Shown here piece after piece: positions 1 through 36,477 of a DNA stretch of 36,477 nt. Where the stretch lies: positions 1 through 36,477 of IMG/VR virus record IMGVR_UViG_3300027782_000184; one strand, written 5' to 3'. The position numbers and the translations under genes are program-made. The stretch comes from a virus. A model generated the notes under the pieces. The model had not been told where the DNA came from and did no database searches. It saw only the letters and a list, made by a program, of their open reading frames with translations. Each line of letters starts with the position of its first letter. Within the stretch, counting starts at the first letter, position 1.

Positions 1-126
1 GTATGGACCCCCAAGCCCTAGGGCTTTTTGATACCCCCCTGCGCCGACGTTGCCCGCTGGTGGCAGGCAGGGCGCTGGGACGGGGACGGGATCATTTAAA
101 CCAAAAGGGGCGCTGTACGGGCATCG
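1..126. other. Non-coding left end with a perfect 14-bp palindrome
   Basis: No supported gene lies here; the HNH gene ends at 127. Positions 13-26 (AAGCCCTAGGGCTT) form a perfect palindrome followed on the plus strand by a short T run. It resembles a minimal terminator or a protein-binding site. Because it lies between the HNH gene and, on a joined circle, the terminase region, it is also a candidate part of a packaging (cos) region. That last idea is inference from position only. Confidence 0.35.
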
Positions 127-417
127 TCAGCGTTTCCAGTGATGCCCGGGATCTAGGGGCGAGCCATCGGCATCGCACCCTCGGGCCTTGATGCTGCCGA
201 CGTTGCCGGATCGCGTCACCCTGCTGTGGCAGGATGGGCAAAGGCTGCGCAGGTTCGACATTGCGTCCTGACCACCGCGACGCCGGGGCGTGATGTGGTC
301 AACGTGGCTCGCCGGAAGCCGACAGCCTGGCGTGCCGCACCGATGCCCGTCTCGATCCAGTGTCGCAGCTCGCAGCTGGCGCCAGAGGCGAGATGTGTAG
401 AACGGATCACCTGGCAT
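127..417 (-). CDS. HNH homing-type endonuclease, phage packaging-associated
   Basis: A 96-residue HNH nuclease. The zinc ligand pairs are visible as C27/C32 and C60/C63, and the catalytic core reads HVDH (residues 38-41), then N55 and H64, in the usual order. The N-terminal FYTSRLWRQLR helix is typical of small phage HNH proteins. The reading frame extends upstream to a GTG at 504, but the family normally begins just before the FYxS segment, so the ATG at 417 is preferred although its ribosome site is weak. In many cos phages an HNH protein next to the terminase helps the large terminase cut DNA. On a joined circle this gene precedes the terminase genes, which fits that role. Confidence 0.85.
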   Translation of the reverse strand: MPGDPFYTSRLWRQLRAATLDRDGHRCGTPGCRLPASHVDHITPRRRGGQDAMSNLRSLCPSCHSRVTRSGNVGSIKARGCDADGSPLDPGHHWKR

Positions 418-553
418 CAGGAACCATCCCGGCGGCAGGCGCAAATGTAGAGGATGGCGGAAGCCTGCCACTCGACCCCCGGGGTCGTCAAGAGGGAAAT
501 GCACAGGATCTGGTATTGCGGCATGATTTCCAGTCTAGGGGTTGTGTGCTGGC

Positions 554-1084
554 TCATTCCGGCAGCCCATAGAACCGCGCCAGGCTGTCGAGCCCTAGGT
601 GCAGCAGGGCCATGCCGACAGGCCCAGCTGCATCCCTGCCATGGCCCAGCTCAGCCGCCCAGGCAGGGGCCGCGCTCTCAAGCCAGACCACCGCAACCAC
701 GACCTGCTCAAGCCGGGGCTGTACGCCCAGATGATCCAACGCCGACCTGACGCGCTTGCGTGCCGCGAACTGCCGCTCGCTGGCCGCCATGCCGAACGTC
801 GCGCCATCGCCACCACCTGCCGACAGCAGGTTGGGCGTCACCCTCGGGGTCAGCCCTGCCGTGTGCATGTCCTCTGCCAGACGCGACCCTGCCGCCCATT
901 GCCGGCGGTTGACCTGGCCTCGGGCCATGTACCGATCCAGCGGGCTTTGGTCCAAGAACCGGCGCCTTGCCGTACCTGGCGGGGCGTCGGCCACATCCTC
1001 GATGACCTGCGGTCGGGCCATGCTGGCCTGCCCCGTCGTGAACGGCTCCAAGGGGCGCCGCCGATCCTTTGCTGACTTTGCCAT
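554..1084 (-). CDS. DUF6456-like protein, possible late regulator
   Basis: A 176-residue protein. The ATG at 1084 is preceded by a strong GAGGAGG five bases upstream; the longer frame to 1168 has no such site. The N-terminus is basic (KSAKDRRR). The middle reads SPLDRYMARGQVNRRQWAAG, which resembles the DUF6456 family of alphaproteobacteria and their phages (L-D-R...R-x-W-A-A-G then a helical C-terminus). The biochemical function of that family is not established. It sits last in the early operon, just before the HNH gene and, on a circle, the late genes, the place where lambdoid phages carry their late antiterminator. A regulatory role is inference from this position only. Confidence 0.6.
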   Translation of the reverse strand: MAKSAKDRRRPLEPFTTGQASMARPQVIEDVADAPPGTARRRFLDQSPLDRYMARGQVNRRQWAAGSRLAEDMHTAGLTPRVTPNLLSAGGGDGATFGMAASERQFAARKRVRSALDHLGVQPRLEQVVVAVVWLESAAPAWAAELGHGRDAAGPVGMALLHLGLDSLARFYGLPE

Positions 1085-1094
1085 GGTCGCCTCC

Positions 1095-1631
1095 TCAAAA
1101 CGGAATATCGTCGCCATGCTCCCAGTCGATGGGCGGTTTATGCACATGCACGCCCTTGACCACAGCATCAGGGAACTCTTGCAGCACTGCCACGACCTCG
1201 GGGCTGCCCGCGACCAGCTGTTCCAGCTGCGCCATCGTCCACAGCCGACCGAGGATCTCGACGGGCTGGGGGCTGCGGCAGATCGGGGGCGTCGGCAGGA
1301 TCCCGATCTCGGTGGCGACAGCGTCGAGCTTCTGCCATGCGCGGATCATGGCCCCGCCATGCACCCTGACCTCGACCTCGGAGCCCGAGGCAATCGCCAG
1401 GTCGAACTTGTCCACCTGCGCCAGGAACCGCTGCCGCCATTCCGTCGGCACGCACCGGGGCAGCATGTCCATTCCCCATTTCCGTTCCATCGCCGCCGCG
1501 ACCTCATCGACGCCGGCGATCAGCTCGCGGATCACCCAATCGGATGGGGCCAGGGCGCCATGGGGGTCGGCCAGCTTGGCGGTCGCCGAGGGGGTCGATG
1601 GCTCGCGGTAGGCTGTCGGGTTGGTGACCAT
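1095..1631 (-). CDS. Unrecognised early protein with SSB-like C-terminal tip DDIPF
   Basis: A 178-residue protein of no family I recognise. The ATG at 1631 has AGGAGG nine bases upstream; the frame continues to 1679 inside the repeat cluster, which is less likely. The N-terminus is low complexity, the middle is mixed helical (for example AAAMERKWGMDMLP), and the last residues are WEHGDDIPF followed directly by TGA. Bacterial single-strand-binding protein (SSB) ends in DDIPF, the peptide that docks RecQ, PriA, RecO, exonuclease I and others. The gene lies between a repeat cluster and the DUF6456-like gene, downstream of the primase-helicase, so a replication or recombination role is plausible. 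No OB fold was recognised by eye. Confidence 0.65.
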   Translation of the reverse strand: MVTNPTAYREPSTPSATAKLADPHGALAPSDWVIRELIAGVDEVAAAMERKWGMDMLPRCVPTEWRQRFLAQVDKFDLAIASGSEVEVRVHGGAMIRAWQKLDAVATEIGILPTPPICRSPQPVEILGRLWTMAQLEQLVAGSPEVVAVLQEFPDAVVKGVHVHKPPIDWEHGDDIPF

Positions 1632-1666
1632 TATTTTTTGCCTCCTGATCGCCGCACAATTCCAAT

Positions 1667-1765
1667 CATCACACATCACACGCCCCCTTTAGGGGGTGTG
1701 ATGTGATGTGATGTGTGATGCGGTCCGTGTGATGCCCGTGTGATGCCGTGTGATGCCGTGTGATG
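1667..1765. repeat. Iteron-like array of GTGATG repeats
   Basis: Eight direct copies of GTGATG start at 1698, 1703, 1708, 1715, 1729, 1740, 1750 and 1760. Two inverted copies (CATCAC) start at 1667 and 1674. The extended form GTGTGATG occurs six times (1696, 1713, 1727, 1738, 1748, 1758); the last four are spaced 10-11 bases apart, about one helical turn. The array fills the gap between the primase-helicase stop (1769) and the next start (1631). This is the usual look of an initiator-binding (iteron) site or of an operator array; origin function is inferred from the neighbouring replication gene. Confidence 0.6.
1672..1705 (-). other. GC-rich hairpin inside the iteron cluster
   Basis: CACATCACA (1672-1680) pairs with TGTGATGTG (1697-1705), and CCCCC (1683-1687) pairs with GGGGG (1692-1696), around a four-base loop with a two-base bulge. 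It forms in both strands. It lies downstream of the primase-helicase on the minus strand but is not followed by a T run, so it is not a typical terminator. It could be an origin cruciform or an mRNA stabiliser. Confidence 0.55.
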
Positions 1766-1768
1766 GGG

Positions 1769-3850
1769 TCATTGGATCACCCAGACAAAATCACCAGAAA
1801 CGCCGATTTTGCCTTTGCGATCAAGCTCTTGACAAAAGCGGTGCCAAAGAGTGCGCTCGCGTGTGACGTTATCGGGCGGTGTGATGGCCCTGTGACGCAT
1901 CTCCGAGCGCCAGACCTGCAGCCGGATGGCCGAAACCACCCGTCCGTCGATATGCCGCTGTTCGGCAATTCCATCTGTAGCTGTAAGATTTATTAGTGCT
2001 TTGAGGGCTCCAGCAGCCCCGTCTCCGAGCTTAATTGCCTTCCTGGGGGCGTCTGGCAGACCCTCCATCGGGCGCACCACGCAGCTGGTAACCACCTTGC
2101 CACGACGGTTGAGGCCCAGCTCAACGACGTCCAAGGCGAACCCGAATTCACCCTCGACAGGCATCTCGCGCTGCTTCATCACCCGGGCCACCGAGTGGTC
2201 TGCACCCTCTTGGCGGGATACCTCAATCTCGGTGTCGGTCGCCGCGCGCAGCAGGCTGTGGCCTCGGGCGCCTGCCGCCAGATCCTTGCCAGAGTGATGG
2301 ACGAACATCAGATGCGCGCCGGTGGCCTGCCGGATCTTGTCGCCGTTGATGACCAGCGCACCCATGTCCTCGGGGCTGTTCTCATTGCCGCCGGCCATGG
2401 CCCGGGACAGCGTGTCGATCACCACCAGGCGGATCGGGACAGCGACCTGGTCGGCTGCCTGCTGGATCAGGGCAATCAGGCGGGGCGTGTCGGCCTTGGG
2501 GTCCAGCAGGTTCACCGACGATGGCACGATGCCAAACGGCACCTCGACCCCATCAAACCGCTTGTGCTGCCGGTAGGCCGCAACACGGTTGCGGATGCCA
2601 AAGCCGCCCTCTGCGGCCACATAGATCACACCACCGGCCTCGACCGCCTTGCCGCGCCAAGGGGTGCCTGTCGCCAGATGCAGGGCCATGTCGCTGGCAA
2701 AGAAGGTCTTGCCGCAATTACTCTCGCCGTAAACGACGCTCATCTGCGCGTCGCAAATCACATCCTCGACGATGTCCGACGCGTCGAGGCTGGGGACGAC
2801 GTCGCCAAACCAGATCAGCGGCAGCGGGCTTGCCGTTTTTTCAGCCGACCCCAAATCCACCTCGGGCTCGGGCGTCTGCCACTTGACGCGCCCGCTGCTG
2901 ATCATCTGCCGCATGTCGGCGATGGTCTGCGCCACCGTGTACCCTGGCAGGGTCAGCCCTGCCGCCTGCCCTAGGATCTCGACGTCAGACCAGCCGCGCG
3001 TGATCCAATGCCCGACAAGGCGCAGCACGCCATTGTGCCACTGCTTGCCCCCCTGCACCTCGGCCATCACCTGCGCTGCCGTGACGCCGCTGTGCAGGTT
3101 GAGCGACGGCCCAGCGGCTGCCGGTGCAAGGTTGGGCCCCTGCTGGGCGGCCGGCTGCGTCGCCGGCGGATAATACCGAGCCAGCGTCTGCATCATATAC
3201 GGTACGACCGCGAGGCCCTGGCGCTTGCTGATCTCGGTGCGCTCACGGGTCCGCCCAGGCTTCAGAGGCCAGGCGATGCTGCCAGCGAGGCGCATCACGC
3301 GGCCCGGGTTCACCACCGAGGGGTCGCCGTCGAAGTGAGCCGCCAAGCCGGCGACCTGCGCCCGCAGCTGGTCGGGGTCGCGGATCGGCTCGTCGAGGCG
3401 CCACCAGCATTGCACGCGGATGTGTGGCGCCCTGCCTGTCACCACGATGGTCGTGGGCGGGCATCGGCTGAAGCGCTCGACCAGTTTCTCGGCTGCCGCC
3501 TGCTCGTCGATGTCGATCCACAGGCTGGTGGCAGCGTAGAAATCGCTATCCTCGCCCCGGCCAAAGGGTGGCGTGTCGGGCTTGCGCAGCGCCGCGCCGA
3601 TGAAAACATTCTGGCCCGGGATGCTGTTCTGCCTGACCGCCTCGGCGACGCACTCATCCAGCCGGTCGGTGCCGAACATCACGGCATGCTTCAGCGCGTG
3701 CCGCCCCTGCTTGTCGGGCGTCGATGCCGTCCATGCCAGCTCAATCAGGCCATTCTGCGCGCCGTCCAGGTCGCCGCCGAACATGCGCTCCAGATGGATC
3801 CGCATGGCGTTTGCGTCGGGCTCAAGTATCGGCATTACGACACCGTTCAT
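1769..3850 (-). CDS. Primase-helicase (archaeo-eukaryotic primase-like plus RepA-type ATPase)
   Basis: A 693-residue replication protein. The N-terminal third looks like an archaeo-eukaryotic-type primase domain: the IDID acidic pair at residues 112-115, an HIR segment near 143 and GRVMRLAGSIAW at 183-194. Residues about 225-250 form a Pro/Ala/Gln-rich linker. The C-terminal half is a RecA-fold ATPase of the RepA/AAA_25 type: Walker A GESNCGKT at 375-382, Walker B LVVIDT at 475-480, and an HHSGK motif at 518-522. It probably primes and unwinds phage DNA at the origin. The ATG at 3850 has only a weak AGG upstream; an in-frame ATG five codons later is an alternative. The stop abuts the iteron array, which is its most likely target. 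Confidence 0.85.
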   Translation of the reverse strand: MNGVVMPILEPDANAMRIHLERMFGGDLDGAQNGLIELAWTASTPDKQGRHALKHAVMFGTDRLDECVAEAVRQNSIPGQNVFIGAALRKPDTPPFGRGEDSDFYAATSLWIDIDEQAAAEKLVERFSRCPPTTIVVTGRAPHIRVQCWWRLDEPIRDPDQLRAQVAGLAAHFDGDPSVVNPGRVMRLAGSIAWPLKPGRTRERTEISKRQGLAVVPYMMQTLARYYPPATQPAAQQGPNLAPAAAGPSLNLHSGVTAAQVMAEVQGGKQWHNGVLRLVGHWITRGWSDVEILGQAAGLTLPGYTVAQTIADMRQMISSGRVKWQTPEPEVDLGSAEKTASPLPLIWFGDVVPSLDASDIVEDVICDAQMSVVYGESNCGKTFFASDMALHLATGTPWRGKAVEAGGVIYVAAEGGFGIRNRVAAYRQHKRFDGVEVPFGIVPSSVNLLDPKADTPRLIALIQQAADQVAVPIRLVVIDTLSRAMAGGNENSPEDMGALVINGDKIRQATGAHLMFVHHSGKDLAAGARGHSLLRAATDTEIEVSRQEGADHSVARVMKQREMPVEGEFGFALDVVELGLNRRGKVVTSCVVRPMEGLPDAPRKAIKLGDGAAGALKALINLTATDGIAEQRHIDGRVVSAIRLQVWRSEMRHRAITPPDNVTRERTLWHRFCQELDRKGKIGVSGDFVWVIQ

Positions 3851-3925
3851 TGGGTAACCTGTAGGGTAATATGTGATCCTTGCCCCCCTGCGCCGGATTG
3901 CGCAGAGGGCCGTGGCCGCTACTTT

Positions 3926-4894
3926 TCAGATTGCTTTTGGGAATTCGACGTTAATCGGCCATTTTGACGAACCTGTCTTTCGACCGCGTCGCCACTGGTT
4001 CCACGCCATCACAACGTCGCCAGCCATCTGGATACGCTCGTGCTTGTATTTCCCCTGCAAAATACGATCACGTAGCGTTCTGGTCGGGTCCATATCGCCA
4101 AGAAACCCGTTCCCTAGCGAAAGCCTATCAAAAAATGCCGTAACCTTATCCGGCTCATGAGCCAAGATGTAGTACGCCGCAACACCAATCTGCGATCCTG
4201 AACACTTCAAGCTGCCAGCCACGCGACATCCAATCGCTGCCGCGTCGCAAAGGCGCTCTCTGTCGCTTTCTGCGATTTCCAACACTTCTTCGCCGGTCAA
4301 TATGCCGGTCCGGCTTCTGTACCCGTCATCAATCATTCTTTTGAGCTGTATCAGCCCCGATAATGTAACGTAATTTGGAAATCCCGCATGCCGCAGGGCA
4401 TCCTTAGCCGTCTTCTTTGTTCCTGTATCAATAACATACGTGGCCTGTGCGGATTGCCCAAATGCAATGCTCATCGCCGCGGCCACATTGCTTTTACTGA
4501 TGGCGATCAGCCTATGCTGGCCGTTATCAAGTTCGCCTTTTTCGTTGAAGCTGATGCCATGGCTGTGAACGACCCACTTACCCGCTTGCAACGCCCTCAC
4601 AAATCCGTCGACATTGTTCACCCTAATTTTTCGATTATTGCCGGCGTTTCGTTCAAGCATAATCTCTGCCATTCGGGGCGTAACCAGCAAAGGTACGCTT
4701 TCATTAAAAAACCGGTCCTTGCCCAATTCAATCCGATTAACCAGCCACTGACGAAACTCAGGCTCATGCTGAAACCTCTGCCCAACCGCTAGGTCGCCGT
4801 AAAACATTGCCCTGCCCAACGAGCCTCCCGGATGGTTGCGTGAAAATTCCCCATTGTGTATCTGGGGGTTTCCATTAGGATCCGTAAACATCAT
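3926..4894 (-). CDS. ParB/sulfiredoxin-fold DGQHR-type protein, low GC
   Basis: A 322-residue protein. The double ATG at 4894/4891 follows GGAAGG; the frame reaches 4945 without a better signal. Residues about 68-130 carry the pattern of a phage protein group in the ParB/Srx superfamily: LLVTPRMAEIML, then a W (107) and ISFNEKGELDNGQHRL (115-129). The NGQHR core corresponds to the DGQHR motif also seen in DndB-like proteins. The rest is helical, and the function in phages is not established. Its base composition is visibly poorer in GC than the genes on both sides, with more A/T in third positions, which suggests recent acquisition. It sits between the primase-helicase and the nuclease operon, so DNA binding is a reasonable inference. 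Confidence 0.65.
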   Translation of the reverse strand: MMFTDPNGNPQIHNGEFSRNHPGGSLGRAMFYGDLAVGQRFQHEPEFRQWLVNRIELGKDRFFNESVPLLVTPRMAEIMLERNAGNNRKIRVNNVDGFVRALQAGKWVVHSHGISFNEKGELDNGQHRLIAISKSNVAAAMSIAFGQSAQATYVIDTGTKKTAKDALRHAGFPNYVTLSGLIQLKRMIDDGYRSRTGILTGEEVLEIAESDRERLCDAAAIGCRVAGSLKCSGSQIGVAAYYILAHEPDKVTAFFDRLSLGNGFLGDMDPTRTLRDRILQGKYKHERIQMAGDVVMAWNQWRRGRKTGSSKWPINVEFPKAI

Positions 4895-4955
4895 CTCAGC
4901 CTTCCTGTTGTTGCTGTGTGCGCCTCGCCGGGCGCACACAGTCATTTCCGTTTGA

Positions 4956-5585
4956 TCAAAACTCAGCGTCGCCGACGCTGGACTGCATCACCGGCTTTGC
5001 GACCGGCGGCGGAACATGCGCAGCCGGCGCCGCCTTCGGTGCTGGCGCAGCTGCGGGAGGTGGCGCTGCCACCACGATGGGCGCAGGTGCCGATGCAGGG
5101 GCTGCGGCGTCCATGCTGGGACGCTCACCGGCAGGGTCGGCAATCCACTTGACCACGCTAAAATTGGGGACGCGGGTCGTACCCTTGCCAACCTTCTGCG
5201 CAGTGCTGCCGGCATAAGCCAGGACCACAACCATGCCGTGGTTCTCGGCCTGCTGCCCTGCCACCGCCGGCCAAAGGGCCTCTAGGCCCATGTTGCAGCC
5301 TGCCGATGTCGTGGCCCATTCGCGCCAGCCGTGGCCCTTCACATAAAGGAACAGGCCGAACCCGCGTTTGTGGTCTGCGCTGGGCGCCTTGCTGCGGGCG
5401 CCTGGGGTATCATCCCAAACCCAGTCAGGCGCCATGCCCGCCTCAATCTGGCCCCAGCCGGTGCGCAGGCTGGACGGATCCAGCAGGCACTGGCTGAATT
5501 CAATTTCCTCGCCAGACACCGTCCAGGCGTTTGCCGCTGGGCTGAAGCGGATATAGGCACCGCCGCCATTACTTAGATTGAGCAT
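4956..5585 (-). CDS. Conserved phage replication-region protein, candidate ssDNA-binding
   Basis: A 209-residue protein starting MLNLSNGGGAYIRF, with DHKRGFGLFLY near residues 90-100 and VPNFSVVKW at about 143-151. This resembles a family common in alphaproteobacterial phages, usually annotated hypothetical. The last third (about 160-200) is a disordered Ala/Pro linker ending SSVGDAEF. A beta-rich N-domain, a flexible Ala/Pro tail and an acidic terminus ending in Phe form the general plan of phage single-strand-binding proteins, so I propose that role without proof. The start follows GGAAA. It lies just downstream of the PD-(D/E)XK nuclease gene, a usual place for a DNA-binding recombination partner. 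Confidence 0.6.
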   Translation of the reverse strand: MLNLSNGGGAYIRFSPAANAWTVSGEEIEFSQCLLDPSSLRTGWGQIEAGMAPDWVWDDTPGARSKAPSADHKRGFGLFLYVKGHGWREWATTSAGCNMGLEALWPAVAGQQAENHGMVVVLAYAGSTAQKVGKGTTRVPNFSVVKWIADPAGERPSMDAAAPASAPAPIVVAAPPPAAAPAPKAAPAAHVPPPVAKPVMQSSVGDAEF

Positions 5586-5630
5586 TAGTCTTTCCTGTCG
5601 CTGCTATGCCTGGTGCCGCCAGGCGCGGTA

Positions 5631-6389
5631 TTAGATGCCCCAGACGGCCAGCGCCTTTGCGCGAACGCCGGGATCGCTAAACCAGAATTGATCCACATCC
5701 GGCACCACATAGGCGGCCAGCTCGTACGGGTCGGATGAGAGGTCGAGGAACTTGTCGATCGTCAGCGCGATGCGCCGCAGCGCCTCCAGGTGCCGCTGGT
5801 GATCCTCCAGCCGGTACACGCCCACCTTCTTCGGTGTCGTGTAGGCAAACCGCGTCTCGTAATTGGTGGCAGCCGCATAGAGCGACCCCTGCCGGGCATG
5901 GGCCGTGCTGATCGCCGACGACAGCCGCAGCTGCGTTTTGAGATCCACGACGATGCCGTGGGCTGACCAAACGAAATCAAGGAACCCGATAACCGGCACC
6001 GGCACGCCGGGCAGCTCCAGGCTGACCTTGTGCTGCCGCCCATGCTCGGGCCGGTCGGGGATGCCATAGGCCCGCAGCTCGGCGAGGCCGACCTGGACAA
6101 TGCCGGGGATGGCGTCGCGCTCGCTCTCACGCTTCGGATCGCCAGACAAGGCTGACAGCCGGTCATATTCCTTGATCGCCAGCGCCTGGCACTCAGCCAC
6201 CGGCAAGGCTGGATCAAACAGCCCCGCCTCGATGCCATGCTCGGCAGCCGTGCCGCGATACATGGCGCAGGAGCCCCGGCCACGCACACCAAACAGCCGC
6301 TCGACCAGGAACGCAGCAGGCGATCCAGCGAACTGGTTAATGCTGGAGGGGGACAGATGGGCGAACCCATGACGTATCAAGCCGCTCAT
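5631..6389 (-). CDS. PD-(D/E)XK exonuclease, Cas4/RecB-like
   Basis: A 252-residue nuclease. The core is readable: an acidic/His helix RGTAAEHG (45-52), D138 in GFLDF, the D149-L-K151 signature in VVDLKTQ, and the RecB-type QxxxY helix (Q167 to Y171). An early SPSSINQF segment is typical of Cas4-like and RecB-like phage exonucleases. It probably degrades DNA ends for phage recombination or replication. No annealing protein of the Beta or Erf type was recognised beside it; the GDAEF-tailed protein downstream could be its DNA-binding partner. Its ATG overlaps the stop of the preceding small gene (ATGA), so translation is probably coupled. Confidence 0.8.
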   Translation of the reverse strand: MSGLIRHGFAHLSPSSINQFAGSPAAFLVERLFGVRGRGSCAMYRGTAAEHGIEAGLFDPALPVAECQALAIKEYDRLSALSGDPKRESERDAIPGIVQVGLAELRAYGIPDRPEHGRQHKVSLELPGVPVPVIGFLDFVWSAHGIVVDLKTQLRLSSAISTAHARQGSLYAAATNYETRFAYTTPKKVGVYRLEDHQRHLEALRRIALTIDKFLDLSSDPYELAAYVVPDVDQFWFSDPGVRAKALAVWGI

Positions 6390-6580
6390 TGGATTGTGCT
6401 TTCGTCGCGCTCAATCAGGATTGTCATGGCGTCAATTTCCTGCAGCAGCGCCCATGCTCTGATGCACGCCGCCACGCCAGCGGCCTGGTCATTGGTCATT
6501 ACGCTGGATCGCCAGACCCGCATCATCATCACCAGCTGCGCCACCAGGCCGCCCAAGGCTTGTTTATCTTCCTCGGTCAT
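6386..6580 (-). CDS. Small hypothetical protein in the nuclease operon
   Basis: A 64-residue, mostly helical protein beginning MTEEDKQALGGLV and ending ERDESTIQ. No family recognised. The longer frame to 6745 is antisense-like and unsupported. Start and stop both overlap their neighbours by four bases (ATGA), placing it in one coupled unit between the RuvC-like resolvase and the PD-(D/E)XK nuclease. Confidence 0.75.
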   Translation of the reverse strand: MTEEDKQALGGLVAQLVMMMRVWRSSVMTNDQAAGVAACIRAWALLQEIDAMTILIERDESTIQ

Positions 6581-7059
6581 CGTCCGGTGCCTCCGTGCAG
6601 CAGCCCGTAGAGGGCAATCAGCGCCGCCTCGGCTCTGCCGTCGTGTTTGACCAGTCGCCATTCGGTGGCGTAGGCCGGCATCAGCTGAGACGCCCGCAGG
6701 CGTGCCGCATCCTTGCCGGTCGGCACCGACAGCTGCCGCTTCCACGCTTGTGGCGTGACGTAGGAAATCGGAATGCCGCAGGCAGCGATGGCTGCCTCGA
6801 CCTGGCCGACAGCCCGGCCAAACGCGAACATGCTGGACACGCCTTGGCCCGGCATCGCACCGACCTTTTCAAACCAGCACTCAGTCGCGCCGGCATCGCG
6901 AATAGACGTAACCAGACAGGCCAGATCCAGCTCACGCTTCTGCTTGCCGTTGCGGTCAATCTGCAGCGTCGGCATGTCCCAGACGTCCAGATCGCCGCCT
7001 GCGGTCAGCAGGGCCATGGCACCCGACAGGCCCGGGTCGATGCCCAGAACCATCCTCAT
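6577..7059 (-). CDS. RuvC-like Holliday junction resolvase
   Basis: A 160-residue RNase H-fold nuclease. GIDPGLSGA (6-14) supplies the first catalytic Asp (D8), WFEKVGAMPGQG (62-73) supplies E64, and KHDGRAEAALIALYG (138-152) supplies the last acidic cluster (D140, E144). VTPQAWKRQL at 101-110 is a typical phage RuvC-like segment. It would resolve branched DNA before packaging. The ATG at 7059 is chosen over the GTG at 7068 because AGGTGG stands five bases before it and it overlaps the upstream stop as ATGA. Confidence 0.85.
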   Translation of the reverse strand: MRMVLGIDPGLSGAMALLTAGGDLDVWDMPTLQIDRNGKQKRELDLACLVTSIRDAGATECWFEKVGAMPGQGVSSMFAFGRAVGQVEAAIAACGIPISYVTPQAWKRQLSVPTGKDAARLRASQLMPAYATEWRLVKHDGRAEAALIALYGLLHGGTGR

Positions 7060-7253
7060 GACCGCCACCTAAAAAGCCGCCTCGCCACCACAGCCCAGAG
7101 GGCGGCAGCAGCGAGGCGCAGGCTAGGGAGGCGCCAGCTTCGCCGGGGGGTACTCGGCTGCGCGCTGGCGGGCGCAAGGGTTGGTGTTGCAAGGGCAGCG
7201 CAGTAATCGGAAGGGCAGTCGCACGCGGCGCCGCACCAACGGGTCGTGTCCAT
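7056..7253 (-). CDS. Small Cys-rich protein with a basic hydrophobic C-terminus
   Basis: A 65-residue protein. The N-terminus holds four cysteines (WCGAACDCPSDYC), followed by a Pro/Ala/Ser-rich stretch, then LRLAAAALWAVVARRLF, which could be a short membrane-facing helix with a positive end. No family recognised. Its start overlaps the upstream stop (TAATG) and its stop overlaps the RuvC start (ATGA), so it is translated as part of the chain. Confidence 0.6.
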   Translation of the reverse strand: MDTTRWCGAACDCPSDYCAALATPTLAPASAQPSTPRRSWRLPSLRLAAAALWAVVARRLFRWRS

Positions 7254-7600
7254 TACGTGTCCCTCTTGCATGCGTCGCACATGCGATGGCCTGCCCAGGT
7301 CGAAAAAATCTGTCGGTCGCAGCAAAGGCATTTGCGCAGCTCGGCAGCCGCCGAAACGTTGCGCGCCCGCGTCCAGTCGGTGGTCGCCCCATCGTCTGCA
7401 AAGGTGATGCGCCGCAGGTTGCTGCCGGCGCGCTCTATGTGGATTTTGCCGTCGCGCTGCAGCGCCAGGATCCCGTCGCTGATCGCTGTGGACGTGCAAG
7501 AGAACATCGCGCCCATGGCGTCATTGGTCGGGCATGGTTTGCCGACATACTGGCGCAGAGTATCCAGCAGCCTGGCGCGCATGGCGCCGTACGCGCTCAC
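7253..7600 (-). CDS. Winged-helix plus zinc-ribbon small protein
   Basis: A 115-residue protein. The N-terminal 70 residues resemble a winged helix (LLDTLRQYVGKPCPTNDAMG...ISDGILALQRDGKIHIER), with a wing ending RRITFADDG. The C-terminus has two Cys pairs, CLCC and CDAC, which can hold one zinc. It is probably a small DNA-binding regulator or accessory factor of the early operon. The GTG at 7600 overlaps the upstream stop (GTGA); an ATG six codons later is an alternative start. Confidence 0.65.
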   Translation of the reverse strand: MSAYGAMRARLLDTLRQYVGKPCPTNDAMGAMFSCTSTAISDGILALQRDGKIHIERAGSNLRRITFADDGATTDWTRARNVSAAAELRKCLCCDRQIFSTWAGHRMCDACKRDT

Positions 7601-7893
7601 CGCAGACCCCGAGGAAAATCGGCAGAGGTGCGGGTCGCCCGATACTCAAAAGACCTGCGATTGCTGTCCTCTGCGCAGATGGCGCGCTGGGTCAACATGA
7701 CCACGCCCATGGCGTCCAGCGTCAGCCAACCGGCAGCCTGCTGGTGCAGCTGCAGGCTCTTGGTGCGGTCAAGACCCAGGTCGCCGATCCAATAGACGTG
7801 CCGGTCGCCTGCCGCGAGCTGACGCGCCTGCCGCACCACGGCTGTCAGCGCCTCGGGCGTGGGCCTAGGGGCTTTCACGGTCAGGGCGGTCAC
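7597..7893 (-). CDS. Hypothetical early protein
   Basis: A 98-residue protein read from a GTG at 7893 that overlaps the stop of the upstream tiny gene (GTGA), with GAGG seven bases before it. The frame extends to an ATG at 7926, but that would lie inside the preceding gene and lacks a ribosome site. The sequence has an N-terminal helix (PEALTAVVRQARQLAAG) and a compact mixed middle (HVYWIGDLGLDRTKSLQLH). No family recognised. Confidence 0.65.
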   Translation of the reverse strand: MTALTVKAPRPTPEALTAVVRQARQLAAGDRHVYWIGDLGLDRTKSLQLHQQAAGWLTLDAMGVVMLTQRAICAEDSNRRSFEYRATRTSADFPRGLR

Positions 7894-8030
7894 AGCAGGG
7901 CCTCGACGACCTGCTGCAGCTGCCATGTGGCGTTCTCAATGCTGCCGTAGATGATCAGAGGAGCGGCAAGCACCAGCCATACAATCCCCGCCATGGCGGT
8001 AAGCTGGAAAAATCTGTATAGGTTGTGCAT
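7890..8030 (-). CDS. First gene of the leftward early operon: 46-aa membrane protein
   Basis: A 46-residue protein: short N-terminus MHNLYRFFQLT, one clear membrane helix (about 12-30, AGIVWLVLAAPLIIYGS), then an amphipathic tail ending QQVVEALL. It is the first gene after the leftward promoter and overlaps the next by GTGA. Ribosome site is weak (GGA). The position suits a host-takeover or superinfection-exclusion protein, but that is only inference. Confidence 0.6.
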   Translation of the reverse strand: MHNLYRFFQLTAMAGIVWLVLAAPLIIYGSIENATWQLQQVVEALL

Positions 8031-8053
8031 GATTATTCCGCTGCGTTTCGGTG

Positions 8054-8068
8054 CAGTCAGACTGACTG
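8054..8068. promoter_or_regulatory. Perfect 7-bp inverted repeat at the leftward transcription start
   Basis: CAGTCAG and CTGACTG flank a single central base. The site covers the expected start of transcription of the leftward promoter, so it is a likely operator, and it is unrelated in sequence to the two repressor operators. It may bind a second regulator. Confidence 0.5.
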
Positions 8069-8074
8069 TTTTAG

Positions 8075-8103
8075 TTAATATGTGTTAGAACAAAAATATC
8101 CAA
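8075..8103 (-). promoter_or_regulatory. Leftward early promoter
   Basis: On the minus strand TTGGAT (8103-8098) and TATTAA (8080-8075) are spaced by 17 bases. Its -35 box lies within the repressor operator at 8098-8116, and the start would be near 8068. It would drive the replication operon from 8030 down to 127. Confidence 0.55.
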
Positions 8104-8116
8104 AACGGATATAACG
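8098..8116. promoter_or_regulatory. Repressor operator 1
   Basis: ATCCAAAACGGATATAACG, with ATCC and GGAT as inverted half-sites. Eighteen of its bases are repeated exactly at 8813-8830 on the other side of the repressor gene. It contains TATAAC, a possible -10 for the repressor promoter, and overlaps the leftward -35, so binding would shut the leftward operon and could autoregulate the repressor. Confidence 0.65.
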
Positions 8117-8167
8117 CTAACCCATTGTTGGGGCGTAGGGTGCGCCGCACACAGATCGGGTCTGGAG

Positions 8168-8806
8168 ATGAGCAAAATCAAAGAATTGCGTCAGGCCGCT
8201 GGCCTTAGTCAGGCGGCCCTAGGAGCGGCCATCGGTGCTGACGCGATGCTGATCAGTCGCCTGGAGCGGGGCGAACGTCGTTTGTCGGCGGAAACAGCCA
8301 TTAAATTGGCTGCTGCCTTGTCAGTGCCAGTCGGCCAGCTGATGGGCGACGCTGGCATAGTAGCTAGCGTTAAAGTGACGCAATCGCAGGACAAGCTGCC
8401 GGCTGGCGCAACACTGTACACGCCCGGGGGGCGGGATCTGCCAATCAGAGGGCTTGCCATGGGCGGTGACGGTCACATGCAGATGTCATCAGATGCCGTT
8501 GACTGGACCTGGCGCCCGCCAGAATTAGCTGGGGTTAAACATGCGTTTGCCTTGTTTGCGACTGGCGACAGCATGGAAGATGCCGTGATGGAAGGCACTA
8601 TTTTGCTGGTGCATCCGCATCAGCCCGTGCGCCCGCGCGACCTGTGCGTCATCGAGCTGGTTTCCGGTGAGCTGATCGTTAAGCGCCTGCTGCGCCGCAC
8701 GGCCAAGGAATACCAGCTGCGACAGTACAACCCGCCCATGGATTTTGCTGTGGCTGTAGATGAGATCCGCCATTGCTGGAGGGTCTGCGGCACCCAAATG
8801 CCGTAA
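8168..8806 (+). CDS. CI-like lysogeny repressor (HTH plus S24 peptidase)
   Basis: A 212-residue repressor. Residues 3-58 form an XRE-type helix-turn-helix (IKELRQAAGLSQAALG...LISRLERGER). The C-terminal domain is LexA/S24: GDSM with nucleophile S135, and K172 in ELIVKRL as the general base. Self-cleavage upon RecA activation after DNA damage would induce the prophage. The exact cleavage bond is not obvious; the G-L-A-M-G-G stretch at 95-100 lies in the right region. GGAG touches the start codon directly, an unusually short spacing, so translation may be weak. The gene is flanked by two copies of one operator, the expected layout for a repressor controlling both divergent operons and itself. 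Confidence 0.92.
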   Translation: MSKIKELRQAAGLSQAALGAAIGADAMLISRLERGERRLSAETAIKLAAALSVPVGQLMGDAGIVASVKVTQSQDKLPAGATLYTPGGRDLPIRGLAMGGDGHMQMSSDAVDWTWRPPELAGVKHAFALFATGDSMEDAVMEGTILLVHPHQPVRPRDLCVIELVSGELIVKRLLRRTAKEYQLRQYNPPMDFAVAVDEIRHCWRVCGTQMP

Positions 8807-8810
8807 CACT

Positions 8811-8842
8811 TAATCCAAAACGGATATAACCGTTATGGATTA
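8811..8842. promoter_or_regulatory. Repressor operator 2: near-perfect 32-bp palindrome over the rightward promoter
   Basis: Begins TAATCC and ends GGATTA; only two symmetric base pairs mismatch across 32 positions. It contains the same 18-base core as operator 1 and a TATAAC that can serve as the -10 of the rightward operon (no good -35 seen). Repressor bound here would block the integration operon. Confidence 0.7.
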
Positions 8843-8860
8843 GCCGGTCTATCATTGCCA

Positions 8861-8896
8861 ACGTCTCCATACGCCCGCTGGGCGCCTTGGAGACGT
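8861..8896 (+). promoter_or_regulatory. 5' leader hairpin burying a ribosome-binding site
   Basis: ACGTCTCC (8861-8868) pairs with GGAGACGT (8889-8896), enclosing a second stem CGCCC/GGGCG with loop GCT. The GGAG of the outer right arm is the Shine-Dalgarno of the gene starting at 8899. The fold lies just downstream of operator 2 and would be in the 5' end of the rightward mRNA. There is no T run, so it is not a terminator. Confidence 0.6.
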
Positions 8897-8898
8897 CA

Positions 8899-9186
8899 AT
8901 GCGACCACCTTACGACTGCCACATAGTGCTGGACATCGACGGCCTCGGGTCCGTTGAAGCCGACATCATCGTCACGCCGGGCATGCCGCCCAGATACGGG
9001 GAAAGCCCCGACCCCGGCCACGACACTGAATATAGCGTCGGCGACGTTCATCTCTGCGGGCCTCGCGGCGCCATGGTGCTGGTCGATCCTGACCTGATCG
9101 CCGTGCGTGATGGCAATGGCTGGCAGCGCCTCACCGATCACCTCATTTATTGCGCGCCCTCTGCTATCGGCGAGGTGCAGCCATGA
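8899..9186 (+). CDS. First gene of the rightward operon, hypothetical
   Basis: A 95-residue acidic protein beginning MRPPYDCHIVLDIDGLG. The ATG at 8899 is preferred over a TTG at 8887 because GGAG stands six bases upstream. The sequence looks like a small beta-rich fold (VLDIDGLGSVEADIIVTPG...AMVLVDPDLIAV). No family recognised. Its stop overlaps the next start (ATGA). Confidence 0.7.
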   Translation: MRPPYDCHIVLDIDGLGSVEADIIVTPGMPPRYGESPDPGHDTEYSVGDVHLCGPRGAMVLVDPDLIAVRDGNGWQRLTDHLIYCAPSAIGEVQP

Positions 9187-9386
9187 ACGCGCCCCAGCTG
9201 CCCGACGCGGTCATTGCCACCGTCCAATACGTCGCCGAAATCGACGGTCGCGGATATTTTGATTGCGTGATCCGCGACGCCTTCACCAGGCGGGTCGTGG
9301 ACGCCACCAAGCTGTCGCGGGCCGACGCTTGGTTTCTGGATCGTGGTTACACTCAGGTCGGCACTGGCCGCTGGGTGCGGTCATGA
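9183..9386 (+). CDS. Small hypothetical protein
   Basis: A 67-residue protein, MNAPQLPDAVIATVQ..., with a mixed alpha/beta pattern and a basic C-terminus (TGRWVRS). No family recognised. It overlaps both neighbours by four bases within the rightward chain. Confidence 0.65.
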   Translation: MNAPQLPDAVIATVQYVAEIDGRGYFDCVIRDAFTRRVVDATKLSRADAWFLDRGYTQVGTGRWVRS

Positions 9387-9481
9387 GCCGGGTCGCGTTC
9401 TGGTGCGACCGGATCGTCGAATTCGCCGGCTGCGCCCTGGTGCTGGGTCTGTTCGCCCTGATCTGGATCGCCACGCCATGA
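9383..9481 (+). CDS. Tiny single-pass membrane protein (32 aa)
   Basis: MSRVAFWCDRIVEF is followed by one hydrophobic helix (GCALVLGLFALIWIA). ATGA overlaps on both sides and its place in the chain support real translation despite the size. Function unknown. Confidence 0.55.
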   Translation: MSRVAFWCDRIVEFAGCALVLGLFALIWIATP

Positions 9482-9579
9482 CCGCCCGGGATCTGGTAGG
9501 CGTCGCCGCCACCACTGTCACCGCAATCGGCATCGGCATTTTGCTGGCATCGACGATGCTGCTGTGGGCAGCATCATGA
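9478..9579 (+). CDS. Tiny single-pass membrane protein (33 aa)
   Basis: A Gly/Ala-rich hydrophobic helix (VTAIGIGILLASTMLLW) after a short MTARDLVGVA start. It is joined by ATGA to the preceding tiny membrane gene and to the dCMP deaminase gene. Two adjacent membrane microproteins could act as a pair. Function unknown. Confidence 0.55.
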   Translation: MTARDLVGVAATTVTAIGIGILLASTMLLWAAS

Positions 9580-10001
9580 GCGCCCGGTGGGATGGTCGCA
9601 TGATGCAGCTCGCGGCTCACGTCGCTCGCTGGTCAAAAGATCCATCGACGCAGGTAGGTGCGGTGATTACCGATCCTAATCACCGCGTGCTGTCGCTGGG
9701 CTTCAACGGGTTCCCGGCACGGGTCGCCGACATCAACATGGACGAGCTGAATTACAAGTACGACCGCGTCGTGCATGCCGAACTTAATGCCCTGCTGTTC
9801 GCTCGCGGGCCTGTTGTCGGCGCCACCCTCTATGTCTGGCCGATGCCGCCCTGCAGCCGCTGCGCTGGCCCGATCATCCAGGCCGGTATTGCCCGGGTCG
9901 TGGCGCCTCAGCCTATCCCGCGCTGGCACGGGTCATGCGCCATCGGCGACGAGATGTTTGATCAGGCTGGGGTCAAATGGGAAAGGTGGACCCATGGCTA
10001 G
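9576..10001 (+). CDS. dCMP/cytidine deaminase family enzyme
   Basis: A 141-residue zinc deaminase. STQVGAVI (24-31) and NGFP (44-47) are typical of dCMP deaminases. HAE (67-69) holds the zinc His and the catalytic Glu, and PPCSRC (91-96) supplies C93 and C96. It would convert dCMP to dUMP and so feed thymidylate synthesis; no thymidylate synthase was seen in the window. Its ATG overlaps the upstream stop. It sits in the integration operon rather than with the replication genes, and directly before a cytosine methylase-like gene. Confidence 0.85.
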   Translation: MSARWDGRMMQLAAHVARWSKDPSTQVGAVITDPNHRVLSLGFNGFPARVADINMDELNYKYDRVVHAELNALLFARGPVVGATLYVWPMPPCSRCAGPIIQAGIARVVAPQPIPRWHGSCAIGDEMFDQAGVKWERWTHG

Positions 10002-10590
10002 GGTTCTGGTCGCCTGCGAATTCTCTGGCACCGTCCGCAATGCTTTTCTGGCACGCGGGCATGACGCCTGGTCGTGCGACCTGCTGCCGAGCGACGACGG
10101 CAGCAACCGCCATATTCAAGGCGACGCTCGGGCCATCCTCGGGGATGGCTGGGACTATCTGATCGTCGCCCACCCGCCTTGCACGCGCCTCTGCAATTCC
10201 GGCGTGCGCTGGCTCAATGCGCCGCCCCCAGGGCGAACCCGGCAAGAGATGTGGGCCGAGCTGGACGAGGGCGCCGATCTGTTTGCCACGTTCTGGAACG
10301 CGCCCATTCCTCGCGTCTGCGTCGAAAACCCGGTCATGCACCGGCACGCAAAAGAGCGGATCGCGGGTTATCAGCCGCCGGCACAATCGGTGCAGCCATA
10401 TCAATTCGGCCACCCAGAAACCAAACGCACCTGCTTGTGGCTGCGCAACCTAGCGCCGCTGGTGCCGACCGATGTCGTCGCCGGCAGAGAGGCCCGCGTG
10501 CATCGCATGTCGCCTGGCCCGAACCGCTGGAAAGAACGCAGCCGCTTCTTCACCGGCATCGCGCAGGCGATGGCCGAGCAATGGGGATGA
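9994..10590 (+). CDS. C5-cytosine methyltransferase-like DNA methylase
   Basis: A 198-residue protein. LVACEFSGTVRNAF (5-18) is the SAM-binding start, followed by D29 in WSCDLLP. HPPCTRLCNSG (60-70) carries the Pro-Cys motif IV with C63 as nucleophile, and VENP (110-113) matches the ENV-like motif VI. It is far shorter than ordinary C5 methylases (over 300 residues) and belongs to a compact phage type. It probably modifies phage DNA against host restriction; the target sequence cannot be read from the protein. AGGTGGA precedes the ATG, which overlaps the deaminase end by eight bases. Confidence 0.75.
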   Translation: MARVLVACEFSGTVRNAFLARGHDAWSCDLLPSDDGSNRHIQGDARAILGDGWDYLIVAHPPCTRLCNSGVRWLNAPPPGRTRQEMWAELDEGADLFATFWNAPIPRVCVENPVMHRHAKERIAGYQPPAQSVQPYQFGHPETKRTCLWLRNLAPLVPTDVVAGREARVHRMSPGPNRWKERSRFFTGIAQAMAEQWG

Positions 10591-10763
10591 CCATGCAATT
10601 CATCGTCGAATGGCTGCGCCGGGGCGTCTGCGGCGAAAACATGGGCTGCGCCCCTCGGGCTTGCGCCTGCGCCCTCATGGAAGATGCAGCCGATCACATT
10701 GAGCTGCTGCAGGACGAAATCAGGCAGCTGCGCGCCGGTCAGAAGGGGGGCAAGGATGAGTGA
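10587..10763 (+). CDS. Small Cys-containing helical protein
   Basis: A 58-residue protein. A Cys-rich stretch (CGENMGCAPRACACAL) is followed by a charged helix (HIELLQDEIRQLRA) that could form a coiled coil. The start overlaps the methylase stop (ATGA); an ATG two codons later is equally possible. No family recognised. Confidence 0.6.
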   Translation: MTMQFIVEWLRRGVCGENMGCAPRACACALMEDAADHIELLQDEIRQLRAGQKGGKDE

Positions 10764-10989
10764 CATGTCTGATCAGCCGCTATTCCACCTGACCCCGCGA
10801 GAGCTTTACGACCTTTTTTGTGCTGCGTGCGACTGGCCGGTCCGGCAAGAGATCCGCAAGTTGCGCTTGGTCGATCTGATGTTCGTTTATGCCATGCACA
10901 AGCGCGCCATTGCCAATAATCCCGTCTATGACCGCGACGAGCTGCTCCGCGCCATTGAGGTTATGTTTGAGGGGGTCGGCCATGAGTGA
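10756..10989 (+). CDS. Hypothetical helical protein
   Basis: A 77-residue acidic-to-neutral helical protein (LTPRELYDLFCAACDW, then LVDLMFVYAMHKRAIANN). No family recognised. It overlaps both neighbours by eight bases and stands just before the excisionase-like gene. Confidence 0.65.
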   Translation: MSDMSDQPLFHLTPRELYDLFCAACDWPVRQEIRKLRLVDLMFVYAMHKRAIANNPVYDRDELLRAIEVMFEGVGHE

Positions 10990-11251
10990 CATTGCCGTCG
11001 CCCCTAGGGTCATGAGCCGCAAAGAAGCCGCAGCCTACGTCGGGCTCGGGGTCGATGCTTTCAACCAGGAGGTGCAGAGCGGCACCTTCCCCCAGCCCTT
11101 GACGCTTGCACGCACCCGCAGAGCGGTATGGGATCGCGTGGCCTTGGACAAGGCGCTGGATGCACAAATGGGAGCTGCAGTCGATGATTGGGAAATCAGG
11201 AAACAAGCCTGGAAAAACAGGCGTCAAAATCGTCAGAAAACGGCTCGCTGA
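10982..11251 (+). CDS. AlpA/excisionase-like HTH protein
   Basis: An 89-residue DNA-binding protein. MSRKEAAAYVGLGVDAFNQ (11-29) is the helix-turn-helix of AlpA/Xis-type proteins, followed by GTFPQPL and VWDRVALDKALD, the usual wing and last helix. The C-terminus is basic (NRRQNRQKTAR). It would bend DNA at the attachment site and direct the integrase towards excision. It overlaps the integrase start, so the two are made together. Confidence 0.75.
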   Translation: MSDIAVAPRVMSRKEAAAYVGLGVDAFNQEVQSGTFPQPLTLARTRRAVWDRVALDKALDAQMGAAVDDWEIRKQAWKNRRQNRQKTAR

Positions 11252-12236
11252 CGGCACGATACGCGAGTATCGCTATGGGGTCGCGGACGACGCACCAGCG
11301 CCCTCGACGCCGATGATTGCCACCATCATCAGGGCCTATGAGGCCAGCCCCGAGTGGGCCAAGCTGGCAGCTCAAACGCGCCGGTATTGTCGCCGGAACC
11401 ATGCCACCATAGAGGCCGCGCTGGGCTGGATGAGCCTCGACGACCTCAACGCCAAACGCGCCAGGTCGGAATTCTATGCCCTGCGCGACAGCCTGGCCGA
11501 TCGCCCGGCGACCTCGATGCTGGTCATCGCGTCGCTTAAAACGCTGCTGTCGTGGGCCGAAAAACGCGCCCTCATTGAGCATAATTGGGCCAGAGGCGTC
11601 GGGTCATTGTACGAGGGTGGCAAGCGCCAAGAACTGATCTGGACGCCCCAGCTGCAGCAGGCATTTATCGCCGGATGCGACCGGCCTGATGTGGCTGCCA
11701 TGTTCCAGTTTTGCGCGCTGACGGCGACGCGGATCGGGGACATGCTGGCGCTGCGCTGGTCGCAATTTGATGGCCGCTGGATCCGATTTAAGCCTCAGAA
11801 AACGACCCGCAAAGACACAACGTTAACCGTCAGCCTGCCGGTGTTTGCGCTGGCTCCGCTGGCGCAGCTGCTGGACGCCATGCCCCAGGGGGAAGCCGAC
11901 GCGCCAATATTCCCGCTGGCTGGCGGCATCACCTATATGGACCGGGGCCAGAACAGCGTGCGAGCTGTGACGCGTGCTGTGCGTCAAAAAATCAACGCCG
12001 AGCATCTGCACTGGCACGACCTGCGCGGCACCGCGATCAGCGCCTTGTTTGCCGCCGGATGCTCCGACGCCGAGGTTGCGTCGATCTCGGGCCACAAAAT
12101 CGGCGCCGGCAGCATGCTCGGTGCCTATGCTGCCCGTGGCGACGACCTAGCGATAAACGCGTTTCGAAAACTTGACACCCACCTGGCCCGTCCCGCCGTG
12201 GTCGTGCCGTTCCAGCCGCGGGTCGTGGTTGCTTAA
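11184..12236 (+). CDS. Tyrosine integrase
   Basis: A 350-residue phage integrase. The N-terminal segment VRKRLADGTIREYRYG (17-32) may form the arm-binding end. The catalytic set is R183 (TATRIGDML), H278 with R281 (HWHDLRGTA), H304 (SGHK) and Y315 (AYAARGD). It carries out integration and excision at attP, which should lie nearby; the candidate site begins five bases after its stop. The frame is open back to 11106, but ATG 11184, preceded by GGAG, gives the usual N-terminus. It overlaps the excisionase-like gene by 68 bases. Confidence 0.92.
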   Translation: MIGKSGNKPGKTGVKIVRKRLADGTIREYRYGVADDAPAPSTPMIATIIRAYEASPEWAKLAAQTRRYCRRNHATIEAALGWMSLDDLNAKRARSEFYALRDSLADRPATSMLVIASLKTLLSWAEKRALIEHNWARGVGSLYEGGKRQELIWTPQLQQAFIAGCDRPDVAAMFQFCALTATRIGDMLALRWSQFDGRWIRFKPQKTTRKDTTLTVSLPVFALAPLAQLLDAMPQGEADAPIFPLAGGITYMDRGQNSVRAVTRAVRQKINAEHLHWHDLRGTAISALFAAGCSDAEVASISGHKIGAGSMLGAYAARGDDLAINAFRKLDTHLARPAVVVPFQPRVVVA

Positions 12237-12240
12237 CGCA

Positions 12241-12383
12241 GTTTCCAGCGTTTTGGAAACCATTGGAAACCAAGTCAAATATCCCAATGAAATCATAGTG
12301 CCGCGCTTATATCGTCTATTCGAGGTGCGTTGATTTCATTGGGATAGTTTCCGCACAAATGCGGAACATGGGCGGCAGTTTCC
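12241..12383. other. Candidate attP region
   Basis: A perfect 16-bp inverted repeat, TATCCCAATGAAATCA at 12280-12295 and its complement at 12331-12346, encloses 35 bases. Around it are five copies of GTTTCC in either orientation (12241, 12255, 12265, 12347, 12378). Two are within a tandem TTGGAAACCA repeat (12253-12272). Repeated arm sites around a symmetric centre, directly after int, suit attP. The crossover core itself cannot be fixed without the host site. Confidence 0.5.
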
Positions 12384-12410
12384 GACCTGCGCAGCTGCCG
12401 GGGTAAACCA

Positions 12411-12605
12411 TCAAGAGAACGAATAGGGCTCGACCTTGGCGCCGCAAGCCCGGCACTGAACCGTGCCAGCGACTGCCACATAACCATCCGCCGCACCGCA
12501 GCTGTCGCACCCTGGTCGGGCATCCTCGGGCCGCTTGGCCGGGACAGATTGCTGACGGTATTTCCTCGACGCGAGGTCGCGGGCGTATGGGTTCCTGCGG
12601 ATCAT
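12411..12605 (-). CDS. Small zinc-ribbon protein
   Basis: A 64-residue protein. The N-terminus RRNPYARDLASRKYRQQ is a pattern seen in small proteins of alphaproteobacterial phages. CDSC and CRAC pairs separated by about 15 residues form a zinc ribbon. AGGTGG precedes the ATG. Function unknown; nucleic-acid binding is likely. It is antisense to the read-through of the integrase transcript. Confidence 0.7.
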   Translation of the reverse strand: MIRRNPYARDLASRKYRQQSVPAKRPEDARPGCDSCGAADGYVAVAGTVQCRACGAKVEPYSFS

Positions 12606-12666
12606 GGGGCCACCTGCGACGGCATGTCACACAATAAATAGATGCTGGTTTTTGCGCACCTAAGAT

Positions 12667-12761
12667 GCGGGAAAATCCCGCTAGAACGGGTCAATCCGGT
12701 CGGGCATACTTGCCCCTTGGGCGACGCCCCGGGGTTCCCGTAGGGGGGCCGGATAGACCCG
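12667..12761 (+). ncRNA. Highly structured RNA element upstream of a terminator
   Basis: A hairpin GCGGGA/TCCCGC (12667-12681) is followed by a long stem. CGGGTCAATCCGG (12687-12699) pairs with CCGGATAGACCCG (12749-12761) apart from one A-A mismatch. The stem encloses three small hairpins, GGGCA/TGCCC (12702-12715), GGGC/GCCC (12719-12729) and CGGG/CCCG (12730-12740), giving a cloverleaf-like junction. Bases 12757-12761 of the closing stem are also the first bases of the terminator stem, so the two folds exclude each other. No protein-coding frame here is convincing. Assigned to the plus strand because the terminator works in that direction. Confidence 0.5.
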
Positions 12762-12790
12762 CCAGGGCGACCTGGCGGGTTCTGTTTTTC
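12757..12790 (+). terminator. Strong intrinsic terminator
   Basis: ACCCGCCAGG (12757-12766) pairs with CCTGGCGGGT (12771-12780) around a GCGA loop, followed by TCTGTTTTT. It would end the integrase transcript or a separate short RNA from 12.6 kb. Its first five bases are shared with the closing stem of the structured RNA. Confidence 0.8.
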
Positions 12791-12864
12791 ACAGCAGGCC
12801 GATTGTGAGAGACAAGCGGCAGTTTTGTGAAACTGCAGAGGATTAATCACGGGCTTGCCCGGCA

Positions 12865-12982
12865 ATCAAAACCCGATCAAGAACGTGCATCGTCGGCAAA
12901 TGCCTGTTTCATCGACATGTCAGAGCCGACGTGTTCGGTTTCGGCTCATTTCTCGACATATGATCAAAACCCGATCAAGAAC
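12865..12982. repeat. Perfect 20-bp direct repeat, 98 bp apart
   Basis: ATCAAAACCCGATCAAGAAC occurs at 12865-12884 and 12963-12982. Between the copies is an inverted repeat GAGCCGA (12923-12929)/TCGGCTC (12941-12947). A further hairpin GCAGTTT/AAACTGC lies upstream at 12819-12836. The stretch 12606-12989 has no supported gene; this repeat, the structured RNA and the terminator account for most of it. Confidence 0.7.
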
Positions 12983-12989
12983 CGGGCGC

Positions 12990-13391
12990 TTATTTCCGCG
13001 CGACCCCGGCCACCTTCTCCACTGACCTCATCGTTCCGAGCCCGAGGAGCCCCATGAGGACGGTTGATAGGGTAGACATATCAAACGGGATGACGATGGC
13101 GTCGTGGCCGCAAAGCTCTATCAGCCAGTTGAGCAACGGCATCAGGATAAAGTGCGCGGCAAAGGCGCCACCGCATGCCCAGCCGACAAAGGGCCGCCAG
13201 CCGCTGACGAAGATATTCGTATTGGCGGCCTCTAGCTTGTTGATGTCGATCTGTTGCTGCACCGACGCAATCGCCGCCTGCGCCTGCGCCATCATCAGCT
13301 GCGCCTCTGCCGACGCCTTGGCCGCAGGGTCGGGCCAGATCTTGTCAATGGCGGTGTTCAGCAGGCCGGCGACAGCACTAATCGGATCCAT
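12990..13391 (-). CDS. Holin (3TM phage holin family)
   Basis: A 133-residue protein. The N-terminal half is an amphipathic, Ala/Gln-rich helix (AEAQLMMAQAQAAIASVQQQ). Then comes the family signature SGWRPFVGWACGGAFAAHF (63-81) leading into a membrane helix, and a second hydrophobic helix (STVLMGLLGLGTM). This matches the 3TM holin group found beside SleB-type lysins. It would open the inner membrane at the end of infection. GGAGG stands four bases upstream of the ATG. It is the last gene of the late minus-strand block. Confidence 0.8.
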   Translation of the reverse strand: MDPISAVAGLLNTAIDKIWPDPAAKASAEAQLMMAQAQAAIASVQQQIDINKLEAANTNIFVSGWRPFVGWACGGAFAAHFILMPLLNWLIELCGHDAIVIPFDMSTLSTVLMGLLGLGTMRSVEKVAGVARK

Positions 13392-13411
13392 GTGGCCTCC
13401 GTTGCGTCAGG

Positions 13412-13440
13412 TTGATGTTTGTTTAAGACTGGGGTTTAGC
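13412..13440 (+). promoter_or_regulatory. Possible promoter of the secreted-protein gene
   Basis: TTGATG (13412-13417) and TTTAGC (13435-13440) are 17 bases apart, upstream of a good ribosome site AAGGAG at 13442. The -10 is poor, so this is tentative, but a plus-strand gene in a minus-strand block needs its own promoter. Confidence 0.3.
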
Positions 13441-13454
13441 TAAGGAGAACAGAC

Positions 13455-13952
13455 ATGAAAAAATGGCAATTATTTTTAATTGCATTTTTTGTTTTGCCCA
13501 TTTGTGCAAACGCCGCTCAAAGCACCACAGATGAATTTTCAAAAGAAACTCATACAACTGGAGAAATGCACGAAGAAAAAACTGGCTTATATAACGTTTC
13601 TTGGGGTTTAAACTCATTTCAAAATAAGACAACCAAGATAATTAGAGACGATATTTTTTACATGGAAATATATGACGCCCCATGGAGACGGTACTCAAGC
13701 GCACAAACTGACGAAGCGGCAGATTTAGAAGTGGTGATTTTAAGGCGCGAGGTAGTAGGTTGCTACCAGTCGGCCCCATGTGCATTGAACGAGGTGGTGG
13801 TAATTCACCTTCCTCCAAAGTTTCTTGAGCGCAGGTACAAGGGTTTTAAAGTAAGATTGGTCGGGAACGGCGTAAGCAAAATCATCACCATCTCACAGCA
13901 ACAGATTGAGGAAATCTTTTCTGCTCAGGGGCGTCAGCCCTCCAGCCGATAA
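13455..13952 (+). CDS. AT-rich secreted cargo (moron) protein
   Basis: A 165-residue protein with a classic signal peptide: MKKWQLFLIAFFVLPICANA, likely cut after ANA near residue 20. The mature part is charged, with two cysteines close together (GCYQSAPC) that may form a disulfide, and mixed beta/alpha character. No family recognised. It is clearly richer in A/T than every neighbour and lies on the opposite strand to the late genes, between holin and endolysin, with its own ribosome site. These are the marks of a recently acquired gene expressed from the prophage, perhaps acting in the periplasm. Its end overlaps the endolysin gene tail to tail by 19 bases. Confidence 0.75.
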   Translation: MKKWQLFLIAFFVLPICANAAQSTTDEFSKETHTTGEMHEEKTGLYNVSWGLNSFQNKTTKIIRDDIFYMEIYDAPWRRYSSAQTDEAADLEVVILRREVVGCYQSAPCALNEVVVIHLPPKFLERRYKGFKVRLVGNGVSKIITISQQQIEEIFSAQGRQPSSR

Positions 13953-14380
13953 AACGAGTGCGCCCCGATGATCACCGTGGGCGTCCTGCCGCGAGCCCAG
14001 GCGGTGCGCTCAGCGATCCGCGTGACGCAGTAATGGTCAGCCTTGCCGGTGGCATCGACCAGCTGGCCCGCAACAGCCTGGCGCGCGACGCTGGTGCAGG
14101 TCTGGAAGGCCGCGCCGACAATCGTGGCAGCGTGCAACGCCCGATAATTCGGATCGTCAGGCAGCCAGCAGGAGAACTGCCAAAGGGCTTGGCAGATGCT
14201 GCCGATGGCAGGGCCGCCGAATTGTTTGATGCGAGCCGGTCGAGCCACCACCACCGCCTGCCGGTTGAGGATGACCGACGCGACCGCCTGGATGCCCGCT
14301 AGGCTCTCGCCCCGGGCCTCGCCGTATAGAGTGCGGGCCAAGATGTCGGTGTCGCTCCAGGTAGCCGCTGGCGCCGTCAT
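13934..14380 (-). CDS. SleB-type cell wall hydrolase (endolysin)
   Basis: A 148-residue enzyme of the Hydrolase_2/SleB family. ARTLYGEARGE (15-25) carries the catalytic Glu (E21). GIQAVASVILNR (29-40) and QFSCW (about 68-72) are the other family landmarks. It hydrolyses peptidoglycan at lysis. No signal peptide is seen, so it needs the holin. ATGA couples it to the upstream DUF6378-like gene. Confidence 0.85.
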   Translation of the reverse strand: MTAPAATWSDTDILARTLYGEARGESLAGIQAVASVILNRQAVVVARPARIKQFGGPAIGSICQALWQFSCWLPDDPNYRALHAATIVGAAFQTCTSVARQAVAGQLVDATGKADHYCVTRIAERTAWARGRTPTVIIGAHSFYRLEG

Positions 14381-14676
14381 TTCGGCACCGCCAGCATCCG
14401 CTCGGCGATCTCGCCGGCACAGGCCGCGTATCCGGCCAGGTCGACATAGTCGTCAACATTGTGGGATCCAGCGCCTGCCCGAGCCACCTTTAGCAGCGCC
14501 ATCATCAGGGCCGCGTCGCGGGCGTCGAGCTGGGCATACACCTTGATGCGGTGACCAAGGTAGGCGTTCCACAAGGCCGCGATCTGCCGGTGCGTGCCGA
14601 CCATGTCGCCGTGCGTCTTGGCCCGATCACCAGACACAATCTCTGCCGCTCGGGCGGCAATGCTGCCAGCGTTCAT
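14377..14676 (-). CDS. DUF6378-like protein
   Basis: A 99-residue helical protein. RAKTHGDMVGTHRQIAALW (18-36) and SHNVDDYVDLAGYA (71-84) match the pattern of DUF6378, a phage family related in appearance to MazG-like nucleotide pyrophosphohydrolases. Activity is not proven. It may act on nucleotides, but its location in the lysis block suggests another job. It overlaps both neighbours as ATGA. Confidence 0.65.
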   Translation of the reverse strand: MNAGSIAARAAEIVSGDRAKTHGDMVGTHRQIAALWNAYLGHRIKVYAQLDARDAALMMALLKVARAGAGSHNVDDYVDLAGYAACAGEIAERMLAVPK

Positions 14677-14909
14677 TTCTTCTTCCCGCCTTCGATTGCC
14701 GACAGCGCTGCCGGCTTAGGTGTATCGACGCCGTCCCGCAGCCAGGTCGCCACGCGGTGAGCCATGGTCACAAATTCCTCGGGCGACACGCGCGTCGGCT
14801 CCGACTGCTGCACCACCACGGCCAGGGCAAACATTCGGCGCTTCTCATCTTGCGTGTCTGGCACGTAATCCTGCCCAGAGGGCTCGGCCTGCTCTATGTC
14901 GTCGCTCAT
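14673..14909 (-). CDS. Small hypothetical protein
   Basis: A 78-residue protein from MSDDIEQAEPSG to IEGGKKK. The start overlaps the stop of the phosphoesterase gene (ATGA); the longer frame to 15164 only mirrors that gene. N-terminus acidic and disordered, middle helical (EEFVTMAHRVATWLRDG). No family recognised. Confidence 0.65.
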   Translation of the reverse strand: MSDDIEQAEPSGQDYVPDTQDEKRRMFALAVVVQQSEPTRVSPEEFVTMAHRVATWLRDGVDTPKPAALSAIEGGKKK

Positions 14910-16033
14910 TTGGCGCGCCTTTTTGTTTCCCAGCGTTGCCGCTTCCACGTCAGATATTCCGCCGCCTCGCCGACGTCCGCGAAGCACGACAGGAACGCAG
15001 GCCCTTCGGCCTCGGGGTCGATCACCGACACAATGGCCGCGCCATGTTCCTGCCCGCCGTGGCCGAGCTTCATTGCGTAATCGTCGAGAAACTTGTAACC
15101 ACGGGCGCGCGCCGTCCAGTAAACCGCGTTCCGGTGATCGTCCTCGGTGGCCGCCAGCGCCCAATTGTGTTTATGCCCGCAGATGTACAGATCCGCCGCG
15201 CCGGTGAACCGTGCCGCCTTGGTCGGGCCATGCAACGGGTTCCACATGGAATGCCCCGGGAAATCATGGCTGGCCCAGATGCGGGCCTCGCGGCCATTGG
15301 CAAAGGTCAGGCGGAATTGCGCTGCCCAGTCAGCCATCGGTGCGCCGCCCCTGGCGATGCGCGACAGGGCGTCGCCGTTGCCGCCCCAGACGTCGTGGTT
15401 GCCCAGCAGCAGCACGATCCACTCGACGCCGGCCTCCCCAAACAGCCATTCGACGAGCTGCTTGGCCGTGGCCTTGCTTGTGTCCTGCGCGGCATAGAGG
15501 TGCGCCAGCCTGCCAGCCCAGTTGTTTTCAACGTCGCCGAGGTTGGCGGCAAACATGCCCGGTGTGTCGCGGATCGTCGCCAAATGACGCCGCAGCAAAG
15601 GCCAGTTGCAGCCATTGTCATCGACGTGCGGGTCACCCAGCCAGGCAATGCCGATAGGCCCGGGCTGCTTCACCTTGACCTGGAACCACTTGCGCGCCGC
15701 CTCGGCAGCATTGCGCCGCTCAAAATCCGCAGACATGCGCTCAATGAGCTGATCTGTCGGCACTCGGGCGTCGGGGAACACCGGATATTCCAGTTTGGCC
15801 GCCGGCTTGATTTCCCAGTTTGGATCTCGGCCCAACACCTTGCGCGCTGACCTGTACCGGCTCTGGCAGGTTCCATACGGCAGATCGGGGAACAGCCGAC
15901 GCAGGGCGATCATCACCGCGCCAGGCTTGTCGCCGGTGGGCAAACCCGGGGGCGAATAACCGTCGCGCAGGGCCTGCTCGATGGCAGCAAAGATCGCCTC
16001 GGCCTGCGACCGGGGGATGGATGCCTGGGCCAT
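14906..16033 (-). CDS. Calcineurin-like metallophosphoesterase with an HTH-like N-terminus
   Basis: A 375-residue protein. The C-terminal part has the full metallophosphoesterase metal set: D134-x-H136 (GDPHVDD), D167 (GDVEN), N212-H213-D214 (GNHDVW), H256 and H287-x-H289 (GHKH). The first 70 residues look like a helix-turn-helix (AIEQALRDGY...TCQSRYRSARKVLG). The substrate may be a phosphodiester or nucleic acid, or a cyclic nucleotide; it cannot be read from sequence. It lies between the XhlA-like gene and the endolysin, an odd place for a DNA enzyme, and is kept in frame-coupled overlap with both neighbours. Confidence 0.8.
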   Translation of the reverse strand: MAQASIPRSQAEAIFAAIEQALRDGYSPPGLPTGDKPGAVMIALRRLFPDLPYGTCQSRYRSARKVLGRDPNWEIKPAAKLEYPVFPDARVPTDQLIERMSADFERRNAAEAARKWFQVKVKQPGPIGIAWLGDPHVDDNGCNWPLLRRHLATIRDTPGMFAANLGDVENNWAGRLAHLYAAQDTSKATAKQLVEWLFGEAGVEWIVLLLGNHDVWGGNGDALSRIARGGAPMADWAAQFRLTFANGREARIWASHDFPGHSMWNPLHGPTKAARFTGAADLYICGHKHNWALAATEDDHRNAVYWTARARGYKFLDDYAMKLGHGGQEHGAAIVSVIDPEAEGPAFLSCFADVGEAAEYLTWKRQRWETKRRAK

Positions 16034-16248
16034 CAGTGTGGCCTAAAGCCAATACGATCAGCGACCCAGCCGACCGCAGCAATCAGCATCACAGCCAAGC
16101 CGCCAATCTTGATGAACAGCCACCAGGCGCCTTTGCCCATGTTGGCGGCAGCGATCAGCTGGTCGAGCTTTTTGTCCATGCCGCCCAGCCATTGCTCGGT
16201 GCTGCGCTTCCATTCTTCAAGCGATGCAATGCGTTCCTCGGGGGTCAT
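16033..16248 (-). CDS. XhlA-like holin-associated membrane protein
   Basis: A 71-residue protein: an N-terminal coiled-coil helix (EERIASLEEWKRSTEQWLGG) and one C-terminal membrane segment (FIKIGGLAVMLIAAVGWVA) with a basic end. This is the plan of hemolysin XhlA-type lysis accessory proteins. AGGAGG is five bases before the ATG. The stop overlaps the phosphoesterase start. A role with the holin at 12990 is inferred. Confidence 0.65.
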   Translation of the reverse strand: MTPEERIASLEEWKRSTEQWLGGMDKKLDQLIAAANMGKGAWWLFIKIGGLAVMLIAAVGWVADRIGFRPH

Positions 16249-16257
16249 GGCCGCCTC

Positions 16258-17049
16258 CTAAAACATCAAAAGGAAATTTGAGGTAACAGGCGTGTAGGTC
16301 ACGACGATCAAGCCTTGCTTGCCCGTGCCGCCGCTGTTGTTCTGGCCCCTGACGCCGCCACCGCCGCCGCCATACAGGCCAGCCAAGCCACCATCACCGC
16401 CGCCAACGCCACCACCACCACCGCCACCAGATCCATAGCCAGACCCAAGCTCAGTGCCGCTGCCACCGGCGCCGCCTCCACTAGAACCACCAGCGCCGCC
16501 GGAGCCCGCATTTCCCGCGCCGCCCGTGCTGGTTGATCCGGTATTGCCCGCGCCGCTTCGGCCAGCTGCACCACCACCGCCGCCGCCGTAGTTGGCAAGC
16601 GTGCCGTTGATGCCATTGCCACCGCTGAAAACCGTAGATCCAATGCACGATGCCGAGGCGCCACCAGCGCCGCCGCCAGTTCCATTGCCATTGGCTCGCG
16701 ATGATCCAGTGCCACCTTTTGCCAACGCGCCTTGCGCGGATGTTGTCGGAGCGGATCCTGTGTTGCTTAGCCAAGTATCGCCACCCGTGCCGCCGTCGAC
16801 ATAGCCGACGCCACCCGTTCCTGCCAAGCCGATGGAAATTGTGGCTGACGATCCCGGCGTCAAAACAAGGTTGGTTGTTTTGGCGTAACCGGCACCACCG
16901 CCGCCGCCGGAAGATCCGCCGTTGGAGGTGGTTACAATGCCGCCAGCCGTTCCACCGCCACCGATGCACTCAATGCTGTTGACGGGGCCGAAATCGTAAG
17001 GGACAGACCACGACGTTCCAGACGTCAGATAAACGACGGTATCGGCCAT
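16258..17049 (-). CDS. Glycine-rich tail tip or receptor-binding protein
   Basis: A 263-residue protein. The N-terminus VVYLTSGTSWSVPYDFG resembles the start of glycine-rich phage tail proteins. Residues about 30-245 consist of runs of Gly with Ala, Ser, Thr and Asn, as in polyglycine-helix adhesins of the Gp38 type. The end KQGLIVVTYTP is the usual closing strand. The runs GGGGGG give a very biased DNA composition but there is no true tandem repeat unit. Last of the tail-fibre genes, so a likely host-recognition protein. Start overlaps the upstream stop (TGATG). Confidence 0.7.
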   Translation of the reverse strand: MADTVVYLTSGTSWSVPYDFGPVNSIECIGGGGTAGGIVTTSNGGSSGGGGGAGYAKTTNLVLTPGSSATISIGLAGTGGVGYVDGGTGGDTWLSNTGSAPTTSAQGALAKGGTGSSRANGNGTGGGAGGASASCIGSTVFSGGNGINGTLANYGGGGGGAAGRSGAGNTGSTSTGGAGNAGSGGAGGSSGGGAGGSGTELGSGYGSGGGGGGGVGGGDGGLAGLYGGGGGGVRGQNNSGGTGKQGLIVVTYTPVTSNFLLMF

Positions 17050-17252
17050 CAGCCTGCGGCCTCCTGATCAGAGGGCGGGTTCGGGTTCACAATCGTTTCG
17101 GTCGTCGGGTCATAGGTCCAGCCAATGTCACAAGGGTCGGTCACAGTAATGCCGACCAAGATGCAACCCTCGGGCGCGGCATCAATCTTGGGATCGGCGA
17201 CGATCAAATTGATTACCGACCAAGTATCTTTAGAGACAACAGCACAGCCCAT
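17049..17252 (-). CDS. Small tail-fibre region protein
   Basis: A 67-residue protein (MGCAVVSKDTWSVINLIVAD...). It resembles small fibre-associated or fibre-assembly proteins that report a field value (ends NPNPPSDQEAAG). Function not certain. Lies between the two fibre genes. Confidence 0.55.
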   Translation of the reverse strand: MGCAVVSKDTWSVINLIVADPKIDAAPEGCILVGITVTDPCDIGWTYDPTTETIVNPNPPSDQEAAG

Positions 17253-17264
17253 GTCAGTCGCTCC

Positions 17265-18161
17265 TTATGCCTGCTGCGACACGGCAACCACATCCCAAAA
17301 CGCTGCGGCATTATTGTAAATGCAGCCAACGTAAAGCACTTTGCTGATTACGGTTGTCGTTGGCAGCGCGCTGTTGATCGCCCGAAAGCCGCCGGTCGTC
17401 GTTGTCCAGGTAATTGCTCGGGCCGTCCCATTGTCGAGGATGCGGAGCGTCAGTTTCTGTCCATCGACAGGCGTGCCAGACGGCACCGCAATCGTGATTG
17501 CTCCAGTCAGGCCGGTCATCACGTACTGGTCAGCCGTGTCGCCGGTAGGCGTCATGCTGCCAAGCGTTGTGCCTGCCGTAACGACGCGCGGGTTGACGCG
17601 CTTGTTGGTCAATGTGTCGGTGCTGCTGATGGTCGGCACCGCCACAGACGCCACATTAAGCGCCGTAGTGGCATTGAGCGTGCCGGTCACCGTCATGCCG
17701 GTCGTGGTCACCCTGGCGCGCTCTGTGCCAGCAGCAGAAAACCCGATGGTGTCGGCTGCCGGCCTATAAAGGCCCGTGGCAACATAACCGACCCACGACA
17801 ATGTCGGTGCGCCAACCGCGCCAGCGGCCAGCTGCACCTGATTGTTCGTGTCCAGATAAACCGCCTTGGATGACGGCAGGATGTTGATGACTGTCTTGTT
17901 GCCTGCGCCCCAGTTGACCGCAGCGCCGGCATTGCTGGATGCAATGATCGCGGTGCGCGCCAGCGTCGTGGTCGCCGACAAGGTGCCGAGGCCGATTTCC
18001 CAGTTTCCAGCCGTGTCTAGCGCCCGATAGTAAACCGTGTTGCCGACGCCGACGGTTGCGGCAAACGTTTGCCGCCCGGTCGGTGCCGTGCCGCTGAGCG
18101 TGTAAGAGCCCGTGCCGGTCGTGGCCGTCGTGTCTTGGACGATGTCATTAAGTTGTGCCAC
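17265..18161 (-). CDS. Tail fibre protein
   Basis: A 298-residue protein read from GTG at 18161 with GAGGTG before it. Low-complexity, Thr/Ala/Val/Gly-rich beta repeats (for example TTTGMTVTGTLNATTALNV) are typical of fibre shafts. The section ADQYVMTGLTGAITIAVPSG is a common fibre knob motif, and the end is compact (YVGCIYNNAAAFWDVVAVSQ). It probably forms a trimer that contacts the host surface. Confidence 0.7.
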   Translation of the reverse strand: MAQLNDIVQDTTATTGTGSYTLSGTAPTGRQTFAATVGVGNTVYYRALDTAGNWEIGLGTLSATTTLARTAIIASSNAGAAVNWGAGNKTVINILPSSKAVYLDTNNQVQLAAGAVGAPTLSWVGYVATGLYRPAADTIGFSAAGTERARVTTTGMTVTGTLNATTALNVASVAVPTISSTDTLTNKRVNPRVVTAGTTLGSMTPTGDTADQYVMTGLTGAITIAVPSGTPVDGQKLTLRILDNGTARAITWTTTTGGFRAINSALPTTTVISKVLYVGCIYNNAAAFWDVVAVSQQA

Positions 18162-18169
18162 GGATCACC

Positions 18170-18952
18170 TCACAGGGACTGACGGATTTCGTATTCGTGG
18201 CCCCAGGTGCTGAATGCACGCTGGACGATGCCGGTGGATCGGCTTATCCGGCCCAGCACGCTGTCGCCCTGGATGTAAGCTGACGACGGGTCCGGCACAA
18301 ACAGCACTTGCCCGCTGGCCCCGGCGACGCGGTCCATCTCTCGGGCATAGGTGCGGGCCTCTGCCTCGGTCAGGCCATCAAAACTGAATGACACAAAGCG
18401 TCGTTTAGGCCCGAGGTTGACGTATTCGGCGCCCGACCTCGGGGATGTGTCGATCTGGCTGCCATCGGTCCAGTTTTGCCCCCAGCCGTAACCGAAATTG
18501 CGCCCTGGCTGCCATGCCGCACCGACCCACAGCCTGCCGGCTTGGATGTAACCAGGCGTCGGGCTCAGGCTGGATGCGTTGATTGTCAGGCGGATGTACC
18601 GGGCAGACAGGGGCGTTGCCAGCACATAAACCCACAGGCCATGCCCTGCGACCACATTGCTTGCGCTGGCCGCCACAGACAGCACCGCGCCTGCGCCTGC
18701 AGCCGTGATGTCCAAAGCAATGGCAATGGTGTCGCTGGCAGCGATGTTGAGGCCGGCCAGACAGATCACGCCCACCGTCTGGGCTGATCCCAGATCCACC
18801 TGCAGATAGGTGTTTGTCGAAGCGTTTGATCGCCAGACCTTCTGAACGACGCTGTCCTGCACATTGCTTGCCGGCAGGGTTGCCACGGCAGAGCCTGCCG
18901 AGGCCGTGCCGCTGTCCGCCAGATTGACCCAGCTCAAAACGCCGTTTGCCAT
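18170..18952 (-). CDS. Tail tip protein with discoidin-like N-domain
   Basis: A 260-residue protein. The N-terminal half has the look of a discoidin/F5-F8 type sandwich (WRSNASTNTYLQVDLGSAQT, later ARYIRLTINAS), a fold used to bind sugars. The C-terminal half (RFVSFSFDGLTEAEARTYA...) resembles distal tail or baseplate proteins. It may anchor fibres or bind glycans. The family assignment is by pattern only. Confidence 0.55.
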   Translation of the reverse strand: MANGVLSWVNLADSGTASAGSAVATLPASNVQDSVVQKVWRSNASTNTYLQVDLGSAQTVGVICLAGLNIAASDTIAIALDITAAGAGAVLSVAASASNVVAGHGLWVYVLATPLSARYIRLTINASSLSPTPGYIQAGRLWVGAAWQPGRNFGYGWGQNWTDGSQIDTSPRSGAEYVNLGPKRRFVSFSFDGLTEAEARTYAREMDRVAGASGQVLFVPDPSSAYIQGDSVLGRISRSTGIVQRAFSTWGHEYEIRQSL

Positions 18953-18955
18953 TGG

Positions 18956-20575
18956 TCAGCCCCACAAGGTCAAGGTCATGCGCCGGGTGGCGAAATTTTC
19001 GCTGATGCCAATGACGCGCATATCCTTGCCGCCGGTCAGGCCTTGGCGCCCGTAGGTCAGATTGACCACATCGCCGATGTCGATTGAGTAACCAGGAGCC
19101 GACACCGTGACTTGGAAGATGTCGCGGATCACGCCGTGCAGGCCCATAAAATAATCAGCCAGCGCTTGCGCGTCTGCAGCATTGTCAAACCAGGATTGCA
19201 CCACGGGGCCATCGACCGCCTGCAGGTAGGAAATGCGCAGGCCGGAATTGCTGGACGTAACGCGCCTGTTTGCAAGGGACAGGAATTGCCGACGATCCTG
19301 CGTCACGCTGCCAACAAGATCCGTCGACTGCACCGTCCAGTTGCGTTGATAGTTTACGGTGCGCTGCCAGTTGAGCGGGTTGGTGCTGTTTGGCAACGGC
19401 ACCACGCCGAACTCCAGCACGTCGACTTCCGTCAAATAAAGAGTTGGCGAGCTTTCGCTTGGCGACCGTAGGCGATCCACCGCGATCAAGCCGGAACGCT
19501 TTGCCCCCCACCATCCACCAATGCCTGCCATCAAGGCAGACAGAGCGCCTGAGACGGTCATGCTGGCGTCGGTCAGGTAAATGCCGGAGCCCAAAAGCGT
19601 TTGGTAGGCGTCTACAGCATCAAAAGACGCAGTGTCCAAATTGTCTAAAGATATGCCGCCGCGCGTCGTCAAAATGCGCTTGCAGATTGATCCGGTCCTT
19701 GAAACGTAACCCTGATAATTGTCGCCCCGCACATCTGCCGTGATCTGCCGCGACGGGCTGGAGGCCAAACGAAACATTCCTTGCGCCAAGCATGTCCCAA
19801 AAGTGCCTGCCGTCAGAGATGCTGCAATCAGGGCGGCATAAGTTGCGTAATCGCTGCCCGCTGTAACCGCACCGCCGCCCTCATAAACCGCATCAATCGC
19901 AAACGTCTTGCCATCGTGTATCTGATAGACAAGGTTGGTGGGGTCAATAAATGCCGGGGTTACATTAAGCACCTTGCCAAAGGCCAGGGGCTTCGGACGT
20001 CCAGCCAGGCCGCTGGTGCCGTCGGCCCCGCCGGTGCCGCCGTAAAGGCTCGGCTGGATCGGCACGTCCAACAGGTATCCGTTGTCGCGCACGATCAGGC
20101 GCACCAAGTCGTCGCCCGTATCGTATCGGATCGCCGAGCCCGAAAACATGGTCGTAAATGTTGAGCGGGCCGCCGACCGAGCGCCCGACAGGATGGTCAC
20201 GTTGCGGCCATCAACGGCATAGGTATTGACCACGCTGTCGAGGTAGCCGTCGCCATTGGCAAACTCAATGGCCCCCACCTGCAAGGCCACGCGCCTGTCC
20301 AGATCGGGCGTCGCCGGGATGCTGCGATCAATTACCAGAGGGGTAATTGCGCGCCCGTCGTACCAAGTATTTGCCGGGCTATCGGCAGGGGATGAGGTCC
20401 AGCCGCCGTCTGAAAAGTACAGGGTCGTGGCGTCGGCGATTGGCACCTCAGCATTGCCAATAGAGCCCCAGGCTTCTGCCGCCCAGGGATCATTCCACAG
20501 GCCCAGATACGACACCGCAGCCGGCGCCCGCACCTGCTGTTCGATCAGGTAGACGACATCAAAGACGCTTGCCAT
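18956..20575 (-). CDS. Tail tip/baseplate hub protein
   Basis: A 539-residue protein beginning MASVFDVVYLIEQQVRAP at the ATG 20575; the frame runs 22 codons further into the tape measure gene without support. Beta-rich, with DGRNVTILSGARS and, near the C-terminus, SIDIGDVVNLTYGRQGL, which resemble the central tail-tip proteins of siphoviruses that follow the tape measure. No lytic or peptidase domain recognised. Confidence 0.6.
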   Translation of the reverse strand: MASVFDVVYLIEQQVRAPAAVSYLGLWNDPWAAEAWGSIGNAEVPIADATTLYFSDGGWTSSPADSPANTWYDGRAITPLVIDRSIPATPDLDRRVALQVGAIEFANGDGYLDSVVNTYAVDGRNVTILSGARSAARSTFTTMFSGSAIRYDTGDDLVRLIVRDNGYLLDVPIQPSLYGGTGGADGTSGLAGRPKPLAFGKVLNVTPAFIDPTNLVYQIHDGKTFAIDAVYEGGGAVTAGSDYATYAALIAASLTAGTFGTCLAQGMFRLASSPSRQITADVRGDNYQGYVSRTGSICKRILTTRGGISLDNLDTASFDAVDAYQTLLGSGIYLTDASMTVSGALSALMAGIGGWWGAKRSGLIAVDRLRSPSESSPTLYLTEVDVLEFGVVPLPNSTNPLNWQRTVNYQRNWTVQSTDLVGSVTQDRRQFLSLANRRVTSSNSGLRISYLQAVDGPVVQSWFDNAADAQALADYFMGLHGVIRDIFQVTVSAPGYSIDIGDVVNLTYGRQGLTGGKDMRVIGISENFATRRMTLTLWG

Positions 20576-20576
20576 A

Positions 20577-23500
20577 TCAGGCGCCTCGCGCCTGGCGCAG
20601 GAACTCGCCCAGCTGCTGCAGCTGCAACCGCATGGTGACAATCTCGGCCTTCAGCGATGCGGTGTCCTCAGACTGCTGCGTCGTCTGGGCCGCGATGGCA
20701 TTGACCACCGGCGCCGCCGATGCCGCGCCCATGGCTGCCATGCCGTCTGTGCTGATCTGGCCCGACAGGTTGCCGATGCTGGACCGCACGAACTGCTCAA
20801 TGGTCGTGTATTCCGACGTCGAGGTGCCAAAAGCATTTGCCGCCGCCGACAGCAGGTTGTCGGCATAGCCGGTGATGTTTCCGATGGCTGATGCGTCGCC
20901 GCCCTGGGCCGACGACAACGTCGATGCAAAGCCGCTCTGAGCCAGCGCCAGGCGATCTGTTGGGGATAGGGACGAGCTGGCGCCGAACGCCTGCCGGGTC
21001 AGATAATCGGTCAGATGCTGCGTCTGGGCTTTCAGAAGCGCCTCGCGCTCCATGCCCGATAGGCGCTCCACCTGCACCAGGTCGGCACCGATGGTCGTAG
21101 CCTCGCGCAGCCGTTGTTCCTGCGCCTTCTTCAGCGCCGTCCAGGCAGAGCCCAGAGGGTCGAGGGCGCCGGTGATTTGGTCGGTGATGGCCTGATTGTA
21201 ATCGGTTGTGAGCTTGGCCCGAGCCTTGACGCGGGCCTCCTCAACAGTGTCCTGGCTCAGGCCATATTTTTTGGCCTCCTCCGCCAGTGCATCAAATTGC
21301 TTGTTCAGCGCTTTAATGGCGTCGGCTGCCGTGTCAATGGGGTCCGCCGCCTTGCCCAGGCTGTCAAACAGCTTGGCAAAATCCAGCGCTTTGCCGACGT
21401 CCTCGGCAGTCTTGACCACGCTGGCGTGCAGGACCGTGCGCATGGTGTCAGTCAAGCCGGTCGAGGCGTTTTCCAAGATGGCCTTGATGATTGTGCCGGC
21501 GGCCACATTGGGATCCTTGCCGACGCCCTGACCGCCATAGCGCTCGCCGCCGATGGCGTCCTTGGAAAACCCGTCAAGGTATTTGCCATCGACTGAGATG
21601 TTGCCGTACAGGCCGGTGCTGAACTGGCTGGTGCCAAACTTTAGCCCGCTCGCCAGGCGCACGTCGCTGTTGCCGGTGATTGCGCGCAGCGTCGTGGCAA
21701 TGCCTTGCGTCAGCGCCATCGGACCCTTGGACGAGCCGCCGTTGTCCGAGCCCTCCCGCGTCGAAAGCACCTTGCCCATCTCATCGACTTCGACACCGGC
21801 GCCGCCATTGGGGCCGATGCTGGGGCGAGGGCCAAATAGGCCACCGATGGCCGATCCGATAATGCTGCCACCGACCGCGCCCCAAGGCCCAAGAAATGAC
21901 CCAGCGATGCCGCCGATGGTGCCGCCGATGCTGGAGCCGGTAGACCTGCCAAGGCCAGCCGCGCCCCATAGGCTGCCGATGCCGTAACCGATGCCAGCGC
22001 CTGACAACACCGACGAGAACGACGTAGAGCCCAGAGCGCCTGACTGTGAACTGAACAGGCCACCGCCATGCGCGCCAAAATCTGCGACAGCAGACGCGCC
22101 CGATCCAAACAGGCCAGACGACGCGCCGATGCCATCCAAGAAGGCCGTTGTGCCAGAACCGAAAATAGAGCCGCCGCTAAACAGATTGCCCAGCGTTGAC
22201 GCGCCGCTGGACAGGCTGCCCATGAGGTCAAAGCCGCCACCGCCACCCATCGCACCGCCGCCGGTCGATGCCGATGCGCTGCCGCCAAAACCAAGCGACC
22301 CGACAGCGCTTGCCACGATGGGGGCAATGATCGGACGGATAATCGCGTTTGCCGCAATTTCCTTAAACATCTGAATGGCGTAATTGCGCAGGTTGGCAAA
22401 CATGCTTTTGCCGCTGTCGAAAATGTTCACGAAGGCCGACGTCAGGTCATCGGTGACCTTGGTCGTGACGCGGTCGAACTCGGCATAGTTGGACTGCATT
22501 TCAGCGATCTTGCCGGCATTGTCGATGTAGGCCTGAGACTGTTCCTTCGACAGGTCGATGCCTTTTGCCTTCAGCTCGTTTTCAGCCTTCAGCCGGGCCT
22601 CAAGGATTGCCCGCTGCTGGGCGGTCTGCCCGACAAAGCCGGCTTCCTGCTGCAGCATGTCGAGCTGCCGCTGTTGTGTGGCCGTGTCACGCGACAGATC
22701 AGCATTGCGGGTTGCTTCAGTTGCGCCGGTAAGCCGTGCGATGTAGCCGTCCAGAACCTGATTGTAGTTGGCGCTGGCCTCGGTCGTTTCCCGCAGGGTC
22801 AACAGGCGCGCCTTCTCAGCAATCGTCACCGCATCCACTGCGCCCTGCCCTTGGGCATAGGCTGCCGCCAGGGCGTCGCTGTTGCGGGTCTGATCGGCAA
22901 TGGCCGTGGTCTGCTCGGTGTGGATCGCGCGGACTGTAGCCGCTTCCTTCTCCACCGCCGCCGCATGCGCCAGCGCGCCCATGGCAGCCGACTGCGATGC
23001 CGCTGCCGCTTCGGTGTTTGCTGCCGATGCAGCACGCTGGGCGGCCTCGCCCTTGCCGGCGGCATCAGCGCTGCGGTTGGCGGCATCGACCTGCAGGGTC
23101 AAATTGTTGGTGTAATCCAGCAGGGCCTGCGCCTGCTTGATGGTCACAGCCTCAAGAGCCTGGCGGATCCTTGCCTCAGCCTCTTGGCCGACCAGAGCCT
23201 TTTCCGTGATCTCGGCCTCAGCCCTTTTCAGCGCCACAAACCGCTCGCGGTCCTGCAAGTTGCCGATCCCTGCCGCCTGCCGCTGGATGTCGAGCGACAC
23301 TTGGTTTTGTTCAGTGTCGTGCGACAGCGTATCAAGGCGGGTCAGGTTGGTGTCCTGGCCGGCGCGGTCGCGGGAATAAACGCCTGTGCGTTCCTTGAAA
23401 ATCTCAAGGGCAAACCGCGCCTGACGCACTGCGTCGGCATTTAGTGCCATGCCCTGCACCAGGCCGGTCAAATCCTGGCCTGACAGCGCCAGGTCGCTGG

Positions 23501-24431
23501 TGCCGCCCTTGCCCAGAATGCCCTGCGCATTGGCCGACGACATGTCGGTGCCGACCAGGTGCGCCCGCTTTTCCTCAATTTCCAGCAGGGTACGAGCGAC
23601 ACCGACTTCCTGCTCCAACGCCTCGCGGCGCTTCTTCATCGGCTCGTGCATGGTGTCATAGGCTTTGCCGCCTGCCGCCACTGCCTCGTTTAGTTTTTTC
23701 TGTGCCGCCTCTGCATCGCCGGTGATCTTGCTGACCAGCGCAAAGGCCCCGACGATGGCGCCCAGCGCCACCACTGCCGCCGCGATCTCTGGGGCAAACG
23801 CAATCATGGCCGCGCGCATGGCGCCCATGGCATTGCCGGCCCCGATCAAAGCCGGGGCCGTCTGGGTCGCCTGCGTGATCAGCGTTTGCATAACGCTGCC
23901 ACCGGCGGCAATGGTCTGGAATGTGTTCACCGCACCGGACTGCAGGATTGCCATGTTGGTGGCCGAAATCTTCAGCCCGGCTCCTGCCGCCACAGCCCGA
24001 CCGCCCAGCGTCTCCAGCGCCTGGCTGGCGTTGACTGTTCCGGCGTTTAGTTGCTCTGCCGTCGTGCGCACGCGGACCTGCGCCTCGCTCAATGCCGTCG
24101 CACGGGCCGCCGCCTGTTCCATGGTGACGTCGCCACGCTGCAGCTGGGAGTAGAGGGTGCCGAGCGCCTTGGTCAGGCGGTCGTCCTCTTGCGACAGGCT
24201 GCGGGTTGCGTTGTAAACGGGATCAAGGGACCGGAGCATGCGGTCAAGCTCAGCCGATGCCTGCCTGGTGACGCGCGCCGATGCCTCGACCCGCGTCTCA
24301 AGCTCATCCGTGCTGGCACCTGCGCGCTGCGTGGCGTCGGCATAGGCCGATGCACCACGCGCCAGGTTCTCAAAGGCGCGCAGCGCGCCCTCGGCAGAAA
24401 TGACGATCTCAGTGACGATCTGCTCGGTCAT
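20577..24431 (-). CDS. Tail tape measure protein
   Basis: A 1,284-residue protein, the longest in the window. The first 600 residues are Ala-rich coiled coil (for example TQRAGASTDELETRVEAS), with a hydrophobic section near 190-240. Then comes the conserved lambda-type tape measure C-domain (FANLRNYAIQMFKEIAANAI), followed by a Gly/Ser-rich, partly hydrophobic region (about 760-930) and a helical end. It sets tail length and passes into the host envelope. ATG 24431, with AAGGA seven bases upstream, is preferred over 24455. The start overlaps the chaperone frameshift product. Confidence 0.85.
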   Translation of the reverse strand: MTEQIVTEIVISAEGALRAFENLARGASAYADATQRAGASTDELETRVEASARVTRQASAELDRMLRSLDPVYNATRSLSQEDDRLTKALGTLYSQLQRGDVTMEQAAARATALSEAQVRVRTTAEQLNAGTVNASQALETLGGRAVAAGAGLKISATNMAILQSGAVNTFQTIAAGGSVMQTLITQATQTAPALIGAGNAMGAMRAAMIAFAPEIAAAVVALGAIVGAFALVSKITGDAEAAQKKLNEAVAAGGKAYDTMHEPMKKRREALEQEVGVARTLLEIEEKRAHLVGTDMSSANAQGILGKGGTSDLALSGQDLTGLVQGMALNADAVRQARFALEIFKERTGVYSRDRAGQDTNLTRLDTLSHDTEQNQVSLDIQRQAAGIGNLQDRERFVALKRAEAEITEKALVGQEAEARIRQALEAVTIKQAQALLDYTNNLTLQVDAANRSADAAGKGEAAQRAASAANTEAAAASQSAAMGALAHAAAVEKEAATVRAIHTEQTTAIADQTRNSDALAAAYAQGQGAVDAVTIAEKARLLTLRETTEASANYNQVLDGYIARLTGATEATRNADLSRDTATQQRQLDMLQQEAGFVGQTAQQRAILEARLKAENELKAKGIDLSKEQSQAYIDNAGKIAEMQSNYAEFDRVTTKVTDDLTSAFVNIFDSGKSMFANLRNYAIQMFKEIAANAIIRPIIAPIVASAVGSLGFGGSASASTGGGAMGGGGGFDLMGSLSSGASTLGNLFSGGSIFGSGTTAFLDGIGASSGLFGSGASAVADFGAHGGGLFSSQSGALGSTSFSSVLSGAGIGYGIGSLWGAAGLGRSTGSSIGGTIGGIAGSFLGPWGAVGGSIIGSAIGGLFGPRPSIGPNGGAGVEVDEMGKVLSTREGSDNGGSSKGPMALTQGIATTLRAITGNSDVRLASGLKFGTSQFSTGLYGNISVDGKYLDGFSKDAIGGERYGGQGVGKDPNVAAGTIIKAILENASTGLTDTMRTVLHASVVKTAEDVGKALDFAKLFDSLGKAADPIDTAADAIKALNKQFDALAEEAKKYGLSQDTVEEARVKARAKLTTDYNQAITDQITGALDPLGSAWTALKKAQEQRLREATTIGADLVQVERLSGMEREALLKAQTQHLTDYLTRQAFGASSSLSPTDRLALAQSGFASTLSSAQGGDASAIGNITGYADNLLSAAANAFGTSTSEYTTIEQFVRSSIGNLSGQISTDGMAAMGAASAAPVVNAIAAQTTQQSEDTASLKAEIVTMRLQLQQLGEFLRQARGA

Positions 24432-24807
24432 TCTGAGATCCTTCGGCAAAGACATTGAGGCGGCAGGCGTCGAGATGGCGCAGCGTCAAGACTTCCCAGG
24501 GCAGCAACAGCCGCCCGGTAAGCCTGGCCCACGCCTCTATTTCGCTGTAGCCGATAGGGCTGGGTCCAAAGCCTGACGAGCCGCGTGCGGCATCAAGCTC
24601 CAGAAACCAGTCAAACAAATAGGCCATGCCCGCGGGCATTGGCGGGCCAGCGAGATCAGCCAGGATTTCCGCCTGACGCTGGCCCTCGACGCGGTCAGCC
24701 AGCCCAATCAGGGCCTCGCGTTCTGTGGTTCCATCTTCGGCTCGCCGGTCAAGCCGGAAGCGATGCTCGGCGAATTCGATGAAGCCCCGACGGGCCGCGA
24801 CAAAAAA
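24409..24807 (-). CDS. Tail chaperone extension (T part), made by -1 frameshift
   Basis: This frame opens right after a TAG at 24810 and runs 130 codons from 24801 to 24409. It includes GFIEFAEHRFRL, an AEDGTTEREALI helix, and the C-terminal block FGPSPIGYSEIEAWARLTG, which is typical of the downstream chaperone product. It has no start codon with a ribosome site at its beginning; an internal ATG at 24639 is the only candidate. Reached from the upstream chaperone by slipping at T TTT TTG, it would give a fusion of about 269 residues, equivalent to lambda gpGT, which recruits tail-tube protein onto the tape measure. Confidence 0.75.
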   Translation of the reverse strand, partial: FFVAARRGFIEFAEHRFRLDRRAEDGTTEREALIGLADRVEGQRQAEILADLAGPPMPAGMAYLFDWFLELDAARGSSGFGPSPIGYSEIEAWARLTGRLLLPWEVLTLRHLDACRLNVFAEGSQNDRADRH

Positions 24808-25217
24808 CTATCGTCTGCCGCCAAGAACTCCAGCACCTGGTCGTAGACCCGGCCATAGGATGGATCCAGCAGCAGGCTGACAGCGGCATCCTCAGAGAAT
24901 GCCACGTCGCAACCGTTCAGCCGCACCGGCGTCCAGCCCAAGATGCGCTCAGCCACGATCCGCACGTTCTCCTCGCGGATTTCCTCGGGCGTGCGCTCTG
25001 CCGCCTTCCACTTGCGGCCATTGGCTGCGGCCTGCTCGCGCAGCCGCTCGTCACCCAGACGCTTGCGCGCCAGGCGATTGGACAGGGCAATGGCCTTGGG
25101 ATGCGCAGGCCCGGCAAAAGTGATCTGCCAGGTCGTGGGCTCGCCGGTCATAGGGTGCAGCACGGTCATGGTGGCCGTGTCGGCTGCCTTTAGGGCGGCC
25201 AGGTCGAATGCTTCCAT
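24708..25217 (-). CDS. Tail assembly chaperone (G part)
   Basis: A 169-residue protein in the normal frame. The N-terminus LKAADTATMTVLHPMTGEPT (9-28) and ITFAGPAHPKAIALSNR resemble tail assembly chaperones of alphaproteobacterial siphoviruses. The slippery codons Ser137-Phe138-Leu139 come just before a Ser/Pro-rich, less conserved-looking end. It lies between the major tail protein and the tape measure, the expected place. Confidence 0.75.
   Translation of the reverse strand: MEAFDLAALKAADTATMTVLHPMTGEPTTWQITFAGPAHPKAIALSNRLARKRLGDERLREQAAANGRKWKAAERTPEEIREENVRIVAERILGWTPVRLNGCDVAFSEDAAVSLLLDPSYGRVYDQVLEFLAADDSFLSRPVGASSNSPSIASGLTGEPKMEPQNARP
24801..24807 (-). promoter_or_regulatory. Programmed -1 frameshift site T TTT TTG
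   Basis: On the minus strand the heptamer TTTTTTG is in the correct phase (AGT TTT TTG, codons 137-139) of the chaperone gene. Slipping back one base lets the ribosome enter the open -1 frame, which carries the typical C-terminal chaperone block. A TAG immediately upstream in the -1 frame fixes the shift to this point. Confidence 0.75.
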
Positions 25218-25249
25218 TGGGATTACTCCGGTTGGGCGGAGAGACGGGA

Positions 25250-25429
25250 TCAGACAGCGCCGGTTGCGCTGACCACGATGTTTTCCAGATCGCCGGCGTC
25301 GACAAAATAACCGGCCGTCTGGGCGGCTCGGATTGCGTCGGCGAGGTCGCTGCCCTGCTTGCGCAGGACGGTTGCCACGTCGGGGGCCGCTGGGGCTGCC
25401 GGCGGGACGATGGGCTTGTCATCGGCCAT
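25250..25429 (-). CDS. Small tail-region protein (59 aa)
   Basis: MADDKPIVPP is followed by a Pro/Ala stretch and a helix (VATVLRKQGSDLADAIRAA), ending IVVSATGAV. AGGAGG stands eight bases upstream, inside the T run of the preceding terminator. Small gene between the major tail protein and chaperone; function unknown. Confidence 0.6.
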   Translation of the reverse strand: MADDKPIVPPAAPAAPDVATVLRKQGSDLADAIRAAQTAGYFVDAGDLENIVVSATGAV

Positions 25430-25443
25430 GGTGTGGGCCTCCT

Positions 25444-25483
25444 AAAAAAGTGTGGTGGCAGCCCCCCAACGGACTGCCACCAC
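25444..25483 (-). terminator. Intrinsic terminator after the tail tube gene
   Basis: On the minus strand GTGGTGGCAG (25483-25474) pairs with CTGCCACCAC (25461-25452), a 10-bp stem, followed within two bases by six T residues (25449-25444). It would cut most transcripts after the major tail protein, so tail chaperone and tape measure are made in lower amounts. Confidence 0.8.
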
Positions 25484-25521
25484 CACGCGCGCGTGTCTCG
25501 GGTGTGGGCCGATCTCAAATA

Positions 25522-26706
25522 TCAGGGGCTGATGAGCTTGATCATGGTGGCGTCATAGGCGCCGCCGCGATCATCCGCGCCAATCAGCAGGGGGATGGTC
25601 GCAGTGCGCGGCCCCTCTGCGCCGATGCCGGATTTCTGGTCACCAGCAAAGGTCATGTTGGGAATGTAGACGTGGATGTAGTTGGTCGTGCCAAGCTCGT
25701 TCAGCATCATCGACAGGCTCAGCTGCGTTTCAGACAGGAACGAAGAAACCCGGCTCAGATCCTGCCGCAGGGCCGTAATGCTGCCCTGCACCTGGAAGCT
25801 GTTGGTGATCACGTCAGGCGTAACCGTCGCACCGACCACCGGCAGGTTGTTGGCCTGCATGTCGATCTGGATGCTGGCCGCCGTGATATCGACGGCTGCC
25901 GTCGAGCCGATCAGCAGCTGAGCGTCCACCGCCGCCAGGGGGACATTGGTGCCGCCAGACGAGGGCGCGGTAAAATACGGGCTGGCCGCGCCGGTCGTGA
26001 CGTTCATGTCGGCGCCGATAATGCCAAACTGCGCCTGCACCAGGTTATTGGGCTGAAGGCCCATCTGCAGGCTGGTGATGCGGCAGCCGGTGAAGATCTC
26101 AGACGCGTCGATCTGGACTTCGCTTTCCTCAATCGTAAACGAGCTGTCGGTCAGGCCCTGCACCAGCTTGCGGGCGCGGGTCGCCGACCAAGTCGCCGCT
26201 GCCGTCGCCGTGGTCAGCGTCTTGTCCACCGTGATCACCGTGGCGGTCAGGCCGACGATGCGCAGGTTTTTTGCAATGTCGGCAGCGTTGAGGCCCGAGG
26301 CGAAGGTGATGACGTCACCGACGCGCAGGCCCGCCGTAATCCACGACCCGGTCGAGGCGGTGATGGTTGTGCCGGTCGGCGTCACTGTAGCCGAGGTCAT
26401 GCTGGCCTGAGTGAGTGTCACAGCTGCGGCCCAGCTGGAGCGGAACGACGCCGCCAGAAAATCGTCGTGGTTGGCAAAACACAGGTCGCTGACATAGTTG
26501 CCATTGACGTTGCGGAAGCCGTGGCGACCGCGCGACATCAGGCCGTCAGCGCGAACCTCATTATAGGGGATCGCCTGCTTTGCCAGCGTCAGGCCGCCTG
26601 AGGATACCCGCAGGTACTTGGACGTGCCGCCGGCAGACGCCTGCGTGTTGTAAGCACTCTCGACACCGTACACCACGTTTACGCGGCGTTGGGACTGATA
26701 GGCCAT
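25522..26706 (-). CDS. Major tail (tube) protein
   Basis: A 394-residue protein, MAYQSQRRVNVVYGVESAYN..., with long beta-rich stretches (ITVDKTLTTATAAATWSA, LRVGDVITFASGLNA). The N-terminal opening and the place between the tail terminator and chaperone genes are typical of siphovirus tube proteins. At nearly 400 residues it is longer than lambda gpV, so an extra domain (about 130-220, AGLRVGDVITF...) may decorate the tube. AGGAGG before the ATG and a strong terminator after it fit high expression. Confidence 0.75.
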   Translation of the reverse strand: MAYQSQRRVNVVYGVESAYNTQASAGGTSKYLRVSSGGLTLAKQAIPYNEVRADGLMSRGRHGFRNVNGNYVSDLCFANHDDFLAASFRSSWAAAVTLTQASMTSATVTPTGTTITASTGSWITAGLRVGDVITFASGLNAADIAKNLRIVGLTATVITVDKTLTTATAAATWSATRARKLVQGLTDSSFTIEESEVQIDASEIFTGCRITSLQMGLQPNNLVQAQFGIIGADMNVTTGAASPYFTAPSSGGTNVPLAAVDAQLLIGSTAAVDITAASIQIDMQANNLPVVGATVTPDVITNSFQVQGSITALRQDLSRVSSFLSETQLSLSMMLNELGTTNYIHVYIPNMTFAGDQKSGIGAEGPRTATIPLLIGADDRGGAYDATMIKLISP

Positions 26707-26744
26707 GATATCCTCCTATGCCAGCGCAGCGCGTCAGGCGATGG

Positions 26745-27194
26745 TCAGGCGATGTAAATGTAATCAAAGGGGATGCTGACCATAAGGACGTAATCATCAC
26801 CATCCTCATAGCCTGCGACACCTGCAAAGGTGCTGGGCGCGTATGACCGCACCGTCGTACCCATCTCGGCATAGGCAAAGACATTGCCAAACGCGTCGGC
26901 CACCGTCATGGCGTCGGTCGTTGAGGTGCCGAACGGCACCACCACGTAGGCCCTGATCAGGCCAGAGTGCCGATAGGTGCCAAGGTTGTCGGGGGCGCCC
27001 GTGGTCAACATGTCGTTGATGCCGCCTAGAACCTCGATCTTGACGAACGGCACCCGGGCGCCGGATCCATCAAGGGGCTTGCCGCCTTCATCGACCGGCT
27101 CAGCGAACCGCTCATTTGCCCACGCCCACCGATAGACCGTGAACTGCGCCACGACCCTGTCGCGGATGGCGCTGACTGCTGGCCCCAGGCTCAT
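26745..27194 (-). CDS. Tail terminator-like protein
   Basis: A 149-residue protein: AIRDRVVAQFTVYRWAWANERF at the start, then LIRAYVVVPFGT and a DDYVLMVSIPFDY end. Size, order and the YxWxNE pattern match minor tail proteins that cap the tube (lambda gpU type, DUF4128-like). Confidence 0.65.
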   Translation of the reverse strand: MSLGPAVSAIRDRVVAQFTVYRWAWANERFAEPVDEGGKPLDGSGARVPFVKIEVLGGINDMLTTGAPDNLGTYRHSGLIRAYVVVPFGTSTTDAMTVADAFGNVFAYAEMGTTVRSYAPSTFAGVAGYEDGDDYVLMVSIPFDYIYIA

Positions 27195-27195
27195 G

Positions 27196-27828
27196 TCAGG
27201 CTCCGATCACAAGGGCGGGGTACATCTCAAACCGGCGCCTGGCGCTGCGGCTCTCGCGGGTCACGCGACCGACGGCGTAGCCGGGGAATTGCCGATATTC
27301 AAACTTGATGGTGGCGACGTTGCCGTATCGCTGGCGCAGCTGGCGCACCGCGATCTCGTACACGCCATCGGGCGCCTGCAGGCTGGAGCCCTTTTCAATC
27401 TTGCGGGCATAAGGCTGCAGGTTGGCGATGACAATCTCGGCCCCTGGCGGGATCGACACGACACCGCTCTCATATTCCATCGCGTCGGTCTGCCTGCCGT
27501 TCACAAACAGCAGGTGCCTGTCGCGGTAATGACCAATGCGACCCGGGCCGTCTGGCGATAGCTGTATCAGCAGGGCAAACGCGGCATCAATCACATCGCC
27601 GACCAGGGCAATGTCGTAGACGATCACACCGGCAGGCTTGACCACATCCTCGCTGGCGCCCCTGACGCCATCGACAAACCGTGTCACCGGATGCCTGCCC
27701 TGCTGCGCCTCGACCTCGGCGAGCTTGCGCCGGGCCACCCTGGCGATCAGGGCGGATGCCTGCGCCGGATCCAGCCCCCGCGTCAGCACGATCTGGCTGA
27801 CTGCAAAAGCCTGGACGTTGCGACCCAC
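27196..27828 (-). CDS. Neck/tail completion protein
   Basis: A 210-residue protein from a GTG at 27828. N-terminal helix-rich part (ASALIARVARRKLAEVEAQQ) and a basic beta C-terminus (GYAVGRVTRESRSARRRF). By position it corresponds to the HK97 gp10-like connector that joins head and tail; the match is by context more than motif. Confidence 0.55.
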   Translation of the reverse strand: MGRNVQAFAVSQIVLTRGLDPAQASALIARVARRKLAEVEAQQGRHPVTRFVDGVRGASEDVVKPAGVIVYDIALVGDVIDAAFALLIQLSPDGPGRIGHYRDRHLLFVNGRQTDAMEYESGVVSIPPGAEIVIANLQPYARKIEKGSSLQAPDGVYEIAVRQLRQRYGNVATIKFEYRQFPGYAVGRVTRESRSARRRFEMYPALVIGA

Positions 27829-27830
27829 GA

Positions 27831-28172
27831 TCAGCCCTTCAAGCCCAGCTCGTACCGCACCACGACGCCCTGCATTTGGAAAGGCCGAACCTCGATCACC
27901 GCCCGCTCACGGGTGGCGACCAGAACCTTGTCGCCGACACGCGGCACCGTAGAACCCAGATCGGTGGGCGATACGACCATGGTGGCATCGTGCTGCGCTG
28001 GCAGGCTGCCGCCGGTTGCCCGGTTCTCACCAGAGACGCGATAGAGGCCCGTCAGAGCCGTTTCTGTGGCCGTCTGGCTCGGAGGCGTGCCAGCGTACCG
28101 ACGCAGCGTCACGGGCTGCCCTGTGGCCCTTAGAGCCCTATTCAGTGCAGACAGCGCCGCCGCCGGGGTCAT
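27831..28172 (-). CDS. Head closure protein
   Basis: A 113-residue protein with beta pattern (VTLRRYAG, ATMVVSPTDLG, VLVATRERAVIEVRPF), like the small head-tail joining stoppers of HK97/SPP1 type. Overlaps the upstream connector gene (ATGA) and abuts the next. Confidence 0.6.
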   Translation of the reverse strand: MTPAAALSALNRALRATGQPVTLRRYAGTPPSQTATETALTGLYRVSGENRATGGSLPAQHDATMVVSPTDLGSTVPRVGDKVLVATRERAVIEVRPFQMQGVVVRYELGLKG

Positions 28173-28834
28173 GCCGCCACCGGGACGCGGTAATTGTCGA
28201 TGATGCCGACAACGCTGTCAGGCAGGCCGGATCCGGCATTGCTGCCCAGGTCATACTGAGCCGAGTAAACGCCCGGCACCGCCTCGCCCTTTAGCAGGGG
28301 GTCGCGGGTGCGGGCCATGTACTGGGCCTTGACCATGTCGATGGTCGCCATCTCCAGATCCACCGGCAGGGTGCGAGATCCACTGGGCGGCAGCACATAG
28401 CCGCCAGCATAGGCGACCACGATGCGCACCGTGCGCCAGGCCATCAGGTCGCCATTGATGTCGAGGCGCCACAGCTGGCCGCGCGCCTTGTCCACTTCAT
28501 AGTCGGTGCCTGCGGTCAGCGTTGTTCCATCCTCGGTAACCGAGGTAATCGTGGTGACCGGCCAGCGGGTCAGCTGCACCGGCGACAGGCCGCCCGGGAC
28601 GTTCCAGGGATAGGTGTCCATGCTTGGCCGGATCGCGTCTTGCACCGTTTCGAGCGCAAAGACCCGGTTGCAGTAATTGGCGATGAGGCCGCTGGCCTGG
28701 CCGATTGCCAGCGTCAAATAGCTGTCGTCGGTTGAGCCGCTGATGCCGAGAACAGATTTAACCGTGTCCAGCGTCGTCAACGCAAACGACCCGGCAGGCG
28801 TCGTAACGGTTGTGATGACGTTGGTGTCCAGCAT
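28169..28834 (-). CDS. Head-tail connector (gp6-like adaptor)
   Basis: A 221-residue protein. LDTVKSVLGISGSTDDSYLTLAIGQAS (22-48) is the usual N-terminal helix set of gp6-like adaptors. LMAWRTVRIVVAYAGGYV and LEMATIDMVKAQYMARTRDPLLKGE are equally typical. It docks under the portal. Confidence 0.75.
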   Translation of the reverse strand: MLDTNVITTVTTPAGSFALTTLDTVKSVLGISGSTDDSYLTLAIGQASGLIANYCNRVFALETVQDAIRPSMDTYPWNVPGGLSPVQLTRWPVTTITSVTEDGTTLTAGTDYEVDKARGQLWRLDINGDLMAWRTVRIVVAYAGGYVLPPSGSRTLPVDLEMATIDMVKAQYMARTRDPLLKGEAVPGVYSAQYDLGSNAGSGLPDSVVGIIDNYRVPVAA

Positions 28835-28837
28835 CGG

Positions 28838-29026
28838 TCAGGCCCTCTTGCGATAGGTGCGTTGGGCGCGATCCTGTGCAGGGGGCGCGGCACCCTCAGG
28901 CGCCTCGGTCTGCACAAGCTCGGCAATGCCTCGGGCCACAAGCCGGTCCGCGATGCTCTGGTCAAAGCCGGCGATCTCACCGGCAATGTAGGGCAGCGAG
29001 GAAATCAGAAACTTTACAGCGATCAT
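28838..29026 (-). CDS. Small head-region protein
   Basis: A 62-residue protein, MIAVKFLISSLPYIAGEIAGFD..., a short domain (AGEIAGFDQSIADRLVARGIA) common before the adaptor gene in head modules, with a basic C-terminal tail. Role unknown. Confidence 0.6.
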   Translation of the reverse strand: MIAVKFLISSLPYIAGEIAGFDQSIADRLVARGIAELVQTEAPEGAAPPAQDRAQRTYRKRA

Positions 29027-29045
29027 TGGGAACCGCCTTTTAAGT

Positions 29046-29073
29046 GATGTGGGCCGGTTGGGCGGCCCCCATC
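29046..29073 (-). promoter_or_regulatory. Hairpin after the head-decoration gene
   Basis: GATG/CATC plus GGGCCG/CGGCCC arms form a strong stem between two head genes. There is no clear T run on the minus strand, so it may stabilise mRNA ends or weakly stop transcription. Confidence 0.4.
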
Positions 29074-29074
29074 A

Positions 29075-29566
29075 TCAGTAGGTCGTGGACGGAACCGTGT
29101 GGCCGACCGAGGCCACGCGATCCTGCCCAGCAAACACCACCAGAGCCGCCACCTGGGCGGTGTCGGTGCTGCCGGCGGAAAGGTCGGGCGTGTAGGCCAC
29201 GCGGACGTAGCGCTTTGCCATGGTCAGGTCGATTTCGCCGAGGCTCAGGCCCGTCTCGGTCGTGCCGCCGGCGCCGCCGGTAAGGCCCGCAACAGTAACC
29301 GTGGCGAAATCAGTGAAATCACCGTCGGTCGTGGTGGCGCTGTGCTGCAGCTTGGCAGTGACAGCCAGGGTGGCCGAGGCCGCCAGAACCGCGCGAGATG
29401 CGATCTGCACAACGCAGGACAGCGCCAGCCCGAGGGCAGCACGGTCAAGGGTCGTACCCTTTACGAGAGTGTTGTCGCCGGTACCGGCGGCAGTGAGGAT
29501 TGAAAACGCGGCCAGCTTCGGCGTGACGAGCTGGCCGACGTTCTTTAGAAGAACGATGTCGGACAT
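29075..29566 (-). CDS. Head structural/decoration protein
   Basis: A 163-residue protein, MSDIVLLKNVGQLVTPK..., beta-rich and hydrophilic-neutral (LAVTAKLQHSATTTDGDF, KRYVRVAYTPDLSAG), like phage head or decoration proteins placed directly after the capsid gene. Not identified to a named family. Confidence 0.55.
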   Translation of the reverse strand: MSDIVLLKNVGQLVTPKLAAFSILTAAGTGDNTLVKGTTLDRAALGLALSCVVQIASRAVLAASATLAVTAKLQHSATTTDGDFTDFATVTVAGLTGGAGGTTETGLSLGEIDLTMAKRYVRVAYTPDLSAGSTDTAQVAALVVFAGQDRVASVGHTVPSTTY

Positions 29567-29579
29567 TTGGAACTCCCAA

Positions 29580-29613
29580 AATCAAAGGGCGGGGCCGACA
29601 CAATGCCGGCCCC
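29580..29613 (-). terminator. Weak terminator or attenuator after the capsid gene
   Basis: On the minus strand GGGGCCG (29613-29607) pairs with CGGCCCC (29597-29591), followed by GCCCTTTGATTTT. The T tract is poor, so partial termination is more likely. It lies directly after the major capsid gene. Confidence 0.5.
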
Positions 29614-29630
29614 GGTCAGCTTAGCTAGGC

Positions 29631-30902
29631 TCAGGTCGGGGACCACTTGACCGCCGAGATCTGGGCAATCGCCAGATCGTGACGCATCTGGAAATCATGC
29701 TCGACGATGGCGCGGATGATCGTCTGATCATTGGCGAAGGCCGACACGTTGTTGGTGCCGCCGTCGCTGTAGCTGCCTTCCAGCGACACGCTGAGCTGCA
29801 GCTGCATGCTGTCGAGGATCATGGCCTGGGCGGTATCGACCAGGTAAACCTCGCTGGCGTCAGTGCCGGCACCGAGGTTGATCGGCAGCTGCGTCGTGGT
29901 CTTGTACGGATAACCGCGCAGGGTGCCGCGCAGCATTTCGTCGCGGAACACGAAGAAGCCATTCGTGTTCTGCACCGTCAGCAGGTATTCCTCGGTCCGA
30001 GGCGCCATGAACCAGGTCGGGCTGACCATGGGGACATTGGCATTCTTCAGCTTCAGAATTGTTGCGCCCAGCTCGGCGGTAACCGTCGCCAGAGTGTACG
30101 TCGCATTTGAGCTGACCACGTTGGCCGCCGGCACAAACGAGGCAAAGCCGCGAGGCGTGCCGAGGGTGCCGTCGCCGCGCAGGAATGCCTTGTCCTCAGT
30201 GCGAGCCAGCGACAGGACGATGTCATCGCGAACGATGGCGTCGATTGCCGGGTTGGAGTAACGGACCATGTCGTTAGACACCGGCACCAGGACCGTGAGC
30301 TTCTTAAAGCTTGCCTGTACCTGGCCGAATGTCGGCTGGCTGACCGTGGCCGCCACGTTCTCGCCCTGGTAGGCACCGACGGCGCCGGCAGCGAGCTTCG
30401 GGATGGTCATGGTGCCGCGCGGCATCGGCACGACGCGAGCGCCAGACGACCGCACCACCGTATTCGGGCGCAGCAGCTCGATCACCTCGGCCATGTAGTC
30501 CGGCGGAACGATAAAGCCGCCAGACTGGCCGTTGTTGGTCGCCAGCGCCTTGGTGACGGGGTGAGCGTCGCCATAGGTTTCAGCCGCCCAGCTGCGGGCG
30601 ATAAAGGCATTGCCGCCTGAGGCGATAGCCGCCTTGGTCAGACCGGCCAGCACGGCACCCTTTTCGAGGGGCTGTGCAACCGTGGCAGCAACCTGGCCGC
30701 CGACCGGCTGGGCCTTGGTGGCGCTCAGGGCCTGCATGCGCTCGGCACGGGCAATCTGGGCGTCAAGGGCATCGACCTCGCCGGCGGCGTCGTCGAATGC
30801 CTTAGTCTCGTCAGCTGAGAGAACGGAAGCGCCGTTAACCAGCGCTTCCATCTTCTCAACCAGAATTCCGCGCTCAGCGCGGAGGTCAGACACCTTTTTC
30901 AT
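29631..30902 (-). CDS. Major capsid protein (HK97 fold)
   Basis: A 423-residue capsid protein. Residues 1-60 form the charged coiled-coil delta (scaffold) domain (VSDLRAERGILVEKMEAL...ALDAQIARAERM). Mature sequence would begin after about residue 90. GGFIVPPDYMAEVIELLRP, then VVRSSGARVVPMPRGT, are the HK97-fold landmarks. ATG 30902 with GGAG upstream is chosen; the frame runs back to 30959. Confidence 0.9.
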   Translation of the reverse strand: MKKVSDLRAERGILVEKMEALVNGASVLSADETKAFDDAAGEVDALDAQIARAERMQALSATKAQPVGGQVAATVAQPLEKGAVLAGLTKAAIASGGNAFIARSWAAETYGDAHPVTKALATNNGQSGGFIVPPDYMAEVIELLRPNTVVRSSGARVVPMPRGTMTIPKLAAGAVGAYQGENVAATVSQPTFGQVQASFKKLTVLVPVSNDMVRYSNPAIDAIVRDDIVLSLARTEDKAFLRGDGTLGTPRGFASFVPAANVVSSNATYTLATVTAELGATILKLKNANVPMVSPTWFMAPRTEEYLLTVQNTNGFFVFRDEMLRGTLRGYPYKTTTQLPINLGAGTDASEVYLVDTAQAMILDSMQLQLSVSLEGSYSDGGTNNVSAFANDQTIIRAIVEHDFQMRHDLAIAQISAVKWSPT

Positions 30903-30978
30903 CGGTGGGGCTCCATCATGGGCTGCGGCGTTATCCAACGCTGCGCTCGGCTTGCCCAAGGCCGTGTAGGGCAGACGC

Positions 30979-31935
30979 TCAACCTTTCAGCTGGGCGCAT
31001 ATCAACCGACGCTTGCGGATGTCCAAAGACATCGTCTCAGCGCCGGAACTCTCGGACCCTGCGTCAAGCAGGGCCGAACAGGTCATGTAAGCTTTGCGGG
31101 CTGCCTTGGCGGCCTGCTTGGCGTGCGCGATGGCCTCGGCGACCTTGGCGGCAGAGGCTGCACTGATGCGTGCTCCTGCCCTGGTCACCGGGGCGAATTC
31201 GTCGTCGCCCATGTCGTCGTATTCCATGGGGTCGTCGGTTTCAGCAGCCTCGCCGCCCAGCAGCTCAGCTACTTCCTCGACCGTCATGTCAATTAGGATC
31301 TGGCCCAGAGTATTCATCACTGCGGCCAGCTGGTCGGGGATCGGCGAGCCGTCGCCCTCCATTGCCGCCTCATATTCGACGCACTCCTCAAGGGCCGCGA
31401 TCTGCTGCAGCAGGTCAGCAAACCATCCAACCTCGCGCAGGCCCTTTATCACCCGTGCCACGCCATCGGCAGGCATCCGGCGAGCAACGACCGTGGCGCC
31501 GCGATTGGCCGGGACCGACACGAACGAGAATTCCATCAGCTCAGACTTGAGGAACCGCTGGCCCTTGTAAGGCTGGCCCTTGTCCATCGGCTCGCTGTCC
31601 ATCGGCATAAAGCCGACCGACGTTGCGTTGACGACGCCAGCCTTAACCAGGCCGTAAACCTCATCGGCCTTTGCGCTCACGCCCTCGGGCGGGAACTGCA
31701 CCAGAGCCTGCAGGCGACCATCGACGACACCGATCTCAATGGCGCGGGCGATGGGCTGTTCGGGGTCATGGTTCCAGAGAACCACCGGGTTCTGACGATA
31801 GGCGGCCAGGTCGATGCCGCTCTGCACCACCATGTCGCCGGCGCGATCCACATCAGCCGTCGAACAGATCACGCGCACCTGGCGGTCGCCGACTGCGAAA
31901 CTCTCAGCGCCATAGGCGCGGCGAACAATGGTCAT
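30979..31935 (-). CDS. Prohead protease (HK97 family S78)
   Basis: A 318-residue protein. The N-terminal protease domain shows H56 (VVLWNHDP), S106 in VVNATSVGF and the ELMEFSFVSVPAN block (132-144), the usual S78 set. The C-terminal half (after about 160) is an acidic, helical tail that may be an internal scaffold. It cleaves the capsid delta domain. ATG 31935 with GAGG before it overlaps the portal stop. Confidence 0.88.
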   Translation of the reverse strand: MTIVRRAYGAESFAVGDRQVRVICSTADVDRAGDMVVQSGIDLAAYRQNPVVLWNHDPEQPIARAIEIGVVDGRLQALVQFPPEGVSAKADEVYGLVKAGVVNATSVGFMPMDSEPMDKGQPYKGQRFLKSELMEFSFVSVPANRGATVVARRMPADGVARVIKGLREVGWFADLLQQIAALEECVEYEAAMEGDGSPIPDQLAAVMNTLGQILIDMTVEEVAELLGGEAAETDDPMEYDDMGDDEFAPVTRAGARISAASAAKVAEAIAHAKQAAKAARKAYMTCSALLDAGSESSGAETMSLDIRKRRLICAQLKG

Positions 31936-31943
31936 GGCGGGCC

Positions 31944-33206
31944 TCACAGGGTTACCGGCTGGGCCGGGTCGGCTTTGCCGCCATCGGCAGGCGAACCGCT
32001 CATATCGGAGCCTACCGGCGCCATGTTGAGAGGCTGCATCAGGGTGTCGCCACCATCGACGGGGTCCAGCCCTTCGGCGGCGCGGATCTCATTGGTGGAC
32101 AGGAACCCAGACAGTTTGCCGACGCGGTACGCCTCATATCGGCTGGTGATGTCAGCGCGCAGCAGGCGCGACAGGTCGAACTCAATGAACAGGTTTTGCG
32201 TGTCCAGATCAAAGGTTCGCTCAAACTTGCTTTCCCAGCGCTCCAGATAGGACATCAACACGTTGTTGACGTAATCCTGGTCCTGGCTGTTGATGCTGGA
32301 GTAGCTGCCCTTGACCTGCACACCGATCTTGTTCAGCGGCATGCGGAACAGGCGCGCAATTTCTTCGACCTGGAACTGCCGCGACGCCAGAAACTCCATA
32401 TCCACCGATGTCAGGCTCAGGGCCTGCCAGTCGACGCCGTCCTCTAGCACCGCCGTCCTGCCGGCATTCTCGATGCCAGCATGGGCCGCTTCCCAGGATG
32501 CTTTGAGCCGCTTGGCCGCTTCCTCGGTGAGCTTGTTCTTGATCTTCAGAACGCCCGAGGGCCGGGCGCCGTTGCCGGCGAGGCGGGCCGCATGGCCTTC
32601 CTGCGCCAGCGCCAGGCCAATGGCCTCACGGGCCAGAGCGATCCGCGACACGCCTACCAGGCTGTTACTCGACAGCCAGCGCAGATGAAACACGTCTGCC
32701 GCCGGCACCGCCAGGGGAACATCACCAAGCACAAACATTTCGTGCAAGCCCGACCGGCTGATCTGATAAAACAGCTCGCCATCGGGCGCTTCCAGCATGG
32801 TCACGCGATCGGGGTTGACCGGCACCAGCTGCACCGGCTCGCCGCGCTTGCCCCGCAGGATCACCGCATAGGCATTGCCACGCAGCAGCAGCGCCGCCGT
32901 CATCTGTTCGCAGAACTCAAACCATGTCTGCCAGCCATTGGGGCGCCGCAGCAGGCGGGCCACCGGATGATCGGTCACCAGCTCGCGGCCTGTCGCCGTG
33001 CGCCGATAGAGGCAAGGCGCCAGCTTGGCGACATCCTCCGAAATAATCGAAACGCAGGTCATCACGCTGGTGACCTGCATTGACGTCGCCTGGCTGACCA
33101 GCATGCCGGTAGCCGAGGCATTGGCCCCGAGAGGCGCAATCCAGCTGGACACGCTTGCGCCGACGCTCTTGGTGCGCCCGGGCAGAATGCGTGACCAGAT
33201 CGACAT
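31944..33206 (-). CDS. Portal protein (HK97 family)
   Basis: A 420-residue portal. VMTCVSIISEDVAKLAPCLYR near 48-68, EQMTAALLLRGNAYAVILRG near 95-114 and the FLASRQFQVEEIARLFRMP segment are characteristic of HK97-type portals. It forms the dodecameric DNA gate. Twelve bases separate it from the terminase. Confidence 0.9.
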   Translation of the reverse strand: MSIWSRILPGRTKSVGASVSSWIAPLGANASATGMLVSQATSMQVTSVMTCVSIISEDVAKLAPCLYRRTATGRELVTDHPVARLLRRPNGWQTWFEFCEQMTAALLLRGNAYAVILRGKRGEPVQLVPVNPDRVTMLEAPDGELFYQISRSGLHEMFVLGDVPLAVPAADVFHLRWLSSNSLVGVSRIALAREAIGLALAQEGHAARLAGNGARPSGVLKIKNKLTEEAAKRLKASWEAAHAGIENAGRTAVLEDGVDWQALSLTSVDMEFLASRQFQVEEIARLFRMPLNKIGVQVKGSYSSINSQDQDYVNNVLMSYLERWESKFERTFDLDTQNLFIEFDLSRLLRADITSRYEAYRVGKLSGFLSTNEIRAAEGLDPVDGGDTLMQPLNMAPVGSDMSGSPADGGKADPAQPVTL

Positions 33207-33217
33207 GCGTATTCCTC

Positions 33218-35020
33218 TCAGAGAACCAGGACACCGCGCGTCTCATAGACGCTGGTTTCCTCGGGCCGCCCTTGGCTGGCGCCGACCGCCATGCACAGTG
33301 CCACCATGCCGTCGATGCGGCCTGTGGCCTTGCGCTTGTCCCATTTCCTGTTGCCGCTCGGATCCGACGACAGCACGGCAGACGCTGAATTCCAGCGCAG
33401 GACCGGATTGCGCTGAATACTGATCGAACCGTTCACAACTACTTCTTCAAGGCTGCCGACAGATCGCGGCATCCACAGGGCGGTCGTCGACTGATAGCCG
33501 GCGAACCCTTGGCCGTGCCTGATCATCCGCAGGCCGATGCCCTGGCCCTTGTCGTCATCAATCCAGGCGTCGAACCCGATGTCGTCGCAGGCTTTCTGAA
33601 ACTCATCAATCTGCGCCTGGTCAAACGCCATGGCCTCGACCTTGTGCCGCGCGACCAGTCCCTCGACAAACTGCGCCACATGCGCCTTGTCGATGATCCT
33701 GCCGTCAGCGGCAAACAGATGGCCCTCTTGCACCCATGCCCTGTAAGGCACGTTGTCGGTGCGTGCATGCTCGTCCAGCGTTTCGCCCGGCGTCCAGAAC
33801 CATGTCGCTGCCGACAGCCGCCCGTCAGGGTGCCGCCAGACCGCCGCCAGAGCCGTCAGATCGCGTTTGCTCGACAGATCCAGACCCAGCCAGCACGGCA
33901 GGCCGACCATCTCGTCAACATCAAAATCAGCCTCTGAGGCGTCCCACAGATCGCGGTCGATCCAGGGCGCCGAGGCGTCTGTCCACTGGCAAAAATTCAG
34001 CCGCCTGACGATGGCCTCTTTTGCCGGCATGCCGCGCGCCTGGGTCACCTGCTCGCGCAGGTACTTGTCGGTGAATGTCACGCCCAGCGAAGGATTAGCC
34101 TTGCTCCAACAGCTCTCGTCTTTGAACGGGTCGTCACCCTCGTCGAGGGCGCAGACGTAGCCGAAAAACGCGTCGTCGATGATATCGCCGCGCGCCACTT
34201 TCCCGGCATATTCGTGGTACTGGTAACAGACGCCGGTGCGGTCAGCGCCGGAATTCGTGATCATAAAAATCAGCGCCTGGCGCCGACCCTTGGTGCCTGC
34301 CCGCAGCATCTCGACCATCTGGTTATCACGATGCTCGTGAACCTCGTCCAGCAGGGCGCAGTGTGGTCGCGGGCCGGATTGCCCGTCATCGCTTGATATG
34401 GGCCGAAAGAACGACCCGGTCGAAAGGAATGCGATGTTCCACTCACGACCAGGGCCGCCAGAAAACGTGACGCGTTCCTTCAGCGGTGGCGACTGCCTCA
34501 CCATCGACACCGCGTCGCGGAACAGGACCATCGCCTGATCCTTCTTCGACGCGGCAGCGTAAATCTCGGCTCGCGGCTCCTGGTCGCCGGTCATCATGTA
34601 AAGGCCGATACCAGCGGACAGCGGCGACTTGCCGGCGCCCTTGCCTGCCTCGACATAGCCAATCCGAAAGCGCCGGTAACCGTCGGCTGACTTCCAACCA
34701 AACAGCGACCCGACGATAAACGCCTGCCACGGCTCCAGCGCAAAGGGCCGGCCTTCATGCTCGCCGCCATTGAGGCGCAGCACGTCCTTAAAATATCCAA
34801 TCGCTCGACCAGCTGCGCCGACGTCGAAGGTCAGGCCCCGGTCGCCGCCTTGCACCAGGTCGCGCAAGTGACGCTCGCAAGCGGCCTTGACGTGCGGGCC
34901 AGCAATGGTTGAGCCATCAACGACCGCCTTGGCATAGGCCGTGGTCAGGTCGTCAGAAGTAGCCGTCGGCGGGGTCGGACTTTTCCGTTGGCGGGTTCGC
35001 TTTGATCCGGCTTCTGGCAC
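33218..35020 (-). CDS. Large terminase subunit
   Basis: A 600-residue packaging motor. N-terminal ATPase: Walker A EAGKGAGKS (124-132), Walker B CALLDEVHEH (221-230), coupling motif IFMITNSG (251-258). C-terminal RNase H-like nuclease: D381 in LGLDLSSKRDLTA, with later acidic residues in DDDKGQGIG. Matches Terminase_1 of HK97-like cos phages. The only reasonable start is a GTG at 35020, which overlaps the small subunit gene by 68 bases; a weak start may set stoichiometry. Confidence 0.9.
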   Translation of the reverse strand: MPEAGSKRTRQRKSPTPPTATSDDLTTAYAKAVVDGSTIAGPHVKAACERHLRDLVQGGDRGLTFDVGAAGRAIGYFKDVLRLNGGEHEGRPFALEPWQAFIVGSLFGWKSADGYRRFRIGYVEAGKGAGKSPLSAGIGLYMMTGDQEPRAEIYAAASKKDQAMVLFRDAVSMVRQSPPLKERVTFSGGPGREWNIAFLSTGSFFRPISSDDGQSGPRPHCALLDEVHEHRDNQMVEMLRAGTKGRRQALIFMITNSGADRTGVCYQYHEYAGKVARGDIIDDAFFGYVCALDEGDDPFKDESCWSKANPSLGVTFTDKYLREQVTQARGMPAKEAIVRRLNFCQWTDASAPWIDRDLWDASEADFDVDEMVGLPCWLGLDLSSKRDLTALAAVWRHPDGRLSAATWFWTPGETLDEHARTDNVPYRAWVQEGHLFAADGRIIDKAHVAQFVEGLVARHKVEAMAFDQAQIDEFQKACDDIGFDAWIDDDKGQGIGLRMIRHGQGFAGYQSTTALWMPRSVGSLEEVVVNGSISIQRNPVLRWNSASAVLSSDPSGNRKWDKRKATGRIDGMVALCMAVGASQGRPEETSVYETRGVLVL

Positions 35021-35432
35021 TAGGCGTCATCCCGAATTCGGCGGCATATCGCACCATGTCGGTGGCCGCCTTGTGGGCCGTCCCGACCAGAGGGTTCTGG
35101 ATCGCATTGCCATTGGTTGTCGTGATCATCAGGCCACCAGTGACCGGATCAAGCTCAGCCATCTTTGCAATCGCTCGGGTCGCCGTTGCCCAGATGCCGT
35201 AAGACTGGCAATAGGCTGCAAGCGCCGCTCGGTCGATGTTTGCCAGCAGGCCGGCCTCGTACAGAGCCACCGACACGCGATCCCATTCTTGCCTGCCATC
35301 TGGCAGCAGATGATCCGGCGCCTGCGGCAGCGAGGGCGCGACCTTGGCCTCGCTGGCATTGACTGGACGCTTCCCCGGATTTCCCGCGATCAGCTTTAGG
35401 TGCGTGGGCTTCGGTTTTCTGCCTACGGGCAT
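34953..35432 (-). CDS. Small terminase subunit (P27 family)
   Basis: A 159-residue protein. RKPKPTHLKLIAGNPGKRP (5-23) is the signature opening of P27-type small terminases. The rest is helical (EWDRVSVALYEAGLL, AALAAYCQSYG), ending in a basic/acidic tail. It recognises the packaging site. AGG lies five bases upstream of the ATG. The start region overlaps the promoter of the divergent SLOG gene. Confidence 0.9.
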   Translation of the reverse strand: MPVGRKPKPTHLKLIAGNPGKRPVNASEAKVAPSLPQAPDHLLPDGRQEWDRVSVALYEAGLLANIDRAALAAYCQSYGIWATATRAIAKMAELDPVTGGLMITTTNGNAIQNPLVGTAHKAATDMVRYAAEFGMTPSARSRIKANPPTEKSDPADGYF

Positions 35433-35465
35433 TGTAACCTACAAGATTGTGGGAAATAATTCCCA
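35432..35465 (+). promoter_or_regulatory. Promoter and operators of the SLOG gene, apparently leaderless
   Basis: TTGTAA (35432-35437) and AATAAT (35455-35460) are exactly 17 bases apart, 4/6 and 5/6 matches to sigma-70 boxes. The predicted start falls on or next to the ATG at 35467, so the mRNA would have no leader; no ribosome site is seen. Two inverted repeats cover the boxes: TTGTA/TACAA (35432-35444) and TGGGAA/TTCCCA (35450-35465). Confidence 0.65.
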
Positions 35466-35466
35466 G

Positions 35467-35817
35467 ATGAAGATCGCCATAATCGGATCGCGGCGCCGAA
35501 CAGACCGCCAAACAATCGACGATTACGTCGCTACGCTTCCCGCTGGCACCGTGGTCGTGTCTGGCGGCGCCCGTGGCCCTGACACCTGGGCGGCTGATGC
35601 CGCCAAGGCTTGCGGCCTGGACGTTGTCGAATTCCTTCCCGATCTGGATGACGTCCGCAATCGCGGCGAAGCAACCAGGCGGTACTACGCCCGCAACCAG
35701 CAGGTCGTTGATGCGGTCGATCAGGTTGTCGCCTTGGTCGCGCCAGACCGACGCGGCGGAACCGAACACACCATCAAGTGCGCCCAGCTGGCCGGTAAGC
35801 CCGTCATCCTGCTTTGA
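35467..35817 (+). CDS. SLOG-domain (DUF2493/YpsA-like) nucleotide-binding protein
   Basis: A 116-residue Rossmann-like protein. MKIAIIGSRR (1-10), VSGGARGPDTWAADAA (31-46) and the closing GGTEHTI (97-103) match the DUF2493/cpYpsA branch of the SLOG superfamily (with DprA and LOG). SLOG domains bind nucleotides or nucleotide-derived signals; some serve in defence (for example ThsA in Thoeris). No enzymatic partner domain is fused. It is the only plus-strand gene in the terminase region, with its own promoter and operators, so it is probably expressed in the lysogen. It ends overlapping the phosphoribosyltransferase gene tail to tail by 14 bases. Confidence 0.75.
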   Translation: MKIAIIGSRRRTDRQTIDDYVATLPAGTVVVSGGARGPDTWAADAAKACGLDVVEFLPDLDDVRNRGEATRRYYARNQQVVDAVDQVVALVAPDRRGGTEHTIKCAQLAGKPVILL

Positions 35818-36337
35818 CCTCGCCGCCCAACCACGCCAGCGCAATCACCGGGGCAGCCTGTTGACGCAGCAGGGTTGCCGCTTCCTCCAGATGCCAGCCT
35901 GATGTTGCAATGTCGTCCAGCAGCAGGATCGGGCCTGTCGGCCTGTTCATCCACTGCAAAGGCGGTAGGTTCTTGAATTCTTTAGGGTGCGACACGCCCT
36001 TTACAGGCCGCGCCTCAAAAGCCCAGACCACCGGGCATTCTAGTTTCACCGCGACCGCGCTGGCGACCATGGCCGCCAGGTTGGCTTCGTATTTCTGACT
36101 GTGACCTGGTGCCACCGGCACAATGGTCATATTGCCCTGCGGCCAAAACATTTTCTCGACCGCGCCGGCAATCTCGGTCGCCATGATCTCAACCAAAGCC
36201 GGATCCAATGCCGCCTTGGCCGCCTTGATCTGGGCAATGGCCTGACGTTTGGCGTCCGACCGCCACGCCCGCAGCGTGTGATACGACACCGCATTCCGCG
36301 ATCTGACCGATGGTCGCCAGACCAGCCCGTCGGTCAT
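35804..36337 (-). CDS. Phosphoribosyltransferase-fold protein
   Basis: A 177-residue protein. ILLLDDIATSGWHLEEA (137-153) is a textbook PRPP-binding motif of type I phosphoribosyltransferases, preceded by VPVAPGHSQKYE (73-84), which resembles the loop of ComF-type members. The N-terminus (WRPSVRSRNAVSYHTLRAW) looks like a separate small helix segment. Substrate unknown: nucleobase salvage or a nucleotide-signal role are both possible. The ATG has no ribosome site but overlaps a TGA of the frame coming from the window edge (ATGA), so translation is probably coupled to that gene. Confidence 0.75.
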   Translation of the reverse strand: MTDGLVWRPSVRSRNAVSYHTLRAWRSDAKRQAIAQIKAAKAALDPALVEIMATEIAGAVEKMFWPQGNMTIVPVAPGHSQKYEANLAAMVASAVAVKLECPVVWAFEARPVKGVSHPKEFKNLPPLQWMNRPTGPILLLDDIATSGWHLEEAATLLRQQAAPVIALAWLGGEVKAG

Positions 36338-36477
36338 TTCGGATTTGGCGACAGCGACGCGGGGGCGCCGCAGGCTTCACTTTCTGCTCTGTCTGCCAGC
36401 CCATCAGGGCGGCCAGGTCGGACATCGCCAGCAAAATGAAATCCTGACTTCTCAAATTGCGGCGCTGAACACGAAGG
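36334..36477 (-). CDS. Gene fragment cut by the window edge, frame uncertain
   Basis: A frame without stop enters from the right edge and ends PASLSPNPK at TGA 36334, forming ATGA with the phosphoribosyltransferase start. The first part of this frame has poor GC at third positions. The neighbouring frame (RSQDFILLAMSDLAALMGWQ...QKVKPAAPP, open to the edge and on to 36189) looks more coding until a run of five C residues (36365-36361 on the minus strand). The simplest reading that joins both is a one-base shift at that run, real or from sequencing. Confidence 0.4.
   Translation of the reverse strand, partial: PSCSAPQFEKSGFHFAGDVRPGRPDGLADRAESEACGAPASLSPNPK

Follow-up and report, generated by a model that had tools for sequence, protein, structure and literature searches.

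A recurrent SLOG–phosphoribosyltransferase gene pair at the terminase side of uncultivated phages, a possible regulator–effector module

The stretch of DNA analyzed here, hereafter the window, is an IMG/VR virus record of 36,477 bp, at the ends of which we looked for terminal repeats and saw none. Its genes for an integrase and a CI-like repressor indicate a phage that is probably temperate. The terminase genes, TerS and TerL, adjoin a pair of genes for a SLOG protein and a phosphoribosyltransferase (PRTase), with TerS divergent from SLOG and 34 bp between them. The features of the window are the following:

8168-8806, plus strand: CI-like repressor, HTH with a LexA/UmuD-type C-terminus (phrog_4, E=5e-28)
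11106-12236, plus strand: phage integrase (phrog_1, E=2e-32)
33218-35020, minus strand: TerL, ATPase and nuclease (PF03354, PF20441; phrog_9, E=1e-148)
34953-35432, minus strand: TerS, P27 family (PF05119, E=6.5e-27; TIGR01558 over cut-off; phrog_83)
35432-35460, plus strand: sigma-70-like hexamers, TTGTAA-17-AATAAT (9/12 matches)
35432-35444, no strand: palindrome TTGTAaccTACAA, covering the first hexamer together with base 1 of the TerS start codon
35450-35465, no strand: palindrome TGGGAAataaTTCCCA, covering the second hexamer
35467-35817, plus strand: SLOG gene, YAcAr/YspA-type, single Rossmann domain, 116 aa (PF10686, AF2 model)
35804-35817, no strand: tail-to-tail overlap of the SLOG and PRTase coding sequences, 14 bp (from the coordinates)
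35804-36337, minus strand: ComF-like type I PRTase gene, 177 aa (AF2 fold and PRPP loop)

The SLOG protein passes the curated cut-off of the Pfam family YAcAr (PF10686; 36.6 bits against 28.2) and belongs to phrog_289 as well. Its AF2 model (pLDDT 95) predicts a SLOG/DprA-type Rossmann fold whose best PDB match is ShosA (8zva), followed by DprA and YpsA; the nearest solved structures, ShosA and DprA, are DNA-linked proteins. When the protein was aligned with its relatives, the LOG phosphoribohydrolase motif PGGxGTxxE was absent, and KGGTEDT or RGGTEHT was found in its place. An earlier note on this DNA had placed the 5' end of SLOG at the ATG at 35467, rightly so, because this codon aligns with the starts of the relatives. 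It had also described the 3' end as overlapping a facing gene for a PRPP-binding protein, which the 14 bp at 35804-35817 confirm.

Regarding the PRTase, its single sequence matches PF00156 weakly (E=0.05; 13.4 bits, under the 26.3 cut-off). An AF2 model with a 12-sequence alignment as input was confident (pLDDT 87.6), and its best PDB match was the ComF of H. pylori (7p0h; E=5e-7, TMq 0.64), with many other PRTases also matching. The PRPP loop, LLLDDIATSGWH, spans approximately residues 138-149, and D141, D142, S146, G147 and H149 are invariant in the alignment of 12 relatives. Judging from the model, the protein is a type I PRTase fold with an intact PRPP loop; fold and loop carry this assignment because the matches to the PF00156, ComF and ShosT profiles are weak by themselves. 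The N-terminal cysteine zinc finger typical of ComF was not found, the window PRTase having no cysteine cluster. A NAD+ salvage PRTase of the NadV type (a TIM-barrel nicotinamide PRTase) was ruled out by the predicted type I fold, and with it the connection to NAD precursors suggested in the earlier note. Upstream of the PRTase ATG, 140 bp of the contig remain. In this interval, another frame 5' of the ATG (36338-36407, minus strand; MSDLAALMGWQTEQKVKPAAPP...) could encode the true N-terminus if there is a frameshift.

Single-sequence searches were nearly blind to both families. A pattern scan with the window SLOG found zero relatives and one with the PRTase only two, and a single-sequence search with the PRTase gave 0 matches in 50,697 deposited phage genomes and none in genome contigs. 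The PRTase family was present in 2 of 385 alphaproteobacterial genomes. The relatives described below were recovered through alignments and profile scans.

The region before SLOG had been read as a regulated promoter of its own, with boxes at an exact 17-base spacing and two palindromes over them. Both elements are present as described. The box pair is one of two found within 35200-36477, where 0.2 would be expected, and when the 40-bp stretch is shuffled, about 4% of the results score as high (p ~0.04). AT-matched stretches contain two such palindromes per 40 bp in about 1% of cases. As far as the sequence allows us to say, boxes and palindromes are real, and they exceed chance by a modest margin. 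What makes the operator idea weak is that five relatives of the same convergent layout (L003, L010, L015, L126 and L145) have no matching palindromes 5' of the SLOG start; in L003 the starts of TerS and SLOG almost touch. We have therefore rejected a conserved operator or promoter as a feature of the family. The second box ends 6 bp 5' of the SLOG ATG and no Shine-Dalgarno was seen there, an arrangement consistent with a 'leaderless' start. Autonomous expression of SLOG in the window phage is plausible because the gene lies on the strand opposite to the late genes.

The pair is found well beyond the window. Profile scans, counting distinct contigs, showed SLOG directly adjoining a PRTase of the same family (the A3 family) in the window and in 16 other IMG/VR contigs. 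The two genes are arranged in tandem (L002, L004, L005, L008, L011, L014, L132, L133, L151 and L155), tail to tail (the window, L003, L010, L015, L126 and L145) or, in L013, head to head. One metagenome is common to L008, L011 and L014, and another to L133 and L155. The convergent overlap measures 14 bp in five of the six cases (all but L003). Sequence-divergent versions of the pair were detected in four more records (L157, L160, L218 and MW202482.1), the last of which is a complete circular phage in which the neighbor of SLOG is annotated as 'prtase' and overlaps it by 12 bp. Besides, at least six contigs carry both domains in one open reading frame (L168, L169/L213, L166/L214, L171, L172 and L167), and the PRTase domain of the fused protein is collinear with the window PRTase (E=2e-5 across 152 aa). 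Co-occurrence beyond this genome had been proposed as the check on the pairing, and these 16 and 4 further records, plus the fusions, bear it out. Of the earlier interpretation, the idea that the genes form a unit stands; the conserved operator or promoter and the link to NAD precursors do not. According to these results, SLOG and PRTase genes constitute a real two-part phage module, since they recur side by side, sometimes fused, in more than 20 other phages. The module resembles a pared-down form of toxin–regulator pairs that bacteria are known to use against phages.

Several particulars of these loci deserve mention. The 'prtase' of MW202482.1 (L290:4388-5389, minus strand) carries at its N-terminus an additional segment with a cysteine/HGGSSK motif; by eye, segments of this type are seen in packaging-region phage proteins. 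Extended C-terminal tails are present on the PRTases of L004, L005 and L009, and also of L006 and L007, with related W..PG motif endings (SPFGR..VWR.GR, YTWWLPGS and KAWTPGG). Genes that look NusG-like by eye, possibly late antiterminators, lie near the module in L010 (5005-5538), L013 (3585-4346) and L145 (5982-6590).

The terminase neighborhood is equally recurrent. In the first set counted, a TerL-like gene lay within 4 kb of 19 of the 21 PRTase-linked SLOGs versus 3 of the 96 other phage SLOGs (Fisher 9e-17), a contrast that is conservative because some loci among the 96 turned out afterwards to be linked to a PRTase. None of 78 other phage SLOG loci taken from the first scan had an open reading frame with a PRPP loop in the 4 kb around it. 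At least four terminase families (phrog_9, phrog_2, phrog_15 and phrog_38) are represented next to the module, and TerS there comes from several families. Because the terminase families differ, the cassette recurs at one site and is not merely inherited with one terminase. The paired SLOGs, as judged from the 11 first found, form one clade (support 84/90). With near-copies left out, the distances among PRTases correlate weakly with those among SLOGs (r=0.29, p=0.056). Both genes are under purifying selection in one close pair, L004 and L005 (dN/dS: PRTase 0.08, SLOG 0.17). HigBA-like toxin-antitoxin genes, recognized by eye, are found beside the module at L013:4300-4877 and L016:6569-7229, which fits a terminase-side cargo hotspot.

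Not every PRTase has a partner. We found intact PRTases without SLOG at about nine distinct loci (L006, L007, L009, L012, L016, L117, L118 and L120/L122), scattered among the paired ones on the PRTase tree. A strict toxin–antitoxin arrangement with an obligate partner is weakened by this, because the SLOG-less PRTases are intact and sit amid paired ones. RqlH, likewise, also occurs without RqlI (PMC4670107). Conversely, a SLOG without PRTase (L023:4001-6762) lies right before a Nu1-type TerS and a lambda-type TerL. In the loci inspected, the PRTase is co-directional with the terminase genes, and it overlaps or abuts TerS or TerL in L004, L005, L009, L012, L120 and L122, the gene abutted being TerL in the last three. 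In L013 (5851-7068, plus strand), PRTase and TerS (phrog_606) share one open frame of 405 aa with no stop in between, which is either a fusion or a read-in with an internal start.

Some copies are damaged. L003 and L014 have a broken PRTase and an intact SLOG, and the reverse was never seen. We have dropped this pattern as a hint of toxicity, given that L011 and L155 are damaged in both genes and that sequencing error is possible. The PRTase of L014 (4903-6312) looks split, with its N-terminal half upstream and inverted, and an open reading frame with a serine recombinase-like beginning continues into its C-terminal half.

To account for these observations, we tentatively favor, at somewhat less than an even chance, a single phage-borne module in which SLOG would bind a ComF-like PRTase effector and control it, carried as cargo by temperate phages and probably guarding the lysogen. 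SLOG would be a stripped-down Rossmann domain of the DprA/ShosA kind that directly binds the PRTase and holds or tunes its activity. Once released, the PRTase, as the effector, would disturb PRPP and purine nucleotides or DNA, following the logic of ShosTA, PsyrTA, RqlHI and the DprA–ComFC interaction. The temperate phage would carry the module in a hotspot at its packaging (terminase/cos) site, and the lysogen would probably be protected from other phages. The sequences themselves establish the two families, their repeated adjacency, the fusions, the link to terminases and, in one close pair, purifying selection. Physical binding between the two proteins is suggested by the fusions and by analogy; regulation, toxicity and an anti-phage role are what we infer. 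Given the resemblance to ShosTA and PsyrTA, the defense or signal-sensing unit imagined in the earlier note is plausible.

One could argue, instead, that the PRTase belongs to the late phage proteins and serves packaging or late DNA metabolism, with SLOG as an optional tuning partner; it might sense or adjust PRPP and purines, or handle DNA ends as ComF and DprA handle ssDNA. A late packaging-linked function stays the main rival because in several loci the PRTase gene directly touches or overlaps those of the terminase, and because it shares a frame with TerS in L013; its orientation along the terminase genes, its recurrence next to phrog_9, phrog_2, phrog_15 and phrog_38 terminases, and the SLOG-less PRTases occupying the same place speak for it too. 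However, a PRTase this rare (0 of 50,697 phage genomes; 2 of 385 from alphaproteobacteria) is not a general packaging factor, about ten loci have SLOG on the opposite strand, and a hotspot for cargo is known at the terminase side (PMC9122126). We consider this explanation unlikely on balance, though a serious contender. A related proposal, which we hold to be doubtful, is a terminase-coupled regulator: the PRTase would be translated with or within the packaging proteins and gated by SLOG as a nucleotide or DNA sensor. If true, the state of purines and PRPP or of DNA ends would be linked to packaging or to the exclusion of competing phage DNA. To our knowledge, such a packaging checkpoint has not been described for any phage.

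The remaining explanations give the pair a different chemistry or no joint function. LOG-type SLOG enzymes and PRTases have opposite chemistries, so that SLOG could free a base and the PRTase join it to PRPP, yielding a modified phage nucleotide by salvage or base modification; fusions would suit such a two-step enzyme. But the LOG glutamate motif is absent and no further base-modification genes were recognized among the window proteins scanned, which makes this very unlikely. Counter-defense, with SLOG binding or degrading nucleotide immune signals of the cADPr type and the PRTase recycling the released base or nucleotide, is a little less improbable, yet still improbable. Viral SLOG domains have been proposed to counter ADP-ribose-derived signals (PMC9503650), and YAcAr SLOGs are reported in some jumbo phages (PMC7824862); however, among the neighbors of the genes inspected, none was recognized as a Macro, NADAR or Nudix partner, and, where LOG enzymes have PGGxGTxxE, the SLOG here has KGGTEDT and finds its nearest solved structures in ShosA and DprA. 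Finally, the two genes could be independent cargo that came to lie together by chance in the same hotspot, given the cargo found at the terminase side, the HigBA-like genes recognized by eye next to the pair in L013 and in L016, and the lone SLOG next to the terminase in L023. The fused proteins, at least six of them, the more than 20 contigs in which the two genes directly adjoin, and the other phage SLOGs, which are not enriched near terminases, render this extremely improbable; on the grounds of the fusions and the SLOG control set, we rejected co-residence in a hotspot as the sole cause of the adjacency.

The interest of the module lies in its size and its location. It compresses a DprA/ComF-type pair into about 290 residues overall, or into a single fused protein, so that the control of PRTases by SLOG/DprA proteins can be tested directly. 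The terminase side, moreover, emerges as a place where diverse phages carry such modules, and our search profile should be useful for uncultivated phages, because the PRTase has no match in the 50,697 deposited genomes.

By comparing the pair with known systems, we can place it among several relatives. In the PADLOC library, the window PRTase matches PsyrT (3e-9) and ShosT (3e-6), and the window SLOG matches ShosA (3e-7) and PsyrA (3e-6). We recovered genuine ShosTA loci as a yardstick, with ShosA of about 280-330 aa in L104-L106. As in ShosTA, a PRTase gene directly adjoins or overlaps a SLOG/DprA-type gene, the top PDB match of the SLOG model is ShosA itself, H replaces T in the PRPP loop (TxGTH and TSGWH), an SH pair is present in the flexible loop of both PRTases, and the genes are phage-borne and close to the packaging site. 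ShosT has been described as a PRTase/pyrophosphatase that disturbs purine metabolism (review PMC12593503). Unlike ShosTA, however, the SLOG here has 116 aa instead of the approximately 300 of ShosA; it faces the PRTase in the window and is fused to it in other loci, whereas ShosA lies upstream of and in tandem with ShosT; and the similarity of the phage PRTases to ShosT is limited to the PRPP loop, with the ComF profile slightly better. Regarding PsyrTA and RqlHI, the DprA-like partner restrains the PRTase by binding its PRTase domain, as reported for RqlI and RqlH (PMC4670107), and the window PRTase matches the PRTase part of PsyrT, but it consists of the PRTase only (177 aa), without a RecQ-type helicase domain, and its partner is much smaller. 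ComF is the top structural match of the phage PRTase, and ComFC interacts with DprA (PMC9005727) in natural transformation; the phage pair differs in having no zinc finger, no competence genes and a PRPP loop that ends in H, not T. The phage YAcAr/YspA SLOGs (phrog_289) share the Pfam and PHROG families of the window SLOG, although most of them, in the loci examined, have no PRTase partner and lie away from terminases. A precedent for the setting is a P2-like phage hotspot beside cos, in which a DprA and PRTase pair protects against T7 and lambda (PMC9122126). The architecture of the module is thus like that of ShosTA, PsyrTA/RqlHI and DprA–ComFC, yet several defining features of each are missing. 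In the papers on viral SLOG proteins that we consulted, the passages covered describe no SLOG–PRTase pairing. Pairs of a DprA/SLOG protein and a PRTase are already known; the features that appear to be new are a minimal SLOG partner of a single domain, its fusion to the PRTase, and the association with many terminase types in uncultivated phages.
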